A stretch of DNA of 64,000 bases from the NCBI RefSeq assembly GCF_000710775.1, contig NZ_JOJP01000001.1:3576583-3640582 (forward strand), given 5' to 3'. This DNA is from Endozoicomonas elysicola. Lineage in GTDB: Bacteria; Pseudomonadota; Gammaproteobacteria; Pseudomonadales; Endozoicomonadaceae. The notes beneath the pieces are model-generated. The model was not told the DNA's origin. It did no database searches and saw nothing but the letters and a program-made list of their open reading frames with translations. This document shows positions 1-64,000 of the stretch, in pieces. How positions within the stretch are numbered: position 1 is the first letter of the stretch; each line of letters begins with the position of its first letter. Both the position numbers and the translations under genes were made by a program.

Positions 1-2
1 CT

Positions 3-1247
3 CCTGGACATACTGCAAGATATCCATCCCCCATACCCTCGAATCCTTTGATCCGAGCCGAGCAAATGAGCTTTCAAGCTCAAGGAGTCTTACCACACTC
101 TTATCAATATCAAACACAGACTGATTATCAAAAAATGTCTTCTGCTTTCTATCAATTTGAACCAGAAGTAAGACATAGCCCGCCTGTAACCACAAGACCT
201 CCCCTAAACTACCATGGCATGCTAAATGGCAATCAATTTCTAGCTCCTCCACTAAAGACCAACCCCCCCCCTCCTCAACGCAGCCAATTTTTCCCGCCCC
301 ACCCTTCTTTTTTTGCTAGACCTGTACCGCACAATCAATTACAGGCAGCTCTCATACCTGTACAAGGCTACAGGTTTCCAGCGATGTATGGTGCACAAAC
401 AATCGAGCAGCAACAAATGAATTTTCAAGCTCAACAGCCTTTACGTCATACTAATTTGCAAAAAGTAAAATACAGTGTTGAAGCCTCAAGGTCTCTAGAC
501 ATCAATTCAAGATATACTCCCGGCATACCATTTCCACTAAGGCCTCCACAAGATTTATACACTTCGCCACAAGGCAGGCACTATTTAGCCCACCTTCCGA
601 ATTCACAACAACTAATTCCTTTAAGTATACCAACACAGCTACAATCAGCTGATCCCGCAATATTACAAGTAGGAAGCACCCTGCAATCAGCACATCAACA
701 AGCTGCTACTCAGCATATAAATGACTCTTCCTATGCAATAGCCACAACACAGCAGCCTCAACTTCCAAACCAAGGCTTTTTTCAGCACAGGGTCTCTTTC
801 TCACAGGTCCAACTAGTGACAGAGCAGTTCAAAGATAGTTTTTTGGGTAGAAATGAGCAGATAAGCCAATTTACACAAAGCATGCAGACTGTCACCCACG
901 AAATGGGGAACTATTTCCAAAGTAGTAACCCCTTGATGCCCAACCAATGTATTTCACAAGTGATAACGATACCCTCCATCAACACACTATATGAATCTCT
1001 AGCCCCATATTGTAAGGACAAGGAAATGGAGTCCAAGCTACAAAAGTTCATAAAATTAGCGTTTGATAATAGAGAGAAGGGGGAGGTTTCTGAAATTTTT
1101 GATGACTTGACCAGTTACCAAATCCGATACGGATATTTTATATATGCCTCTAATTTAATCAATATGCGCAACTGGTTGTTTCAGATGAGAGAAACTCTTG
1201 GACTACCAGTCAATCATGACTTTCAGGCGATTAAGGTAGAAGATTAA
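3..1247 (+). CDS. Gln/Pro-rich protein of unknown function, 5' end probably outside the window
   Basis: The frame is open right to the left edge of the window. The first plausible start inside it is a TTG at 48, which has no convincing ribosome binding site, so the gene most likely begins upstream. The visible ~415 residues are dominated by Gln, Pro, His, Tyr and Ser. Two short stretches resemble each other (around EQMSFQAQ near residue 6 and EQQQMNFQAQ near residue 120 of the TTG-started protein), which suggests degenerate internal repeats. The last ~100 residues are ordinary in composition, predicted mainly helical, and could be a folded domain. No signal peptide, membrane segment or known catalytic motif is visible in the part present. 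A nine-base C run at 263-271 lies in frame. I do not recognise a family. Low-complexity proteins with a folded C-terminus are common among candidate secreted effectors of host-associated bacteria, but nothing here proves export. Confidence 0.6.
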   Translation, partial: PGHTARYPSPIPSNPLIRAEQMSFQAQGVLPHSYQYQTQTDYQKMSSAFYQFEPEVRHSPPVTTRPPLNYHGMLNGNQFLAPPLKTNPPPPQRSQFFPPHPSFFARPVPHNQLQAALIPVQGYRFPAMYGAQTIEQQQMNFQAQQPLRHTNLQKVKYSVEASRSLDINSRYTPGIPFPLRPPQDLYTSPQGRHYLAHLPNSQQLIPLSIPTQLQSADPAILQVGSTLQSAHQQAATQHINDSSYAIATTQQPQLPNQGFFQHRVSFSQVQLVTEQFKDSFLGRNEQISQFTQSMQTVTHEMGNYFQSSNPLMPNQCISQVITIPSINTLYESLAPYCKDKEMESKLQKFIKLAFDNREKGEVSEIFDDLTSYQIRYGYFIYASNLINMRNWLFQMRETLGLPVNHDFQAIKVED

Positions 1248-1305
1248 GCGATAAAAAAATCAGGCTTCGTTACTGCTGGTCGAAAAATAATAGTCAACCC
1301 CAAAT

Positions 1306-1343
1306 AACTGCTTTCTTAAGTGTGGAAAGCTTAGAAAGCAGTT
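1306..1343 (+). terminator. Hairpin downstream of the Gln/Pro-rich gene
   Basis: A 15-base arm at 1306-1320 pairs with 1330-1343 with one bulged base, leaving a 9-base loop. It starts about 60 bases after the stop codon of the preceding gene. No long T run follows, so it may be a weak or Rho-assisted terminator, or a relic of insertion-sequence arrival. Confidence 0.45.
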
Positions 1344-1383
1344 AAAAGCTCACATCTGATCATCATCATCGAGAGCTCGTCAC

Positions 1384-2239
1384 TCAGAAAGCGATAAGCA
1401 TACCTTTTGTAATATGCGTCTTTCTGGGTTGTCGTGAATAGGCAATAAGTCCCGCCATCAGACTTACAGTAGAATTAAAGAGTGAACGATGTCGAGAGTG
1501 CTCTATCTGAGAAATATTCTTTAACAGATCATTCACGCTTTCTATGACTGCACACTTTCGCAACATCACTTTATCAAAGACCTTCTGCTCCCTGGGTTTC
1601 ATATTTTTCGTGGCTCTGGTTATCAGGCTCAGGCCTTTCTCTCGTAGCCAGTCTGCCAGCTTTTCGGAGATATAACACTTATCTCGATAAAGCCAATCCG
1701 TTAGTTCCCCTACCAAGTCTGGCACTGGCTTGCGGTCATCAGTATTGGCTGTTATCAAACAGAATGACAAAATTTCTCCAAAATGATTGATGATAAGGTG
1801 GAGCTTAAAACTAAATTTCCAACCTGCGGACGTTTTTCCACGCTTAGCTTCTTCTCAGAAGGTCTTGTGGTTAGTGATCCGGTGATTATCGCAAACGACG
1901 ATCGGAGTAGAATCCATGAAGGACAAGCCCGTTAGTTGCCCCATGCACTTAGACTTGAGATAAACAGCAGGTGATCTCAATACCTGTCTCATGAGCTCTG
2001 CAAAGCGGTTATAGGATATCAGCTTAGGGGCTTACGAGGGGTGATCAATCGCTGATAATAGTGCTTGAAGCTACGGAAAGCACTTTGATGGAAATAGATG
2101 ATGATGGTCATTATTTCACTGAGCGACAACTTTGATATGACAGTAGGCTTTTGGGTATAACAAATGAGTTGCCTAGGCCATTGTGATTCAAAGGTTTGTA
2201 GAAATCATCAATATCAAAGAATACACTGACAATAAACAT
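1384..2239 (-). pseudogene. Decayed IS982-family transposase
   Basis: Read on the minus strand from an ATG at 2239, the conceptual protein follows the IS982-type DDE transposase from end to end but is broken by frameshifts and in-frame stops. Recognisable blocks in order are: an N-terminal helical part (IDDFYKPLN), a second part with LSEIMTIIIYFHQSAFR, the start of the catalytic domain with SYNRFAELM and SFMDSTPIVVCDN (first Asp), the KLHLIIN block, NTDDRKPVPD (second Asp), and the C-terminal IESVNDLLKNISQIEHSRHR (catalytic Glu region). Only the last 128 codons (1384-1770) remain as an intact frame. At least three disruptions separate the blocks, one of them a TGA just after HKTF. I could not identify clean terminal inverted repeats or a target duplication, so the element's limits are uncertain. 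It is inactive and is the only transposase seen in the window. Confidence 0.85.
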
Positions 2240-2493
2240 GAAAGCCTCCAGCTCACTATCTCTAGTGACTTATCCGAAAAATAGCTAAATGACTGGAGCT
2301 TCTCTGTCTTTCATCGTAGAACTCACGTTGAATATTAACAATATTCTGCAACGAATCAGAGGTATTTACCTTCACAGAAACTAAATCCAAGTAATAATCA
2401 CGAAATATTTTCCCAGCTAGAAAATAGGAAACAAACCGAAGACCTAAAAATCTAAATCTGATACTCATTAATCCATAAAGCAGGTATTAGTCT

Positions 2494-3300
2494 GTGAGAG
2501 AAGCTATCTCAAAAATAAATCACGTATTCCTTATATTTCTAACCTTCTCTACAGCAGGCAGCATTTATGCGGACAATGATGGTCCAGACTTGAACCCAAA
2601 CCACACTTACACCTCAGAGAAAGAAAAACTCACACATTTACAGTTAGATGAAGCAGAAAACCCTGATCAAATTACAGAAGAAAAGATTCTGGATGAAATA
2701 GAACGAATAAATAAAGAACTGGACAAGCTGGAGCAGTCCGGACAACTGGACTCTCCAACCAAATTTGCAATTTCTGGTTTATTGGGCACCATTGTCTATG
2801 GTGTCGCTCATGCACAGATAGCCTGGTTTTTCAGACCCGAATTCTATACCGGAATGGTAGTCAGCGGTTCATTATGGATAAATGCCGTTTTGATAGGCAT
2901 CATAAATACAGCAATACCGGGTCTTGCTGTAGGCGCTCTTTTAGGATTATCCAACTACTTCCCTGAGAACCTACCACAGTTACCCATTGAAGAGTTGGTT
3001 ACCCCCGGACTGGTTGCGATTATTTCAACTCTGGGCATGACACTCCTGGGGGCTTGGCTTTTCCCGGCGTGCCATCACTGCATTAGTTTTCCAATGAAGA
3101 TGTTTTACACAGCAACAGTGACTGTTCCCATTAGCACTCTTGGCCTGATGGCAACCATTTATGCAAAGCGAAAAGATCTCCACAACAAAAAGCAACTTGA
3201 TCTTAAGCATCGCTTAAAGGAGGCCCGAAAAACGCTTGAACAAAAAAAGCAGTTAAAACTGCTCCCGAGCCTCAAGCAACTCTCTCACAGGCCTGAATGA
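2494..3300 (+). CDS. Unknown exported or inner-membrane protein with four hydrophobic segments
   Basis: A GTG start gives 268 residues. An N-terminal signal-like segment (residues 1-26, ending SIYA) is followed by an acidic, helical stretch (about 30-85) and then four hydrophobic segments at roughly 91-113, 120-152, 171-190 and 201-224. The tail is highly basic (Lys/Arg-rich, about 225-268), which suggests that the C-terminus faces the cytoplasm. No family is recognised. The gene is convergent with rnhB and their 3' ends overlap by 48 bp, so the last 16 codons of each are read from opposite strands. It sits between the IS982 remnant and the start of the conserved lipid A block, where many gammaproteobacteria carry dnaE, so it is probably part of inserted accessory DNA. 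Confidence 0.6.
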
Positions 3301-3873
3301 ACGACGGTGAACAGGTGCAGGCCCCAATTTTCTTAATGCTTCCAAATGCACTTTAGTTGGATAGCCTTTATGCCCGGCAATACCATAACCGGGCCACTCT
3401 CTATCCATGACCTGCATTTCGCGGTCGCGGGTCACTTTAGCAATAATAGAAGCTGCCGCAATCTCAGGAACACGGCTATCTCCCTTTACAATTGCTTCAG
3501 CCCTACAAGAAAGCGTTGGGCACCGATTACCATCAATGTATGCCAGCTCCGGTTTTACTGATAAGCCCTGAACAGCACGCTGCATCGCCAGCATCGTTGC
3601 ATGAAGAATGTTCAGCTCATCGATTTCAGCGACTTCCGCCCTACCCAGCGACCATGCCAAGGCATTATTGCAAATGATATCAAATAGCTCTTCTCGTTTT
3701 TTTTCAGAGAGTTTCTTTGAATCATTAAGTCCTTTAATGGGTCGGGCAGGATCGAGAATGACAGCAGCAGCAATCACAGGGCCACAAAGAGGCCCCCGTC
3801 CAACTTCATCAACACCCGCGACAATCACACATTCTTCACTGACATCGCACCAGTCAAATTGATTTTGCTTCAT
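3253..3873 (-). CDS. rnhB: Ribonuclease HII
   Basis: RNase HII cuts the RNA strand of RNA-DNA hybrids and removes single ribonucleotides misincorporated into DNA. The 206-residue protein has the family length. The N-terminal block [13 protein letters not shown] carries the metal-binding Asp22-Glu23 pair. AYIDGNRCP supplies the next conserved Asp, and [11 protein letters not shown] is the following family signature. It is the last gene of the lipid A block: its ATG overlaps the lpxB stop by one base (TAATG), implying translational coupling. Its 3' end overlaps a convergent unknown membrane gene by 48 bp. Confidence 0.97.
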
Positions 3874-5087
3874 TAGCTCTTTGCCCGCTGATGGCCTCTT
3901 TCACACTGATAGCTATTCGCCTGCTGGATTACCGACATGACCGCTTCAAAAGCCAATCTGCTGGCATTCTGTTTCAACTTTTGATGTACCTTCGTAAATG
4001 ACAGCTGCAAAGATCTCCGGTAATCCCGATCCTCCACAGCCTTCTTCATCGCATCTCGCAGATTCTCCGGAGTAGCATCATCCTGCAGAATTTCAGGAAC
4101 CAGCGCTTTATCAGCCAGCAGGTTCGGCAAAGCGACATATTTTACCTTAACCATTCTGCTAATAATGGCATAGCTCAAAGGCGCCATTTTATAACTGACA
4201 ACCAGTGGTTTTTTATGCAACGCTGCCTCAAGAACTGCGGTCCCTGAAGCAATTAAAATAGCATCGGATGCAGCCATCACAGGCTGAGCCTGTCCATCAT
4301 ATACCGTTACGTTAAGATCAGGGTATTCACTGACAATGGGTAAAATTTGCTGCTTTCGCCGCTGATTGGCACAGGGAATCAAAAACTGTGCATCAGGAAA
4401 ATCCTTCCTCAACAAGCGAGCGGTATCCAGAAATAGCTGCCCCAGTTTGGCAATCTCTGCTTTACGACTCCCCGGCAGTAAACCAATGACCGGCCCACCG
4501 TCATTACTCAAACCCAGTTTTTGTCTGGCTTCATCTTGATCCGGCTCCATGGCAATCTGATCAGCCAGTGGATGGCCAACAAAAGTGACAGCAACATCAT
4601 GATTACGGTAGTAATCCACCTCAAACGGCAACAGTGCCAGTATATGATCAACAGCGTGCTTGATTTTTTTGAGGCGTCCTTCCCTCCAGGCCCAGACCTG
4701 AGGACTGACATAATGAACCGTAGGGATACCAGAAGCTTTTAATTTTCGCTCAAGGGCAAGATTAAAGTCAGGTGCATCGATACCAATAAACACATCGGGC
4801 TGATCAGCAATCAAGCGTTCTCTCAATTGTTTACGTATACCCAGCAGCTCACGCAAACGACCGAGAACTTCGGTAAGCCCCATGACCGACAATCGTTCCA
4901 TAGGAAAAAGGCTTACAAAGCCCTCGGCCTGCATGAGCGGACCACCAATGCCATAGAAGGTGGCATCAGGATAATGGCGCTTTATTTCCTTGATCAGGCC
5001 TGCTCCAAGAATATCGCCAGAGGCCTCGCCTGCAACCAGAGCGACTTTCAATGCCCTACCCTGTAATGAAAAGTCAGGGGAAGGCAT
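3873..5087 (-). CDS. lpxB: Lipid-A-disaccharide synthase
   Basis: LpxB is a peripheral membrane glycosyltransferase (family GT19). It joins UDP-2,3-diacylglucosamine and lipid X to give the lipid A disaccharide. At 404 residues it is slightly longer than E. coli LpxB, partly through a short leader of about a dozen residues before [12 protein letters not shown], the N-terminal signature loop. [11 protein letters not shown] and the region [22 protein letters not shown] are the nucleotide-sugar binding parts expected in the C-terminal Rossmann-like domain. The start overlaps the lpxA stop by one base (TGATG) and the stop overlaps rnhB by one base, so lpxA-lpxB-rnhB form a tightly coupled unit. 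Confidence 0.97.
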
Positions 5088-5926
5088 CAGCGGGTAATGC
5101 CCCGGGTCGATGATTTCAACGAGTCAATTAGCAGCTGAATCTCCGGAAGTGACTCCATACTCTCAAGACGGTCAATGGCTTCAGCTGTTCTTAAACCCTG
5201 GCGGTAAATAATTTTGTAGCACTGTCGTAATTTACTGACCAGTTCAGGGCTATATCCCCGACGACGCATACCTTCAAAGTTCATACCATGAGCTTCAGCG
5301 GGGTTACCACTGGACATTACGAATGCAGGAACATCCTTGAACAATGCCGTATGGGCAGCACTCATACTATAATCACCGATGCGACAAAACTGGTGGACGG
5401 TTGTGTAGCCACCAAGTATCACGCTATCACCAACGATAACATGACCAGCAAGCGCCACATTGTTAGCAATAATACAGTTGTCGCCTATAACACAATCGTG
5501 GGCTACGTGGACATAAGCCATCAACAGATTATTACTGCCAATGGACGTCAGCCACTGATCCTGAATGGTACCGCGGTGGATCGTACACCCTTCACGAATA
5601 ATATTGTTATCACCAATAACCAGCCGAGTCGGCTCGCCTGCGTATTTTTTGTCCTGGCACTCTTCCCCAACACTGGAGAACTGAAAAATACGGTTATTTT
5701 TTCCAATAACCGTTGGACCTTTCAGCACAACGTGGGAGTTAATACGGGTACCGGCCCCAACCTCAACATCTGAGCCAATATATGTCCATGGCCCTACTTC
5801 AACATGCTCACCAATGCAGGCTCCAGGCTCTATAATTGCCGTGGGATGGACCTTCGCAGTTGGATGAATATCTGCCTTTACAGTGTTAGCAGCTTCAGAA
5901 TCAGTAACGGAGAGTGTGTCGCTCAA
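5087..5926 (-). CDS. lpxA: UDP-N-acetylglucosamine acyltransferase
   Basis: LpxA transfers a hydroxyacyl chain from ACP to the 3-OH of UDP-GlcNAc, the first step of lipid A synthesis. The protein is a chain of isoleucine-patch hexapeptide repeats forming a left-handed beta helix, followed by a helical C-terminal part. VHVAHDC carries the expected catalytic His, and YAGEPTRL and CTIHRGT are typical signatures. Start choice: a GTG at 5950 keeps the frame open, but a TTG at 5926 overlaps the fabZ stop (TTGA) and has an AAAGGA about nine bases upstream, so I favour 5926 (279 aa). Either way the protein has about 20 extra residues before [16 protein letters not shown] compared with E. coli LpxA. 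Confidence 0.95.
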
Positions 5927-6363
5927 GATTTTATTTCCTTTCTTGCACACGTAACTTCTGCAGAGCAGACAATATTACCATCAACTACCGCTTCACAGGC
6001 AAATTTCCAGATATCTCGTTTCAGCGCCAACAACCTTGAGCGGAGAATGAGCTGATCACCTGGAACAACCGGTGTACGAAAACGCACCTTATCAGCTCCA
6101 GCAAAATAGTAAATTGTATCGCCATCCGTCTTGCGAATATGATAACCAAGGATACCGGCTGACTGAGCCATCGCTTCAATAATTAACACCCCGGGCATGA
6201 CCGGATGCTGGGGGAAGTGACCATTAAAGTGCGGCTCATTACTGGATACATTCTTAAGGCACTCAATAGTACCATTCTCTATATCCACATGAAGAACCCG
6301 ATCCACCAGTAGAAAAGGATAACGGTGGGGAAGGATCTCCTTAATTTCCTCAATTCGTCTCAT
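5923..6363 (-). CDS. fabZ: 3-hydroxyacyl-[ACP] dehydratase FabZ
   Basis: FabZ dehydrates 3-hydroxyacyl-ACP in fatty acid elongation and competes with LpxA and LpxD for hydroxyacyl-ACP, which explains its conserved place among the lpx genes. The 146-residue hot-dog fold protein has [11 protein letters not shown] near the N-terminus, the catalytic His49 in [13 protein letters not shown] and Glu63 in LIIEAMAQ. The stop codon overlaps the favoured TTG start of lpxA. Upstream, a hairpin separates it from lpxD, so its transcription may be partly independent of the genes before it. Confidence 0.97.
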
Positions 6364-6394
6364 TCGCCATAAACTCTAATCATCGTTGTAACAG

Positions 6395-6420
6395 AAAAAG
6401 GCTGGATAACCAGCCTTTTT
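6395..6420 (-). terminator. Intrinsic terminator-like hairpin between lpxD and fabZ
   Basis: A perfect 11-bp stem (6395-6405 with 6410-6420) encloses a four-base loop. The stem ends in A and T runs on both strands, so it resembles a bidirectional Rho-independent terminator. It lies inside what is usually one transcription unit. It could therefore attenuate read-through from lpxD into fabZ-lpxA-lpxB-rnhB, or protect a processed 3' end. Confidence 0.7.
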
Positions 6421-6480
6421 TCTAAACCCTATAATGTCTCTTACCGGATAGTGGCAGAGGATATCAGCGAAGCTTCAGTA

Positions 6481-7494
6481 TCACTGTTTTTCCAACTGTT
6501 TCACACGTCTGGCCAGATCATCCAGCTGCCGAAAGCGGACAACATTTTTGCGCCACTCACGACTCTCCATAAAACCAGTGCCGGATGAATATGAACCCGG
6601 CTTGGTGATGGAGCGTGTAATCATGGCCATGCCACTGATAAACGTGCCATCAGCAATAGTCAGATGACCGGCAAAACCAGCAGCTCCTGCAATAGTACAA
6701 TTTTTACCAATCTTTGTACTTCCGGAAATACCGACACCCGCCGCAATGGCGGTATTTTCACCAATGATCACATTGTGAGCGATCTGAATCAGATTATCCA
6801 GACGAACACCATTATGGATTTCCGTATTACCCAATGCACCACGGTCAATACAGGTATTGTTTCCAATTTCAACATCACAACCAATAACAACGCCACCGAT
6901 CTGGGCAATTTTATGCCAACGCCCATCCGCATGGGCATTACCAAAACCATCACCGCCAATCACTGCCCCTGTGTGAATAATGGTCCGATCGCCAATGGTT
7001 ACACCATGACAAACGGTGACATTGCGATGAAGATGCACACCAGCACCCAGAATAGAGTCATGACCAACCACTGTACCCGCATCTATACGAACGCCTGCGG
7101 CAATCTGTACACCTGCTTCAATGACGACATTGGCAGCAATAGCTGCAGATGGATCAACAATCGCGGAGTCATTAACAACAGCACTCGGATGAATACCTTC
7201 ACTCCCCCCTATGTCAGGGTCAAACAGAGAAGAGAGCCTTGCATAAGCCAAATAAGGATTATCAAGAATCAGTGCATTTCCTGAAAAACCAAGCGCCGCA
7301 TCAGGGCTAAGAATTACTGCCCCGGCTTGCGTGGTTTGCAGATATTTCGCGTAGGCCGGATTGGCGAGAAAGCTTAGCTCATGCTGCTGGGCATTTTGAA
7401 GCGTATTCAACCCTGTAATCTGCTTATCGCCATTACCCTGAACTCGAGCCCCACACTTTTCAGCCAACTCTGATAAAGTATAAAAATCATCCAT
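6481..7494 (-). CDS. lpxD: UDP-3-O-(3-hydroxyacyl)glucosamine N-acyltransferase
   Basis: LpxD adds the second hydroxyacyl chain in lipid A synthesis. The 337-residue protein has the N-terminal uridine-binding domain (residues about 1-100, including LSFLANPAYAKYL), then a long run of hexapeptide repeats forming a left-handed beta helix, and a C-terminal helix (RFRQLDDLARRVKQLEKQ). GGDGFGNA and IQIAHNVIIG, with the catalytic His, are the diagnostic motifs. It starts six bases after the skp stop. A terminator-like hairpin follows before fabZ. Confidence 0.97.
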   Translation of the reverse strand: MDDFYTLSELAEKCGARVQGNGDKQITGLNTLQNAQQHELSFLANPAYAKYLQTTQAGAVILSPDAALGFSGNALILDNPYLAYARLSSLFDPDIGGSEGIHPSAVVNDSAIVDPSAAIAANVVIEAGVQIAAGVRIDAGTVVGHDSILGAGVHLHRNVTVCHGVTIGDRTIIHTGAVIGGDGFGNAHADGRWHKIAQIGGVVIGCDVEIGNNTCIDRGALGNTEIHNGVRLDNLIQIAHNVIIGENTAIAAGVGISGSTKIGKNCTIAGAAGFAGHLTIADGTFISGMAMITRSITKPGSYSSGTGFMESREWRKNVVRFRQLDDLARRVKQLEKQ

Positions 7495-7500
7495 GGCTCA

Positions 7501-8010
7501 TTACTTCATCTTATTCAGGCTTTCGATAACCTTTCGCGTAATATCAATACCAGGGCTGGCATAGATAGCCATTTGACGATCAATTACCAGATCCAGCTTC
7601 AAATCAGTGACCACACTATCGATAGCAGTCTGAAGTTTTGGACGGAGTTTTTCACGCTCAGCATTATCAGCTTCCGCTCTTTCAGTCTGATACTGACGCC
7701 CTTTCAACTGCCAGTCTTCATACTTTCGCTGAAGCTCAAGTTGACGGACTTTCAATTGCTCTGCACTCAGGGTTGAGCCATCTTTCTGCAGTTTTTCCTG
7801 CATACCCCGAACCTCTGTTTCAAGCTTCTGCAAGGCCTGCAGCTGAGGTTTAAATTTACTCTCAGATTTTCTTGCGTATTGCTTGCCTGCATTGGACTCA
7901 CTCAACACCATAACGGTATCCAGCACACCAATTTTGCTGCCTGTAGATGCAGCATTAGCAAAAGGTGTCACCATAATCAGGGCTAGAATCGCCAGTCTGA
8001 TCGATTTCAA
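7501..8010 (-). CDS. skp: Periplasmic chaperone Skp (OmpH family)
   Basis: Skp holds unfolded outer-membrane proteins in the periplasm until BamA inserts them. The 169-residue protein begins with a clear signal peptide (about 1-20, ending FANA). It then has the short beta segment IGVLDTVMVL and a long charged helical hairpin (about 40-135), the tentacle of the Skp trimer. The start codon is TTG at 8008-8010, supported by an AGGAG seven bases upstream. It lies between bamA and lpxD as in other gammaproteobacteria, but two hairpins separate it from bamA. Confidence 0.92.
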   Translation of the reverse strand: MKSIRLAILALIMVTPFANAASTGSKIGVLDTVMVLSESNAGKQYARKSESKFKPQLQALQKLETEVRGMQEKLQKDGSTLSAEQLKVRQLELQRKYEDWQLKGRQYQTERAEADNAEREKLRPKLQTAIDSVVTDLKLDLVIDRQMAIYASPGIDITRKVIESLNKMK

Positions 8011-8115
8011 AATAAGTCTCCTGAAAAATTATCAGTATCCGTAGCCAGCTTGACAAAGCTTAATCGCTTAGAGGGAAACTACGGTAAGATAGCGGTAAAG
8101 GGGTACATTATAAAG

Positions 8116-8139
8116 AAAAGGTGCCTGATAGCACCTTTT
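8116..8139 (-). terminator. Hairpin between bamA and skp (promoter-distal)
   Basis: A perfect 9-bp stem (8116-8124 with 8131-8139) has a six-base loop and ends in A/T runs, so it could work as a Rho-independent terminator on either strand. It is the second of two hairpins after bamA. Confidence 0.6.
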
Positions 8140-8152
8140 AATTACGTAAAAC

Positions 8153-8170
8153 GCCCCCTGAAAAGAGGGC
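8153..8170 (-). terminator. Hairpin directly after bamA
   Basis: On the minus strand a 6-bp GC-rich stem with one G-T wobble (8165-8170 with 8153-8158) and a six-base loop is followed by GTTTT. It begins 15 bases after the bamA stop codon and is the first of a pair of terminator-like hairpins. Confidence 0.55.
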
Positions 8171-8184
8171 TTTTCAGCACGTGG

Positions 8185-10500
8185 TTAGAACGGGGTACCC
8201 AATGAGAACTGGAACGTCTGTGTCTCATCCTTACCTTTAGCATTCAGCGCTTTGGCCAGACTGAAGGTCAGTGGGCCAAGCGGGGTAATCCAGGTCAGAC
8301 CAACACCCGCACTGTACCTGAGTTCGCTCAGATCCGGTTTGGAACAATCCACTACCTGAGAACTGCAGGTGGTATCAAACACATTACCATAATCAAAGAA
8401 AACACTGGTTCTCAATGAGCGCTGATCTTTTACAAATGGCAGTGGGAATAAAACTTCCACCGTTCCTTCAACCAGAACATCCCCCCCCATACTGTTAAAG
8501 TCATCTGCATTATCTCTTTGCGCTGCTTTCGGCCCGAGGGAGTTATCCTTATACCCCCTGACAGAACCAAAACCACCCGCATAAAAATTCTCAAAAAACG
8601 GCATTTCAGAGGTACTGCCATAAGCACCACCATAACCCAGGCGGGTAGCAAAACGCGCTGTCAAACTGCGAGTAATAGGCTGAAAGTACTGACCTCTATA
8701 TACCAACTTGTAAAATGTGGTCGTCGAACCCGGAATAGCTGCGGACAGGGATAAGCTCTGAGAATACCCCGCCGTTGGCAAAAGCCCTCGGTTTAACTCG
8801 GATTGCGACCAGCCCAGCGATGTTTTGATGTTAGTAAACTTGGTACCCTCTTCCGTCAGGTAGTCCATGATTACCTGTGGAGTACCGGCCCCAGTTGTAA
8901 TTTCCGTTCCATCAACCCCAAGACTGAAATTAATGGATTGCGTCTCAGATAACGGATAGCCAAACCGGACATTCCCACCAAACGTATCTGCAGCATAACT
9001 GGAGATGTCCGAGTCACTGTAATCATAGGTCCGGTAATAAACATCAAAACCACGGGAAACACCATCAATGGTGTAATAAGGGTCCATAAAGCTGAAATTA
9101 TAGAGCTGACTTACATCACTCTTATTCAGCCCTACGGTAACCTTGTTACCACTACCCAGGAAGTTACTCTGACTGACAGAACCACCCAATAACAGACCAT
9201 CCGACTGAGAATAACCAATACTGGCGGTCACACTGCCAGAAGGCTGCTCTTCAACCGTGTAATTGACATCAATCTGATCACTGGTTCCCGGTACAGGAGG
9301 CGTCTCAACATTAACCTCTTTAAAATAACCCAGTCGTTCCAGGCGAACTTTGGACTGTTCAATCTTCTGAGTATTTGCTGAAGCCCCTTCCATTTGGCGC
9401 ATTTCACGACGTAATACTTCATCATCCGTTTTGGTATTACCAGAGAAATTAATACGCCGTACATAAGCCCTTCGACCAGGATCAACAAAGAAGGTCAATT
9501 CGACGGTTTTGTCGTCATGATCCGGTTTTGGAATACCGGTAACATTCGCAAAGGTATAACCTTCGTTACCAAGGCGACGGCTTAGAATTTCTTCCGTTGT
9601 AGTAATCAGCTTACGGGAGAAGACCTGTTCTGGCTGAGCCAGTAAAAGCTTTCTGGCCTCGTCTTCAGGAATAATCAGGTCACCTGCAAGTTTGACGTCA
9701 CTGACAGTGTATTTATCACCCTCGTCCACGTTAACTGTGATGTACACACTCTGCTTATCAGGGCTGATAGAAACCTGAGTAGATGTAATATTAAAATTGA
9801 TATAGCCTCGGTCCAGGTACCAGGACCTTAGGCGCTCCAAATCACCCGATAGTTTTTCACGGGAGTATTTATCCGCAGAACTGAAAAACTGATACCACTC
9901 AGCTTTCTGCAGTTCAAAAAGACCGATCAGCTCATCTTTAGGAAACGCGGTATTACCCACAACATTAACGTGCTGGATTGTCGCAACTTTGCCTTCCTTA
10001 ACATTAATTCGAAGCTTGACCCGGTTACGGGGCTGCGCCTCTACATCAGCAGTAATTCTGGCACCGTATCGACCCTGAGCAACATACTGCCGCTCAAGCT
10101 CAAGGCGAATAGCTTCAAGAGTTGCCTGCTGAAAAATCTCACCTTCAGCAAGACCAGAACGCTCTAACCCCGTCATCAAGTCTTCAGTCTTGATGGCCTT
10201 ATTTCCCTTGATCTCAATAGCGCTGATGGAGGGTCTTTCGACAACGCCAACCACCAGCACATCACCCTCCCGGGCCATGCGAATATCATTAAAATAACCG
10301 GTTTGATAGAGAGCACGGGCAGCTCCGGCGATATCCGGTGATTGAATATCGTCACCAACCTCAACAGGCAGGGCATTAAAGACTGTCCCGGCTGAAACCC
10401 GCTGAAGGCCATCAATCCGGATATCTGAGACGATGAAGGCCTGGGCACCAGGCGCGATGGCTAAAGAGCCAATCAGCAGAGACAACAGTGATCGCTTCAT
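8185..10500 (-). CDS. bamA: Outer membrane protein assembly factor BamA
   Basis: BamA is the central barrel of the BAM complex that folds and inserts beta-barrel proteins in the outer membrane. The 771-residue protein has a signal peptide ending AQA (residues 1-21). Five POTRA domains follow (about 22-420, first one IVSDIRIDGLQRVSAGTVF), then a 16-strand barrel. VRGYKDNSLGP is the conserved VRGF/VRGY motif of barrel loop 6, and the C-terminal FSLGTPF ends in Phe as outer-membrane proteins do. It follows rseP after a 186-bp gap and precedes skp. I did not find a convincing sigma-E promoter directly upstream. Confidence 0.97.
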   Translation of the reverse strand: MKRSLLSLLIGSLAIAPGAQAFIVSDIRIDGLQRVSAGTVFNALPVEVGDDIQSPDIAGAARALYQTGYFNDIRMAREGDVLVVGVVERPSISAIEIKGNKAIKTEDLMTGLERSGLAEGEIFQQATLEAIRLELERQYVAQGRYGARITADVEAQPRNRVKLRINVKEGKVATIQHVNVVGNTAFPKDELIGLFELQKAEWYQFFSSADKYSREKLSGDLERLRSWYLDRGYINFNITSTQVSISPDKQSVYITVNVDEGDKYTVSDVKLAGDLIIPEDEARKLLLAQPEQVFSRKLITTTEEILSRRLGNEGYTFANVTGIPKPDHDDKTVELTFFVDPGRRAYVRRINFSGNTKTDDEVLRREMRQMEGASANTQKIEQSKVRLERLGYFKEVNVETPPVPGTSDQIDVNYTVEEQPSGSVTASIGYSQSDGLLLGGSVSQSNFLGSGNKVTVGLNKSDVSQLYNFSFMDPYYTIDGVSRGFDVYYRTYDYSDSDISSYAADTFGGNVRFGYPLSETQSINFSLGVDGTEITTGAGTPQVIMDYLTEEGTKFTNIKTSLGWSQSELNRGLLPTAGYSQSLSLSAAIPGSTTTFYKLVYRGQYFQPITRSLTARFATRLGYGGAYGSTSEMPFFENFYAGGFGSVRGYKDNSLGPKAAQRDNADDFNSMGGDVLVEGTVEVLFPLPFVKDQRSLRTSVFFDYGNVFDTTCSSQVVDCSKPDLSELRYSAGVGLTWITPLGPLTFSLAKALNAKGKDETQTFQFSLGTPF

Positions 10501-10607
10501 GGAATCCGTTCTTATCCGTGTTCATTTGGCATTAACGTGAAAAACATTTTACTTCACCGTTTTTCATGGTTTGCAGATGGCGCAGGGCGCAAAATGCTTT
10601 TCTTTGG

Positions 10608-10647
10608 TCCGGGGTGGCGGCAAGTCTGACGCAGTACTTACCCCGGA
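10608..10647 (-). repeat. Inverted repeat between rseP and bamA
   Basis: Eight-base GC-rich arms (10608-10615 and 10640-10647) flank a 24-base spacer in the rseP-bamA gap. It is too widely spaced for an ordinary terminator and could be an operator or a structured leader of bamA. No function is assigned. Confidence 0.35.
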
Positions 10648-10686
10648 AAGACTATTGACTTTCTCTTCAAAAGAGTCTCTGAGAAC

Positions 10687-12078
10687 TCATTGAAAGAGTC
10701 GGCTCAAGTCGTTGTACATGGCCAGCATCATTACGCCAACAACCAGAGTCACTCCAATTTTCAAACCCAGTGTCTGGACTTTCTCTGACAGAGGCTTGCC
10801 TCTGACCATTTCCACTAGGTAAAAAAGTAGATGGCCACCATCCAGTACAGGTATGGGCAGCAGGTTCAACACCCCGAGACTGACGCTCAACATTGCCAGA
10901 AAATAAAGGAAATTTTCCAGCCCAGACTCAAGCGACGCGCCAGCCACTTTAGCAATGGTTATCGGACCGCTCAAGTTTTTAACAGAAACCAGACCAACAA
11001 CCATTTTCCAGAGGGACTCCAGAGTCATAGTTGTTAGAGACCATGTTGCCTGAGCACCCTTGGCAATCGACTCAACAGGACCATACTGTAGATGGCGGAT
11101 CATACCTTCCGGCCAGGTAACCTGCATAACACCTGCACCAATATAGCCGGTAGTCACACCCTCTGATGATCGACTTCCCGGAGTGAGCTGTATATTCTCA
11201 GTATTTCCACCCCGTTCAATCAAAAGCTGCAGAGGCTTTCCGGGGTTATCGCGAATAATCTCTACAAAATGCATCCAGCCAACGATGTCTTCATCACCAA
11301 CAGCCAGCACCCTGTCTCCAGATTTCATCCCATCCCTCGTAGCAGCGCCATCCGGTGACAGCTGACCAATGACTGCCGGAATTTCTGGAGAATAAGGAAT
11401 AATACCCAGTGAGCGTATTGGATTTGGCTGCTCTTCACTCACCAGCCAGTCAACTACCTGAAGGTTTTTATCTCTGACCGCACCCTCTGCGACCTCGCCA
11501 GGCTCACCAGAACGAACGGAGAAAGAAATACTTCTGGATTCACCCAGATACGCCAGCAATTCCATATTTACCGCCTGCCAGCCAGGAGTTTCAGTCCCAT
11601 TGACAGCAACAATTTCATCGCCAGGCAGAAGGCCTGCAACCGCTGCAGGTGATTCCGGAATAACTTCGCCCACCTGCGGCATCAAGGTGCGGACACCCAC
11701 CATGTACATGAGCCAGAGGGCAAAGATCGCCAAAAAAAAGTTAGCGACTGGCCCAGCGGCAACAATGGCTATCCGGGAAAGCACAGGCTTACTATTGAAA
11801 GAGAGGTGTTGCTCACCACTGGGAACAGGCCCCTCCCGCTCATCCAGCATTTTGACGTAGCCACCAAGAGGAACGACGGCAACTGTGTACTCAGTGCCAT
11901 GACGGTCCGTTCTACTCCAGAGCGACTTACCAAAGCCCACAGAGAATCGAAGTACCTTAACGCCACAACGTCTGGCCACCCAGAAGTGACCAAACTCGTG
12001 AATACTTACCAGTATCCCAAGGGTTACCACAAAGGCGAAAATGGTTTGCGCTGAGTCAAGAAGGGATTCAAAAATCAT
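10687..12078 (-). CDS. rseP: Site-2 protease RseP
   Basis: RseP is an inner-membrane zinc metalloprotease that cuts anti-sigma factor RseA and leftover signal peptides. The 463-residue protein has the zinc-binding HEFGH at 27-31 in the first membrane segment and a second membrane segment near 100-125. Two PDZ domains follow (about 130-215 and 230-310; [13 protein letters not shown] and [13 protein letters not shown]). The LDGGH motif sits at about 412-416, with a last membrane segment after it. The ATG overlaps the dxr stop (ATGA), so the two are likely translationally coupled. Confidence 0.96.
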
Positions 12079-13289
12079 GCAACACCCTGCATTTGAGAAA
12101 CCTGTTTCTGTGCCAGATAACGAGCATCCTTATCGGCTTCCAGCACTTGTTCAAGATCACCGGCATTCATAATGGGCAATGTCTGCAGCGTTGCATCAAT
12201 TACTTCAGGGATACGATCAAAACGCAGCCTGTGATCAAGAAACGCGTCAACTGCAATTTCATTAGCTGCATTCAGCATGGCTGCAGCTGTACCACCACTA
12301 CGAGCCGCCTCCTGAGCCAGCTGCAGGCAACGATAGCGCAACATATCCGGCGCATAAAAGTCCAACCTGGCAATATCCGTGAGCGATAGCGGAGATACAC
12401 CGGACGGAATCCTCTTTGGCCATGCCAGAGCGTGAGCAATGGGTGTTCTCATATCAGGATTCCCCATCTGCGCCAGCACTGAGCCATCCTCATAATCGAC
12501 CATCGAATGGATGATACTCTGTGGATGAATAACCACTTCTACCTGATCAGGCGTTGCACCAAATAACCAGCAAGCCTCAATAAACTCAAGCCCCTTATTC
12601 ATCATGGTCGCAGAATCTACAGAGATCTTACGCCCCATACTCCAGTTTGGGTGAGCACAAGCCTGCTCGGGTGTAACAGTAGCAAAACTTTCTACAGGAG
12701 ATTGCCGAAATGGCCCCCCAGAAGCTGTCAGCAATATTCTTCTAACCCCCACTCGTTCAAGACCTGATTGGTGCTCAGAAGGTAGACACTGAAAAATTGC
12801 ATTATGTTCACTGTCAATGGGTAGCAGGATAGAGCCAGAAGCCTTGACTGCATCCATGAATAAGGCACCTGTCATTACAAGTGCTTCCTTATTGGCCAGC
12901 AGAACCTTCTTGCCAGCACGAACAGCAGCCATTGTTGGCACCAGTCCAGCAGCGCCAACAATAGCAGCCATGACAACATCAACGTTACTATCCGCTGCAA
13001 CCTGAGCCATCGCAGTCACACCGGATTCTACCGATATGCTCAATCCTTCAGCCTTAAGATCAGCTCGAAGAACTTCCGCTGCCTGCCTATCAGCCATCAC
13101 GATATACTGAGGCCGAAATTGACGAGCCTGCTCCAGCATAACATTCGCACTTTTGCCGGCAACTAATGAGTGAACGCTGAATTGATCAGGGTTTCGAGCT
13201 ATTACATCCAGCGTGCTTTTTCCGATTGACCCCGTAGAGCCCAGCACACAGACCTGCTGCCTGGCAGATTGAGAGCATAATACAGTCAT
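12075..13289 (-). CDS. dxr: 1-deoxy-D-xylulose 5-phosphate reductoisomerase
   Basis: Dxr (IspC) makes 2-C-methyl-D-erythritol 4-phosphate in the non-mevalonate isoprenoid pathway, feeding undecaprenyl phosphate made by UppS two genes upstream. The 404-residue protein starts with an NADPH-binding loop ([15 protein letters not shown], about 15-29). The catalytic domain includes [22 protein letters not shown] and [21 protein letters not shown], which carry the metal ligands and substrate loop. It overlaps rseP by four bases and follows cdsA after three bases. The first dozen residues ([10 protein letters not shown]) are an ordinary variable leader. Confidence 0.97.
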
Positions 13290-13292
13290 GAC

Positions 13293-14096
13293 CTATATAC
13301 CCCTGATTATCATGACGTAGAGAGTAAATACCGGAACGGCCGCAGTCAGACTGTCAATTCGATCAAGAACACCACCATGACCTGGTAAAAGATTACCACT
13401 ATCCTTAAGCCCCCTATACCGTTTCAGAACACTCTCCCACAGGTCACCCAGAACGGAAACCAGAACTGTCAAAATGGTCAGCGTTAACAATGACACCCCC
13501 TGAAAGAAGCTCACACTGCCAAACAGTGTAACAAGGCTCGAAATGAGCATTGACACCAGAACGCCCCCCACCAGCCCTTCCAATGTCTTTTTTGGACTAA
13601 CCCGCTCAATAAGCTTTATCTTACCAAAACGCTTGCCAGCAAAATAAGCGCCACAGTCTGCTCCCCAAACCATCACCAGCAGGGTAACGATAAGCCAGGC
13701 TGAATCCGTCATTTGCTTGAGTTCATAAAGACCAAGCCACGCTGGCACCAGTGTTAACACCCCCATCAAAAGCCTGAGCGGTCGACTTACCAGCAAGCGT
13801 CCACTACCAGGGTATTGTTTAACAAGGACGAAAACGACCAACCACCAGACAGCAGCCAGACCAAGTATCAGAAAGGGAGGTAGAAAAAGGGTAAGTCCAC
13901 AGAAAGCACCAACAGCTAATGTGTATGAAAGCCGTATGAATACCTGTTCAAAACCGGAGAGGTTTGCCCACTCCCATGCGGCGAGCATAATAATCGCAGC
14001 AATAAAATAACCAAAGCTGGTCAACGGCAATAAAAACACTCCAGCCAGCGCCAATGGCGCTAATACCAGAGCAGTTATAATTCTTTGTTTCAGCAC
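13293..14096 (-). CDS. cdsA: Phosphatidate cytidylyltransferase
   Basis: CdsA makes CDP-diacylglycerol, the common precursor of bacterial phospholipids, in the inner membrane. The 267-residue protein is strongly hydrophobic with about eight membrane segments. It ends with the family signature, seen here as LGDLWESVLKRYRGLKDSGNLLPGHGGVLDR, split over residues about 213-245. GADCGAYFAGKRFG and SPKKTLEG are the other conserved blocks. The GTG start overlaps the uppS stop by seven bases. Confidence 0.95.
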   Translation of the reverse strand: MLKQRIITALVLAPLALAGVFLLPLTSFGYFIAAIIMLAAWEWANLSGFEQVFIRLSYTLAVGAFCGLTLFLPPFLILGLAAVWWLVVFVLVKQYPGSGRLLVSRPLRLLMGVLTLVPAWLGLYELKQMTDSAWLIVTLLVMVWGADCGAYFAGKRFGKIKLIERVSPKKTLEGLVGGVLVSMLISSLVTLFGSVSFFQGVSLLTLTILTVLVSVLGDLWESVLKRYRGLKDSGNLLPGHGGVLDRIDSLTAAVPVFTLYVMIIRGI

Positions 14097-14869
14097 GTAG
14101 TTTCAGCCTCCACCTGCTCGCTTGTTTTGCCAAATCGTCGCTGGCGACGGGCGTAGCTCAGCAGGGCCTGCTGAAGTTCATCACGTCCAAAATCAGGCCA
14201 TAATGTTTCGGTAAAATAGAATTCACTATAAGCACACTGCCACAACAGAAAATTACTAATCCGCTGCTCACCACTGGTTCGAATCAGGAGATCGGGTGGA
14301 GGCAGGCCTGAAGTACTAAGATGCCGCTCAATAGCTGACTCATCAATATCCTCAGAACTCAGTTCACCTCGAGCGACCTTTTCTGCCAGTTGGCGTGTAG
14401 CAGAAGCAATATCCCACATACCGCCATAGTTGGCTGCGATCACCAAAGTTACCGAATAGTCTTCTGCAGTTTGTGCCTCAACCTCATGAATGTGCTTCTG
14501 GATATCAGAACTGAACCGGGAGACCTCACCAATCACTTTCAAACGGATACGGTTCTTCTTCAGCCGCCGGGCTTCTCTTCTGAGAACGTTCAGGAATAGA
14601 CGCATAAGCCCATTCACTTCAACGACAGGCCGGTTCCAGTTCTCACTACTGAAAGCAAACAGTGTCAGTACTTCAACACCATAGTCAGCACAGGCCTCAA
14701 CGACTTCACGAACCCGATTAACGCCCGCTCGATGACCAGCAAGCCCTGGTAAATGCTTACGCTTGGCCCAGCGGTTATTACCATCAAGAATAATAGCCAC
14801 ATGGCGCGGCAGCCTCTCCGATGGAACTCCCTCAATGCCGCTTGTTCCCTGTAAAGATGTATTGGCCAT
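14090..14869 (-). CDS. uppS: Undecaprenyl diphosphate synthase
   Basis: UppS is a cis-prenyltransferase that extends farnesyl-PP to undecaprenyl-PP, the lipid carrier for peptidoglycan and O-antigen. The frame is open to 15016, but the conserved protein begins at the ATG at 14869, giving 259 residues; the extra 49 upstream residues are hydrophobic and not family-like. AIILDGNNRWAKRK holds the catalytic Asp29. LTLFAFSSENWNRP, AANYGGMWDI and PDLLIRTSGEQRISNFLLWQ are the other signatures. The last, with its Arg-x-Ser-Gly-Glu, binds the second substrate. It overlaps cdsA by seven bases, and the 242-bp gap to frr is unusually long for this cluster. Confidence 0.95.
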   Translation of the reverse strand: MANTSLQGTSGIEGVPSERLPRHVAIILDGNNRWAKRKHLPGLAGHRAGVNRVREVVEACADYGVEVLTLFAFSSENWNRPVVEVNGLMRLFLNVLRREARRLKKNRIRLKVIGEVSRFSSDIQKHIHEVEAQTAEDYSVTLVIAANYGGMWDIASATRQLAEKVARGELSSEDIDESAIERHLSTSGLPPPDLLIRTSGEQRISNFLLWQCAYSEFYFTETLWPDFGRDELQQALLSYARRQRRFGKTSEQVEAETTC

Positions 14870-15111
14870 GAATAAAGACGATCTGAAAATTGGCAGGTAA
14901 AACGTTTTTAGATAAAGAAAGTTTAACAGTAGAACCTTGCAGGAGCCTGCAGTAAAAAGCAAGCACCAGCAAAGTATCAATTGACAACTGACGCCTGTTA
15001 CTTTGCCTGTCAGCATAAAAATAGTGTCGCAGGATCCTTAGCGGATTGCACCGCTTAGAACGCAACGACGCCATTTTTATAAAGTGCGATCCAAGGTAAT
15101 CAAGACTGTCA

Positions 15112-15672
15112 TCAGATCGCCATAAGATCATTTTCTTTGACAGAAAGACTTTTATCCACCTCAGCAATAAAGTGATCAGTCAGCTTCTGAACATCATCCT
15201 GCCCACGACGCTCATCATCCTCACTGATCATTTTTTCTTTTTCCAGTTCTTTAATGTCCGCCAACGCATCACGGCGAATATTACGAATGGCAATACGTGC
15301 ATTCTCTGCATCCTGCCGGGCCTGACGTGTATACCCTTTACGAGTTTCTTCAGTCAGCGGCGGCAGCGGGATACGAATCACTTCGCCTGCAGTAGAAGGA
15401 TTCAGCCCCAGGTCAGACTTCATAATCGCCTTCTCTACATCAGGAACAACCTGCCTCTCCCAGACACGCACGGCCAGAGTCCGGCCATCTTCAACAGAAA
15501 TGTTGGCCATCTGGCTCAGAGGTGTTTCTGAACCGTAGTAGGAAACCTTGATACCATCGAGAAGACTTGGATGAGCACGACCAGTACGAATCTTATTGAA
15601 GGCAACCGTCAACGACTCAATGGTTTTGCCCATACGCTCTTTGGCATCATCTTTAATTTCATTGATCATCAT
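15112..15672 (-). CDS. frr: Ribosome recycling factor
   Basis: RRF splits post-termination ribosomes together with EF-G. The protein is 185-186 residues, the family norm. There are two adjacent ATG codons: the first (15672) overlaps the pyrH stop (TAATG), the second is three bases later. [16 protein letters not shown] and [23 protein letters not shown] (split near residues 70-95) are the diagnostic blocks of the two-domain, tRNA-shaped fold. It is the gene between pyrH and uppS, as in most proteobacteria. Confidence 0.97.
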
Positions 15673-16403
15673 TAACCCCCGTTTACCAGTGTTCCTTCAT
15701 CACCACCAACCACCAGATTAAGCAATGCACCGGACTTGTTCATATTAAACACCCTTAATGGCATCTGCTGGTCTCGCACAAGGCACACCGCTGTCAAATC
15801 CATAACGCCCAGCTTACGCTCCAGGACATCATCATAGGTTAGCTGGTCAAATTTTACTGCATCAGAATACTTAACCGGATCCTTATCATACACACCATCG
15901 ACCTTGGTTGCTTTCAACACTGCATCAGCACCAACCTCGATACCACGCAGGCAGGCCGCCGAATCTGTCGTAAAAAAAGGATTTCCAGTACCAGCAGAAA
16001 AAATCACGACATCGCCAGAATTGAGGTATCTCATGGCACGCCGGTGATCATAATGCTCGACAACACCACTCATAGGAATGGCTGACATAACCCGGGTATT
16101 AATATTGGAACGCTCAAGGGCATCACGCATAGCCAGGGCATTCATGACCGTCGCCAGCATCCCCATATGATCACCGGTCACACGATCAAGACCTGCAGCA
16201 CTCAGCTCAGCGCCTCGAAAGAGGTTTCCGCCACCAATGACGATACCAACCTGCACACCGATCCCTACCAGCTGACCGATCTCCAGCGCCATTCGATCCA
16301 GAACCCTGGGATCAATACCAAACTCACCCTCACCCTGAAGGGCTTCACCACTGAGTTTAAGCAGTATACGTTTGTATTTCGGTTGACTATCACTTGCCGG
16401 CAT
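15672..16403 (-). CDS. pyrH: Uridylate kinase
   Basis: PyrH phosphorylates UMP to UDP, a hexameric bacterial enzyme of the amino acid kinase fold. The frame extends upstream to 16544, but family alignment places the start at the ATG at 16403 (243 residues), just before [32 protein letters not shown] binds the nucleotide phosphates, [11 protein letters not shown] lies near the allosteric region, and [12 protein letters not shown] is the C-terminal signature. The dispensable upstream part of the frame is partly made of three 18-bp repeats at 16461-16514. The stop overlaps the frr ATG. Confidence 0.96.
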
Positions 16404-16460
16404 GTTCAGTTTCCGAGTCTGATTGGCTAAATTACACTCAACCCGCAAATGCGCAGCCAA

Positions 16461-16514
16461 CTGGAAGTCAGCTACCTTCTGGAAATCAGCTACCATCCGG
16501 AGGTTAGCTGAAAT
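16461..16514. repeat. Three imperfect 18-bp tandem repeats upstream of pyrH
   Basis: Consecutive 18-bp units at 16461-16478, 16479-16496 and 16497-16514 share the pattern CTGGAArTCAGCTACCwT; the third is more diverged. They lie 58-111 bases upstream of the pyrH ATG in the tsf-pyrH gap. They encode ADFQKV-like repeats only if the upstream part of the pyrH frame were translated, which I think unlikely. Confidence 0.75.
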
Positions 16515-16645
16515 AGCCGCATTCGATGAGACATCTGGCCACAAGCCAGCGAGTTGAAGTGTCCTGACAGTTAATTCCTTACTTCATGACTTTCACATGA
16601 AAAAAAACTGGAAATCAACCATCAGTTTCAGATGGACATAAAAAG

Positions 16646-16663
16646 GCCAGCCCTAGGGCTGGC
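16646..16663 (-). terminator. Rho-independent terminator after tsf
   Basis: A GC-rich palindrome with arms GCCAGCCC and GGGCTGGC around TA (effectively a 7-bp stem with a four-base loop). On the minus strand it is followed by CTTTTT. It lies 50 bases after the tsf stop and would end the rpsB-tsf transcript before pyrH. Confidence 0.85.
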
Positions 16664-16713
16664 ACAGGAGTTTGCCCGAGAGCAGCAATCTACCCCCAGA
16701 CAAACCCCGAAGA

Positions 16714-17574
16714 TCACAGTCCTGCCTGAGCGCGAACTTCAGCAGCAAAGTCCACTTCTTCCTTCTCAATACCTTCGCCAACTTCAAAACGAACAAAGCT
16801 GATGACGGCAGCGCTGGACTTCTTAGCCAGTGCACCAACAGTAGTATCAGGATCTTTAACAAAAGGCTGTTCAACCAGGCTGCTTTCAGCCAGGAACTTG
16901 CCGATACGACCTTCGATCATTTTTTCAATGATATTAGCTGGTTTGCCAGACTGTTCAGCCTGAGCTTTGAAGATCTCTTTCTCTTTTTCAACCAGCTCAG
17001 CTGGCATGTCTTCTTTGTTAACCACCTGCGGGTTAACAGCGGCAACGTGCATAGCGATATCACGAGCCAGCTCAGTATCACCACCTTCCAGCTTGGTCAG
17101 AACCGCGATACGCTTGTTGCCGTGAACGTAAGAACCGACTACACCGCCTTCAACGATCGCAATGCGACGAACACCAATATTCTCACCAATCTTCTGAACC
17201 AGCGCTTGACGAGCTTCTTCAAGCTCACCTTCCATCAGAACAGCAACATCAGTCTCTTTACGAGCGAAAGCAGCGTCAACTACCTGCTGAACGTAACCCA
17301 GGAAGTTATCGTCACGAGCAACGAAGTCAGTTTCACTGTTCACTTCAACCAGAACACCAAAGCTGGCATCGTCAGCCACTTTAACAGCAACGATACCTTC
17401 AGCAGCGATACGGCCAGCTTTCTTGGCGGCTTTTGCCTGACCGGACTTACGCATTTCTTCGATCGCAACTTCGATGTCACCCTGCGCTTCAACCAGTGCT
17501 TTTTTGCACTCCATCATGCCCAGACCAGTGCGCTCACGCAGTTCTTTTACCAGTGCTGCACTAACAGCTGCCAT
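16714..17574 (-). CDS. tsf: Elongation factor Ts
   Basis: EF-Ts recycles EF-Tu by exchanging GDP for GTP. The 286-residue protein has the N-terminal UBA-like domain ([19 protein letters not shown], residues 9-27) and the core nucleotide-exchange motif [11 protein letters not shown] near residues 80-90, with its Asp-Phe pair. The Ts dimerisation core and a C-terminal module follow. An AGAGGAA ribosome binding site precedes the ATG. It lies downstream of rpsB across a 242-bp gap that holds a terminator-like hairpin, so EF-Ts synthesis may be set by partial read-through from rpsB. Confidence 0.97.
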
Positions 17575-17660
17575 GGTTGATTCCTCTCAATTTGACAGTC
17601 TTGCTCCAACTCTGCTTCACGAGAGATGGAAAAGAAAATAGTTATCTGTACATCGGAAAA

Positions 17661-17679
17661 AAGGGGGCAAAGCCCCCTT
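17661..17679 (-). terminator. Terminator-like hairpin between rpsB and tsf
   Basis: Arms AAGGGGGC (17661-17668) and GCCCCCTT (17672-17679) form an 8-bp stem with a three-base loop, followed on the minus strand by a run of six T. This is a strong intrinsic terminator shape inside the rpsB-tsf unit and may act as an attenuator that sets the ratio of S2 to EF-Ts. Confidence 0.8.
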
Positions 17680-17816
17680 ACTTCCTACCTAAAGATACAA
17701 ACAGCCTCTGTGGCTTTTACAGGAGAGTCTCAACAACAGCTTTCCCTAATCATCCTGCAAGCAAACCAGCAGGTCTGACTACCCAGATACTGCCTGAAGT
17801 CGGATCCTTAAAAGCC

Positions 17817-18602
17817 TCAGGCTTCTTTAGAACCTTCCGCTTCTTCAGCTTTTGGAGCTTCCTCAGCAGCCTTTGGAGCTTCTTCGACTTCTACAAACTC
17901 TTCTTCAGCACCAGTGTTCGCACGGGCACGGCCTTCCATAATCACATCACCAGCAGCCTTCAGGTACAGCTGAATAGCACGGATAGCATCATCGTTACCT
18001 GGAATGATGTAGTCCACACCTTCAGGACTGGAGTTGGTATCAACGATACCAATAACAGGAATACCCAGCTTGTTGGCTTCCTGAATAGCAATGCGTTCAT
18101 GCTCAACATCGATAACAAACAGCGCGTCTGGCAGACTACCCATATCCTTGATACCACCAAGGCTGCGATCCAGCTTTTCCAGATCACGGCTACGCATCAA
18201 AGCTTCTTTTTTAGTCAGTCGCTCAAAAGTACCGTCATCACGCTGGCTTTCCAGGTCACGCAGACGCTTGATGGACTGTCGAATAGTCTTGTAGTTGGTC
18301 AGCATACCACCCAACCAGCGGTGATCAACGTAAGGCATACCACAACGGGTAGCTTCTTCACGAATGATCTTGCCAGCAGCGCGCTTGGTTCCAACAAACA
18401 GAACCTTGTTCTTACCTTCAGCCAGCTTGCCGATAAACTGCAGAGCGCCATTAAAGGCAGGCAGGGTGTGCTCGAGGTTGATGATATGAATTTTGTTACG
18501 TGCACCAAAGATGAACTTGTTCATCTTCGGGTTCCAGTAACGAGTCTGGTGACCGAAATGTACGCCAGCCTTGAGCATGTCACGCATAGTGACTTGAGTC
18601 AT
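17817..18602 (-). CDS. rpsB: 30S ribosomal protein S2
   Basis: S2 is an essential late-assembly protein of the small subunit. The frame is open to 18692, but the true start is the ATG at 18602, preceded by AGGAG at good spacing and followed by [26 protein letters not shown], the conserved N-terminus (given here in part). This gives 261 residues. [16 protein letters not shown] and GVVDTNSSP-like ([14 protein letters not shown]) motifs are present. The last ~30 residues are a Glu/Ala-rich tail ([18 protein letters not shown]), longer than in E. coli. The stretch upstream of the ATG is a leader of about 220 nucleotides and not part of the protein. Confidence 0.97.
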
Positions 18603-18827
18603 GGGAATCTCCTGATTCAGGGTTATGCCTCCACACACCCCATGCATTCGACCAGGCTTTATTTCAAGAGAGACCTCTCGAGAGAAGCTCATTGAGAAAA
18701 GCCGGCACCCAGAATGATGTGTCGGTGTATGTGAGATCTATTTTCAATAGTAAATTTTTTAATGAGACTCGCTTCATCCAGCCCTGAGGCTGAACTTAAT
18801 GTATCTCATCTCGAAATCGAGTGGCGC

Positions 18828-18833
18828 TTTATA
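18828..18833 (-). promoter_or_regulatory. Probable rpsB promoter (extended -10)
   Basis: On the minus strand TGGTATAAA forms an extended -10 element, followed by a GC-rich discriminator (GCGCCA), as at stringently controlled ribosomal promoters. No good -35 is visible at 17-bp spacing. It would start transcription near 18820 and leave a leader of about 218 nucleotides before rpsB, long enough for S2 autoregulation; that role is inferred from the E. coli rpsB system. Confidence 0.5.
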
Positions 18834-18974
18834 CCATATCCAGGCAATTTTCGAAACTTTTTCTATTTATTAAGAACTAATAACACTCCTGTAGCACTTT
18901 TCGGATCATTGTGAATTGCGCAAACGAAGTCTTTCTATTGAACCCATGCTGTTTGTAACGGAGACTCTATTTGT

Positions 18975-19601
18975 ATGATAAGCCAGAACGCACCAACTGG
19001 AATCACGATAGCCAATACACTTATTCATGGTCATCGCTCTACTGAACAGCGACCAGAAAGCCCGAAAACCAGCCACCAACTCAAACCAATAGCCAACTCT
19101 ACCGGAGGGGCTATTCTAGAGCATAGAGAATGCTCAGAAGCCTCCCCACTACCCTCCAACCTTGTAAAAAATACTGAACCCGCCAATGTTAGAACCCACC
19201 CACCCCTCATGAAGCCAATGGATCAACTCGCAGGAATGATGACCAAGTTAGGCCCTAGTAACCCTGCATCAATACGGACACCGCGAAATAGTGTAGATTT
19301 TTCAGATTCACATCAGGTGGAATCCACTCGACGTGCAAAAAAAAGGAAGCTAACAACATCACCTGCGTTAGAGCAGCCTCCCTCAGAGAAACGCTTAAAG
19401 CTACCCGTTATGGTTGAAAAAGCAATCCACCCACAGGAAGCTTTTTATCACGCAAAAACATCTTCTCCAGCAACTCCTGGGGTTCGTGAATTCCCCTCCC
19501 ATTCTCAGCATCCACTCAACACCAGGGAACTCATATCAAAACTGGAAATACTACATCAAGACAGATATCCACTTCTTCTTGAAGAGAGAAGCCAAGAATA
19601 A
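18975..19601 (+). CDS. Unknown basic, disordered protein with a nuclear-localisation-like motif
   Basis: The 208-residue protein has no signal peptide or membrane segment and is rich in Ser, Pro, Thr, His, Lys and Arg, so it is probably disordered over most of its length. Two basic clusters, RRAKKRKL (about 120) and EKRLKLP (about 140), are spaced like a bipartite eukaryotic nuclear localisation signal. The last ~30 residues (NTRELISKLEILHQDRYPLL) look helical. GGAG stands 11 bases before the ATG. It is transcribed away from rpsB and converges on gpgS with a 23-bp gap. I recognise no family. A secreted effector acting in host cells is possible but rests only on composition and the basic motif. 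Confidence 0.5.
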   Translation: MISQNAPTGITIANTLIHGHRSTEQRPESPKTSHQLKPIANSTGGAILEHRECSEASPLPSNLVKNTEPANVRTHPPLMKPMDQLAGMMTKLGPSNPASIRTPRNSVDFSDSHQVESTRRAKKRKLTTSPALEQPPSEKRLKLPVMVEKAIHPQEAFYHAKTSSPATPGVREFPSHSQHPLNTRELISKLEILHQDRYPLLLEERSQE

Positions 19602-19624
19602 CAGGAGTTCTCAACAAAAGAGCT

Positions 19625-20842
19625 CTACAAATTGCTATTATCCTCCTCAACAGCATCATACAGCCGCTCCAATATATCCGGAACAGCAGACATCACTCGG
19701 TTCCAACTTGGAATAAAGGGTCGTTCCATGGGGTTTTCAAGGAAGTGCTGACCTGCCTCCATGATATTTCTGGCAAACAGCTCAACGGCCCGCTCCTCAC
19801 TGTCACGGTCGACATATAACCCGTTAATCATGGCGTCATCGTAATAGGACTCGATAAAGTCCAGTGCGACTCGGTAGTACGTTGCTTTAATAGTTCTGAA
19901 GGTTTCCGTATTAAACTGAACACCATTGGTCGCCAGTTTACGAAAAATAGCCTTGATGATGTCATGGCTCATTTTTGACAACCCCCGACTCACATCACCT
20001 TCAGACAGGGGCTGATGCTTATGGTCGTAAATATCCGCAATATCCACCTGACAGAGGCGCTTGCTGGAATAATTTCGCTTGACCTCCGACAGCACACCGA
20101 TCTCCAGCCCCCAGTCACTGGGAATCCGGATATCGTTAAACACACTGGTTCTCATGGAGAATTCACCCGCCAGGGGGTAACGGAAGCTGTCCAGATATTC
20201 GAGATACTCCATAGGCCCGAGGATTTTTTTCAGAGCCCTTAATAGAGGCGTAACCAGCAGGCGGCTCACCCTTCCATTTAACTTATTATCAGCAATTCGC
20301 GCATAGTATCCTTTGCAGAAGTCGTAACTGAACGCTGGATTAGCGACCGGATACAGCAGTTTAGCCAGAAGATCCCGCTGATAGGTCACAATATCGCAAT
20401 CATGCAGCGCGACAGCTTCAGACTTTGCTGACGCCAGCACATAGCCATAACAATACCAGACATTCCGCCCCTTCCCCGGTTCTCTGGGCGCCAGCCCTTT
20501 ACTGGCCAGCAACACATCAATTTCCTGTAACTTGGGACCGTCCTGCCAGAGAATACGGTGATGCTGATCGAGCCGTCCAAAAAAATCTTTGGCATAGGCA
20601 AACTGCTCTTGATCGGCACGATCCAGTCCAATCACAATTTCAGAGAGATAACGAACCTGGCTCAGCTCTTCGACAATATGCCCCAATGCTGGCCCTTCCA
20701 GCTCTGAAAACAGTGAAGGCAACACCAGAGACATCGGGCGCTGACGAGAGAACGCCAACAGATCATGCTCCATGTCTTCAGTTGATCGAACTCTCAAATT
20801 ATGAAAATTGGTAATAATTCCATTCTGATAAAAGTCACCCAT
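19625..20842 (-). CDS. gpgS: Glucosyl-3-phosphoglycerate synthase
   Basis: GpgS (glycosyltransferase family GT81) transfers glucose from a nucleotide-glucose donor to 3-phosphoglycerate. This is the first step to glucosylglycerate, a compatible solute of salt- and nitrogen-stressed bacteria. The 405-residue protein starts MGDFYQNGIITNFHNL, a start typical of the family as I know it. It has a GT-A nucleotide-binding half (LVLPSLFSELEGP, IVIGLDRAD) and the metal-binding HDCDIV near 148. A C-terminal acceptor domain follows (FSYDFCKGYYARI, DWGLEIGVLSEV). AAAGGA precedes the ATG at good spacing. It is last in galU-mpgP-gpgS; this arrangement makes the substrate assignment stronger. A mannosyl-transferring relative is less likely because no mannose-nucleotide gene is nearby. 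Confidence 0.88.
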   Translation of the reverse strand: MGDFYQNGIITNFHNLRVRSTEDMEHDLLAFSRQRPMSLVLPSLFSELEGPALGHIVEELSQVRYLSEIVIGLDRADQEQFAYAKDFFGRLDQHHRILWQDGPKLQEIDVLLASKGLAPREPGKGRNVWYCYGYVLASAKSEAVALHDCDIVTYQRDLLAKLLYPVANPAFSYDFCKGYYARIADNKLNGRVSRLLVTPLLRALKKILGPMEYLEYLDSFRYPLAGEFSMRTSVFNDIRIPSDWGLEIGVLSEVKRNYSSKRLCQVDIADIYDHKHQPLSEGDVSRGLSKMSHDIIKAIFRKLATNGVQFNTETFRTIKATYYRVALDFIESYYDDAMINGLYVDRDSEERAVELFARNIMEAGQHFLENPMERPFIPSWNRVMSAVPDILERLYDAVEEDNSNL

Positions 20843-20879
20843 TACCGCATCCTTTCTCAGCTGTTATTAGAATTTTTTT

Positions 20880-21695
20880 TCATCTTTTACTCAGCAATTC
20901 GAGGATGGCTTGATTCCAACCCTCAGGACCAACCCCCCGGGTTTTAACCACCTTAGCGATATGCCCCACCTCCGGTTCAAGGCCGTGCTCTGAACGGATA
21001 AGCACCGGATAATCCACCGCTTCAAGCATCGGCAAGTCGTTCATCCCATCACCAAGAGCACAGGTCTGAAAGGTATCTTCCGGGTATTCCTGCCAATACT
21101 TTTTCAGAAGCGCCTGCAATGCCAGCCCTTTATTACCTTTTCCGGAAACATGGTAAAAACGCCCCCCCCTTGTCAGATGAAGCCCTTCAGATTCCAGCAA
21201 TCCGACAAACTCCGGCAGCACTGAGTGACTATCAAGCCAGACCAGAGGCTCACTGGCCTTACGGGTCATGGCTTTACCAGCTTCATCTCGTGATAACCCG
21301 GTAACCTCGGCCACCTGCTCCACAGTTAAATCGCCAAACCCTTTAAATCGAAAACCATGCTGACGCCGGATATTGGACAAAATTCGGCGTATGCTCCGAT
21401 AAGGCTGGCCATGAAAAAAGTGGGTGGGTTCTGTTTCGCAGGAGTCCCGAAAACAGCCTGCAGGGATCGTTGTCACCATGCCATTTTCAGTAATAAACGG
21501 CTGCTCTACCCCCATTTCCCGCTGAATAACAGCCGCCTCTGCCAGTGTTTTACTGGTATTAAAAATGACCGGTATTTCACGTTCACACAGCAATTTCAAG
21601 GCAGGCTGAGCAGCAGCCCAGCTATAGCTGTCATGATCAAGCAGAGAGCCATCAAGATCGGTAAAAACCAGAATTCTCAGCGTTTTTACTTCCAT
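20880..21695 (-). CDS. Mannosyl/glucosyl-3-phosphoglycerate phosphatase (HAD superfamily)
   Basis: This is a HAD-IIB phosphatase of the MpgP/YedP type; here it probably removes the phosphate from glucosyl-3-phosphoglycerate to release glucosylglycerate. Motif I is VFTDLDGSLLDHD with both catalytic Asp, motif II IFNTSKT, motif III the Lys of GKGNKGLAL, and motif IV GDGMNDLPMLEAVD. The frame can start at a GTG at 21710, but the ATG at 21695 has a better GGATGG eight bases upstream, giving 271 residues. It follows galU directly (the galU stop ends at 21711) and precedes gpgS by 37 bases. A run of eight C (minus-strand G) at about 21162 lies within the gene. Confidence 0.85.
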   Translation of the reverse strand: MEVKTLRILVFTDLDGSLLDHDSYSWAAAQPALKLLCEREIPVIFNTSKTLAEAAVIQREMGVEQPFITENGMVTTIPAGCFRDSCETEPTHFFHGQPYRSIRRILSNIRRQHGFRFKGFGDLTVEQVAEVTGLSRDEAGKAMTRKASEPLVWLDSHSVLPEFVGLLESEGLHLTRGGRFYHVSGKGNKGLALQALLKKYWQEYPEDTFQTCALGDGMNDLPMLEAVDYPVLIRSEHGLEPEVGHIAKVVKTRGVGPEGWNQAILELLSKR

Positions 21696-21710
21696 CAAAA
21701 AACCATCCAC

Positions 21711-22535
21711 TCAGCCAAAACGCTTTTGATAAATGGCATTGGTTGCCTCGACAAAACCACCAATACTGCCGCAATCAAATCGCTTACCCTGAAATTTACA
21801 GGCAATCACACAACCACTCCTGGCCTGAGTCAAAATGGCATCCGTGAGCTGCACCTCACCGTTTTTCCCAGCTTCCGTATTGGCAATAATGTCAAAGATA
21901 TCGGGGGTCAGAACGTAACGTCCAATCACGGCAAGATTGCTGGGCGCCTCAGAAGGAGCCGGCTTCTCAACCATGTCCGTCACCCGAATCAATTGTTCAT
22001 CCAGAGCCTCCCCCACAATCACACCATATTTTTCAGTTTCTGCCTCTGGCACTTCCTGAACCGCAAGAATTGTGCAACGAAACTGCTTATAAAGATTAAC
22101 CAGCTGAGCCATCACCAATGGCCCCTCATCATTCATACAAAGATCATCAGCAAGAATGACACCGAAGGGCTGATCACCAATTAATGTCTTTCCGCAGGCA
22201 ATGGCATGCCCCAGCCCCAGCATCTGATTCTGCCGTGTATAAGAGAATGTACATGCCGACATCACATCCCGAATCGAAGACAGTTTCTCTTCCTTACCAC
22301 TTCCCGCAATCTCGGCCTCAAGCTCATAGTTAATATCGAAGTGATCAGGTATCGCCCGCTTATTACGGCCATTCACAAAACCAAGATCCGTTAATCCGGC
22401 TTCCATAGCCTCCTCAACGCCATATTGAATCAGTGGTTTGTCAACAATTGGGAGCATTTCTTTAGGCATGGACTTGGTGGCCGGTAGAAATCGTGTTCCA
22501 TAACCGGCAACAGGAAAGAGACATTTTGAAATCAT
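21711..22535 (-). CDS. galU: UTP-glucose-1-phosphate uridylyltransferase
   Basis: GalU makes UDP-glucose from UTP and glucose-1-phosphate. The 274-residue protein has the nucleotidyltransferase signature GYGTRFLPATKSMPKEMLP at its N-terminus, NGRNKRAIPDHFD, and the metal-binding region FGVILADDLC. The C-terminal FDCGSIGGFVEATNAI is the usual GalU ending. GGAG stands seven bases before the ATG. It is first in a three-gene unit with the phosphatase and gpgS, so its main job here is probably to supply the glucosyl donor; it may also serve cell-surface polysaccharide synthesis. Confidence 0.95.
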   Translation of the reverse strand: MISKCLFPVAGYGTRFLPATKSMPKEMLPIVDKPLIQYGVEEAMEAGLTDLGFVNGRNKRAIPDHFDINYELEAEIAGSGKEEKLSSIRDVMSACTFSYTRQNQMLGLGHAIACGKTLIGDQPFGVILADDLCMNDEGPLVMAQLVNLYKQFRCTILAVQEVPEAETEKYGVIVGEALDEQLIRVTDMVEKPAPSEAPSNLAVIGRYVLTPDIFDIIANTEAGKNGEVQLTDAILTQARSGCVIACKFQGKRFDCGSIGGFVEATNAIYQKRFG

Positions 22536-22673
22536 TCAATAACTCCATTTACTGATTTATCAATTGCACATTTACTGCAAAACAAAGCAGATCCCGTGCC
22601 AAGGTTATATGGCACAACTCATGCTTCCGATAAAGAGAGTAAACAAGATGGCCTTTATTTCAGGAGATGCACA

Positions 22674-24410
22674 GTGCAAAGCTACCCACCTATCTTTGCT
22701 TCATTTCACCAGACGCTGTCACAACTTCTAAAACTCCCATATGGAGACAAGTCTGAGGATCTGGCCAGCATCATTGTCCTTCGGGTAGAACACTTCCTTC
22801 TCAACAACGCGCACCAACATTTTCCAACATGGTCAGAACAGGATATCTATCTGATCACCTATGGTGACAGCATCATTGACGGAGAAAAAAAACCACTCAA
22901 CACCTTAAATTCATTCCTTAAAAAGCAGCTAAAACAACTGATTTCAACTGTTCATATACTACCCTATTTCCCTTTTAGTTCGGATGACGGTTTTTCAGTC
23001 ATTGATTATCTGCAAGTTAATCCAGCACTGGGACGCTGGAAGGATATCAGCGCCATAGCCAAGGATTACCGGGTGATGACAGATCTGGTCATTAATCACG
23101 TATCCAGGGAAAGTCTTTGGTTTGCAGACTTTGTCAGTGGCACCCAACCTGGCAGGGATTACTTTATTGAACAAACTCCGGAAACAGACCTGACCATGGT
23201 CACCCGCCCCAGAAACTCCCCCCTTCTGATCCCGACCCAGACGCGCCGCGGAACCCGCCATGTTTGGGCAACGTTCAGCGAAGACCAGATAGACCTCAAT
23301 TTCAGAAATCCTGATGTACTGATAAAAATAGTCGATGTTGTGCTTTTCTATCTTGCACAAGGCACCAGTGTGATTCGGCTTGATGCCATCGCCTTTCTAT
23401 GGAAAGAGCTCAATACAACCTGTGTGCACCTGCCAGAAACTCATACCATCGTAAAATTAATGAGAGTAATCATCGAAAAAGTCAGACCCGGCGCGCTACT
23501 GCTAACAGAAACAAATGTACCTGATAAGGAAAACTTCAGTTACTTTTCCCATGGCAATGAAGCCCACATGGTATACCAGTTTGCCCTGCCCCCGCTGATC
23601 CTTCATGCACTAAACAGAGGCACAGAGAAACATCTGGCGCACTGGGCAAGGGCATTACCAGAATACCCCAAGGGATGTACTGTATTGAATTTTACAGCAT
23701 CTCACGATGGCATAGGACTACGCCCCCTGGAAGGACTCGTTCCTGATAATGAAGTCTCGGAACTGGTGGACAGCATGCATAGATTCGGTGGTTTTGTGAG
23801 TGTTCGCACGCTGGAAGATCAGAGCGAGAAGCCCTATGAAATCAACATTGCCCTGTTTGATGCCATGAAAGGCACTCGCCGTGGTGAAGATCACTGGCAA
23901 GCACAGCGTTTTCTCTGCTCACAGATTATCATGCTCGGCATGAAAGGCATTCCAGCAATGTATATTCACAGTCTGCTGGCCACACCAAACGATCTTTCGG
24001 GTGTTGAAAGCTCTGGCCGAACCCGCTCTATCAATCGTCGTAGATGGGATCTCAAAGATCTGATGACAGAACTGAATAACCCGGTTTCAACACAAAGTAT
24101 GATTTTCAAAACCCTGAAAGAAATCATTGAGATCCGTAGAAAAGAAAGCTGCTTCCACCCTGACAACCCACAAGCCATTATTGATATAGCCCCAGGTATT
24201 TTCGCTTTTTCAAGAACCGAACCAAAAACCGGAAAACACCTGATTGCTATTCATAACCTGACTCATACCCATATGAAACATTGTCTGAAAAAATACAGAA
24301 ACTGGTTTGAACTGCTTGGGAAAAAGCCCTTTGTTTCAGATCACTTAAAACCCTATGAGGCCCTGTGGCTGATTCCTCCTCCCAAAAGCTACACCCCCCA
24401 ATCAGATTAA
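22674..24410 (+). CDS. Glucosylglycerate phosphorylase (GH13_18, sucrose-phosphorylase-like)
   Basis: The protein belongs to the sucrose-phosphorylase-like branch of glycoside hydrolase family 13, with a TIM barrel showing HILPYFPFSSDDGFSVIDY, MTDLVINHVSRES, VIRLDAIAFLWKE (catalytic nucleophile Asp), LLTETNVPDKENFSYF (acid/base Glu) and NFTASHDGIGLRPLEG. The frame runs back to a GTG at 22596, but a GTG at 22674 has CAGGAG seven bases upstream and gives 578 residues, close to E. coli YcjM. Divergence from galU-mpgP-gpgS makes glucosylglycerate the most likely substrate. Phosphorolysis would then return glucose-1-phosphate and glycerate. Sucrose phosphorylase or glucosylglycerol phosphorylase are the alternatives, not separable by eye. 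Confidence 0.85.
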   Translation: MQSYPPIFASFHQTLSQLLKLPYGDKSEDLASIIVLRVEHFLLNNAHQHFPTWSEQDIYLITYGDSIIDGEKKPLNTLNSFLKKQLKQLISTVHILPYFPFSSDDGFSVIDYLQVNPALGRWKDISAIAKDYRVMTDLVINHVSRESLWFADFVSGTQPGRDYFIEQTPETDLTMVTRPRNSPLLIPTQTRRGTRHVWATFSEDQIDLNFRNPDVLIKIVDVVLFYLAQGTSVIRLDAIAFLWKELNTTCVHLPETHTIVKLMRVIIEKVRPGALLLTETNVPDKENFSYFSHGNEAHMVYQFALPPLILHALNRGTEKHLAHWARALPEYPKGCTVLNFTASHDGIGLRPLEGLVPDNEVSELVDSMHRFGGFVSVRTLEDQSEKPYEINIALFDAMKGTRRGEDHWQAQRFLCSQIIMLGMKGIPAMYIHSLLATPNDLSGVESSGRTRSINRRRWDLKDLMTELNNPVSTQSMIFKTLKEIIEIRRKESCFHPDNPQAIIDIAPGIFAFSRTEPKTGKHLIAIHNLTHTHMKHCLKKYRNWFELLGKKPFVSDHLKPYEALWLIPPPKSYTPQSD

Positions 24411-24947
24411 TACAATCGGCAAACTTGCTTTATATCACAGACACTTATGAGTAAAAAACAAGATAATCTTTAGGGTAAACATTAAGCCCTACATTAACAT
24501 TTTTGCAGGGAAAGCCAGCAAAGCCAAGCCTGTTTTTGTTCAATTGATTTACTACGTAAACCCTACAGTACAGCGGAATTCTTCTTAACTAACGAGAATA
24601 GAGAACAAATGCTTACCTCCAATATATGACGATTAACTTGTCAACTTATCAAACCTGAAAACATTCAAAAACAATACACAAGTAAGAACTTCCTTACTAA
24701 GGATTACCTCACTTCTATCAAGACATCCCGTAGTAAGCCCAACAAGCAATAATCAACCACAAAGTTAAAAGATACTTTTTAGAATCACCAAACAAATCAC
24801 AAACAACAATAAGCTAGCCACTACGGCTATCTAAAATGGCTTTATTAGTTAAATTAACTCCATGCACACTCAATAAGATGGAACTATATTCTTTCACCAC
24901 GGTCAATCAACAAAGCAGATAACTTACCTCAAATCAGAGTTTAAGCG
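24411..24947. other. 537-bp AT-rich gap without a gene
   Basis: The stretch between the phosphorylase and the first exported unknown protein is visibly AT-rich with stops in all frames. I see no tRNA, no clear terminator and no long repeat. It probably holds the promoter of the downstream gene. The base composition change marks the start of the 24.9-30 kb unknown locus. Confidence 0.5.
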
Positions 24948-26498
24948 ATGAACAGAATCCCTGGCAGCCTGTTATTGTGCGCCTTATTTATTTCAATTCC
25001 GTATATAGAAACAGTAGAAGCAAGAAACCCCACACGAACAGAGCCAATCCAGGTTGAACATAACCATGGACACTATTCACCTTCTGGCTATTATCATGAA
25101 AAAATGCCCAGAGCTGATCTGGAAACAGCATTACCTCCCGTTGTCAATGTTACACCGGACAGTACCGATGAATTGAATATCAATCTATCCAACAAAACAG
25201 AAATTGAAAAACAATATATACAGGCTTTCTATATGAGGGGTGAGCGTGATGGAGACATCCTGCTCTCAACCATTGATAGACTGCATAGCAGGCTCAGAGA
25301 TTTAACCGTTGTGGCTTCAGAAATCCAGAAAGCTTCTGACGAAAGCATTCTTCAACCAATACCAGTGAAAGAATTTCTCAGCAATGTGAGAACGTTCAAA
25401 CAGGAGTCCAATTTATTTTTGGAGGACGTCAACAACCTGGAAAACTTTCCCACCCTGAGGCCCGACATAACGGTTGATCCAGAACATCAGGTTGATATGC
25501 TACCTCTGGTTCACCAGTATCAATCAGCACTGCGAAGACTGGACTCTCAGGTCAGCGAACTTCACTTCACCATTGTTCTCCCAAATGGCATTTTTCATCA
25601 GCAGCTCGGGATTAACAGTGATCAGCTAAAAGGAATGTCTCTTTATACCTCTGATCAAATATCTGACATGAAACGCAACATCCTGCAACTCAGAGCCATG
25701 CGCACCCAGGATAAGCGCGTCATTGATGAGGGAATCAACCGCTTCACCAAAGATGCCATTGAAACCTTCATTGATACTTTTGGCACTTCCGAAAGGTACA
25801 GAACCATGTCCGACCCGGAAGGCAGCAAAAGAGCCAAAGAGATGCTGATGGATGCATTCTGGGCAAGATCCTACATCCGGGCCACCTACGGCATTCAGAT
25901 AGGCTGTATCCCTGTTGAATACGATAAGCGTATTTTCAACCTAGATTATTACCTCAATGATATGACTGTTGGAGCCGCCCCCATATACGACCAGAACAAG
26001 CTCATGCGCTATTCAAACCTTGCCCAGGAAGCCATGGTGACCATAGAGAATTCTGCCAGTAAAAAGTGGTCCTCTGTCAGCTCATGGATAACCTGGGTTG
26101 CCGGTAAATCCAATGAGATGGACACTAAATACTTCATCATTGCCCTGATCAAAAAAGACATTGATGAAGAGCTGGCTATCAGCCGTTCAGGTGGGCTGAG
26201 AAAAGTTCGTGACGGATATCGCCATCATTACCTTAGTTCTGATATGGGCCGTGCTCTATATCAAGTAAAAGCCAGACAGGTATTCACCTCCCCAACCGAG
26301 ATGGATGAAGATGATATCGAAAGTGATGTCATGGTCGTTGAGGCAGGGACACTCAAAGGTGCTGTTGCCATGTGCATTAACGCCTTGGAAAATCAGGAAA
26401 ACCGTCTCGATGAAGCACGAAAGTTGCAAAGCGTGGTTGATGAACTGACAAGGGGCAATGTCTATTCTGACCGCAGAAAAAGGCGCCAGGGCTTCTAA
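24948..26498 (+). CDS. Unknown exported protein, mostly helical
   Basis: The 516-residue protein has an N-terminal signal peptide (residues 1-25, ending VEA) and then a His-containing linker (EHNHGHYSPSGYYHEK). The rest is largely charged helix (about 70-300 and 430-500), with no further convincing membrane segment except a weakly hydrophobic SWITWVAG near 380. Only two Cys are visible (GCIPVEYDKR and MCINALENQ). No catalytic motif or known domain is recognised. It is followed after 100 bp, containing a terminator-like hairpin, by two tandem paralogous exported proteins on the same strand, so the three may form one functional locus. Confidence 0.55.
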   Translation: MNRIPGSLLLCALFISIPYIETVEARNPTRTEPIQVEHNHGHYSPSGYYHEKMPRADLETALPPVVNVTPDSTDELNINLSNKTEIEKQYIQAFYMRGERDGDILLSTIDRLHSRLRDLTVVASEIQKASDESILQPIPVKEFLSNVRTFKQESNLFLEDVNNLENFPTLRPDITVDPEHQVDMLPLVHQYQSALRRLDSQVSELHFTIVLPNGIFHQQLGINSDQLKGMSLYTSDQISDMKRNILQLRAMRTQDKRVIDEGINRFTKDAIETFIDTFGTSERYRTMSDPEGSKRAKEMLMDAFWARSYIRATYGIQIGCIPVEYDKRIFNLDYYLNDMTVGAAPIYDQNKLMRYSNLAQEAMVTIENSASKKWSSVSSWITWVAGKSNEMDTKYFIIALIKKDIDEELAISRSGGLRKVRDGYRHHYLSSDMGRALYQVKARQVFTSPTEMDEDDIESDVMVVEAGTLKGAVAMCINALENQENRLDEARKLQSVVDELTRGNVYSDRRKRRQGF

Positions 26499-26529
26499 CC
26501 CGGTTGACTCTAAAAATATAGTGGTTAGG

Positions 26530-26553
26530 TGAGTACCCGGAAATGGGTACTCA
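26530..26553 (+). terminator. Hairpin after the first exported unknown gene
   Basis: A perfect 9-bp stem (26530-26538 with 26545-26553) has a six-base loop and is followed by TTT. It is placed 32 bases after the stop codon and is consistent with an intrinsic terminator or attenuator ahead of the paralogous pair. Confidence 0.65.
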
Positions 26554-26598
26554 TTTGCAAAATAATTATCTTATTAAAAATTTTCGCAGGTCATTTTA

Positions 26599-28242
26599 AT
26601 GGCTATTAAAAAGCACCTTTTGTATGCGGCTTTACTAGCCATACTTTTTCCTTCCAAACCCTACGCTTTTCTCGGAGGCTCGGAGCCCTATTTCATTGCA
26701 AATTACTGCTTTCAAAGATCAGCCTCCTATGACAGACCGAGCTGGTCATGTCCCGGACAAATTATTCCTTCCTACAAAACCCGAAATTTCCGGTTTGAAG
26801 AGTTGAAGTGCTCTGGCAACAATAATACACATGTCCGTTTACCAGAATCCTTTGATGAAGAAGCCTGGCTTGACCTGAAAAACATCAGTCGTCATGAAGC
26901 TGCCGATATTTTACGACAACAACCTTCACCAGCCTGGTCAGGTGAAATACATTATCAAACTTATATTCACTGGGAGTGGGAAGACTGTCGCCTGGTCACT
27001 GATGCATTTATCTGCGGAACCTACGAGGTTTGTGAAGAAAGAGTTGTACCAACAGAGCACGGTGGCACACAACACGTCAACCAGTGCCATCTGGAACCAA
27101 AAAGTTGTTATGCAGATATCACAGTTCATGAAAATCAGTACTGTACCGGCGGGGATGGACAACTGGACTTTGATGTAGAGTTTTTGAAAAAAAATGCTGA
27201 TCACTGGAATCCGGGGAGTCCCAACTATGTTGATCGACTTGCCAATGGGTATGACCTCCTGCCCGGAGAAGAGGAAGCAATCACGATCAGTAATCTGAAA
27301 AGCAGCTGGTGGGAGTCTCATTCTACAGAGTTAACCCCAACTCTTATTATCGAAGACCCCAAAAATGAGTACAACCTTAGACAGTTTATTCATAACCAGC
27401 AATCTGATAGCCTTTCATGCCGCTTTCAGGGTCATGACAAGGTCAGTTTTACCGTAGACACCCAGAGAAGAATTGCTTCACAATCACCTAATGCGTTCTC
27501 ACTCCCCAAAGCTTTTGACAATGAAGACATTGACCCACTGGTATGGCAGTCCGCACCTGGCATGAATGGTTCAAGAGAAGAAAAAGGCTACCCGCTGATA
27601 ATGAGAGCACAAGACTTCTCAGCAGCCGCCCTCAGTGAAGTCTCAGAAGACGTAACAGAAAAACTGAAAAACATCATTGTCAGGGTTCAGCTCTATGAAC
27701 CCTCAATATTTGGAGAGCGCTTAAAGGCAACCATTTATATTGATGAAGCGAAAGCTATTCAGCAAACACTGAATGCCATCTCAAGTGATCAGAAGATACG
27801 ACGGTCCACACTTTGGGAGTTTAAACTAAAAAATGGCAATAACCCAAACAAGAACATCTATAGAAGCTACCTGCCATCATTGTTTTATTATCCGGGAAAA
27901 ATTTTCTTGTCGGATGAAGCACTCAGTTATGAGGATAATCTGGCTCCTGATACAGAATACACACTCAAATTAACGGTCTACCAGAAAAACCTTCCCTTCT
28001 ACCATCAGTCCTGTGAGTCCGATCCCGATGCTTGGGATTGTAAGTGGTACACCTTATGGGGACTCTTCAGCTCAAGTCGGCATGAAGATAATTATTTTTC
28101 AAGGAAAAGCCTTGATGTCAGGTTCAGATCAAATCCCAATGTTGACCTGAGAACCTGGTCATCAAGCTTCTGGCACTTTGTCAGCTATGCTCAACTTGCG
28201 ATACCTGTAGGGGCAGTCGCTCTATTCCTCCTAATGCCTTAG
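26599..28242 (+). CDS. Unknown exported Cys-rich protein, paralogue A
   Basis: The 547-residue protein begins with a signal peptide (about 1-24, ending PYA). It has an N-terminal half with many Cys (YCFQRS, SCPGQIIPS, LKCSG, DCRLVTDAFICG, SCYADI, YCTGG) and a C-terminal half with the pair QSCESDPDAWDCKWY. The Cys spacing suggests several disulfides in a periplasmic or surface protein. A hydrophobic stretch at the very end (YAQLAIPVGAVALFLL) could anchor it. A GCAGG site precedes the ATG at eight bases. The next gene is a clear paralogue: the C-terminal halves are nearly the same while the N-terminal halves differ much more. No family is recognised. Confidence 0.6.
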   Translation: MAIKKHLLYAALLAILFPSKPYAFLGGSEPYFIANYCFQRSASYDRPSWSCPGQIIPSYKTRNFRFEELKCSGNNNTHVRLPESFDEEAWLDLKNISRHEAADILRQQPSPAWSGEIHYQTYIHWEWEDCRLVTDAFICGTYEVCEERVVPTEHGGTQHVNQCHLEPKSCYADITVHENQYCTGGDGQLDFDVEFLKKNADHWNPGSPNYVDRLANGYDLLPGEEEAITISNLKSSWWESHSTELTPTLIIEDPKNEYNLRQFIHNQQSDSLSCRFQGHDKVSFTVDTQRRIASQSPNAFSLPKAFDNEDIDPLVWQSAPGMNGSREEKGYPLIMRAQDFSAAALSEVSEDVTEKLKNIIVRVQLYEPSIFGERLKATIYIDEAKAIQQTLNAISSDQKIRRSTLWEFKLKNGNNPNKNIYRSYLPSLFYYPGKIFLSDEALSYEDNLAPDTEYTLKLTVYQKNLPFYHQSCESDPDAWDCKWYTLWGLFSSSRHEDNYFSRKSLDVRFRSNPNVDLRTWSSSFWHFVSYAQLAIPVGAVALFLLMP

Positions 28243-28296
28243 CTCGTGATTACAGGGCTCTATACGAGCCCTTGTGATGAAAAAGGCTCCCATGCC

Positions 28297-29883
28297 ATGA
28301 TCAGTTTTTTCCATTCCACCAGGGTATCAATGCTGATACTCTTTTCATATTCTATTCCTGCTTCAGCGCTCTATTACTGCGTTGAACGACACGCCCCTAT
28401 CGAAAGACGCAGTGAATCGTGCCCAGGACTGGTAATCCCTGCTAATAAAAGCCGAAACTTTATGGGTGAGAGCTTGAAGTGCTCTGAAGCACATCATGAA
28501 CACCTTCGACAGCAGATGCCTTATGATGAAGAAGCATGGCAAGACTTAAAGAACATTGATCGAACCAAAGCAATAGAGTTTCTTAGGCAACTTCCGGAAC
28601 CAGAATGGTCTGCAGCTATTCATTACCCAACGAATCTTCACTGGAGCTGGCAGGAGTGCGAGTTGGTAACATCGGAGCTGCATTGTGGAGCCATTGTATA
28701 TTGCGATGATAACTCATGTACCCATATACCACTGACTTGCTATGCAGACATTACGCATGATGAGGAACTGGCTTGTGGGCATGGACAGCTTGATTTCAAT
28801 GTGAAGTTCATCAGAAAAGATGCTAAATGGTGGCATCCCGGACACAAAAACCATGTCGACATCCTCGCTAATGGTTATGACCTGCTACCCGGTGAAAAAG
28901 AAGTCATTACGGTCGGTAATCTGAAGACCAGCTGGTGGAGCGGTAATCAGTCAGAAAAACTAAGCCCAACATTGTCAATTGAAGATCCCAGAAATGAGTA
29001 CAGTTCCGGCATGACGATAAACGACAAGCATGCCGAGAGCCTTTCATGCAGAGTTAATGGTTACGATAATGTCAGTTTTTCTGTGTACACTTCCAAAAGA
29101 ATCACCTCAAGTTCACCCAATGCTTTTTCCTTACCAACGGCCTTTGACAACACAGAACTTGAACCTCTGATCTGGCAATCAACCACTGGGTATAATGGTC
29201 AGAGAGTAGCCAAAGGATTCCCTCTTATCATGAGAGCCCAGGATTATTCAGCAGCAACAATGAGTGAGGTTTCAGAAGATATTTCTAAAAAATTAAAGAG
29301 CATTATTATTCGAGTTCAGCTTTTCGAACCCTCAATATTTGGAGAAAGATTAAAGTCGACCATTTATATTGATGAAGCGAAAGCCATTCAGCAAACACTC
29401 AATGCCATTTCAAGTGACCAGAAGATTCGGAGATCAACGCTCTGGGAGTTCAAGCTAAAAAATGGTGACCACCCCAATAAAAATATATACAGAAGCTTTG
29501 TCCCTTCACTTTTCTATTACCCGGGCAAGGTATTCTTGTCTGACGACGAGCTCAGCTATGACGATCATCTGACTCCCGATACTGAATACACTCTGAAATT
29601 AACGGTGTACCAGAAGAACCTTCCTTTTTACCTCCAATCCTGTGAGTCAGACCCTGACGCCTGGGACTGTAAATGGTATACCCTTTGGGGGCTTTTCAGC
29701 TGGAACCGCTATGAAAGGAACTATTTTTCGAAAAAAAGCCTGGATGTCAGGTTCAAAACCAATCCCAATGTGGATCACAGAACCTGGCTATCCACCTTCT
29801 GGCACTCTGTAGGATGGACACAAGCCTTAGTGCCTATTGGTGCTACCGTGTTAACGCTCAAATACTTGGGAATCTGGTTTTAA
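28297..29883 (+). CDS. Unknown exported Cys-rich protein, paralogue B
   Basis: The frame opens at a GTG at 28246 just after the previous stop, but the ATG at 28297 begins a normal signal peptide (ISFFHSTRVSMLILFSYSIP, ending ASA). I prefer it, giving 528 residues. The layout copies paralogue A: conserved motifs include SCPG, LKCS, DEEAWxDLKNI, SCYADI-like TCYADITHD, ANGYDLLPGE, SPNAFSLP and SCESDPDAWDCKWYTLWGLF (shared block near residue 440). The C-terminal end is again hydrophobic (TQALVPIGATVLTL). The block YIDEAKAIQQTLNAISSDQK is identical in both, consistent with recent duplication or gene conversion. Confidence 0.6.
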   Translation: MISFFHSTRVSMLILFSYSIPASALYYCVERHAPIERRSESCPGLVIPANKSRNFMGESLKCSEAHHEHLRQQMPYDEEAWQDLKNIDRTKAIEFLRQLPEPEWSAAIHYPTNLHWSWQECELVTSELHCGAIVYCDDNSCTHIPLTCYADITHDEELACGHGQLDFNVKFIRKDAKWWHPGHKNHVDILANGYDLLPGEKEVITVGNLKTSWWSGNQSEKLSPTLSIEDPRNEYSSGMTINDKHAESLSCRVNGYDNVSFSVYTSKRITSSSPNAFSLPTAFDNTELEPLIWQSTTGYNGQRVAKGFPLIMRAQDYSAATMSEVSEDISKKLKSIIIRVQLFEPSIFGERLKSTIYIDEAKAIQQTLNAISSDQKIRRSTLWEFKLKNGDHPNKNIYRSFVPSLFYYPGKVFLSDDELSYDDHLTPDTEYTLKLTVYQKNLPFYLQSCESDPDAWDCKWYTLWGLFSWNRYERNYFSKKSLDVRFKTNPNVDHRTWLSTFWHSVGWTQALVPIGATVLTLKYLGIWF

Positions 29884-30307
29884 AAGCATGGCTTAATAAG
29901 TGCTTTTCCAAAAGGATAATCTGCCATTTTCAAGCCCCTTTTAAAGAATGCCTGCCCAAAATAAGTATTTTTACCAGTATTTTCAGGCATAAAAAAACAA
30001 TCATCCAACGCTTATTAAATTCAACAAAATAATAGCTGGATTGACCAGAAAAAATCAAAATAAACACCTGCCATACAATGAGTTAAGCACCAGTTTCAAC
30101 TTTTTATTTATATTCAACTTATGTACCATCGTTCATTATTTTCTCAACATACTTGAGAAAAAAGCTTTATGTCGGGGCTTTTGCCCGACCACCAAGTAGC
30201 CTGAAAACTCGGACTTCTTTAACACGATCCATAGTCTGATGGCTGAAATTCATGATGTGCGAAAATAAGCACACTTATAAAAATTGACACAACTGTTGGA
30301 GTGGAAT
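29884..30307. other. Intergenic region with three hairpins before the AbgT gene
   Basis: No gene is seen. A 7-bp stem (29882-29888 with 29901-29907, overlapping the stop codon) ending in TTTT may terminate the paralogue pair. A 9-bp A/T-flanked stem (30139-30147 with 30153-30161) and a GC stem GTCGGG/CCCGAC (30171-30176 with 30184-30189) lie further down. The last 100 bases should hold the abgT promoter, which I could not define. Confidence 0.5.
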
Positions 30308-31912
30308 ATGTCGTACCACGAAGTACTCCCAACAGGTGATGCCAAAAATAATAATAAGCGCAGCACCTTTAATCGTTTTCTCAGCACTGTGGAGTGGTTA
30401 GGCAACCTGCTACCTCATCCGGTGACTCTATTCGCGCTCTTTGCGTTTGCCATTGTCGTGCTAAGCGGCCTGGCTTCCTGGTTTGGCCTCAGTGTTATGG
30501 ACCCCCGCCCTATTGGTGCTCCCGGAAGAGCTGCCGACGGTATCATCGAGGTTGTTAACCTCCTGAATGGTGATGGTCTCAGAATGATTGTCACCAGCCT
30601 GGTGTCCAACTTTACCGGCTTTGCACCACTGGGTACCGTACTGGTGGCCATTCTTGGAGTTGGCATTGCCGAACACTCCGGCCTGCTTAGTGCAGCTGTT
30701 CGCTCCCTGGTCATGAAAGCCTCCAAAAACACGGTGACTCTTATCGTTGTTTTTGCTGGCGTTATCTCCAATACCGCCTCAGAGCTGGGCTATGTCGTTC
30801 TGATACCATTAGCAGCAATGATATTCCACTCGCTGGGCAGACACCCTATTGCCGGGTTAGCCGCAGCTTTTGCCGGTGTATCGGGTGGTTACAGCGCAAA
30901 CCTGCTGCTCGGCACCGTTGACCCACTACTGGCCGGGATCACCCAGACGGCAGCCAGAATTATCGACCCAACCTATGTCGTTGGACCTGAAGTTAACTGG
31001 TATTTCATGGTGCTGAGCACCTTTATGATTGCCGGTGTTGGCAGCTGGGTGACGATCCGGTTTGTTGAGCCCAACCTTGGCCCATACAACCCAAAAGAAG
31101 CCAGCATCAATCTGGCCGAGGAAAAGCTGGATCAGATCACCTCAGACGAAAAGCGGGGCCTGAAAATGGCAGGTCTGTCTGTTCTGGCGGTTTCTGCCCT
31201 TATGGCACTGACTATTGTTCCAGAATGGGGTGTATTGAGAAACCCGAATACAGGACTGGTTGCCGGATCACCTTTCCTCAAGGGTATCGTTGCCATGATT
31301 CTGGTATTTTTTGCGGTACCCGGCATCGTTTATGGCAAAGTAGTTGGCACTATCAAGAATGACCGTGATGTCATTGACTGCATGGCCAAAAGTATGGGCA
31401 CCATGGGTATGTATATTGTTCTGGTGTTCTTTGCCGCTCAGTTTGTCGCTTTCTTTAAAATGACAAACTTCGGAACGATCTTCGCCGTACTTGGCGCAGA
31501 ATTCCTGCAAAACATCGGACTGACAGGCCCCCTGCTCTTCCTCGTTTTCATTCTGATGTGCGGCTTTGTCAATTTGATGATTGGCAGTGCTTCAGCACAG
31601 TGGGCTGTTACAGCCCCTATTTTTGTTCCCATGCTTATGCTGGTCGGCTATGCCCCGGAAGTGATTCAGGCGGCATACCGGATTGGCGACTCAGTCACCA
31701 ATATCATTACTCCCATGATGAGCTATTTTGGCCTGATTGTTTCGTTCGCGACTCGCTATAAGAAAGACTTGGGAATCGGCACATTGATTTCCACTATGCT
31801 GCCTTACTCTATTTTCTTCCTGATTGGCTGGACAGTACTGTTCTTTATCTGGGTATTTGTGCTAAATATGCCAGTAGGTCCCGGTGCTGCTACATACTAC
31901 ACAGCTGGCTAA
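30308..31912 (+). CDS. AbgT-family transporter
   Basis: AbgT-family carriers move p-aminobenzoyl-glutamate and, in MtrF/YdaH-type members, export sulfonamide-like folate antimetabolites using the proton gradient. The 534-residue protein starts at ATG 30308 with GGAG six bases upstream; an in-frame TTG at 30284 is an artefact. It has about a dozen membrane segments. Family blocks include VEWLGNLLPHPVTLFALFA, AGVISNTASELGYVVLIPLA, GHAIAG-like HPIAGLAAAFAGVSGGYSAN, GSASAQWAVTAPIFVPML and GDSVTNIITPMMSYFGLI. It stands alone between two terminator-like regions. The exact substrate is not readable from sequence. Confidence 0.9.
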   Translation: MSYHEVLPTGDAKNNNKRSTFNRFLSTVEWLGNLLPHPVTLFALFAFAIVVLSGLASWFGLSVMDPRPIGAPGRAADGIIEVVNLLNGDGLRMIVTSLVSNFTGFAPLGTVLVAILGVGIAEHSGLLSAAVRSLVMKASKNTVTLIVVFAGVISNTASELGYVVLIPLAAMIFHSLGRHPIAGLAAAFAGVSGGYSANLLLGTVDPLLAGITQTAARIIDPTYVVGPEVNWYFMVLSTFMIAGVGSWVTIRFVEPNLGPYNPKEASINLAEEKLDQITSDEKRGLKMAGLSVLAVSALMALTIVPEWGVLRNPNTGLVAGSPFLKGIVAMILVFFAVPGIVYGKVVGTIKNDRDVIDCMAKSMGTMGMYIVLVFFAAQFVAFFKMTNFGTIFAVLGAEFLQNIGLTGPLLFLVFILMCGFVNLMIGSASAQWAVTAPIFVPMLMLVGYAPEVIQAAYRIGDSVTNIITPMMSYFGLIVSFATRYKKDLGIGTLISTMLPYSIFFLIGWTVLFFIWVFVLNMPVGPGAATYYTAG

Positions 31913-31921
31913 CCCTGTGGC

Positions 31922-31941
31922 GCCCCTTCTCCAGAAGGGGC
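31922..31941 (+). terminator. Terminator after the AbgT gene
   Basis: GC-rich arms GCCCCTTCT and AGAAGGGGC, separated by CC, start ten bases after the stop codon and are followed within eight bases by CTTTT. Confidence 0.75.
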
Positions 31942-32044
31942 ACTTAAGCTTTTATAATATTGTTAATACTTCGCTCAGGGATTCTGATAAGATAATAAGC
32001 ATTATCATTTGACTTTCGCATCTTTTAAGCGGCTTAACCAAACA

Positions 32045-32839
32045 ATGAATGTAACCATTAAAACCCCTGAAGACATTGAAAAGATGCGCATCGCTGGCCG
32101 TCTGGCCGCTGAAGTGCTGGAAATGATCGAACCTTATGTGAAGCCTGGCGTTTCAACAGGGGAGTTGGATCGCATCTGCCATGACTATATTGTTAATGTT
32201 CAGAAAGCAATCCCAGCCCCTCTGAACTATGGTGCTGCACCAGGGCGTCCCGGCTTTCCAAAATCCACCTGTATTTCCATTAACCAGGTGGTTTGTCATG
32301 GCATTCCAAGTGATAAGAAGTTTCTGAAAAGCGGTGATGTTGTCAACATCGATATCACGGTTATCAAAGATGGCTATCACGGTGACACCAGCAAAATGTT
32401 TCTGGTGGGTGAGGTTCAGGCATTTAATCAAAGGCTGGTTCAGGTTACTCAGGAATGCCTTTATATGGGCATTGAACAAGTTAAACCCGGTAATCGTTTA
32501 AGCGATATTGGGCGTGTCATTGCCAGACATGCCCATGCCAACCACTTCACTGTGGTCGAAGAGTATTGCGGTCATGGTATTGGCCGGGTTTTCCATGAAG
32601 ACCCTCAAGTCATTCACTATGAAGGCTATAACGATAGAAATGACTGCGTTCTGAAAGAAGGAATGACCTTCACCATTGAGCCAATGATCAACGCTGGCAA
32701 GAAAGGAACAAAGTTGCTGGGTGATGCATGGACAGCGGTAACCAGAGACCGCCGACCTTCAGCACAATGGGAACATACCATTGCGGTGACTGCTACGGGT
32801 TATGAAGTATTAACCAAACGATCTGAAGAAAGCTTCTAA
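32045..32839 (+). CDS. map: Methionine aminopeptidase, type I
   Basis: Map removes the initiator Met from nascent proteins. The frame opens at a TTG at 32009, but the ATG at 32045 gives 264 residues, the same as E. coli Map, beginning MNVTIKTPEDIEKMRIAGR. The metal ligands are in VVNIDITVIKDGYHGDTSKMF (two Asp), HGIGRVFHEDP (His), TIEPM (Glu) and AQWEHT (Glu). NYGAAPGRPGFPKSTCIS and VCHGIP line the active site. In E. coli map lies next to rpsB and is followed by glnD nearby; here about 13 kb separates it from rpsB, and dgoK lies between map and glnD. Confidence 0.97.
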   Translation: MNVTIKTPEDIEKMRIAGRLAAEVLEMIEPYVKPGVSTGELDRICHDYIVNVQKAIPAPLNYGAAPGRPGFPKSTCISINQVVCHGIPSDKKFLKSGDVVNIDITVIKDGYHGDTSKMFLVGEVQAFNQRLVQVTQECLYMGIEQVKPGNRLSDIGRVIARHAHANHFTVVEEYCGHGIGRVFHEDPQVIHYEGYNDRNDCVLKEGMTFTIEPMINAGKKGTKLLGDAWTAVTRDRRPSAQWEHTIAVTATGYEVLTKRSEESF

Positions 32840-32864
32840 AAAAAGCCTCCAGCTCCAAAACTAA

Positions 32865-32897
32865 ACACCTTGAAGGTATTCATTACCTTCAAGGTGT
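32865..32897. terminator. Bidirectional terminator between map and dgoK
   Basis: A perfect 14-bp inverted repeat (32865-32878 with 32884-32897) has a five-base loop and lies between two convergent genes. On the minus strand it is followed by a T-rich stretch; on the plus strand the T run is missing. Confidence 0.8.
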
Positions 32898-32914
32898 ATC
32901 AGTAATCTCTACCG

Positions 32915-33835
32915 TCAGCTGTCCACCCCCAAAGATTCCAGAATTAACTGCGCACCAGACAGGTAAGCCCGATCAGAATCAAGCAACGTGGTTTTAATGG
33001 AAAGTTCATCAAACGCCAACTGGTAAAGCTCCATCAACTGCCCGCTTCCAACAACGACAATATCATCTAACCCCATAGACTTCAGGTCTCGGAACTCGTG
33101 ACCAATCAATAGCCCTGATAAATAACTGCTGACATGCTCTGCCTCAATTTGACTGACCAGCCGCCGGGTACTCGAACTGAATAAGACTTTTGACAAACAA
33201 CCTGACTTCAAGGCGGTTCTGACGCCGGTCATAAAATCAATGGAAGACGTTTTCTGTTCAATGCCTGAGTGCCGAGATAAGGATGAATATTGATCCAGCA
33301 GCTTGAAGAGCTCACCCGTAATATATGTGGACAAAAGGCTAACCCCCCCCTCTGCCACCCTGACCAGCTTCGAATGTTCTCCTGGTCTCAGAATCCACCC
33401 ATCTGACAGTGCCTGCTCCTTGATGGCACCAATAATAGATACCTCTTCCCCCCTTAAAACCTCGGGATAATCTTCCCCCGTGTGCAAAATACCCGGTACT
33501 ATAAACACATTTTTCAACTGGTTGGTAGGAACCGTGACTACCCCCCCCTGAATCTCAACACTGGAACAAGGCGTGTGAATATAGGGCGCCTCTACCCAAC
33601 CCTCTCTAGCTCCCACCAGCCCTGAAAGAATGATTGGAAACTCACCATGAGCAGATAACCATGAGTCAATCAACTGCCTTAATGTGACCTCAAATGCCTG
33701 ATCCTCAACCTTAAGTACCCCCTGCTCACCAGCCTTAGTATCTACCAGGTTTCCTTTTTTAATCAGAAAAGCCTTGTAACTATCGGCTCCCCAGTCAACT
33801 GCAGCCCATATTTGACCAGAAGAAAATATACTCAT
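32915..33835 (-). CDS. dgoK: 2-dehydro-3-deoxygalactonokinase
   Basis: DgoK phosphorylates 2-keto-3-deoxygalactonate in the De Ley-Doudoroff galactose/galactonate pathway. The 306-residue protein shows AVDWGADSYKAFLIKKG at the N-terminus (nucleotide-binding Asp-x-Gly), LSGLVGAREGWVEAPYI, VPGI and VLRGEEVSIIGA. Later come HSKLVRV and LSGLLIGHEF, all family positions. No aldolase (dgoA), dehydratase or transporter gene is near, so its pathway context is missing here. The coding strand has two G8 runs (at 33343-33350 and 33541-33548), which could be slippage sites. It lies between map and glnD in the opposite direction, a likely insertion into the ancestral map-glnD order. Confidence 0.85.
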   Translation of the reverse strand: MSIFSSGQIWAAVDWGADSYKAFLIKKGNLVDTKAGEQGVLKVEDQAFEVTLRQLIDSWLSAHGEFPIILSGLVGAREGWVEAPYIHTPCSSVEIQGGVVTVPTNQLKNVFIVPGILHTGEDYPEVLRGEEVSIIGAIKEQALSDGWILRPGEHSKLVRVAEGGVSLLSTYITGELFKLLDQYSSLSRHSGIEQKTSSIDFMTGVRTALKSGCLSKVLFSSSTRRLVSQIEAEHVSSYLSGLLIGHEFRDLKSMGLDDIVVVGSGQLMELYQLAFDELSIKTTLLDSDRAYLSGAQLILESLGVDS

Positions 33836-34117
33836 AGTGACGTATTACTCATGCAGAAAATGCAATGAAAATAAAACAGGAGGCAGACACATTCGATTCA
33901 TATTTAAGCGTTACAAGCCATTATAGTACTGATTTTTTCCACCAATCCCCTTAAAATACTCATAAGTAGCTGAGCAAAAAAATCAGAAATGCTCAATTCC
34001 GTTTGCATAGCCACTTAATCAGGTTCAATAAACTCTCCCGATCAGGTCTTGAATCAACCAGTCCATTTTATGAGTCAGAAACAGCCCTGAGCCAACAATA
34101 AAAGACAGAAGCCTATA

Positions 34118-36829
34118 ATGAGTAATCCTTTCCAGAAGATTCCAGCCCCCGTTAAGGACAGTCTTTTTAACAAAAGCCAGTTCCGTGCAGACCTGACCAT
34201 TTCTAAAACGCCAATCCCTGCCTATAAGAAGTGCCTTAAAGAAGCCACCGCTAAAATGGATCAATGGTTCATGGATGGAATGGATATTGAACAGCTGGTA
34301 TTTGCCAGAGCCTGGCTTATTGATCAGGTGTTATGTCTGTCATGGGAACATCTGGACTGGACCAAAGGCTGCCCTATTGCCTTGCTGGCTGTTGGCGGCT
34401 ATGGAAGGGGGGAACTTCACCCCGGTTCCGATATTGATATCCTGATTCTTCTTGAAGAAGACCATTATAATGAGCACCAAGATGCCATTGAGCATTTTTT
34501 GACGTTACTCTGGGATATAGGCCTGAAAGTCGGATCCAGTGTGCGATCTCTTGCCGAGTGCGCACATCAGGCAGTCAATGACCTGACTATCATTACAAAC
34601 CTGATGGAATCCAGAGTGATATCAGGCCCAGCCGTACTGCATGAGCGTTTGCTGGATATCACGGACACTGACCATATGTGGCCAAGCCAGCGATACCTTC
34701 AGGCAAAATTTGAAGAGCAACGTAAGCGACACCGGAAATACAACGATACCGAGTATGATCTGGAACCCAATATAAAAGGTTCTCCGGGTGGACTCCGGGA
34801 TCTTCATATGCTGGGCTGGGTCGCTCGACGACACTACGGAACCCATGATCCCGCAGAGCTTCTGGAACTTGGCTTTCTAAGCAATGTTGAACACCAACAG
34901 CTACTGCGATGCAGGGCATTTCTGTGGAAGATTCGCTGGGCCCTGCACTCACAGACCGGACGCAGTGAAGACCGACTGCTATTCGACCACCAACGGACAC
35001 TGGCCAGTCAGTTTGGCTATCATGACCACACTGGCGCACTGGCTGTTGAGCAGTTTATGCAGAGCTATTTTCGAACGGTCATGATTGTCAGCCAGTTAAA
35101 GGACCTGCTGCTTCAACATTTTGATGATGATATTCTCAGTGCCGGTGAGTCTCAGGAAGTTCGCCCTATCAACGAACGATTTCAAGTGTGTAATAACTAT
35201 ATTGAAACCGTTCACGATAAAGTGTTTGCCGAATATCCGCCCGCAATACTGGAAATGTTTGTCCTTATAACCAGAGACCAGACGATTCAGGGACCGACAG
35301 CAGAAACCATAAGATTACTCAGGGACTATCGCCACCTGGTAGATAGCACCTTTCGCAAAGACCCTCGGTGCACGCGGCTTTTTCTGGAGTTAATGAGAGC
35401 ACCGTTCACACTCACCGCCACACTGAGAAGAATGGCCCGTTATGGCATTCTGGGACGGTATCTACCAGAGTTTGGGCAAATCATTGGTCAGATGCAGTAT
35501 GATCTGTTTCATACATTAACTGTCGACGCCCACACTCTGCTACTGATCAAATACTTGCGCGGTTTCTCCTACGAAAAGAGTCGCCAGCAGTTCCCCATTG
35601 CGTCAAAAATTATTCATAGAATTCCAAAACCCGAACTCCTCTATCTGGCAGGCCTGTACCACGACATCGGCAAAGGTCGCGGTGGAGATCACTCTCAACT
35701 GGGCGCAGTGGATGCAAAACAATTCTGTCGAGTGCATGGATTAAACAAAGAAGATACTTCATTGATTGTCTGGCTGGTTCAGGAGCACCTGACGATGTCA
35801 GTCACTGCTCAGAAAAAAGACCTGTCCGATCCTATCGTCATCCAGGACTTTGCCCGCCGTGTTGGCACAAGGGAAAGACTGAAATACCTCTATTTGCTGA
35901 CGGTGGCCGACATCAATGCGACAAACCCCGGGCTATGGAATGGCTGGAGAGCCTCCCTGCTCCAACAGTTATTTTCACAGACTCACCAGCTATTAAAAAG
36001 GGGTATTGATAACCTTCCTGAACTCAATGAACAAATTGCCAATACCCAACAAAAGGCTTTGCTATTACTTAAGGAGAAGGGCTTTGAAGAAGCCTGGATC
36101 CTGAAGCTATGGGAACAGTTCAACGATGAGTACTTTCTTCGACACCAGAGTGATGAGATCAGCTGGCAGACGGAAGGAATCCTGAACCATCGGCCCGGCA
36201 AGCCTTTGATACTGATCCCGGAAGTCAAAGATGGCTATGAGCATCAAGGTTCCAAAGTATTTGTTTATACCCATGACCAGTCCAACCTGTTTGCAGCGAC
36301 AGTTGCGGCCTTCCATCAACTGGGACTGGCTATTCAGGATGCCCGAATTATTACGTCTAATAATAACTTCAGTCTGGATACCTACACCGTGCTTGAAGAA
36401 GATGGATCGGCTATTGGCCCCAACCCGGAGCGGATTCTTGACATACAGGTTCACTTACAGAATACACTGGCTGCGCCTGATAAATTTCCAGAACTCATTC
36501 GCCGAAGAACACCCCGGCAGCTTCGCTACTTCAACCGCGAACCGGTTGTCCTGATCAGTAACCAGGTCGAACCCAGACAAACCATTCTGGATATAACGGC
36601 TACAGACCGTCCCGGCTTGCTGGCCCTGATAGGAAAAAGCTTTGCCAAACTTCAATTACAGGTCCATGGCGCTAAAATTGCCACATTTGGTGAAAAGGTT
36701 GAAGATAGTTTTATTATTGCGGACAGTAATGGCGACACCATTCGTGACGCACAAAGCTGCAAAAAAATCTGTGATACATTGAGCAGTGTTTTACGAGAAG
36801 CATCCAGCCTTGACGCAATAACACCCTGA
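34118..36829 (+). CDS. glnD: Bifunctional uridylyltransferase / uridylyl-removing enzyme
   Basis: GlnD senses glutamine and adds UMP to, or removes it from, PII proteins, controlling nitrogen metabolism. The 903-residue protein has the full family layout. The nucleotidyltransferase domain carries GGYGRGELHPGSDIDIL at 93-109 with the metal-binding Asp pair. A helical linker follows, then an HD domain with LYHDIGKGRGGDHS (about 515-530), and two C-terminal ACT domains (about 705-790 and 815-890; the second begins ILDITATDRPGLLALIGKSF). No strong ribosome binding site precedes the ATG. It stands 3' of map with dgoK in between. Confidence 0.97.
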   Translation: MSNPFQKIPAPVKDSLFNKSQFRADLTISKTPIPAYKKCLKEATAKMDQWFMDGMDIEQLVFARAWLIDQVLCLSWEHLDWTKGCPIALLAVGGYGRGELHPGSDIDILILLEEDHYNEHQDAIEHFLTLLWDIGLKVGSSVRSLAECAHQAVNDLTIITNLMESRVISGPAVLHERLLDITDTDHMWPSQRYLQAKFEEQRKRHRKYNDTEYDLEPNIKGSPGGLRDLHMLGWVARRHYGTHDPAELLELGFLSNVEHQQLLRCRAFLWKIRWALHSQTGRSEDRLLFDHQRTLASQFGYHDHTGALAVEQFMQSYFRTVMIVSQLKDLLLQHFDDDILSAGESQEVRPINERFQVCNNYIETVHDKVFAEYPPAILEMFVLITRDQTIQGPTAETIRLLRDYRHLVDSTFRKDPRCTRLFLELMRAPFTLTATLRRMARYGILGRYLPEFGQIIGQMQYDLFHTLTVDAHTLLLIKYLRGFSYEKSRQQFPIASKIIHRIPKPELLYLAGLYHDIGKGRGGDHSQLGAVDAKQFCRVHGLNKEDTSLIVWLVQEHLTMSVTAQKKDLSDPIVIQDFARRVGTRERLKYLYLLTVADINATNPGLWNGWRASLLQQLFSQTHQLLKRGIDNLPELNEQIANTQQKALLLLKEKGFEEAWILKLWEQFNDEYFLRHQSDEISWQTEGILNHRPGKPLILIPEVKDGYEHQGSKVFVYTHDQSNLFAATVAAFHQLGLAIQDARIITSNNNFSLDTYTVLEEDGSAIGPNPERILDIQVHLQNTLAAPDKFPELIRRRTPRQLRYFNREPVVLISNQVEPRQTILDITATDRPGLLALIGKSFAKLQLQVHGAKIATFGEKVEDSFIIADSNGDTIRDAQSCKKICDTLSSVLREASSLDAITP

Positions 36830-36987
36830 CTTTTCAAACTGTAGAATTGAGATTAATGTGCCAGATAATTTCTGGCACTCAAAATCCGCACCGTTTCTGG
36901 TGAATGGCCAGATACACATTCCTTCTATCCAATTAGAAGTCAATTATCGTACAATTCAGCAGCAATTTATTGCCGAATCATCAGTAC

Positions 36988-37131
36988 TATACCCAAAGGA
37001 TTTCAAGTTGCTACGCGGCGGCAAGTAAGCAAAGCCCCTTGAGCCTACAAATAGTAGGTGATCGGACTGAGCTGGCGTTCCAGTAAACGAATGCAGCCAA
37101 CAAAGTAGCTATTTGCAAGGCAACGGGTATA
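36988..37131. repeat. ERIC-like intergenic palindromic element
   Basis: The 144-bp stretch begins TATACCC and ends GGGTATA. It carries, in order, TTTCAAGTTGC, GCGGCAAGTAAGC, CCTACAAATAGTAGG at the centre, and GCAGCCAACAAAGTAGC near the right end. These match in order and spacing the parts I recall of ERIC/IRU elements (CAAGTTGC ... GCAGCCAACA ... GGGTAT). It is longer than the usual 127 bp, so it may contain an internal insertion. It lies between glnD and corA and has no coding potential. Confidence 0.65.
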
Positions 37132-37256
37132 TGGCAATCTACCCATGACTCTGTGTCATCAGGTATTTAGCGTTTTATGGTCTGGATGATCCGACAATCC
37201 AGTGACTGGTGCTCAGCACCCCTCTCAAAGCTGTTTACCAATAAAAGGCAGTAACC

Positions 37257-38210
37257 ATGATCTATGCCTATAGTGCTCAGGAAAACCAATTTTCCATTGA
37301 CCGGGTTACCCCAGATTTCCCTCCGGCCAAGGGCACTATATGGTTAGAAGCCACTGAACCGGATAGTGACGAACACCACTGGTTGACTACGCACTTTCCC
37401 GGATGCCTGCCTGAAGAAGAGGACCTGGGTGAAATTGAGATATCATCACGCTACTTTGAGACAGAAAGCGGTATTCATATCCGCTCACTGTTTCCGCATC
37501 GTGCCGGTCACGATCTGAGAAACATTAACGTTGCCTTCAACCTGAGATCCGACAAACTCATCACCCTGCAGGATGAGCCCACAGGCCTGTTCAGGCTGAT
37601 GCGTAAACATTTGAAAACACAGCATGTTAAAGCCGCCACACCACTGGATGTTCTCATCGCACTGTTTGATGCCAAGGTTGAATATCTGGCGGATACCCTG
37701 GAAGAAGTATACGAAGACCTGGAAGAGGTCAGCCAGAATGCACTTTCAGAACAGTATAAGGATGTTAATGAACAGCTACGAACCATCACACTTCAGGAAG
37801 ACCTGAATGGCAAAGTAAGGCTGAATCTGCTGGATACGCAGCGCTCTCTCCGTTACCTGATGCGTTCATGCAACCATATGCTGAACGATGAACAGCGGGA
37901 CAATATTCGGGATATGCTCCGGGATATTGAATCCCTGACACCGCATACCGGCTTTATATTTGAGAAAATCAACTTCCTGATGGAATCGACCATGGGTTAT
38001 ATCAATCTTGAGCAGAACAATATCATCAAGATTTTCTCGGTTGCCGCTGTGATGTTTCTGCCTCCAACATTGATAGCCAGTATTTACGGAATGAACTTTA
38101 AAACCATGCCAGAGCTTTCCGTTGAGTACGGCTACCCTCTTGCCCTGGGGCTTATGCTGCTAAGCGCACTGGCAACGTTTCTTTTCTTCAAACGAAAAGG
38201 CTGGCTGTAG
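37257..38210 (+). CDS. corA: Magnesium/cobalt transporter CorA
   Basis: CorA is the pentameric Mg2+ (and Co2+, Ni2+) channel of the inner membrane. The 317-residue protein matches E. coli CorA in length and along the whole chain. There is an N-terminal cytoplasmic funnel (FDVWLE-like IWLEATEPDSDE, EIEISSRYFETESGIHI), a long stalk helix (about 130-235), the first membrane helix IIKIFSVAAVMFLPPTLIAS, the selectivity motif GMN at 278-280 in YGMNFKTMPEL, and a second membrane helix ending FFKRKGWL. The stop codon is one base from the left arm of the multi-hairpin element at 38212. Confidence 0.95.
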   Translation: MIYAYSAQENQFSIDRVTPDFPPAKGTIWLEATEPDSDEHHWLTTHFPGCLPEEEDLGEIEISSRYFETESGIHIRSLFPHRAGHDLRNINVAFNLRSDKLITLQDEPTGLFRLMRKHLKTQHVKAATPLDVLIALFDAKVEYLADTLEEVYEDLEEVSQNALSEQYKDVNEQLRTITLQEDLNGKVRLNLLDTQRSLRYLMRSCNHMLNDEQRDNIRDMLRDIESLTPHTGFIFEKINFLMESTMGYINLEQNNIIKIFSVAAVMFLPPTLIASIYGMNFKTMPELSVEYGYPLALGLMLLSALATFLFFKRKGWL

Positions 38211-38211
38211 C

Positions 38212-38474
38212 TAGGGGGCGTTATCAACTGGACATACAACCAGCCACCCATTATTTGTACCAGACAAGGCGCGAGCTGTGTAGTGTGGTTGCTCCACATG
38301 AGCAGTGAGCAACGCAGCATGGTGCAAATAATGGGTGGCCCTTTGGGTTGGCCATACAAGCACTCATGCCGTGTTGAACGTCTTGAACAGGGAACCACCA
38401 TGTCCTGCGCCGTTCACCTTGCCTGAGTGCTTGTATGGCCAACTGGTTGAATGGCCAGTTGGTAACGCCCCCTA
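38212..38474. repeat. 263-bp MITE-like element with outer inverted repeats and two inner hairpins
   Basis: The outer arms are 32 bp (38212-38243 and 38443-38474), inverted, matching at 29 positions and starting TAGGGGGCGTTA. Inside are two independent hairpins: a 20-bp inverted repeat matching at 19 positions (38243-38262 with 38320-38339), which has its own inner 7-bp stem (38288-38294 with 38307-38313), and a perfect 20-bp inverted repeat (38347-38366 with 38424-38443). Together they predict a three-way-junction or cloverleaf fold in single-stranded DNA or RNA. There is no gene. It sits directly after corA and 84 bp before the YbaK-like start. An open frame from 38435 is only the right arm read through. 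Confidence 0.9.
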
Positions 38475-38557
38475 ATGAAATATTAGCCTCTGTTATCAGC
38501 CATCAGGGGCTATACTCTTCTCACCTCAAGCCAAGATTCACTGGGGTGATTCCTATC

Positions 38558-39046
38558 ATGAGCATTCCCAACACAGTCCATAATTATCTCTCTGAACAGA
38601 AGATTCCCTATCACACGATCAGACACCAACCCAGCAAAAGTTCAGTCCAGAGTGCCATTGCTGCGCAGATCCCACTCCACCAGCTGGCCAAAGCTGTTGT
38701 CCTGAAAGACAATCAGGATCACTACCTGATGGCCATTTTACCTGCCGCAAACCGGGTCAATATTCACCAGGTGAGTCAAATCACCAATTCAAGGCTTCAA
38801 CTTGCAACCGAGCATGAGCTTAACTGCACATTCAAGGACTGTGAACCCGGTGCCATTCCTCCTCTCGGCCAGCCCTATCATATGAATATGCTCTTTGATA
38901 ACCGGATTTGCCATAATCCGGATATCTATCTGGAAGCCGGTGACCACGAAACATTGATCCATTTATTACAGAGTAGTTTTCAACAGCTTATCGACGGCCA
39001 GCCTCATGATGACCTCTGCTCAGCCCCACCAAAAAACATGAAATAA
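38558..39046 (+). CDS. YbaK/EbsC-domain aminoacyl-tRNA deacylase-like protein
   Basis: Members of this family hydrolyse mischarged tRNAs (YbaK, ProXp). The frame is open from 38435, but the first 41 codons come from the repeat element; the ATG at 38558 gives 162 residues. IPYHTIRHQ is the beginning of the fold, LAKAVVLKDNQDHYLMAILPA carries the conserved Lys of the active site, and FKDCEPGAIPPLGQPY is the conserved Gly-Pro loop. It is a single-domain protein, not the editing insert of ProRS. The particular tRNA substrate cannot be told from sequence. Confidence 0.85.
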   Translation: MSIPNTVHNYLSEQKIPYHTIRHQPSKSSVQSAIAAQIPLHQLAKAVVLKDNQDHYLMAILPAANRVNIHQVSQITNSRLQLATEHELNCTFKDCEPGAIPPLGQPYHMNMLFDNRICHNPDIYLEAGDHETLIHLLQSSFQQLIDGQPHDDLCSAPPKNMK

Positions 39047-39286
39047 CCACCGATGATCTCCTGCCTCGTTTATAACCCGGTGTCTATATTAATGTCAGGG
39101 TGCCATTCGACTGAGTGAATCCCTGAGGTCCGTAAGGCTTCTTAACTACCACTTTCACAGATAGCGTCCATACTGATATCAGATAGTTCGCTCTCGAACG
39201 AACCCGTCACCAGAAGGGCTATTCCACTTAAAAAGGAGCAGATCCCGGTAAAACATCCAATAATCGGGGATCCTGAAGCTGAGAAT

Positions 39287-40618
39287 ATGAATCAGAGACT
39301 GAGTTTACAGAATATTGTTGGTATGGGGTTTATGGTATTCGCCATGTTTCTCGGTGCAGGGAATCTGATTTTTCCCCCTATGGTAGGACAGCTGGCTGGG
39401 GAGGACATGTGGTATGCTGCCGCGGGCTTTTTGATAACCGGGGTTGGCCTGCCATTATTGGGTATTGTTGCCATCTCCAGAGTGGGAGGCGGGTTTAATG
39501 AGATCAGTGGGGAAATGCCCAGACCGTTGATCATTGCCCTTGGAACCTGCATTTACCTTATTATTGGGCCATTATACGCAGTACCCAGAACAGCCCTGGT
39601 GTCCTATGAAGTTGGACTTACACCTTTTCTACCCGAATCCAGCGAGTTTACACAGCTTATATTCAGCCTGATTTTCTTTAGCATCTCCTGGTATCTATCT
39701 ATTCGTCCAGGCAAACTTCTTGAATCGGTAGGAAAGCTGATTACACCGGCTCTTATTGCCCTGCTGGTAATCCTTGGCCTTTCTCCCATCATATCACCGC
39801 TTGGCGTACCCGGTAATGCCATGGGAACCTATACCGAAACCCCGTTTATCAAGGGCTTTCTGGAAGGGTATATGACCATGGATGCTCTGGCGGCATTGAT
39901 GTTTGGTATTGTTATTATTACCAACCTCAAATCCCATGGCATTAAAGAAAAGGCTAGCCTGTTTCATTACAGCATCACCACCGGGGTAATTGCAGCCATT
40001 GGTCTGGCCTTGGTTTACCTGTCTCTATTCTACCTGGGAGCAACCAGCCGGGAAGTAGCTCCAGATCCCGGCAACGGCGGACAAATTCTGACCACCTATG
40101 CCGAAACACTGTTTGGCACGACCGGTATCGCCTTGCTGGCAGCCGTTGTAACCCTGGCTTGCCTTACAACTGCAATTGGCTGTATTACTGCCGCCAGTGA
40201 ATACTTTGACGAGATGTTTGAAAAAATAAGTTATCGATCAATCGTTACCATCATCAGTATTGTCTGTGTTTTCTTTGCCAATATGGGATTGAATGAGATC
40301 ATTGACCTTTTCATTCCTGTACTGCTGATTCTATACCCGATATCCATTGGATTAATCTTTCTGGGCCTGATCAGAGACTGGTTACCAAACCCGGTTTTAA
40401 CCTACCGAGCGACGCTAGCGACCACCTTTTTTCTTAGCATCATTGATCTACTGAGAATTAAAGATTACGCAGGACTACAGCCAATCCTGCAACCTTTCAG
40501 CCTTATTCCCGGCTATGAAGATCACATGATTTGGCTACTGCCTTCAATTGCTATATTATTAATCACAATCTTCCTCGGCTTTGCCATCAAGCCAGCATCG
40601 AATTGTGAGATGCCATAA
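39287..40618 (+). CDS. brnQ: Branched-chain amino acid transport carrier BrnQ
   Basis: BrnQ (LIVCS family) is a cation-coupled uptake system for Leu, Ile and Val. The 443-residue protein has about twelve membrane segments and the family signatures MVFAMFLGAGNLIFPPMVGQLAG near the N-terminus (quoted here in part), YLIIGPLYAVPRTALVSYEVG, and EGYMTMDALAALMFGIVI. It is a single gene with a 240-bp upstream gap and a strong hairpin 26 bases downstream. Confidence 0.95.
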   Translation: MNQRLSLQNIVGMGFMVFAMFLGAGNLIFPPMVGQLAGEDMWYAAAGFLITGVGLPLLGIVAISRVGGGFNEISGEMPRPLIIALGTCIYLIIGPLYAVPRTALVSYEVGLTPFLPESSEFTQLIFSLIFFSISWYLSIRPGKLLESVGKLITPALIALLVILGLSPIISPLGVPGNAMGTYTETPFIKGFLEGYMTMDALAALMFGIVIITNLKSHGIKEKASLFHYSITTGVIAAIGLALVYLSLFYLGATSREVAPDPGNGGQILTTYAETLFGTTGIALLAAVVTLACLTTAIGCITAASEYFDEMFEKISYRSIVTIISIVCVFFANMGLNEIIDLFIPVLLILYPISIGLIFLGLIRDWLPNPVLTYRATLATTFFLSIIDLLRIKDYAGLQPILQPFSLIPGYEDHMIWLLPSIAILLITIFLGFAIKPASNCEMP

Positions 40619-40644
40619 GTGTCATTTGTACAACGTATGTTTTG

Positions 40645-40675
40645 TTGTCTGTGCAGCTTCTACCTGCACAGACAA
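40645..40675 (+). terminator. Hairpin after brnQ
   Basis: A perfect 12-bp stem (40645-40656 with 40664-40675) has a seven-base loop. No T run follows directly, so termination may need Rho, or the structure may protect the transcript end. Confidence 0.65.
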
Positions 40676-41027
40676 ATAAGTCTGCCCCCCCGTAAATCGT
40701 CTTTTTTGCTCAGAATACACCCCAACCCTCTCATAATGCCCTCATAACCACCAGTTAATTGATACCGGTTACTATCAACTAAAGCCGGACATCAATATTC
40801 GTCTTAACATTACCGGATGCTTATCAGAATTTAATCATGATTGGGAATTGGCAAGCGGAGGCAGATCAAGTAAGCTTCCTCATTTTTAGTTGCCGATACT
40901 TCAGCCACTATAACCAGAAGCAGGTTTTTAGACCTCTCTGATTCCGTTGATCACAGGCAACAGCCATGGCTGCACGCATATGACGCGTGAACCCTAATAA
41001 TCCCCAAAAAATCGTAGTGCTAGTCAC
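40676..41027. other. Intergenic region before the retropepsin-like lipoprotein gene
   Basis: About 350 bp with no plausible gene, tRNA or long repeat. It is expected to hold the promoter of the three-gene ATP-grasp operon that follows; I could not assign -35 and -10 boxes with confidence. Confidence 0.4.
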
Positions 41028-42191
41028 ATGTCCCGCAACTTGGCCCTGCCCGCTTTACTTTTTTTAATCATGATTTTAACCGGCTGCCAGACAGTTTTTT
41101 ATAAAGAGCGTCCCAGAAAGGACGATTCAAGTATTATTCAACCCGTTCCAGTCCCTGAGAAGTCGGAACGTCCCATGGTGCCATCAAGACCGGAGGAAAC
41201 AACCCTGCCTCCTGCCAAGACCCATGCGATTACCATCCGGGAACAGACCATACAGACCCCGGCCCACTTGGATGGGCGTCTGGTGCTGGGTATCAATGAA
41301 ACAGCCTCCTTACCCAACCTGAACCTCACTATGCAGGCAAAACTGGATACCGGTGCAGAAAACAGCTCCGTTGATGCCAGAAACATCCAGTTCTTTGAAC
41401 GAGACGGAAAAAAGTGGGTCAAATTTGATCTTCACCGAACTTCCAAAGGTACGATACCTCTGGAACAACCCGTTAAAGGCATCATAAAAATCAAGCGACC
41501 AGGGCTGACCTCCATTGAGCGTCCGGTCATCCACCTGACAGTGACTATTGGAGAGATTACCCAGGCGATCCCGGTATCTCTCACCGATCGAAGTAAATAC
41601 GAGTCGCCACTGTTAATAGGAAGAAGCTTTATGCAGGACCTTGCTGTTATTGATGTCAACCAGAAGTTTATCGCCACCAAGTCGGTGATCAGCTCCAATA
41701 ACCGCAAAGCTGAAGTTCCTATTACCCAGAAGTCATACACTCGGGCAACCATCAAGCCTGTCAGTGTGAAGGGGATGACGACCCTGGGAGCTGTTGAGCA
41801 TATGGCACTACCAGACACAGGCACTGTTCTGAAGGCTCGCATTGATACTGGTGCACTGACGTCTTCTATTGATGCACGGGATATCGAACTATTCCAAAAG
41901 AATGATCATGACTGGGTCCGTTTTCAACTGGCAAACTCTGTTGGTGACCTTGTTACTATGGAAGAGCCGGTTACCCGCTTTGTCCGCATCAAGCGGCATG
42001 GAGAAGATTCTGAACGCCGCCCGGTAATTACACTAAACGCCCAGATTGGCAGTATTTCCCGACCAACACAGTTTACCTTGCGCAGCCGGGAAAACTATGA
42101 ATACCCTGCACTTATCGGCGCCCGCTTTCTTGAGAAACGGGCTCTGGTTGACGTATCCAGAGAATATACTTCCGATACCAAGCAGCCTTGA
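41028..42191 (+). CDS. Lipoprotein with two tandem retropepsin-like (DUF785/RimB-type) domains
   Basis: The protein has a lipoprotein signal (LTGC, lipid-bearing Cys20), a Pro-rich linker, and two copies of the same domain. Copy 1 is about 80-225 with AKLDTGAENSSVDARNI (Asp107). Copy 2 is about 248-385 with ARIDTGALTSSIDARDI (Asp273). Both copies continue with a WVKFDL/WVRFQL strand, an IKIKRPG/VRIKRHG strand and an ALIGARF/LLIGRSF loop. The family is annotated as ATP-dependent zinc protease, but the DTGA motif is that of aspartic retropepsins, which normally act as homodimers; two copies in one chain could form an internal dimer. It heads an operon with a transglutaminase-like membrane protein and a RimK-like ligase. 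Confidence 0.8.
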   Translation: MSRNLALPALLFLIMILTGCQTVFYKERPRKDDSSIIQPVPVPEKSERPMVPSRPEETTLPPAKTHAITIREQTIQTPAHLDGRLVLGINETASLPNLNLTMQAKLDTGAENSSVDARNIQFFERDGKKWVKFDLHRTSKGTIPLEQPVKGIIKIKRPGLTSIERPVIHLTVTIGEITQAIPVSLTDRSKYESPLLIGRSFMQDLAVIDVNQKFIATKSVISSNNRKAEVPITQKSYTRATIKPVSVKGMTTLGAVEHMALPDTGTVLKARIDTGALTSSIDARDIELFQKNDHDWVRFQLANSVGDLVTMEEPVTRFVRIKRHGEDSERRPVITLNAQIGSISRPTQFTLRSRENYEYPALIGARFLEKRALVDVSREYTSDTKQP

Positions 42192-42244
42192 GCGGCATGC
42201 AGCCTTTTGAGCAGTAATATAGACAGTAAAAAGCGAGGGAAAGA

Positions 42245-43786
42245 ATGAAAGGTCGTTTTCAGCTTGGCCTTATGGTCGCTGTTCTGATTGTGGCCGGCCT
42301 TGGATTAACCCTGTACAAACATTTTGCACTGGGCTTTCCTCTGCTGGGTAAAGATGTCACAACGGTTTGGAGCATTGAGGCCTGGGTCAGTTTTAAAGCC
42401 CAGGATCAGGCAGCCCAGGCCAGCCTGACCCTTCCCGACCAACAGTCCGATGTACGAATTCTGGATGAGTCATTTGCTTCACCCGGCTATGGTATCAATC
42501 AAACCAATGACGGAGGCCAGCGTCGTGCAGTATGGAGCATTCGCAAAGCGGATGGCCGCCAGGACCTGTTCTATAAGGTTAAACTTCACCTGGAACAGGG
42601 CATCAGCCCAAGCGTAAATGACCAGCCTGAAGCATTTATTGCTCCCGTTCTTCCTGAACCTTATCAAACTGCAGCAAAAAGCCTGTTGAAACGAGTAACA
42701 GACCGCTCAGCAGACCCTGTCAGCTTTGCCGGCACTATGATCAATCAGTTTAATGCCAAAGAACCCAGTCAGAATACCAATATGCTGCTTGGCATGGTGG
42801 AAGAAGGCGTAAAACTCCCTGATTTGCTGGTCAACCTACTTCACATGGCGAATATTCCTGCCCGCATTGTTCGCGGACTGCACCTTGAAGATGGCCGTCG
42901 TCGACAACCCATCGTTGACATGATTGAAGTGTACGATGGCACCGAGTGGCAGCTCTTTGACCCGAAAACCGGCAAAGCTGGCAACCCTGATGCATTTTTT
43001 CTCTGGCAGCGCGGCGCCAAATCACTTCTGGATGTAATGGGTGGCGTTAATTCAGACGTTAAGTTCTCAATTATTTCCCAGAATATACCCACCCGCGAGC
43101 TGGCACTTACACAGGCCACGCAAGATGGAGCCGCATTAATTGATTTCTCCATCTACTCTCTGCCACTTGAAATTCAGAACGCTTTTAAAATTATCCTGCT
43201 GATTCCCATTGGCGTTCTTGTAGTCCTGATTATGCGCATTATGGTTGGGCTGCGTACATCCGGTACCTTTATGCCCGTGCTTATTGCCATGGCATTCCTG
43301 CAAACACAGTTACTCCCCGGCCTGGTGATTTTTATATCCTTGGTATCTATTGGCTTATGGATTCGATCCTTTCTCAGTCAGCAAAATATGCTGCTAGTTG
43401 CACGACTGGGCGCAGTCATTATCGTTGTCATATTGATCATGGCTGCCATGAGTATCCTGAGCTGGAAAATGGGCATCACGCAGGCACTCACGGTCACCTT
43501 CTTCCCTATGATTATCCTGGCCTGGACCATTGAAAGAATGTCAATCCTCTGGGAGGAGGAAGGGCCCAAGGATGTCGTCAAAGAAGGCGGCGGTAGTCTC
43601 CTGGTAGCAACAATGAGCTATCTGCTGATGTCGAACCACATCGTTGAACAACTGACCTTCAACTTCCCTGAATTGATGCTGACGTTACTCGGTATCGTTC
43701 TGCTACTGGGCCAATACACTGGCTACCGCCTGCTGGAATTAAAACGGTTCTACCCACTGGTTCACTCTGAAAATAAGCAGTCATGA
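42245..43786 (+). CDS. Membrane protein with inactive transglutaminase-like domain and seven membrane helices
   Basis: The 513-residue protein has one N-terminal membrane helix and a periplasmic region (about 30-300). That region contains a transglutaminase-like fold (NMLLGMVEEGVKLPDLLVNLLHMANIPARIVRGLHLEDG) without a clear catalytic Cys. The C-terminal ~200 residues hold about six or seven hydrophobic helices. This is the UUP1/7TM class found next to RimK-like ligases and DUF785 proteins in many gammaproteobacteria. AGGGA precedes the ATG. The middle position in the operon suggests it couples the periplasmic lipoprotein to the cytoplasmic ligase; that is inference. Confidence 0.75.
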   Translation: MKGRFQLGLMVAVLIVAGLGLTLYKHFALGFPLLGKDVTTVWSIEAWVSFKAQDQAAQASLTLPDQQSDVRILDESFASPGYGINQTNDGGQRRAVWSIRKADGRQDLFYKVKLHLEQGISPSVNDQPEAFIAPVLPEPYQTAAKSLLKRVTDRSADPVSFAGTMINQFNAKEPSQNTNMLLGMVEEGVKLPDLLVNLLHMANIPARIVRGLHLEDGRRRQPIVDMIEVYDGTEWQLFDPKTGKAGNPDAFFLWQRGAKSLLDVMGGVNSDVKFSIISQNIPTRELALTQATQDGAALIDFSIYSLPLEIQNAFKIILLIPIGVLVVLIMRIMVGLRTSGTFMPVLIAMAFLQTQLLPGLVIFISLVSIGLWIRSFLSQQNMLLVARLGAVIIVVILIMAAMSILSWKMGITQALTVTFFPMIILAWTIERMSILWEEEGPKDVVKEGGGSLLVATMSYLLMSNHIVEQLTFNFPELMLTLLGIVLLLGQYTGYRLLELKRFYPLVHSENKQS

Positions 43787-43825
43787 GTTTAAAAAGCATC
43801 AGAGGATAATAGAGGTGGGTTTCCC

Positions 43826-44824
43826 ATGGGATGGTTAAGTACTTTTGTTCATAACACACTCAAGAAAAATTCGATCACGACACCAGCCCAGCTGCGAGAA
43901 GCTGGGATTCTGAGCATGAACAGCCGTAACCTGAATTATATTTCAAAATATAACCCCAGGCGGCTGCTCCCTTTAGTGGATGACAAGCTGACAACAAAAC
44001 GCATGGCTGAAAAAGCCGGTGTTGATGTACCAGAGCTGATTGGTGTCATTGAGTACCAGTCAGATATTCGAAAGTTGAAAAGCATTCTAGAGCCGTTAGA
44101 ACAGTTCGTTATCAAACCAGCCAAAGGCAGCGGCGGCAAAGGCATTTTGGTTATCACTGGCCGGGATGGAGACCGCTATGTAAAAGCCAGTGGCGAAAGT
44201 CTATCCTTCACCGCTATAAGTCGTGATGTCTCCAACATTCTTGGCGGCCTCTACAGCCTTGGTGGCAAAACCGATGTCGCAGTCATCGAAAGCCTGATCG
44301 TGGCTGACCCCATTTTCAGAGACTACAGTTTTGAAGGAGTACCGGATATTCGGGTCATTGTTTTTCGGGGATTCCCTGTGATGGCCATGATGCGACTGGC
44401 TACCCGAGCTTCGGATGGCAAAGCGAACTTGCATCAGGGAGCTGTTGGCGTCGGCCTGGACATTGCCACCGGAAACAGCCTCCGTAGCGTACAGCATGAC
44501 CTACCGGTTCATCATCATCCTGATACCGGCCACAACTTCTCTGCGCTCAACGTCCCCCACTGGCATAAAATACTGAGCCTTTCCGCAGCCTGCCATGAAA
44601 TGACCCAGCTGGGTTACCTCGGAGTAGACCTGGTTCTTGACAAAAACCTTGGCCCACTGATTCTCGAGCTCAATGCTCGCCCCGGTCTTGCCATTCAGAT
44701 CGCCAACGGCCAGGGGATTGAACCAAGACTCAAAACCATTGAGTCACTTCGAAAGCATGACCTACCGATTGAAGAGCGGGTTGCTTTTTCGCAAAAGCAC
44801 TTTGGCGTTTCAGCCAATAACTGA
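43826..44824 (+). CDS. Alpha-L-glutamate ligase-like ATP-grasp protein (RimK-related)
   Basis: The 332-residue protein is an ATP-grasp ligase of the RimK-like type, expected to join an amino acid such as glutamate to a peptide or protein carboxylate. FVIKPAKGSGGKGILVI is the nucleotide-binding Gly-rich loop, DIRVIVFRGFPVMAMMRLATR a core strand pair, and LGYLGVDLVLDKNLGPLILELNARPGLAIQIAN (about 270-300) the metal-binding Glu-x-Asn end. It lies 39 bp after the transglutaminase-like gene on the same strand. The true acceptor is not known for this conserved three-gene set. Confidence 0.8.
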   Translation: MGWLSTFVHNTLKKNSITTPAQLREAGILSMNSRNLNYISKYNPRRLLPLVDDKLTTKRMAEKAGVDVPELIGVIEYQSDIRKLKSILEPLEQFVIKPAKGSGGKGILVITGRDGDRYVKASGESLSFTAISRDVSNILGGLYSLGGKTDVAVIESLIVADPIFRDYSFEGVPDIRVIVFRGFPVMAMMRLATRASDGKANLHQGAVGVGLDIATGNSLRSVQHDLPVHHHPDTGHNFSALNVPHWHKILSLSAACHEMTQLGYLGVDLVLDKNLGPLILELNARPGLAIQIANGQGIEPRLKTIESLRKHDLPIEERVAFSQKHFGVSANN

Positions 44825-44938
44825 CCTTGCCTGCACATAGTTCCGTGCCAAGGATGGCATGAATATCCTCACATCTCCGGCAACTTAACTGCCGCACGGA
44901 CTTCACATACCGCCTTCTACTGTGTCAGAATTGCAGGC

Positions 44939-47242
44939 ATGCTCTGTTTCTCCAGGAAGGAGGAATCTGAATTGCTACCCACAATAAATGGACGCCGAGC
45001 AACTACTTTGGAACCTGTTTCCTCGTTAGGGAAGACGAAGCTGTTGTTTTCAATACAACATTTACTCACAAAAAATGATAAGCACCGGGCTTCCAATCAA
45101 CCTGCTAGCTGGTTTCGTCTTGTATTTTTAATGCTGTTCCTCACCCTATCCGGATCACTGATTGCATCCCCGTTTTATCTTAGCGGTGATGATGCAATAG
45201 CTGACTTGGGGCTCGTTCCTGTTAAACCACCCACTGATATTTTTAAAAGCTCACAACCCTCTACGGGCAATTCACTGCAGTGGTATCGACTCGATATCGA
45301 ACTATCACAGTATTCCACCCACGACTGGCTGATGGTATTCCGTCAGGTCCCCCATAAAAAGCTGGATGTTTTTGTCCCCACAAATGGTGGATACCTTCTC
45401 AAAAAAATGGGAGTCGATGGCTCTCAATCTGGTATAGCCCCCAACGCCATGAAGCTTGAAATCAAGCCTGGAGAAACAAAGACATATTACCTACGCCATA
45501 ACTCAGCCCCTTTAAATCAACTTAATCCGGAATTTTGGCCATCACTGACCTATTTTGAAAAGCTCAGTGAACAACGAACGACCATTAGTTCGATTCAGAC
45601 CCTACTGATTGTTGCATTGATTTTTATCTTCACCCTGACACTGAGAAATCGAACACCAGCTCTTTATTTATTAATCAGCCATATGCTCGCAGCCAATGTC
45701 ATGATTCTGATGTGGGAGGGTGAAGTTTTCCGTGTTATTTCATGGCTGGGCGACCCCGGTCATTGGCTACTTTTAATGACAACATTAGTCTTAGTGACAG
45801 GCATTACCAGTTACCGAACTCTGGCACTTCTACCAATATACAGCCCAAAAACAGACAAATTAATCCTTTCGCTGAACACCCTTGGTATTGCCCTGGCGAC
45901 TTATGCCATCAGTACTGAAAGTACTGCCCCCAAAGCGACAATGGAGCTGGCCGCTTTCTCTCTTCTGGGCAGTTTTACCCTAGTCGTCTTTGCAACAGCT
46001 TACTGTCTTTATAATGGTATCCGGCCAGCCAAGATGGCCTTTCCTTCAGCGCTGATCATGCTTCTTCTCCTTTCCTGGTCATGGTATACAGAAGCATGGC
46101 CAAGGAGCCTGCCTACTTATTCAGAGCTTCTTCTACTGTCTTTGCACGCCGCACTACTGCCATTATTTTACTGGCACAGCCACCAGCAGAATTTACAGCA
46201 CGCCATGTCTATTAGCGCCATTGCTCCTGCCAGCAGGAAACGGCGTATATTTGAGACAGCACTGAGACAACACCTACAAAACCCGGACTCCCCCCTGGCC
46301 GACATTGATGTCACACAGAGGATTCTATCGACGTTTGAGGAAGTGTTACCGGGCATACCCGCCATGGTTCTCCACCATCAAAGAAATGAGTGGAATATTA
46401 TTCTCAGAGACACTGAAGACTACTCAAAAACCGCTGACAACCTCAGAAAGCAGCTGCCTGCTATTGAAGATGACCTGCTAAATGTTATCTCCTCAGGCAC
46501 TGAAACAAAGATTAATTTCAAAGACCGTTTTGGGACTATTTACTGGGTTTTCCCCCTGAATATTGAAGCCGATGATAAAACGCTTACAGTGCTGGCACCA
46601 CTGAGACATCATCGCAATGCGACAACATGGCAAACCGCCTGCGATATAAGCAGCCATGCCTGCACATTAATGCAGGCAAACCGTCAGTCCCTCTTCTGGC
46701 AACAACAGGCCAGCCTTGATCCACTGACAGGACTTCTGAATCGGAGAGCTTTTTGCCAGGAGGCAGAAACCATTATTCAATCTTCACTCATGAATAACTC
46801 CACTCAGCCTTGCTGCGCACTGTTTATGGACATTGACAACTTCAAGCAACTGAATGATCAACAAGGCCATAATGCAGGGGATCAGATACTTAAAAATACA
46901 GCACTGATTTGCCGCAAGGCACTCAGGCAAAAGGACTTATTGGGTCGATATGGTGGCGAAGAGTTTGTGGCACTATTGCCTAATACAGAACCCTGGCAAG
47001 CATTTCGTGTTGCCGAACGGGTCAGAAATGCTATTGCCAGCGAATATGCCGAAAACAATAAATGGACCAACTGTAAGCCCATAACCGTAAGTATCGGTAT
47101 TTCGGCCCTGTCCAGTGAAGCAAACTCACTGGACAGAATACTTGAAGAAGCAGATACAGCGATGTACCGGGCAAAACAGAGAGGTAAAAACCGCACATCA
47201 ATCAGCGCCAGTCTAACCGATATTCGAATACCCTTATCGTAG
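44939..47242 (+). CDS. Membrane diguanylate cyclase with 7TMR-DISM sensor
   Basis: The 767-residue protein makes cyclic di-GMP. An N-terminal membrane segment (about 60-80) leads to a periplasmic 7TMR-DISM extracellular-type domain (about 85-215), then seven membrane helices (about 220-420), a linker (about 430-600), and a GGDEF domain. DPLTGLLNRRAF starts the GGDEF domain and DIDNFKQLNDQQGHNAGD holds the metal site. The active site is GGEEF at 672-676, and an RxxD inhibitory site (RQKD, 663-666) stands five residues before it, so product feedback is expected. There is no EAL domain. The start may lie further down, since no good ribosome binding site precedes 44939. Confidence 0.9.
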   Translation: MLCFSRKEESELLPTINGRRATTLEPVSSLGKTKLLFSIQHLLTKNDKHRASNQPASWFRLVFLMLFLTLSGSLIASPFYLSGDDAIADLGLVPVKPPTDIFKSSQPSTGNSLQWYRLDIELSQYSTHDWLMVFRQVPHKKLDVFVPTNGGYLLKKMGVDGSQSGIAPNAMKLEIKPGETKTYYLRHNSAPLNQLNPEFWPSLTYFEKLSEQRTTISSIQTLLIVALIFIFTLTLRNRTPALYLLISHMLAANVMILMWEGEVFRVISWLGDPGHWLLLMTTLVLVTGITSYRTLALLPIYSPKTDKLILSLNTLGIALATYAISTESTAPKATMELAAFSLLGSFTLVVFATAYCLYNGIRPAKMAFPSALIMLLLLSWSWYTEAWPRSLPTYSELLLLSLHAALLPLFYWHSHQQNLQHAMSISAIAPASRKRRIFETALRQHLQNPDSPLADIDVTQRILSTFEEVLPGIPAMVLHHQRNEWNIILRDTEDYSKTADNLRKQLPAIEDDLLNVISSGTETKINFKDRFGTIYWVFPLNIEADDKTLTVLAPLRHHRNATTWQTACDISSHACTLMQANRQSLFWQQQASLDPLTGLLNRRAFCQEAETIIQSSLMNNSTQPCCALFMDIDNFKQLNDQQGHNAGDQILKNTALICRKALRQKDLLGRYGGEEFVALLPNTEPWQAFRVAERVRNAIASEYAENNKWTNCKPITVSIGISALSSEANSLDRILEEADTAMYRAKQRGKNRTSISASLTDIRIPLS

Positions 47243-47262
47243 TACCTTTACCATGCAGTAAA

Positions 47263-49401
47263 TCAATGCTTTGACTTACTGAAGAGCTTCCCAAATGTAC
47301 TGGTTGACTCCTGCTCTTTTGGCTGAAACTCTGCCAACAAGTTGGTAAAATGCCTGAGCCGACTTACCAAACCATTTGTCAGGTAGCGCTCTTCACCCAG
47401 CTCCTTTATCCCAACCTTGCATTTATCACCCTGTGAGGTATCTGCTTTTTTATCTGCTTGTTTTTTGGATGATTCCAGCTGCTGAGTATTTTGAGGGAGA
47501 AGCATTACCTGCATCTGCAGAGAGGAAGAGCTTAATGGCATATCTGAAACTCCACCTTCCTGAGCCCCACTTTGCATACGAGTTCTGTAATATTCGTCAT
47601 CCTCCGCTTTTCTGCCTGCCTCTTCAGCTGCTGCCCGAGTCTCTCTTTGGGTTTGCATAGCCTTAATAATATCAGCCTTTCTCCCCCCTTTCCCCATAAG
47701 CTTTTGTTCACGACTGATGATATTTTCTGCTACTTTCTTCTCTTCCTCAGCCTTTTCTAGCTTATCCCTGAACTGCTGGTCTCCTGCGAGAACTGCACTA
47801 ACAGAATGTTTTACAATTTCTTTCTTCATCTTTTCAGTCATTGCATCAGAGAGACCTTTCCATATTTCCAGAGCCGCACCCATCCCATTCATTTTACTAG
47901 CCGTATAAATTTCAAGAAGTTTTCTACCCATACCCTCACTGTCTGTGGGGTAGAATTTTTTAGCCTGCAAAAAGCGTGGAATCAATTCAACATAATCCTT
48001 ATCTTCAAGCCTGTGGTTTCCTTTCCTCAAATATCGACTAAAAACTGGTTCAAACTCGGTACAGTCCTTCCGATCGGTTACGAATACATTTGATCTGGCA
48101 TTATAACGAAGCTCTTCCAATTGTTGCTTGGCAACCTGCAGATCATCGGAAGTTTTCTTGTATTCTCCTTCAGTCCAACCGGATGTGACATCCTTTCTCC
48201 TTTGAGGCCTTATGCAATCAACCGGGGGGTTGTCCTTACAATAATTTTCCATTGCCTTAAGGATTACTGGATGAATGTATTGCTTATCCAGCATTGTCAC
48301 ACCAAGTGTTGGATATGAGAATCGATCTACACTTTTCTCTACTGCCGCCCCACCCGATGGCGTCAACTTTGTATTACTGCCAAGTAGCTCTTCTCTTTTA
48401 TCCCGCGCATATTCCCACAACGCCTTGGTTAATCGTTCGGCCACTTTTGAATAAACGACTAGCCGGACACGGGATCTATCGCTTTTACTTAAATCATCAC
48501 CCTCAAAAACCTGACGAATCATTTTAAGATCATCAACGTGTGCAAGGCAGGTAACAATCTGATCTCTTCTTTGATCCCCCGTTAAAGTGTCTGGAATTGA
48601 CTGCACTGCACCAGAAAACTGCCTCATATTTAATCTTTTTGTAGTTATATTACCCGCCTGTAATTCCTGCAATACAAGGAGTTTTGCAAAGTCAGCTTCT
48701 GAGATTTTTCCTTTTTCCACAATATAACCAACCACACCTTCAAGAAAAGTATGGAAGTTTCTCTGGCACCGGTTAAGATGGGATTCCAACCCCTTTGCAA
48801 GCTGAATAACACGCCTATCCTTATCACTTAGCTCCCATGGAAAATCCCGCTGAAAGGATACCTGTTCAGGACTGGCCGCTGCGGACACCGGCTGATTTGC
48901 AGCAGAAAGAACTGCTTGGGGCTCTTGTCTGACCAAAGCAGTTGCCATTTCAGTGTTTGTTCGTTCTGCCCGCCCTGTTGATTCAGCTGACTGCCTTGCT
49001 ACGCCTGTCTGACCAGAGCGCCCCTCAGGAGGCAGCCTTGTTTTACTAATGCCAGCCTGATCGAGTGATGACCTTGGTAGATCAACAGACTTTCCAACCT
49101 GTCCAGCATGAGTCGGAGCAGATGATAACCTTGCCGTTCTGGCTGAAGAATCAGATCCACGCTCCTTTTCGCCCCCCCTTTGCACAGGGTTTCTTACTTC
49201 TGACTTTCTTGTATCTATTTTTTTTTCTGAAGCCGGGTTCGGCCCCCTATCTGATCTCATACCGGAGGTTGATTTTGCACTAGAATCCGATCGATACCTT
49301 TGAGAACTAGTTTTATCCGTTTGCTGATCTTTCCTGACATTATCGGATTGATTTTTATGCATAGCCAAAGGCTGGCCGCCCGTCATTCTGGTTGCTTCCA
49401 T
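47263..49401 (-). CDS. Unknown large hydrophilic protein, effector-like
   Basis: The 712-residue protein has no signal peptide and no membrane segment. Residues about 1-170 are Ser, Arg, Gln and Thr-rich and probably disordered. Residues about 190-600 look like a mostly helical folded region (ELSDKDRRVIQLAKGLESHLNR onward), followed by a coiled-coil stretch with EKAEEEKKVAENIISREQK and a basic, Ser-rich tail. AAAGG precedes the ATG at nine bases. No family is recognised. A long disordered N-terminus followed by a helical body is common in type III secretion substrates, but no secretion gene is in the window. It converges with the diguanylate cyclase gene over a 20-bp gap. Confidence 0.55.
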   Translation of the reverse strand: MEATRMTGGQPLAMHKNQSDNVRKDQQTDKTSSQRYRSDSSAKSTSGMRSDRGPNPASEKKIDTRKSEVRNPVQRGGEKERGSDSSARTARLSSAPTHAGQVGKSVDLPRSSLDQAGISKTRLPPEGRSGQTGVARQSAESTGRAERTNTEMATALVRQEPQAVLSAANQPVSAAASPEQVSFQRDFPWELSDKDRRVIQLAKGLESHLNRCQRNFHTFLEGVVGYIVEKGKISEADFAKLLVLQELQAGNITTKRLNMRQFSGAVQSIPDTLTGDQRRDQIVTCLAHVDDLKMIRQVFEGDDLSKSDRSRVRLVVYSKVAERLTKALWEYARDKREELLGSNTKLTPSGGAAVEKSVDRFSYPTLGVTMLDKQYIHPVILKAMENYCKDNPPVDCIRPQRRKDVTSGWTEGEYKKTSDDLQVAKQQLEELRYNARSNVFVTDRKDCTEFEPVFSRYLRKGNHRLEDKDYVELIPRFLQAKKFYPTDSEGMGRKLLEIYTASKMNGMGAALEIWKGLSDAMTEKMKKEIVKHSVSAVLAGDQQFRDKLEKAEEEKKVAENIISREQKLMGKGGRKADIIKAMQTQRETRAAAEEAGRKAEDDEYYRTRMQSGAQEGGVSDMPLSSSSLQMQVMLLPQNTQQLESSKKQADKKADTSQGDKCKVGIKELGEERYLTNGLVSRLRHFTNLLAEFQPKEQESTSTFGKLFSKSKH

Positions 49402-50028
49402 AAGAAAAAACCTTTGTTGTTTATATACAGGACTGCTTTGAAGGTAATTTATTATTACAATATGATAAAAAGAAAAATTAAATTACTAGTGTAAATTAGC
49501 AAACAACGTCATTTACTGCATTTTTTTACAAGACATCCTCAGAATAAAAATCATCACCGAGTCAAAGACAACAATCAACAATGATTATTATTTAGAAAAT
49601 TTAAACCAAAAAAACACAACTTACTCAAATATAATTTCTTTGCCAAAACCATTAACAAAAAAATTTTATAAAAATTAAAAACAATACAAATTACTGGACA
49701 AAACTCCAATTAAAATAATTTCAATAAAATAAAAAATACGAAACATTTCACCAGATAGAAGACATCATAGATTTTGTTAACGTTATTGAAATATTATTAT
49801 TTTTTAATACTACCAATAACAATAATTAAAGCTCAAAATAATTTTTTCATCCATAGCTAGCCATTCAAAGCTGTTGTCATAAATAGCCCAACACGAGCTG
49901 GTACACTGATAACTAAAATCACTATAATCATTAATAATGAAAGTATATTTACATATACCAAGCTGTCACAATGAACACTTATAATTGTGTGATTTTCCAT
50001 TCTCTTTCCGCGTCAGGTTTACTCGAAA
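49402..50028. other. 627-bp strongly AT-rich gap
   Basis: The region between two divergent genes is conspicuously AT-rich, especially 49480-49830, with many A and T runs of four to six. Stops are frequent in all frames. I see no tRNA or perfect long repeat. Such composition is typical of bound and silenced (H-NS-like) or recently acquired promoter regions; no binding site is claimed. Confidence 0.5.
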
Positions 50029-51990
50029 ATGTCGAAAGGATCCGGCCTTCATAACAATGCTCCCAGTCAAAAGGAGCAACAAAAAAAGAAGCTGGAAAAC
50101 GTTGATCTCAAACTGGAAGAGCGTGATCAACGCTGGCTTGAAAAAGTTGCCAGAGCCCCGCACCAGGAACCCTGGAGCGTCACCATTCTTCAATACGCAT
50201 GGACCGCAGGCCCAGTCACGTTGATGGCCGCCTACTTTGGCTACTACTTTGCCTACGGCGTCATGATGCCCCTGGAAAGGGCTTTTTACTTTCTGGGCTA
50301 TTCGGTCATCGCCGTTGCTTTGGGTGTCGGCTACCGCCTGTTCCATAATATGACTCATGGACGACAACAGGCAAAAGATCGGATAAACCTGCTCAGCCTG
50401 ATCGATCAGGTTCCTGAACTTATCTATCAGGTTAGAGATCTTGGTCAGATCAACATGACAGAAGAACAGCGACGCATTCACTCAGCCGGTATACTTCTTC
50501 GTAAACTGGATCTTGGGCCTGAATGGGTATCCACCGCTATAGAAGACCTGACAGGCAACCAGCAACTGGCAAAACAGGCAGAAAGGATTGAAATTTTTCG
50601 CCGTGCCGGTCTCTACAACAGAATGAAGGATATCATTGAAGAGGCCAGAGAAGAGTCTGATAAAGCCTTTCAATCCCTGAATGAGAACCACCCCAGAACA
50701 GCAGAAGCACTGAAGAAGCGCCTGAATGGTATCGTTGCCCGTCCACACCACGGACAAAAACGTGAGCCTCTGTTCATTGAGCGGATTCTTTCCGCAATTG
50801 AAGAAGGTAATGAAAACCTGATGACCCTCCATGATGTGGAGGAAATGCTTACTCTGTGCTTTGAACTGATCTGCGGCCGGGAAATTGCTTATCTGAAGAT
50901 TGAGTACACAGGCCACTGGGATCTGGCAAGAGCCCTGGACAAGCTGGAAGAAGAACGTAACGACCTTCGCATCAGCCGCGCAAGAGTTTATTCTCGTCTC
51001 AAGGCATTAACCACTTACTTGAACAACATTGGAATTCCTTCTGAAATTGGTAGCGGTAATGGATTAAGCACACATAAGCTCCTGACTATTGCGACTAAAT
51101 CTCTGGACACCTTGAGCCTTCAGGTACGGGAGGCTCGTCAATTAACCCTTTCGAGCCCTCAGAAAAAAGGTGCCCGAAAGCACCTTCTGACGCTTTCCAC
51201 AAAAAGCCAGCAGTTGGAAAAAGCATTACAGATATACAACGAAAGCCACCGGGCTTACCTGAAACAAGGGCGAGACAGCCTGCTTTTAAAGCGCGCCCTG
51301 AAAAACTGGCAGAAACTGTCCAGCAAATATCAACATCAGAATAATGAGAACCTGAAACGAAGCCTGACTATTTCCGAACAGACAATTTTCCTGGATGACG
51401 AGGATAAGGCGGAAGTTACTCAGCGTATCCGACAATATCTCAATGAGTCCCCCGACCTGCAAAAAAACAGGCTCAAAAACAGCCAGGAAGATTCATCTCT
51501 TCTGGATGCAGAGCAAAACCTGACGGAAGCCTGCGCCCGGGACATTGCTATTGAGATTGCCACCATTCTGGATCCGTATATCCACCTGCACGAGCCTCAG
51601 ATTCAGCGTGCAATCGAAAGCGCCAACGCCATCAGCTTAGCCAACATAGAACCGGGCATGAGCGCCAGAACCAAAGCAGCCTGGGGTGAAGCCATGGCGA
51701 GTGCCGTTGAAAAAAATCTGGCCACCAGCGCAGAAAAACTGGCTCAAAACCTGATCCGCTATTATCGGGTACCCCTCAGCGATCAGACCATCAACTTTCT
51801 GGTCAAAACCTACAATGCCAGCCTGGAAAGACTTCAGTTTATCGCCAGATACGAGACCCCTCTCAGCGCTTCTTACTCGCTGGACAATGTATCTGCCATG
51901 GAAGTTCCTCAGCCAAAAGACAACTGGCAAATTGACCTTTATAACGCCAAGAAAACCATAACCCGGATGAGCTTAAAAGGCATGGCATAA
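50029..51990 (+). CDS. Unknown membrane-anchored helical protein
   Basis: The 653-residue protein has a Lys/Glu-rich N-terminus (1-50) and two close membrane helices (AGPVTLMAAYFGYYFAYGVM about 60-80, FYFLGYSVIAVALGVGYRL about 86-104). A long, mostly helical, charged cytoplasmic region follows (about 110-650) with likely coiled coils near 300-340 and 380-420. No enzymatic motif is seen. The layout is that of a hairpin-anchored cytoplasmic scaffold. It precedes cydA by about 300 bp and is probably a separate transcription unit. The start is weakly defined. Confidence 0.6.
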   Translation: MSKGSGLHNNAPSQKEQQKKKLENVDLKLEERDQRWLEKVARAPHQEPWSVTILQYAWTAGPVTLMAAYFGYYFAYGVMMPLERAFYFLGYSVIAVALGVGYRLFHNMTHGRQQAKDRINLLSLIDQVPELIYQVRDLGQINMTEEQRRIHSAGILLRKLDLGPEWVSTAIEDLTGNQQLAKQAERIEIFRRAGLYNRMKDIIEEAREESDKAFQSLNENHPRTAEALKKRLNGIVARPHHGQKREPLFIERILSAIEEGNENLMTLHDVEEMLTLCFELICGREIAYLKIEYTGHWDLARALDKLEEERNDLRISRARVYSRLKALTTYLNNIGIPSEIGSGNGLSTHKLLTIATKSLDTLSLQVREARQLTLSSPQKKGARKHLLTLSTKSQQLEKALQIYNESHRAYLKQGRDSLLLKRALKNWQKLSSKYQHQNNENLKRSLTISEQTIFLDDEDKAEVTQRIRQYLNESPDLQKNRLKNSQEDSSLLDAEQNLTEACARDIAIEIATILDPYIHLHEPQIQRAIESANAISLANIEPGMSARTKAAWGEAMASAVEKNLATSAEKLAQNLIRYYRVPLSDQTINFLVKTYNASLERLQFIARYETPLSASYSLDNVSAMEVPQPKDNWQIDLYNAKKTITRMSLKGMA

Positions 51991-52305
51991 CGTGATCTAC
52001 CCGGACAGATGCTCCGTAACGGATGGCGGAACGTGCTATGCCAAACAGAGAACGATGAGCAGTGCGGCATACCGAAATATACCTATATTTTTACATAGGG
52101 TACTATAGTCCGTTGATTATTTATTGCCCAAGCTCTCTATCAAAAGCGTGCTGTTTCAACAAAAGACTCTTTTCAACCGTCTGCTTGAGACCTGAATATA
52201 TTCTGGTTTCTGCTACTCTGAAGAGGGCTTCTGGCTGGAGCCGGAATTACGTTCAATGATGCAGTAGCCAGGCGTCTCTCCTGATAATATTTGTGGAGGA
52301 GTCTT

Positions 52306-53904
52306 ATGATTCTGGAAGAAGTCATAGATCTCTCGCGCTTTCAATTTGCCATTACTGCGCTCTATCACTTTCTATTCGTCCCATTGACGATTGGAATGAC
52401 CTTTATCCTGGCTATCATGGAATCCGTCTATGTCATGACGGGCAAACAGATCTATAAAGACATGACCCGCTTCTGGGGTAAACTCTTCGGTATCAACTTC
52501 GCCATAGGTGTGGCCACTGGCCTTACCATGGAGTTTCAGTTTGGTACCAACTGGTCGTATTATTCCCACTATGTCGGCGATATCTTTGGCGCCCCGCTGG
52601 CCATTGAAGCCCTCATGGCCTTCTTCCTGGAATCCACCTTTGTTGGTATGTTTTTCTTTGGCTGGGATCGCCTGAGCAAAGTTCAGCACCTCGCCTGTAC
52701 TTGGCTGATGGCCATTGGTACCAACCTTTCCGCGCTCTGGATTTTGATTGCTAATGCCTGGATGCAGAACCCTGTGGGAGCAGAGTTCAACTTTGAAACC
52801 ATGCGCATGGAAATGACCAGCTTCGCTGACCTGGTCTTCAACCCGGTAGCACAGGTAAAGTTCATTCATACCGTAGCTGCAGGCTATACCACGGGAGCAA
52901 TATTTGTCCTGTCCATCTCTGCCTATTATCTGCTCCAGAATAGAGACACCGGGTTTGCCCGTCGCTCTTTTGCCGTCGCTTCAGGTTTTGGCCTAGCCGC
53001 TATCCTGTCCGTTATTCTGCTGGGTGACGAATCAGGCTATGAGCTGGGTGATGTTCAGGAAGTAAAGCTTGCCGCGATTGAAGCTGAATGGGATACCCAT
53101 CCGGCCCCCGCCAGTTTCACCGTTATTGGTATTCCTGACCAGGAGAACATGGAAACCGATTTTGCCATCAAGATTCCCTATGTGATGGGTATTATTGCGA
53201 CCCGCTCGCTGGATGAGCAAGTTGCCGGCATCAAAGACCTGATCGAAGGCAAAATTCCGCGTATCAAGAATGGTATGGTGGCCTATGAGTTACTCCAGAA
53301 GCTGAAGGCTGGTGAAGATACACCTGAGAACCGGGCTGCATTTCTTGAAGTTGTCGATGACCTAGGTTATGGCTTGTTATTAACACGCTACACGGACGAT
53401 ATTCCATCTGCTTCGGACGCAATGATCCGTCAGGCAGCGGAAGACGCCATTCCAACGGTATGGCCTCTATTCTTCGCCTTCCGTATTATGGTCGGCTGTG
53501 GTTTTTTAATGCTCCTGCTACTGATCACTGCGTTTGTTAAAACCGCCCGTCGCACAGAATACAAGAGCCGGTTCTTCCTGAAGCTTTGCCTGTGGTCGTT
53601 ACCATTACCCTGGATTGCCAGTGAGATGGGCTGGTTTGTTGCTGAATTTGGCCGCCAACCATGGTCTATTTCAGGCATTTTGCCAACCTATCTGTCGGCA
53701 TCAACACGAACCGTGACTGATCTTTACCTGAGCATTGCTGGCTTCACACTGTTTTATGGCATCTTTGCCGTTGTTGAAATCTGGCTCATGGTTAAGTACT
53801 GCAAAATAGGCCCCAGCAGTTTGCACACCGGGCGTTATCACTTCGAACAAAAACAGGCGATTGCTGATGGTGATCTTACCAGTAACCTCCAGGGAAAAGC
53901 ATAA
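52306..53904 (+). CDS. cydA: Cytochrome bd ubiquinol oxidase subunit I
   Basis: CydA carries hemes b558, b595 and d of the high-affinity oxidase and oxidises ubiquinol. The ATG at 52306 follows GGAGGAG and gives 532 residues; an upstream in-frame start at 52291 overlaps that site and is rejected. [21 protein letters not shown] has the heme-ligand His near residue 19. The Q loop is of the long type (about 255-390), and GRQPW follows it near 445. It leads cydA-cydB-cydX and fits use of oxygen-poor conditions. No clear Anr/Fnr box was found in the 300 bp upstream. Confidence 0.97.
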
Positions 53905-53916
53905 GGAGCGATAACG

Positions 53917-55050
53917 ATGGATTATGAAGTTCTCCGATTTATCTGGTGGGTTCTGATTGGTGTCCTGTTTATCGGGTTTGCCATCATGGATGGCTACGAT
54001 CTGGGTACTGCTAACCTGCTGCCATTCATGAGCAAAAACGACACTGAACGTCGAATCATGATTAATGCCGTTGCCCCTCACTGGGATGGCAACCAAGTAT
54101 GGCTGATAACTGCCGGTGGAGCATTATTTGCAGCCTGGCCAACGGTTTATGCCACTGCATTTTCCGGTTTTTACTGGGCAATGGTACTGGTACTTTTTGC
54201 CCTGTTGATTCGCCCAATGGCATTTGATTATCGCTCCAAACTGCCTGACCCTCGTTGGCGCAACGCCTGGGACTGGGGACTGTTTGCCAGCGGTATCGTG
54301 CCCTCCATCGTATTTGGCGTAGGCTTTGGCAACATATTTGTTGGCTTTGAGTTCCAGCTCGATGGTTTCATGCGTTCCAGTTTTACCGGTTCATTTTTTG
54401 ATCTGCTAAACCCGTTCTCTCTACTCTGCGGTGTAGTCAGCGCCTCCATGCTGACCATGCAGGGTGCTGTCTGGCAGAAAATGCGCTCCGGTGATCCGAT
54501 CCGCCATCGTGCAGCTATCGTTGCCCGTTATTCTGCCATCCTGACAATGGTTGCTTTTGCTCTTGGCGGTTTCTGGGTTGCTCATATGAATGGCTACCAG
54601 ATCACCAGTATTGTGGATCCCAACGCTCCTTCCAACCCCTTGAACAAGACCGTCATTCTGGCGGAAGGTGCCTGGCTGATTAACTACAGTCTGTATCCGA
54701 TCATGATGATCGCACCGGTACTTGGTTTCCTGGGCACAATCGGCGTCATTATTTTTTCTGGCACAAAACTGGATGGTCTGAATTTTACATTTTCATCACT
54801 GGCTCAGGCTGGAATCATTATGACCGCGGGCTTCAGTCTGTTCCCGTTTGTACTGACATCCAATACTCACCCTCAGTTCAGCCTGACTCTCTGGGATGCA
54901 ACCTCCAGCTTTATGACCCTGGCGATTATGACCGGTGTTGCTGTGGTATTTGTTCCCATCATTCTCGGCTATACCACCTGGTGCTTCTATAAGCTCTGGG
55001 GCCGTATGACCGCTGAAAAGATTGAACAAGAAAGTCATTCACTTTACTGA
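53917..55050 (+). CDS. cydB: Cytochrome bd ubiquinol oxidase subunit II
   Basis: CydB is the heme-poor partner of CydA and stabilises the hemes. The 377-residue protein has eight to nine membrane helices. It begins MDYEVLRFIWWVLIGVLFIGFAIMDGYDLG, a family N-terminus (shown in part by MDGYDLGTANLLPF). GNQVWLITAGGALFAAWP is another signature. TAAGGAG precedes the ATG. It starts 12 bp after cydA and is followed by cydX. Confidence 0.97.
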   Translation: MDYEVLRFIWWVLIGVLFIGFAIMDGYDLGTANLLPFMSKNDTERRIMINAVAPHWDGNQVWLITAGGALFAAWPTVYATAFSGFYWAMVLVLFALLIRPMAFDYRSKLPDPRWRNAWDWGLFASGIVPSIVFGVGFGNIFVGFEFQLDGFMRSSFTGSFFDLLNPFSLLCGVVSASMLTMQGAVWQKMRSGDPIRHRAAIVARYSAILTMVAFALGGFWVAHMNGYQITSIVDPNAPSNPLNKTVILAEGAWLINYSLYPIMMIAPVLGFLGTIGVIIFSGTKLDGLNFTFSSLAQAGIIMTAGFSLFPFVLTSNTHPQFSLTLWDATSSFMTLAIMTGVAVVFVPIILGYTTWCFYKLWGRMTAEKIEQESHSLY

Positions 55051-55073
55051 ATCAAGAGAAAGGGAGCTGAATA

Positions 55074-55205
55074 ATGTGGTATTTCGCTTGGTTACTGGGT
55101 GTTTTACTGGCCTGTGCCTTCGGCATCATTAATGTTATGTGGTATGAGTTTCATACAGATCATTTTGATGAAGAGACCGGTGCACCTCTGCAAAAGCCAG
55201 AATAA
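55074..55205 (+). CDS. cydX: Cytochrome bd oxidase small subunit CydX
   Basis: This 43-residue gene is easily missed because of its size. It encodes a single membrane helix starting MWYFAWLLGVLLACAFGI, followed by NVMWYEFH and a short acidic tail, the pattern of CydX/YbgT. It binds CydA and supports heme stability in the oxidase. AGGGAG stands six to seven bases before the ATG, and it begins 23 bp after cydB. Confidence 0.93.
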   Translation: MWYFAWLLGVLLACAFGIINVMWYEFHTDHFDEETGAPLQKPE

Positions 55206-55250
55206 TGTGTCAGTTATCATTAGCTAGCTAATGAACAGGTTAACCCCGTT

Positions 55251-55273
55251 GCCCCTGCACACATTGCGGGGGC
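55251..55273 (+). terminator. Terminator of the cydABX operon
   Basis: A 9-bp GC-rich stem with one mismatch and a five-base loop is directly followed by TTTT, 46 bases after the cydX stop. Confidence 0.8.
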
Positions 55274-55317
55274 TTTTGTCTGGGAGACAGAAAATACCAC
55301 GGCTTAACATTTGCAGC

Positions 55318-56325
55318 TCAATCCTTACCCCAGGCCTTTTTGAGCTGATTCAACTTTTCCAAGTCACTCTGGAAGTACTCATGATGCAGTAACTCTTGAG
55401 CTGAGGGTCTATCGGCTGGATTAGCCGCTAGCATAGACTTCAGCAATTCCCCGGTATCTCTTGAAATCAGGCCTGCCCCTTCCGCTTTATCAATTCTTCT
55501 GAAAATACTCTGGATACTCCTGGGAAAAATCCTGAAAAATCCCATGATGGCACTCTTCCCCAATAACATTTCTGTCATAGTCGCACCCAGCATCCAGATA
55601 TCACTTTTCTCGTTATAACTACCTCTCCTGAACTTGGAGGTTTCCGGAGGTTGATACCTGATATCTCCACGGAAGCGTGTTGTTTGATCCACTTCTGTAG
55701 CACAACCAAAGTCTCCAACTCTCACTTGCCCTACTGGAGTGATCATTATGTTTGAGGGCTTTATATCTCTATGGACAATTTGCTTCTCATGCATATGCCC
55801 TACCCCTTGAAGGCTCTGAAATAAAAGACTCTTAAAGAACAGTTTTTCACTTTTGACTTCATCGATGGCTCGGAAACCACCTCCCCGCCTAAACAGAGCA
55901 ACGAAAGGATTTGTTTTTTTGTATACACCTACGGCGCCATGTTTACGGTATACAAGACGGCCAATATCAAGACCCGCATCCTCCATACCTATGTAATGAT
56001 ATTTATCATCACGCCATTCTTTCTCCAATGAAACACAATGCTCATGACCACCCAATCGCTCTAAAATTTTCACTTCCTTGTCAGAGTAGTTTTTTATATC
56101 AATTTTCTTCACTACTTTAAGAGGGCCTTCATTGCCTGTAAAAAACTGACTGACTGATCCCCAGTAACCTTTGCCCAGCTTTTTGAATTCCGTACCCTGA
56201 CCATTAAGAAAGTGTGCTTTATCACTTTTATGCCTGACTGTTTTTCTGCCTCTCCATTTCTTTACAACACCTTCGACAAGAGAAGACAATAAAGTGCGAA
56301 CTTGAGCACCTTTACCTATTTTCAT
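55318..56325 (-). CDS. Eukaryote-like Ser/Thr protein kinase
   Basis: From the ATG at 56325, which follows a GGAG ten bases upstream, the protein is 335 residues; a GTG at 56409 would add 28 more. All core kinase motifs are present: Gly loop GKGYWG at 51-56, ATP-binding Lys in LKVVKKI about 73, HRDIKPSN at 185-192 (catalytic Asp), DFG at 205-207, QPPE in place of APE about 225-228, and SDIWMLGATMTEML, the helix-F Asp. There is no membrane segment or PASTA sensor, so this is a soluble kinase without the usual bacterial receptor parts. The 300-bp region upstream is shared with the divergent Smr gene. Confidence 0.85.
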   Translation of the reverse strand: MKIGKGAQVRTLLSSLVEGVVKKWRGRKTVRHKSDKAHFLNGQGTEFKKLGKGYWGSVSQFFTGNEGPLKVVKKIDIKNYSDKEVKILERLGGHEHCVSLEKEWRDDKYHYIGMEDAGLDIGRLVYRKHGAVGVYKKTNPFVALFRRGGGFRAIDEVKSEKLFFKSLLFQSLQGVGHMHEKQIVHRDIKPSNIMITPVGQVRVGDFGCATEVDQTTRFRGDIRYQPPETSKFRRGSYNEKSDIWMLGATMTEMLLGKSAIMGFFRIFPRSIQSIFRRIDKAEGAGLISRDTGELLKSMLAANPADRPSAQELLHHEYFQSDLEKLNQLKKAWGKD

Positions 56326-56711
56326 ATTAAACCCACTCCATGGCTTTATATGGCTAATCCTTACAGCAACCACCTGAATTCTTCTCTGATAAGACACCAC
56401 CTTTTCCACAGAATATCATTAACCTCTCTGCAAGATACAGGTTCGAATCATTGATATAACAGGAGGAGAACGAATGATATGAGATCAATTTTCCAATAAT
56501 AATTTTCACAAATCTTTGAATACAGCATATCGTGCTCAGAGATCTAATGTCCGGCCTTTTTCCAAAACTCATTATGCTCAACGCCCACTTTCTCCCTCCC
56601 CACATTTATCAGAGCCAGATACTTTGCTGAACAATCTTCTGACAGTACAATGGACAACTTTGTTATTCACCTATAGCCACACTGCCAGTTCAGGGTTAAC
56701 CAGCCATTCTT

Positions 56712-57272
56712 ATGTCCGAGAAAGATGATGAACAAAGCTTCCTGGAAGCGATGAGTGACGTACGACCATTGATTGGCAAAAAAGGCAACAAGACCCATTC
56801 TGGGAATAGTCGAAAACCGAATGCAGATATCCCGGAAAGCACCTTAAGAGCTCGCCGAAAGGCTGCTGAGCTGGATAAGCCATCTTCTGGAGCCGCACTC
56901 TCTGAAGCATGGATTGAGCCTGTCGACCCCGAACAGTTTATTGAATTCTCTCGACCCGGAATCCAAACGACCAGACTCAGACAGTTACGTCAAGGGATGA
57001 TACCGGTTCAGTTTCAAGTGGATCTTCATGGTTACAAGATTGATGAAGCCAGAGAGTTGATCCATGAATTCATCCAGGTTTCCCGCTACCGTGGACTAAC
57101 CTGTGTGCGCATCATCCATGGCAAGTCTCACCGCAGCAAAGAGCGGCAATCGACGTTAAAGAGCCATACCAATCATTGGTTAAAGCAGATGCCGGATGTG
57201 CTGGCATTTTGTTCTGCACCACCTTCAGAAGGTGGAACGGGTTCAGTACTGGTCCTATTGAAACGAAAATAA
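56712..57272 (+). CDS. Smr-domain protein (SmrA-like)
   Basis: The 186-residue protein has a variable basic N-terminal half and a C-terminal Smr domain with VDLHGYKIDEARELI (about 103-117, the DLHG motif) and RIIHGKSHRSKE, the HGKG-like loop. The end GGTGSVLVLLKRK matches the family. Stand-alone Smr proteins have nicking endonuclease activity and may also act on RNA or stalled ribosomes. It begins after 300 bp of non-coding DNA, divergent from the kinase. No clear ribosome binding site stands before the ATG. Confidence 0.88.
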   Translation: MSEKDDEQSFLEAMSDVRPLIGKKGNKTHSGNSRKPNADIPESTLRARRKAAELDKPSSGAALSEAWIEPVDPEQFIEFSRPGIQTTRLRQLRQGMIPVQFQVDLHGYKIDEARELIHEFIQVSRYRGLTCVRIIHGKSHRSKERQSTLKSHTNHWLKQMPDVLAFCSAPPSEGGTGSVLVLLKRK

Positions 57273-57535
57273 TGCATGACATTTCACAACAAACCATAAG
57301 AACAAATGCTACTTATCGTCCGATAGCAGGCATGATAGTATTACTTCAATCAGGTCTATGATCTCTGCCTAAAATGCGTTGTATATCACCCAGTCTTTAC
57401 ACAGCTATCTGCCATTACCCGGCTGAGCGCTATTGGCGCACAGGCCTCTAGTCCCCCCCTGCCTGCCTTTTGCTGGAAAAAGAACACGACCAGCCTAAGT
57501 TTATTTATTTTGATCTCTTGATCGGGGGAACCCCT

Positions 57536-57937
57536 ATGTATTACTGGTTTATGCTGTTTCTGGCCATCATTACCGAGGTGGCCAGCACATCCTTTATGAA
57601 AATGGCATCAGGAAGCAGCCCTGTGATGGGCTATACACTGATGGCTATTTTAATATCTATTTCCTACTTCTTCCTGTCCCAGGCGGTTCGCAAAATCCCC
57701 CTGGCGATTGCTTATACCATGTGGGAAGGGCTCGGCCTGCTACTGATCAGCCTGATGTCCTGGTATTTCTTTGACGAAACGTTCTCAACCAACAAATTGA
57801 TTGCTATGGCTTCACTGATGACCGGCATGGTTTTGATTAACCTGGGGGAGAAACTATCGGAAAAGCAGGAACAGGAAAGTAAAGCGCAACCGACCAATGA
57901 GAAGGAGCTGCAGCCATGTCAGACCATCTGCAACTGA
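57536..57937 (+). CDS. Small multidrug resistance (SMR) family protein, MdtJ-like subunit
   Basis: The frame opens at 57470, but the ATG at 57536 is preceded by GGGGGA and starts the normal fold, giving 133 residues. Four membrane helices are seen, with the membrane-embedded Glu of SMR proteins in LAIITEVASTSFMKMA (about residue 14), and AIAYTMWEGLGLLLIS as the third-helix motif. A charged tail follows. It overlaps the next SMR gene by 22 bp, a layout typical of heteromeric pairs such as MdtJI, which exports spermidine. Confidence 0.85.
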   Translation: MYYWFMLFLAIITEVASTSFMKMASGSSPVMGYTLMAILISISYFFLSQAVRKIPLAIAYTMWEGLGLLLISLMSWYFFDETFSTNKLIAMASLMTGMVLINLGEKLSEKQEQESKAQPTNEKELQPCQTICN

Positions 57938-58251
57938 TTGCTATTTTCTGGGTCGTTGCCGCTTCAAGCTGTGACATTATTGGTAATGTACTGACCAAGC
58001 TGTCCAACGGCTTTACCAAAAAGCGGTTTGCCGTGATGGTGATGATCGTACAGATTGCGGCCTTTGTTTTCCTGTCCTTTGCCTTGGAAAGCATTGACCT
58101 CAGTGTTGCCTACGCACTCTGGGGAGCACTTGGTATTATTGCCACTTCGGTTATTGGAAGATTGATGTTTGGGGAAAGTCTACATCCGATCAAGGTACTG
58201 GGTATAGCAGTCACACTGATTGCCATTCTATTTCTCAAGCTCTCCATATAA
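57916..58251 (+). CDS. SMR family protein, MdtI-like subunit
   Basis: The 111-residue four-helix protein is the partner of the previous gene. In place of the embedded Glu it has SSCDIIGNVLTKLS (Asp near residue 18), as in MdtI-type subunits. SVAYALWGALGIIATSVIG is the third-helix signature. The start lies inside the previous gene with GGAG eight bases upstream, which implies translational coupling. The pair may export polyamines or cationic toxic compounds; the substrate is inferred from the pairing only. Confidence 0.85.
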   Translation: MSDHLQLIAIFWVVAASSCDIIGNVLTKLSNGFTKKRFAVMVMIVQIAAFVFLSFALESIDLSVAYALWGALGIIATSVIGRLMFGESLHPIKVLGIAVTLIAILFLKLSI

Positions 58252-58258
58252 TCTAAAC

Positions 58259-58283
58259 GTAACACGGCATTCTGCCGTGTTAC
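58259..58283 (+). terminator. Terminator after the SMR pair
   Basis: A perfect 11-bp stem (58259-58269 with 58273-58283) has a three-base loop and starts seven bases after the stop codon. It is strong as a hairpin but followed by A-rich rather than T-rich DNA. Confidence 0.65.
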
Positions 58284-58592
58284 ATAAAACAAAAGCTGAT
58301 TTACTGAGTCAATGCTGTTTTATAAGCCAGTAAAATCAATCATTTTATTCCAGGGGGCAGTTCGTACTTCCTCCACCCTTTTAAATAGAAGCTCTAATAG
58401 TTTTTCTCCTCACATAGATATTTGACCTAACAAGTAAATGATATAAAAAATACAAAAGTTACTGAACATTTACACCAGTTAGCAATCTCATTAAATTGGA
58501 TAATCACAAATTTAAAAAAAATCTGATCACCTACACAGGAATACATCATTTAAAATAAACTGTTAGTTTATCAGGAGTGACTATCAAGACTC
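58284..58592. other. AT-rich gap before the second kinase locus
   Basis: About 310 bp of AT-rich DNA without a gene, tRNA or clear repeat. It probably contains the promoter for the small unknown gene and the kinase that follow. Confidence 0.4.
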
Positions 58593-58865
58593 ATGAAACA
58601 CTCTCTTCCTGAAAATCTAAAAACCTTAAATATCAATATATTAAAATCGACCCACAGTTTTTTAAATCATCTTACATATACTGGGTCAAAGAGCATGACA
58701 AGGGTATCAGTCATCAAATTAGGTCACTTACTTAGGCTAAACTCTTTTCCTGCCGGTGGTTCATCCGAGGCAAGACTGATTGAATTCATTCAAATATTCC
58801 AGCAGCTCGAAAAGGGTGGAACAACGAACTCCCCCGTTAGTTATATAAACAAAAACAAATGGTAA
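58593..58865 (+). CDS. Small unknown protein upstream of a kinase
   Basis: A 90-residue frame, Asn/Lys/Ser-rich, without signal peptide or membrane segment. AGGAG is 15 bases upstream of the ATG, further than ideal. It ends 50 bp before the kinase gene on the same strand. No family is recognised. It could be a small cotranscribed partner of the kinase or a chance frame. Confidence 0.35.
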   Translation: MKHSLPENLKTLNINILKSTHSFLNHLTYTGSKSMTRVSVIKLGHLLRLNSFPAGGSSEARLIEFIQIFQQLEKGGTTNSPVSYINKNKW

Positions 58866-58915
58866 TCTGCCCAACAACTATTTAATAACTATCCAAAGAT
58901 AAAAAGGAGAAAATC

Positions 58916-60472
58916 ATGGATGCTAGACCAAAAATTGAAGGAAATGGGTTTGCAATAGGCCACCATGTATTTGCGGGTAAAGACGACGCTTCTGCAGCTC
59001 CCGTGGAAGCTACAAGATATAGGGGAAGGCTGACCCGAGCAGTTGATGTAAACAGGCAACCTGTTTTCAGAGCATCCACTATGTCTCAGAATTACTCTGT
59101 TACTCGTACAAATGTTTCACCAACAGCGAACTATCCCTCAACACCTAAAAAATCTGGGACAGAAATTGTGACCCAAAAGCTTCGTCATTGTTATTTGTCT
59201 GAGATTGAAACGGCAATACAAACTCTTATCCCCTTAAACGGTAAAGTTGTAGAAAAAAAACTAGGGCAAGGCTCAGAAGGCTCTATTTATAAATGCTGGG
59301 AGTTCAACCCGGAGCAAAAAGACAGGGGCGAGGGCTCAGCCTACGCCATCAAAAAGGTGGACTTTTCCCACCCGGATTTTCCTGACCGTCTGGACCCTGA
59401 TTTTTCTAACCCTCTGATAGATGAAGATGAAAAACCAACCGGCGAATTGCTCGGTGGAAAAATGGCCGCTATTGCCGAATTAGAGGGCAAGGGAAGCTTT
59501 ATTTTAAGCCATGGTCTTTACATTGTTCTAAACCTACAAGACAAAACAGTTCGGAGTATTCCTGGTGACTTTGTCAAAGATGAAAAATTTACGAAATATG
59601 ACCACCTGTGCGCTATCGTAACATTCACTGCACCTGAAGGTGATGCTGTAGGTTTTTGCAAGGGTGGTTGTTCAGTTGATGCATTCCAAAAGTTCCGGGA
59701 TGATGTGCTGAATGCTCTTGTTCATTGTCATGCTAGGAACATTCCTCATAGTGATATAAAACTTGAAAATATCTTAGTGCTTGATAAAAAAGGAAGTGCT
59801 GCTGTTACTGACTTTGGTACGGCAAAGCAACGTTCATATGGCCCTGATGCTAAGAAAATGGACGAGCCTGTAGGATACAGCCCTCCCTATCTTCCACCAG
59901 AATATGCAGATATTCCTGGGTTCGTAGACCAGATGTCACTTTATGACAATGACGTGTGGGCTTATGGTCTTTGTTTAGCGATGATTGCGACCGGCAAATC
60001 GCAAATCCCATTGTTTCTTCAGCAATTCACCGATAACTATTATTCGGATGGAATGAGACTGAAGGATTTTCTAGACAATCATAAAAAATCCAGAGGAATT
60101 GCCAGAGAATTAATGAAGCCATTGATGACAGAAGACACTATTGCCCTGTTAGACTATATATTCCGCCCAGAGCACGAACGACCAACGGCAAAAGAGGTGA
60201 AAACTTTTCTGGAGCATCAGGCTACCAGTAAGACCGTGGCAGGAGCCAGACAAAACCTGCAAGATCTGCCACTATCAGGCGCTGTTGGCGGAGCACCACA
60301 AGCTATTCCAAGTCCTTCCAAGGACAGGGCTGAAGATGTTCTAGACGGGCTTTTATCTCGTGATATCACGTCGATTGAGAGATATTTCAGCCTTCCAGAG
60401 GCTGATCAAAAATATATTAGCCTTCAGTTAGGAGGGCCGCAGGCATTAGAGCATTTGATGGCGCAGTTTTAA
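58916..60472 (+). CDS. Eukaryote-like protein kinase with altered catalytic loop
   Basis: The 518-residue protein starts after a good AAGGAG. Residues 1-90 are disordered and basic. The kinase domain (about 107-430) has the Gly loop LGQGSEGS (116-123), Lys in AYAIKKVDF (about 146), a catalytic loop HSDIKLEN at 278-285 where the usual HRD Arg is Ser, DFG at 299-301, and PPEYAD followed by NDVWAYGLCLAMI. The catalytic Asp, the DFG Asp and the Asn of the loop are kept, so activity is possible, but the missing Arg means it would not depend on activation-loop phosphorylation in the usual way. A C-terminal ~85 residues are unassigned. Confidence 0.8.
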   Translation: MDARPKIEGNGFAIGHHVFAGKDDASAAPVEATRYRGRLTRAVDVNRQPVFRASTMSQNYSVTRTNVSPTANYPSTPKKSGTEIVTQKLRHCYLSEIETAIQTLIPLNGKVVEKKLGQGSEGSIYKCWEFNPEQKDRGEGSAYAIKKVDFSHPDFPDRLDPDFSNPLIDEDEKPTGELLGGKMAAIAELEGKGSFILSHGLYIVLNLQDKTVRSIPGDFVKDEKFTKYDHLCAIVTFTAPEGDAVGFCKGGCSVDAFQKFRDDVLNALVHCHARNIPHSDIKLENILVLDKKGSAAVTDFGTAKQRSYGPDAKKMDEPVGYSPPYLPPEYADIPGFVDQMSLYDNDVWAYGLCLAMIATGKSQIPLFLQQFTDNYYSDGMRLKDFLDNHKKSRGIARELMKPLMTEDTIALLDYIFRPEHERPTAKEVKTFLEHQATSKTVAGARQNLQDLPLSGAVGGAPQAIPSPSKDRAEDVLDGLLSRDITSIERYFSLPEADQKYISLQLGGPQALEHLMAQF

Positions 60473-60641
60473 TGATCATTGATGCGCTCTCATGGTGCTG
60501 TTGTGCGAAAACCGTCAACAGAACCCTTTTATAATCACCTGACTCTCGGCACCTGCCCCCATTAAGAGAGCTAACCTCATGCCCCTTGCGACAAGGCCTG
60601 ATCAAAAGCCTCAGCCGCATCGACCTACGTTAAAACCATGT

Positions 60642-60670
60642 TCAGGGCACATCAATATGATGTGCCCTGA
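60642..60670. terminator. Bidirectional terminator between the kinase and MATE genes
   Basis: A perfect 13-bp stem (60642-60654 with 60658-60670) has a three-base loop and lies four bases beyond the MATE gene stop, between convergent genes. Confidence 0.8.
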
Positions 60671-60673
60671 CAA

Positions 60674-62020
60674 CTACTTCACCACCAGACAGCAGCGACA
60701 GCAAGTCCCTATGGCGGCTAGAAAGTAAGCGACAACCATTGCCAGCCAGAACCCTTTTACACCCAATGGCGCACCCAAAAAGTCCATATTTGCCAGAAAA
60801 TACCCCAAGGGCAGCATAATACCCCAAAGGGAAACCAACATGATCCACATGACAGAAAAGGCATCCCGATAAGCTCTTAATGCAGCTGCACCTAACTGCT
60901 GAATAACCGTAAGCAGCAGATAAATCACCACTAACCCCATTAGTGATGCTGCAAGTTCAATAACAGCCAGATCCTGAGTATATAAACGCACTATGGAGAA
61001 CCTTGCCCACCAGCCCCCAACCCCCAGAACGCACATAACCATAAAGGAGATAGAAAGCCCCACCAGAGAAACAAAGCCCCCCATGGATGAATGTCCAGCG
61101 CCTATATAATAGGCTGCTCTTATGGTCACAGCGCCCCCAATGGCAGAGGGAACCATCATCAATAATGTCGAAACGTTAAAGACTATCTGGTGCGCTCCAA
61201 CAACAACATGCCCGTGGGATGCCAGTAAAACGGTGATCACCATAAACACCAGAAACTGACAAAACAGTGTAACCGCAATGGGCAGCCCAATTGCAACCAG
61301 AGCCTTCAGCTTTTCTAGGTCAAGATCCAGTGCGTAGCAAAAAGGAGATGTTGATTTCAGTGCCTTGTTAAAACAGATATAAGCCACCATAAAAAGCGGT
61401 GAAAGCCACATAATAACGGCTGTGGCGATACCACACCCTAGACCGCCCATTTCTGGCAGACCAAATCGCCCATATATCAGGGCATAGTTCAGTGGGATAT
61501 TGATCAGCAGCCCCAGCACCTGGGCAACCATCACGGAACGAACATAACCCTGCCCCTCCAGATAGCTTCGCAATGCCTGATTCAAAGCAACGCCCGGCAT
61601 TCCCAGAGCGACAAATGTTAAATAGCCTGAAGCAATTTCCCGGACAGCATTACTGGCATCCACGTAGATCAATAGCTCGGAAAAAACAGACAGCAATGCC
61701 AGACCGACAATCCCCGAACCTGTAGCAAGCAATAGACCCTGCTGGCCCATAGCGACAATATCCCGTAGCTTTCTAGCCCCATACAGCTGAGAGATAAAAG
61801 CCGTTTTCCCCATCAGCAGACCAACAAGAAAAACATTGACGGGAATCCAGGCCGTATAGGCAATGGCTACACCGGCCAGATCAACTGAGCTGTACTGCCC
61901 TGCCATCAGCGTGTCGATGAAGCCCGCAAGCGACATCACCAGATATGTGCCCATCAGGGGCAGTGAGAGCTTGAGCAGCGCTCTGAACTCTCGAAGAATA
62001 CAATGATTGTGAAATAACAT
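60674..62020 (-). CDS. MATE-family efflux transporter
   Basis: The 448-residue protein has about twelve membrane helices in two homologous halves. The N-terminal half starts LLKLSLPLMGTYLVMSLAGFIDTLMAG, matching the NorM type (shown in part), and includes GVALNQALRSYLEGQGY. The second half begins near LVAIGLPIAVTLFCQF. MATE proteins export cationic drugs and metabolites in exchange for sodium ions or protons. The gene stands alone, converging on the kinase gene. The ribosome binding site is weak. Confidence 0.9.
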   Translation of the reverse strand: MLFHNHCILREFRALLKLSLPLMGTYLVMSLAGFIDTLMAGQYSSVDLAGVAIAYTAWIPVNVFLVGLLMGKTAFISQLYGARKLRDIVAMGQQGLLLATGSGIVGLALLSVFSELLIYVDASNAVREIASGYLTFVALGMPGVALNQALRSYLEGQGYVRSVMVAQVLGLLINIPLNYALIYGRFGLPEMGGLGCGIATAVIMWLSPLFMVAYICFNKALKSTSPFCYALDLDLEKLKALVAIGLPIAVTLFCQFLVFMVITVLLASHGHVVVGAHQIVFNVSTLLMMVPSAIGGAVTIRAAYYIGAGHSSMGGFVSLVGLSISFMVMCVLGVGGWWARFSIVRLYTQDLAVIELAASLMGLVVIYLLLTVIQQLGAAALRAYRDAFSVMWIMLVSLWGIMLPLGYFLANMDFLGAPLGVKGFWLAMVVAYFLAAIGTCCRCCLVVK

Positions 62021-62402
62021 ACTTCAGCCAGCTGGAAAATAATCCATAAGCAAGCCCCACACTCTGATTAGCGTGGGTACTGTTTGGGAGTTCAATGAAA
62101 TAAGAGCGCTGAAGCAGCTAGTAGATGACCGGCTGAGGCCAGCCAGTGTTAACAAGCGCAGAGACAACCGCCGCATAAAGCAGAGTGACTGTCATTGTGT
62201 TCTGAGCTTGTCGAATCATGATCAGTGAAAAGCGGGTAATAGTGTTGACGCCAACCTTAAACAATCCCAAGTTCCCTTGCAATAAGGCATGATCGAAAGC
62301 CTTGGAGAGTATTTCAGACAAATTTGAAACATTGTTAACCGAATCATGACTGGCTACAGTGAATGAATAGCTCCTCTTAGCTTCTATTTAACAGGATTTT
62401 CT
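62021..62402. other. Intergenic region between MATE and lipoprotein genes
   Basis: A 382-bp divergent region. A 67-codon frame on the minus strand (62118-62321) begins with TTG and lacks a ribosome binding site; it is probably not a gene. Apart from a short CCCAC/GTGGG hairpin near 62060 nothing stands out. Confidence 0.4.
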
Positions 62403-63089
62403 ATGAAGGGTATTCAATACTTCTTTCTGACAGGACGTTTAGCCATTATCACCAGTATCATCGCCCTACTTGCCAGTTGTGGATTCAGCAAATCGTTTAT
62501 CAGCAGTGCACCGGAGATTGGGGAAAGTATTGGCGGCCCTCAAAAAGTGATGCGTTATCCTGAGTTCGCTATTACATTCGACCCAAGAAATGATGTTCAG
62601 CTGGGGCAGGTTGATTATGTCGTGTTAATCCCTTATCGAGCTAGCTCCGGTGAGACTCAACATAACAAAGCAAAGCCGGGTAAGTTCAGAATGGGGATCT
62701 CTCTCTTTCCCTACCAGAAGGGCCTGACACTGGACCTTTCTCAGGTCACTCTTGAGATTGACGGCAAACACTATACAACAACCAGTGTGTTCCCATACCC
62801 ATATGCTCATTACCCCACTGAGCAGGCCAAACGCTTCTCCGATAAAATCCATGGCTGCCCGGAATCTCAGTCCCGGGTCTTTCAGGGCTCCTTACCGGAG
62901 CAGCCTGTCGTCCTTGAAGCCAATGGCTTATGGAATTGTTACGAACTGGAATTCAGTGTGGATACGCCTTCACCGAGAAAGCATTTTAGAACTGGTCTAA
63001 GTATATATAATGAAAAGAATCAATTAGTGCGAACCATCACTATTCCTTTTTCTCCATTAGAATGGGGGCATAGTGACTCTTTCCCTTAG
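62403..63089 (+). CDS. Unknown lipoprotein
   Basis: The 228-residue protein has a lipoprotein signal with the lipobox LASC near residue 26 (after a hydrophobic stretch from 12). The mature part looks mainly beta-stranded (ITFDPRNDVQLGQVDYVVLIPY, LTLDLSQVTLEIDGKHY), like an immunoglobulin-type or similar sandwich. Two Cys (HGCPES and WNCYEL) could form a disulfide. AGGA precedes the ATG. No family is recognised. Confidence 0.6.
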   Translation: MKGIQYFFLTGRLAIITSIIALLASCGFSKSFISSAPEIGESIGGPQKVMRYPEFAITFDPRNDVQLGQVDYVVLIPYRASSGETQHNKAKPGKFRMGISLFPYQKGLTLDLSQVTLEIDGKHYTTTSVFPYPYAHYPTEQAKRFSDKIHGCPESQSRVFQGSLPEQPVVLEANGLWNCYELEFSVDTPSPRKHFRTGLSIYNEKNQLVRTITIPFSPLEWGHSDSFP

Positions 63090-63152
63090 GGGGCTTAGAG
63101 AACTCAAAGTGGGAACAGCCACCGCGCACTGTTCTCACTTACAAAGAAACGG

Positions 63153-63590
63153 CTACTCAATCTCGCCCGATTCAATTTTCTGAATAAGCGTTTTCAGCTC
63201 TTCTGGAATACTGGCCTTGGAGTTAGTGACAAAGTTAAACATGACACCCGTTGCGGTCCCCGTTGTGGTCACTCTGTTCATGCTTTTACTGTAAATCGCA
63301 TACTCCATGGTAAAGCGATCTTCCTGCACATCACTCACCCTTGAGCCCACCAGTAAAGTATCCGGATAAGTCACCGGAGCCTTATAAAAGCATTGGGTAT
63401 GACTGATCACAGGGCCTATACCACTGCCCTTCGCTTTTTCCATTACCTGTATTTTATCGAAATAATCGATACGGGCCGTTTCAAAATAGCGGAAATACAC
63501 GACATTATTAACGTGCTGAAGGGCATCCATATCCCCCCAGGCTACGGGTATCTCAGTAATAACTGGGTAGTCTTCCAGCAGGTGCTCCAC
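63153..63590 (-). CDS. Acyl-CoA thioesterase, 4HBT (YbgC-like) family
   Basis: The 145-residue hot-dog fold protein has VAWGDMDALQHVNNVVYFRYFETARIDYF near its N-terminus; the Asp of GDMD is the catalytic residue of the 4HBT class. The GTG start is supported by AAGGAG eight bases upstream. Such enzymes hydrolyse short- to medium-chain acyl-CoAs. It is not in a tol-pal context, so the YbgC role there cannot be assumed. Confidence 0.88.
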   Translation of the reverse strand: MEHLLEDYPVITEIPVAWGDMDALQHVNNVVYFRYFETARIDYFDKIQVMEKAKGSGIGPVISHTQCFYKAPVTYPDTLLVGSRVSDVQEDRFTMEYAIYSKSMNRVTTTGTATGVMFNFVTNSKASIPEELKTLIQKIESGEIE

Positions 63591-63805
63591 AATAATTACT
63601 CCTTCTTGTTATCTTTCAATTAATGTGTGCATTTAACCATTCACAGGCAACGATAAAGGGAATTCTGTGAATTCACAATATATTCACGCTCACGGTAATT
63701 TCCGAAGTCGGTTACGGTTTATCATTGACTGACTTCGAATGACCGTTCTGTTAGCATGAATATCCGGCTACAAGGCCCTCAACCCTTTTCTTTATTGGAG
63801 GACCA

Positions 63806-64000
63806 ATGTCGGAACATTCCCAGGATTTCGCTCACTCTCCCGTTTCAGCTGAAGCCCGAAAAGGCTTTTTTCCCATTCTGGTGGTGATGGTCGGTTTTAC
63901 CTTCTTTTCAGCCAGTATGTGGTCCGGTGGAACCCTGGGACAAGGTCTGGACTTTTCCAGCTTTCTGATCACAGTGATGATCGGCAACCTTCTGCTCGGC
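63806..64000 (+). CDS. Start of an NCS1/CodB-like cytosine permease (partial)
   Basis: The gene runs off the right edge after 65 codons. The ATG at 63806 has a strong GGAGG five bases upstream. After a hydrophilic N-terminus the first membrane segment, FFPILVVMVGFTFFSASMW, is followed by SGGTLGQGLDFSSFLITVMIG, which resembles the N-terminus of cytosine/purine permeases of the NCS1 family (SMWxGGTLG). The substrate is not certain. A pair of 7-bp inverted arms (63703-63709 with 63731-63737) lies upstream and could be an operator. Confidence 0.6.
   Translation, partial: MSEHSQDFAHSPVSAEARKGFFPILVVMVGFTFFSASMWSGGTLGQGLDFSSFLITVMIGNLLLG

Follow-up and report, generated by a model that had tools for sequence, protein, structure and literature searches.

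The 263-bp element that follows corA in the window (the whole 64,000-nucleotide stretch of Endozoicomonas elysicola DNA analysed here) is best explained as a MITE of the IS5 family, probably IS427, whose body consists of two homologous lobes that lie head to head and would act single-stranded, most likely as RNA. We give this reading a probability of roughly 0.72. Its resemblance to MITEs and to IS5-type elements is of an already known kind; what is new is the inverted pair of lobes, shared widely and conserved in shape. As in other MITEs, a short length (263 bp) and 32-nt arms are combined with the lack of a transposase gene, dispersed copies, a TA duplication and an insertion sequence (IS) with matching ends. 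The features of the locus are listed below.

37257-38210, + strand: corA gene (PF01544), context outside the element, directly upstream.
38212-38243 and 38443-38474: outer arms, 32 nt, 29/32 complementary (91%).
38212-38243, + strand: left outer arm and terminal inverted repeat, TAGGGGGCGTTATCAACTGG..., with similar ends in other full copies.
38443-38474, - strand: right outer arm and terminal inverted repeat, TAGGGGGCGTTACCAACTGG..., from the sequence and the arm pairing.
38212-38213: left TA, one half of the putative target-site duplication, judged from empty sites at other copies and TA ends in 25/28 copies.
38473-38474: right TA, the second half, on the same basis.
38240-38342, + strand: lobe 1, core-forward (model R2 match, 92.3 bits, E 1.3e-22).
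38243-38262, + strand: lobe 1 stem, 5′ arm, 20 nt, 95% paired with 38320-38339, with compensatory changes.
38320-38339, + strand: lobe 1 stem, 3′ arm, 20 nt, 95% complementary to the 5′ arm.
38339-38347: dyad centre, CCCTTTGGG here and CCCTTCGGG in the consensus of the family, from the sequence and the folds.
38344-38446, - strand: lobe 2, homologous to lobe 1, core-forward (model R2 match, 98.0 bits, E 3.7e-24).
38347-38369, + strand: lobe 2 stem, one arm, 23 nt, 96% complementary to 38421-38443.
38421-38443, + strand: lobe 2 stem, other arm, 23 nt, 96%.
38558-39046, + strand: downstream gene with an aminoacyl-tRNA editing domain (PF04073), context, its start picked at an internal ATG.

The first-pass annotation of this DNA, made from the letters alone, had described outer inverted arms of 32 bp with 29 matched positions and two inner inverted repeats of 20 bp. 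Re-measurement returned the same outer arms and the same first inner repeat; the second is longer, at 23 nt. A cloverleaf-like fold had also been predicted, and the minimum-energy fold of 38212-38474 is a cloverleaf: the outer stem encloses lobe 1 and lobe 2, with a small hairpin at CCCTTTGGG between them. Its energy lies far below that of shuffled sequences both as RNA (-154.8 kcal/mol, z -12.0) and as DNA (-89.5 kcal/mol, z -13.6), with 0/200 shuffles as good in either case. Inner pairing is present in both lobes of the predicted fold, and not in one repeat alone as originally described. The element starts, as annotated, one base after the corA stop codon (38208-38210). The absence of a gene inside it also stands: inspection of the ORFs revealed only mechanical ones overlapping the 263 bp, with no credible gene within it. 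The - strand has two, 89 and 63 aa long, and a further ORF of 203 aa begins in the right arm and includes the downstream gene. No promoter- or terminator-like sites were found in 38000-38700, and an Rfam search of 37000-39600 up to E 1 gave one match, outside the element.

The element is repeated in its own genome (G000; 5.61 Mb, two contigs), where BLAST returned 43 matches, including ten near-full copies (261 or more of the 263 positions, identity 73-100%). In a set of 43 loci examined, ORFs of at least 100 aa lie on both sides at 37 (convergent at 12, co-directional at 20 and divergent at 5), and mechanical ORFs span the element at three. A search of 56 genomes, the own genome and relatives, gave matches in seven, G000 itself, G004, G008, G011, G012, G018 and G022, while the lobe-1 core pattern recovered six named stretches, two from uncultured Endozoicomonas sp., one each from E. 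ascidiicola and E. cretensis, and two from Oceanospirillales bacterium XeTr1. Searching with the whole element L001 gave three plasmid records and no phage match; the whole element L208 had no plasmid match, and viral contigs searched with one pattern gave none. Shortened copies that retain a single lobe or a piece of one were also seen (L009, L022, L177-L179).

Mobility was examined by joining the flanks of 13 own-genome copies and searching the genus with them. The sites of L007 and L008 are cleanly empty in G008, with 99% identity over the joined flanks and a single TA in place of the two that border the filled site, although at L007 one of the two filled-site TAs is altered. The site of L029, a mini copy, fits a single TA in G008 with changes nearby, whereas that of L004 is element-free with CG in place of the expected TA. 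Sites of L005, L010 and L002 resemble decayed remnants in G008, and the L022 site is occupied in both genomes. The G008 junctions of L003, L006 and L009 were left unaligned, and L016 aligned to G007 alone. At the L013 locus the G008 site is occupied by the outer arms without lobes, so the lobes were either lost there or gained in the own genome. The first-pass annotation had proposed looking for an empty site downstream of corA in relatives; such sites were found at other copies, but the corA site in G008 (L045) is occupied by an element that lacks lobe 2. TA is present at both ends in 25/28 copies, preceded by Y in 27/28 and followed by R in 28/28, a Y-TA-R target for which the name YTAR is used. 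Judged from these alignments, the element is mobile and non-autonomous, as had been suggested, and duplicates TA on insertion.

Arms-only palindromes of about 47-57 bp (L029, L173 and L174) were seen on contig C1 of G000 at 64811-64867, 1542183-1542230 and 5126722-5126768; they are possibly deletion products, or themselves mobile.

IS5-type elements with matching ends occur in a relative as well as in other genera. When the end of L227, a related element from Halomonas, was searched against plasmids, 30 records matched, one of them its source record; an IS5 family transposase is annotated under the match in seven, and several of the remaining records look like chance. Identity was 21/21 bases in Halomonas sp. 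A020, whose IS5 end thus matches the end of a sister family, 20/21 in Azotobacter and Aeromonas, and 17/17 in Paracoccus. Three of these IS5 elements were read. Their ends are TA-GGGCCTGTTGACG ... CAACAGGCCC-TA or nearly so, and each encodes a transposase of 249 aa; the one in L230 is 861 bp long. DUF4096 and DDE_Tnp_1 domains were present in the two transposases scanned (Halomonas and Aeromonas elements). Locus L255 of G008 holds an IS5-type gene, assigned by 36-41% matches to the Halomonas protein, with the right end TAGGGGGCGTTCTCAATTAT two bases past the transposase match. This end has 19/20 bases of the family consensus end GTTCTCAATTAG; the left end, CTAGGGGTGCTCTTAATTAA, is diverged, and 836 bp separate the two. 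L259 is a second copy of this IS (91% identity over 818 bases), and an IS5-type element in G011 has the ends GGGGGCGTCACCATCTAACC. No IS was found with exactly the ends that the window copy has (GTTATCAACTGG and GTTACCAACTGG); the match is to the consensus GTTCTCAATTAG.

In L255, L259 and L235 the match to the Halomonas protein breaks in two at residues 100-102, and an A6C run marks each junction. Some members of the IS427 group have two overlapping ORFs with a frameshift motif, according to the available text of PMC3281130; the split seen here may reflect such frameshifting or else decay. Of the IS5/IS427 rows available from the same source, 10/11 show a 2-bp duplication, and every element measures 832-865 bp. 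The present family resembles this group in its TA duplication, Y-TA-R target and matching ends, and in having partners, 836-861 bp long, that carry an IS5-type transposase; it differs in that the element has no transposase and carries a conserved two-lobe body that is absent from the IS copies read. On these sequence likenesses the element may be called an IS5-type MITE, probably of the IS427 group, and its movement by an IS5-type transposase appears well supported.

The Halomonas IS5 protein had matches in 6/9 genomes tested, many of them weak or broken. Its matches in the own genome are three fragments only, with no intact partner transposase, and there were none in G012 and G022 (38 and 36 lobe matches) or in G037. 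The own genome has three DDE_Tnp_1 (PF01609) matches, each broken by in-frame stops and none with family-like ends nearby within the stretches examined. An IS630/Tc1 partner was rejected because DDE_3 (PF13358) has no match in the own genome. Scans by eye found no pair of ends 0.6-4 kb apart in the own genome (G000), G003, G007, G008, G011, G012, G022 or G037; an end at C381 of G008 is present among the scan matches. No transposase was recognised by eye among the longer ORFs of 12 stretches beside single ends (L160-L171), nor in 20 such stretches of G037 (L180-L199, including three short contig ends), and plasmid searches with the L208 and L006 ends gave no match. One of the DDE_Tnp_1 matches with an in-frame stop lies in the window itself (1438-1923, - strand), its protein weakly similar to IS5 proteins (21.9% identity over 137 residues).

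The two lobes are copies of one unit. An alignment of lobe 1 (+ strand) with lobe 2 (- strand) spans 103 columns and needed no extra ones; 24 columns are invariant across 27 sequences (alignment A3, with 27 of 52 remaining stretches; L012, L016 and L050 left out), so the element is a head-to-head pair. A first covariance model of the lobe had matches in 13/37 genomes at E 0.01, including families with other ends and stems. A second, built from 34 lobes, matched 80/293 genomes of the order and 46/118 genera at E 1e-4; the other 213 genomes had no lobe match at this threshold, where the stricter filters used mean that weak matches may be missed. Lobe matches were also obtained on one Halomonas and two Pseudoalteromonas replicons. 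Of 40 loci scanned, with 69 lobes between them, 29 carry both lobes, always head to head, and the gap between paired lobes is one base in 25, two in three and five in one. The two lobes of one element were sister tips in none of these 29 in a lobe-core tree without support values, which makes the pair look old. Element ends differ widely among the genera read. Bacterial MITEs are often seen as decayed insertion sequences with an unimportant inside. Here selection seems to act on the cargo, since the inside is conserved in shape across so many genera and the ends that were read differ.

In many genera the two hairpin lobes retain their shape while their letters change. Among 69 distinct lobes 96.4% of cells pair and two-sided changes occur at 32/33 pairs, with a covariation score of 1.059 against 0.216 for shuffled and at most 0.164 for slid controls, in an alignment that leans towards structure because it was fitted to the model. 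In the full element, aligned with MAFFT and not structure-fitted (29 sequences), 38/95 consensus pairs show two-sided compensatory change. This and the 43 BLAST matches contrast with the single copy and lack of arm covariation that the first-pass annotation had named as the outcome against its proposal. The facing AAGGCG and CAACGC stretches are strongly conserved. Taken from the alignments, this pattern suggests that the folded lobe shape itself does something.

On one strand of each lobe, mismatches in the stems are more often G-T than A-C. They were counted with the lobes read core-forward, once the arms had been aligned with the same penalty for every kind of mismatch, and amount to 58 G-T and 14 A-C in the 69 lobes; taken by themselves, the 29 partner lobes give 31 and 8. 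The excess is weak in the family found by BLAST (12 G-T vs 8 A-C in lobe 1, 6 vs 1 in lobe 2). Column counts on the + strand of alignment A2, which holds a shifted L012 and the flipped L016 (the latter excluded from the mismatch counts), gave 19 G-T vs 9 A-C for the lobe 1 stem and 2 vs 10 for the lobe 2 stem, in agreement with a core-forward preference because lobe 2 reads forward on the other strand; the outer stem gave 10 vs 4. The inner part of lobe 2 gave 58 vs 8, opposite to the proposed preference. As its pairing came from + strand folding, which favours G-U, this count gets little weight, yet it lends no support. A strand-wide mutation bias should cancel within the element, since the lobes face opposite ways. 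Equal numbers of G-T and A-C are predicted by a double-stranded cruciform or by DNA correction, and we infer that the lobe works single-stranded. The G-T excess is support for this and not proof, because the lobes have common ancestry and a G-U-favouring model found most of them.

We also considered a plain selfish MITE, in which only the ends matter and the symmetry arises from template switching and quasi-palindrome correction and not from lobe function. Hairpin events at the DNA level do happen: L016 and L006, otherwise near-identical, carry the loop segment of lobe 2 in opposite orientations, so a lobe can flip, and the L013 locus in G008 records a clean loss or gain of lobes at one site. 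The lack of lobes inside the IS5 elements read (L230-L232, nothing better than E 0.13) would also suit this explanation; across six further loci, one lobe was found, 175 bp outside the IS in L235. Correction should, however, perfect the lobe, and its AAGGCG / CAACGC internal loop is conserved in an imperfect state. The equality of G-T and A-C that such a process predicts is likewise at odds with the count in the 69 lobes, but far less so with the BLAST-found set. We regard the selfish reading as unlikely, though worth keeping in view.

Alternatively, the lobes could be sites for a dedicated protein on single-stranded DNA or a cruciform, as in REP/RAYT and attC/integrase, and serve replication or transposition. 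The conserved letters inside a covarying stem would suit a protein site. G-T is the better tolerated mismatch in DNA, so the single-strand preference fits single-stranded DNA as well, whereas a double-stranded cruciform should give no preference at all. Movement is already accounted for by the IS5-type ends and the TA duplication, and the IS5 elements read contain no lobe; we consider this explanation improbable. That the element is a fixed cis-regulatory RNA of corA is largely refuted and very improbable: its place one base past the corA stop is shared with G008, but other copies sit between other genes, some of their sites are empty in G008, and lobe 2 is absent from the corA site there.

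Returning to the preferred reading of an IS5-family MITE with single-stranded lobes, an IS5-type transposase would bind the GGGGGCG... ends in trans and move the element, whose body is formed by the two homologous hairpin lobes facing each other about the CCCTTCGGG centre. Each lobe would then act as a single-stranded nucleic acid, most likely RNA, as the covariation and the mismatches suggest. Because the lobes face each other, a transcript entering from either side would carry exactly one lobe in working orientation. At the corA locus, lobe 1 would lie within the 3′ end of the corA mRNA and could protect or process that end, or bind a protein. The first candidate roles, by analogy with folded MITE transcripts as described in the available text of PMC2229807 and PMC10969869, may thus be mRNA 3′-end stability or processing, or protein binding. 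The first-pass annotation had left the choice between 'MITE-like or structured RNA'. Both descriptions apply and are not alternatives, since the MITE body looks selected for structure; the role at the 3′ end of the corA mRNA is one that we infer.

A more tentative extension, to which we give less than even odds, is that the inverted lobe pair makes up an orientation-independent mobile RNA module, of which any read-through transcript would present one lobe. The element ends would then be exchangeable, so the module could be spread by whichever IS5-type transposase is present. If true, it would be a mobile 3′-UTR part that bacteria gain through transposition. The conservation of the lobe makes a direct test possible of whether lobe binding, or the stabilising or processing of transcripts, is the cause of its persistence. 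A function of the lobe would likewise account for many palindromic repeats of the order that lack annotation.

We found no description of such a two-lobed element in the open-licence papers that were searched. Correia/NEMIS, ERIC and RUP elements are similarly short, mostly intergenic and mostly TA-ended, with stable folded transcripts, and the units are below 200 bp in the available text of a review of small bacterial MITEs (PMC2229807). The present element differs in its 263 bp, two homologous lobes and a covarying core found in many genera, with Correia/NEMIS and RUP compared by description. A relation to ERIC is not supported, as none of 26 matches of model R2 (up to E 10, filters off) fell in the one E. 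coli ERIC locus searched (L233).

The 262-bp, Tn3-derived TIMEs of Pseudomonas are close in their near-equal and conserved length, lack of an ORF and stable fold, but have 38-bp Tn3 ends and 5-6 bp duplications (PMC4133298, in the part available). Positions 1-50000 of plasmid QKH54 hold two 262-bp TIME-like elements; model R2 had no match there up to E 10, and a relation to TIMEs is not supported. REP/BIME hairpins occur in alternating orientation, as the lobes do here. With their RAYT transposases they form a known class (see PMC2817692), from which the present element differs in its lobes of about 103 bases and its TA-duplicating ends. QMITE1 and QMITE2 of Coxiella burnetii, likewise gammaproteobacterial MITEs, have very stable folded transcripts, some of them reportedly small RNAs; the accessible portion of PMC5896051 reports no orthologues of QMITE1 in other genomes and gives 7-9 bp duplications for QMITE2, which is set apart here by description.

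An Rfam search of 20 loci up to E 1 gave six matches, of which one overlaps a lobe (mir-301 in L205, 25.2 bits against a gathering threshold of 56); thus neither Rfam search identified a family that fits the element. Adjoining a lobe element, L208:1775-1882 matches the Mn2+ riboswitch at 32.8 bits, below its gathering threshold of 45.

G000 also contains an apparent second palindromic repeat family (L056 and L057); its stems are distinct, and its AAGGCG / CAACGC core resembles that of the lobes. Some lobes carry a 17-base palindromic insert of the type ATACCC-NNN-GGGCATAA within the conserved GGCAA/GGCG motif (lobe 2 of L005, L033 and L037; L013, L020, L021 and others). The insert is shared with L056 and L057, and its pattern occurs at 16 places in G000 with at most three mismatches, compared with none for the reversed control.
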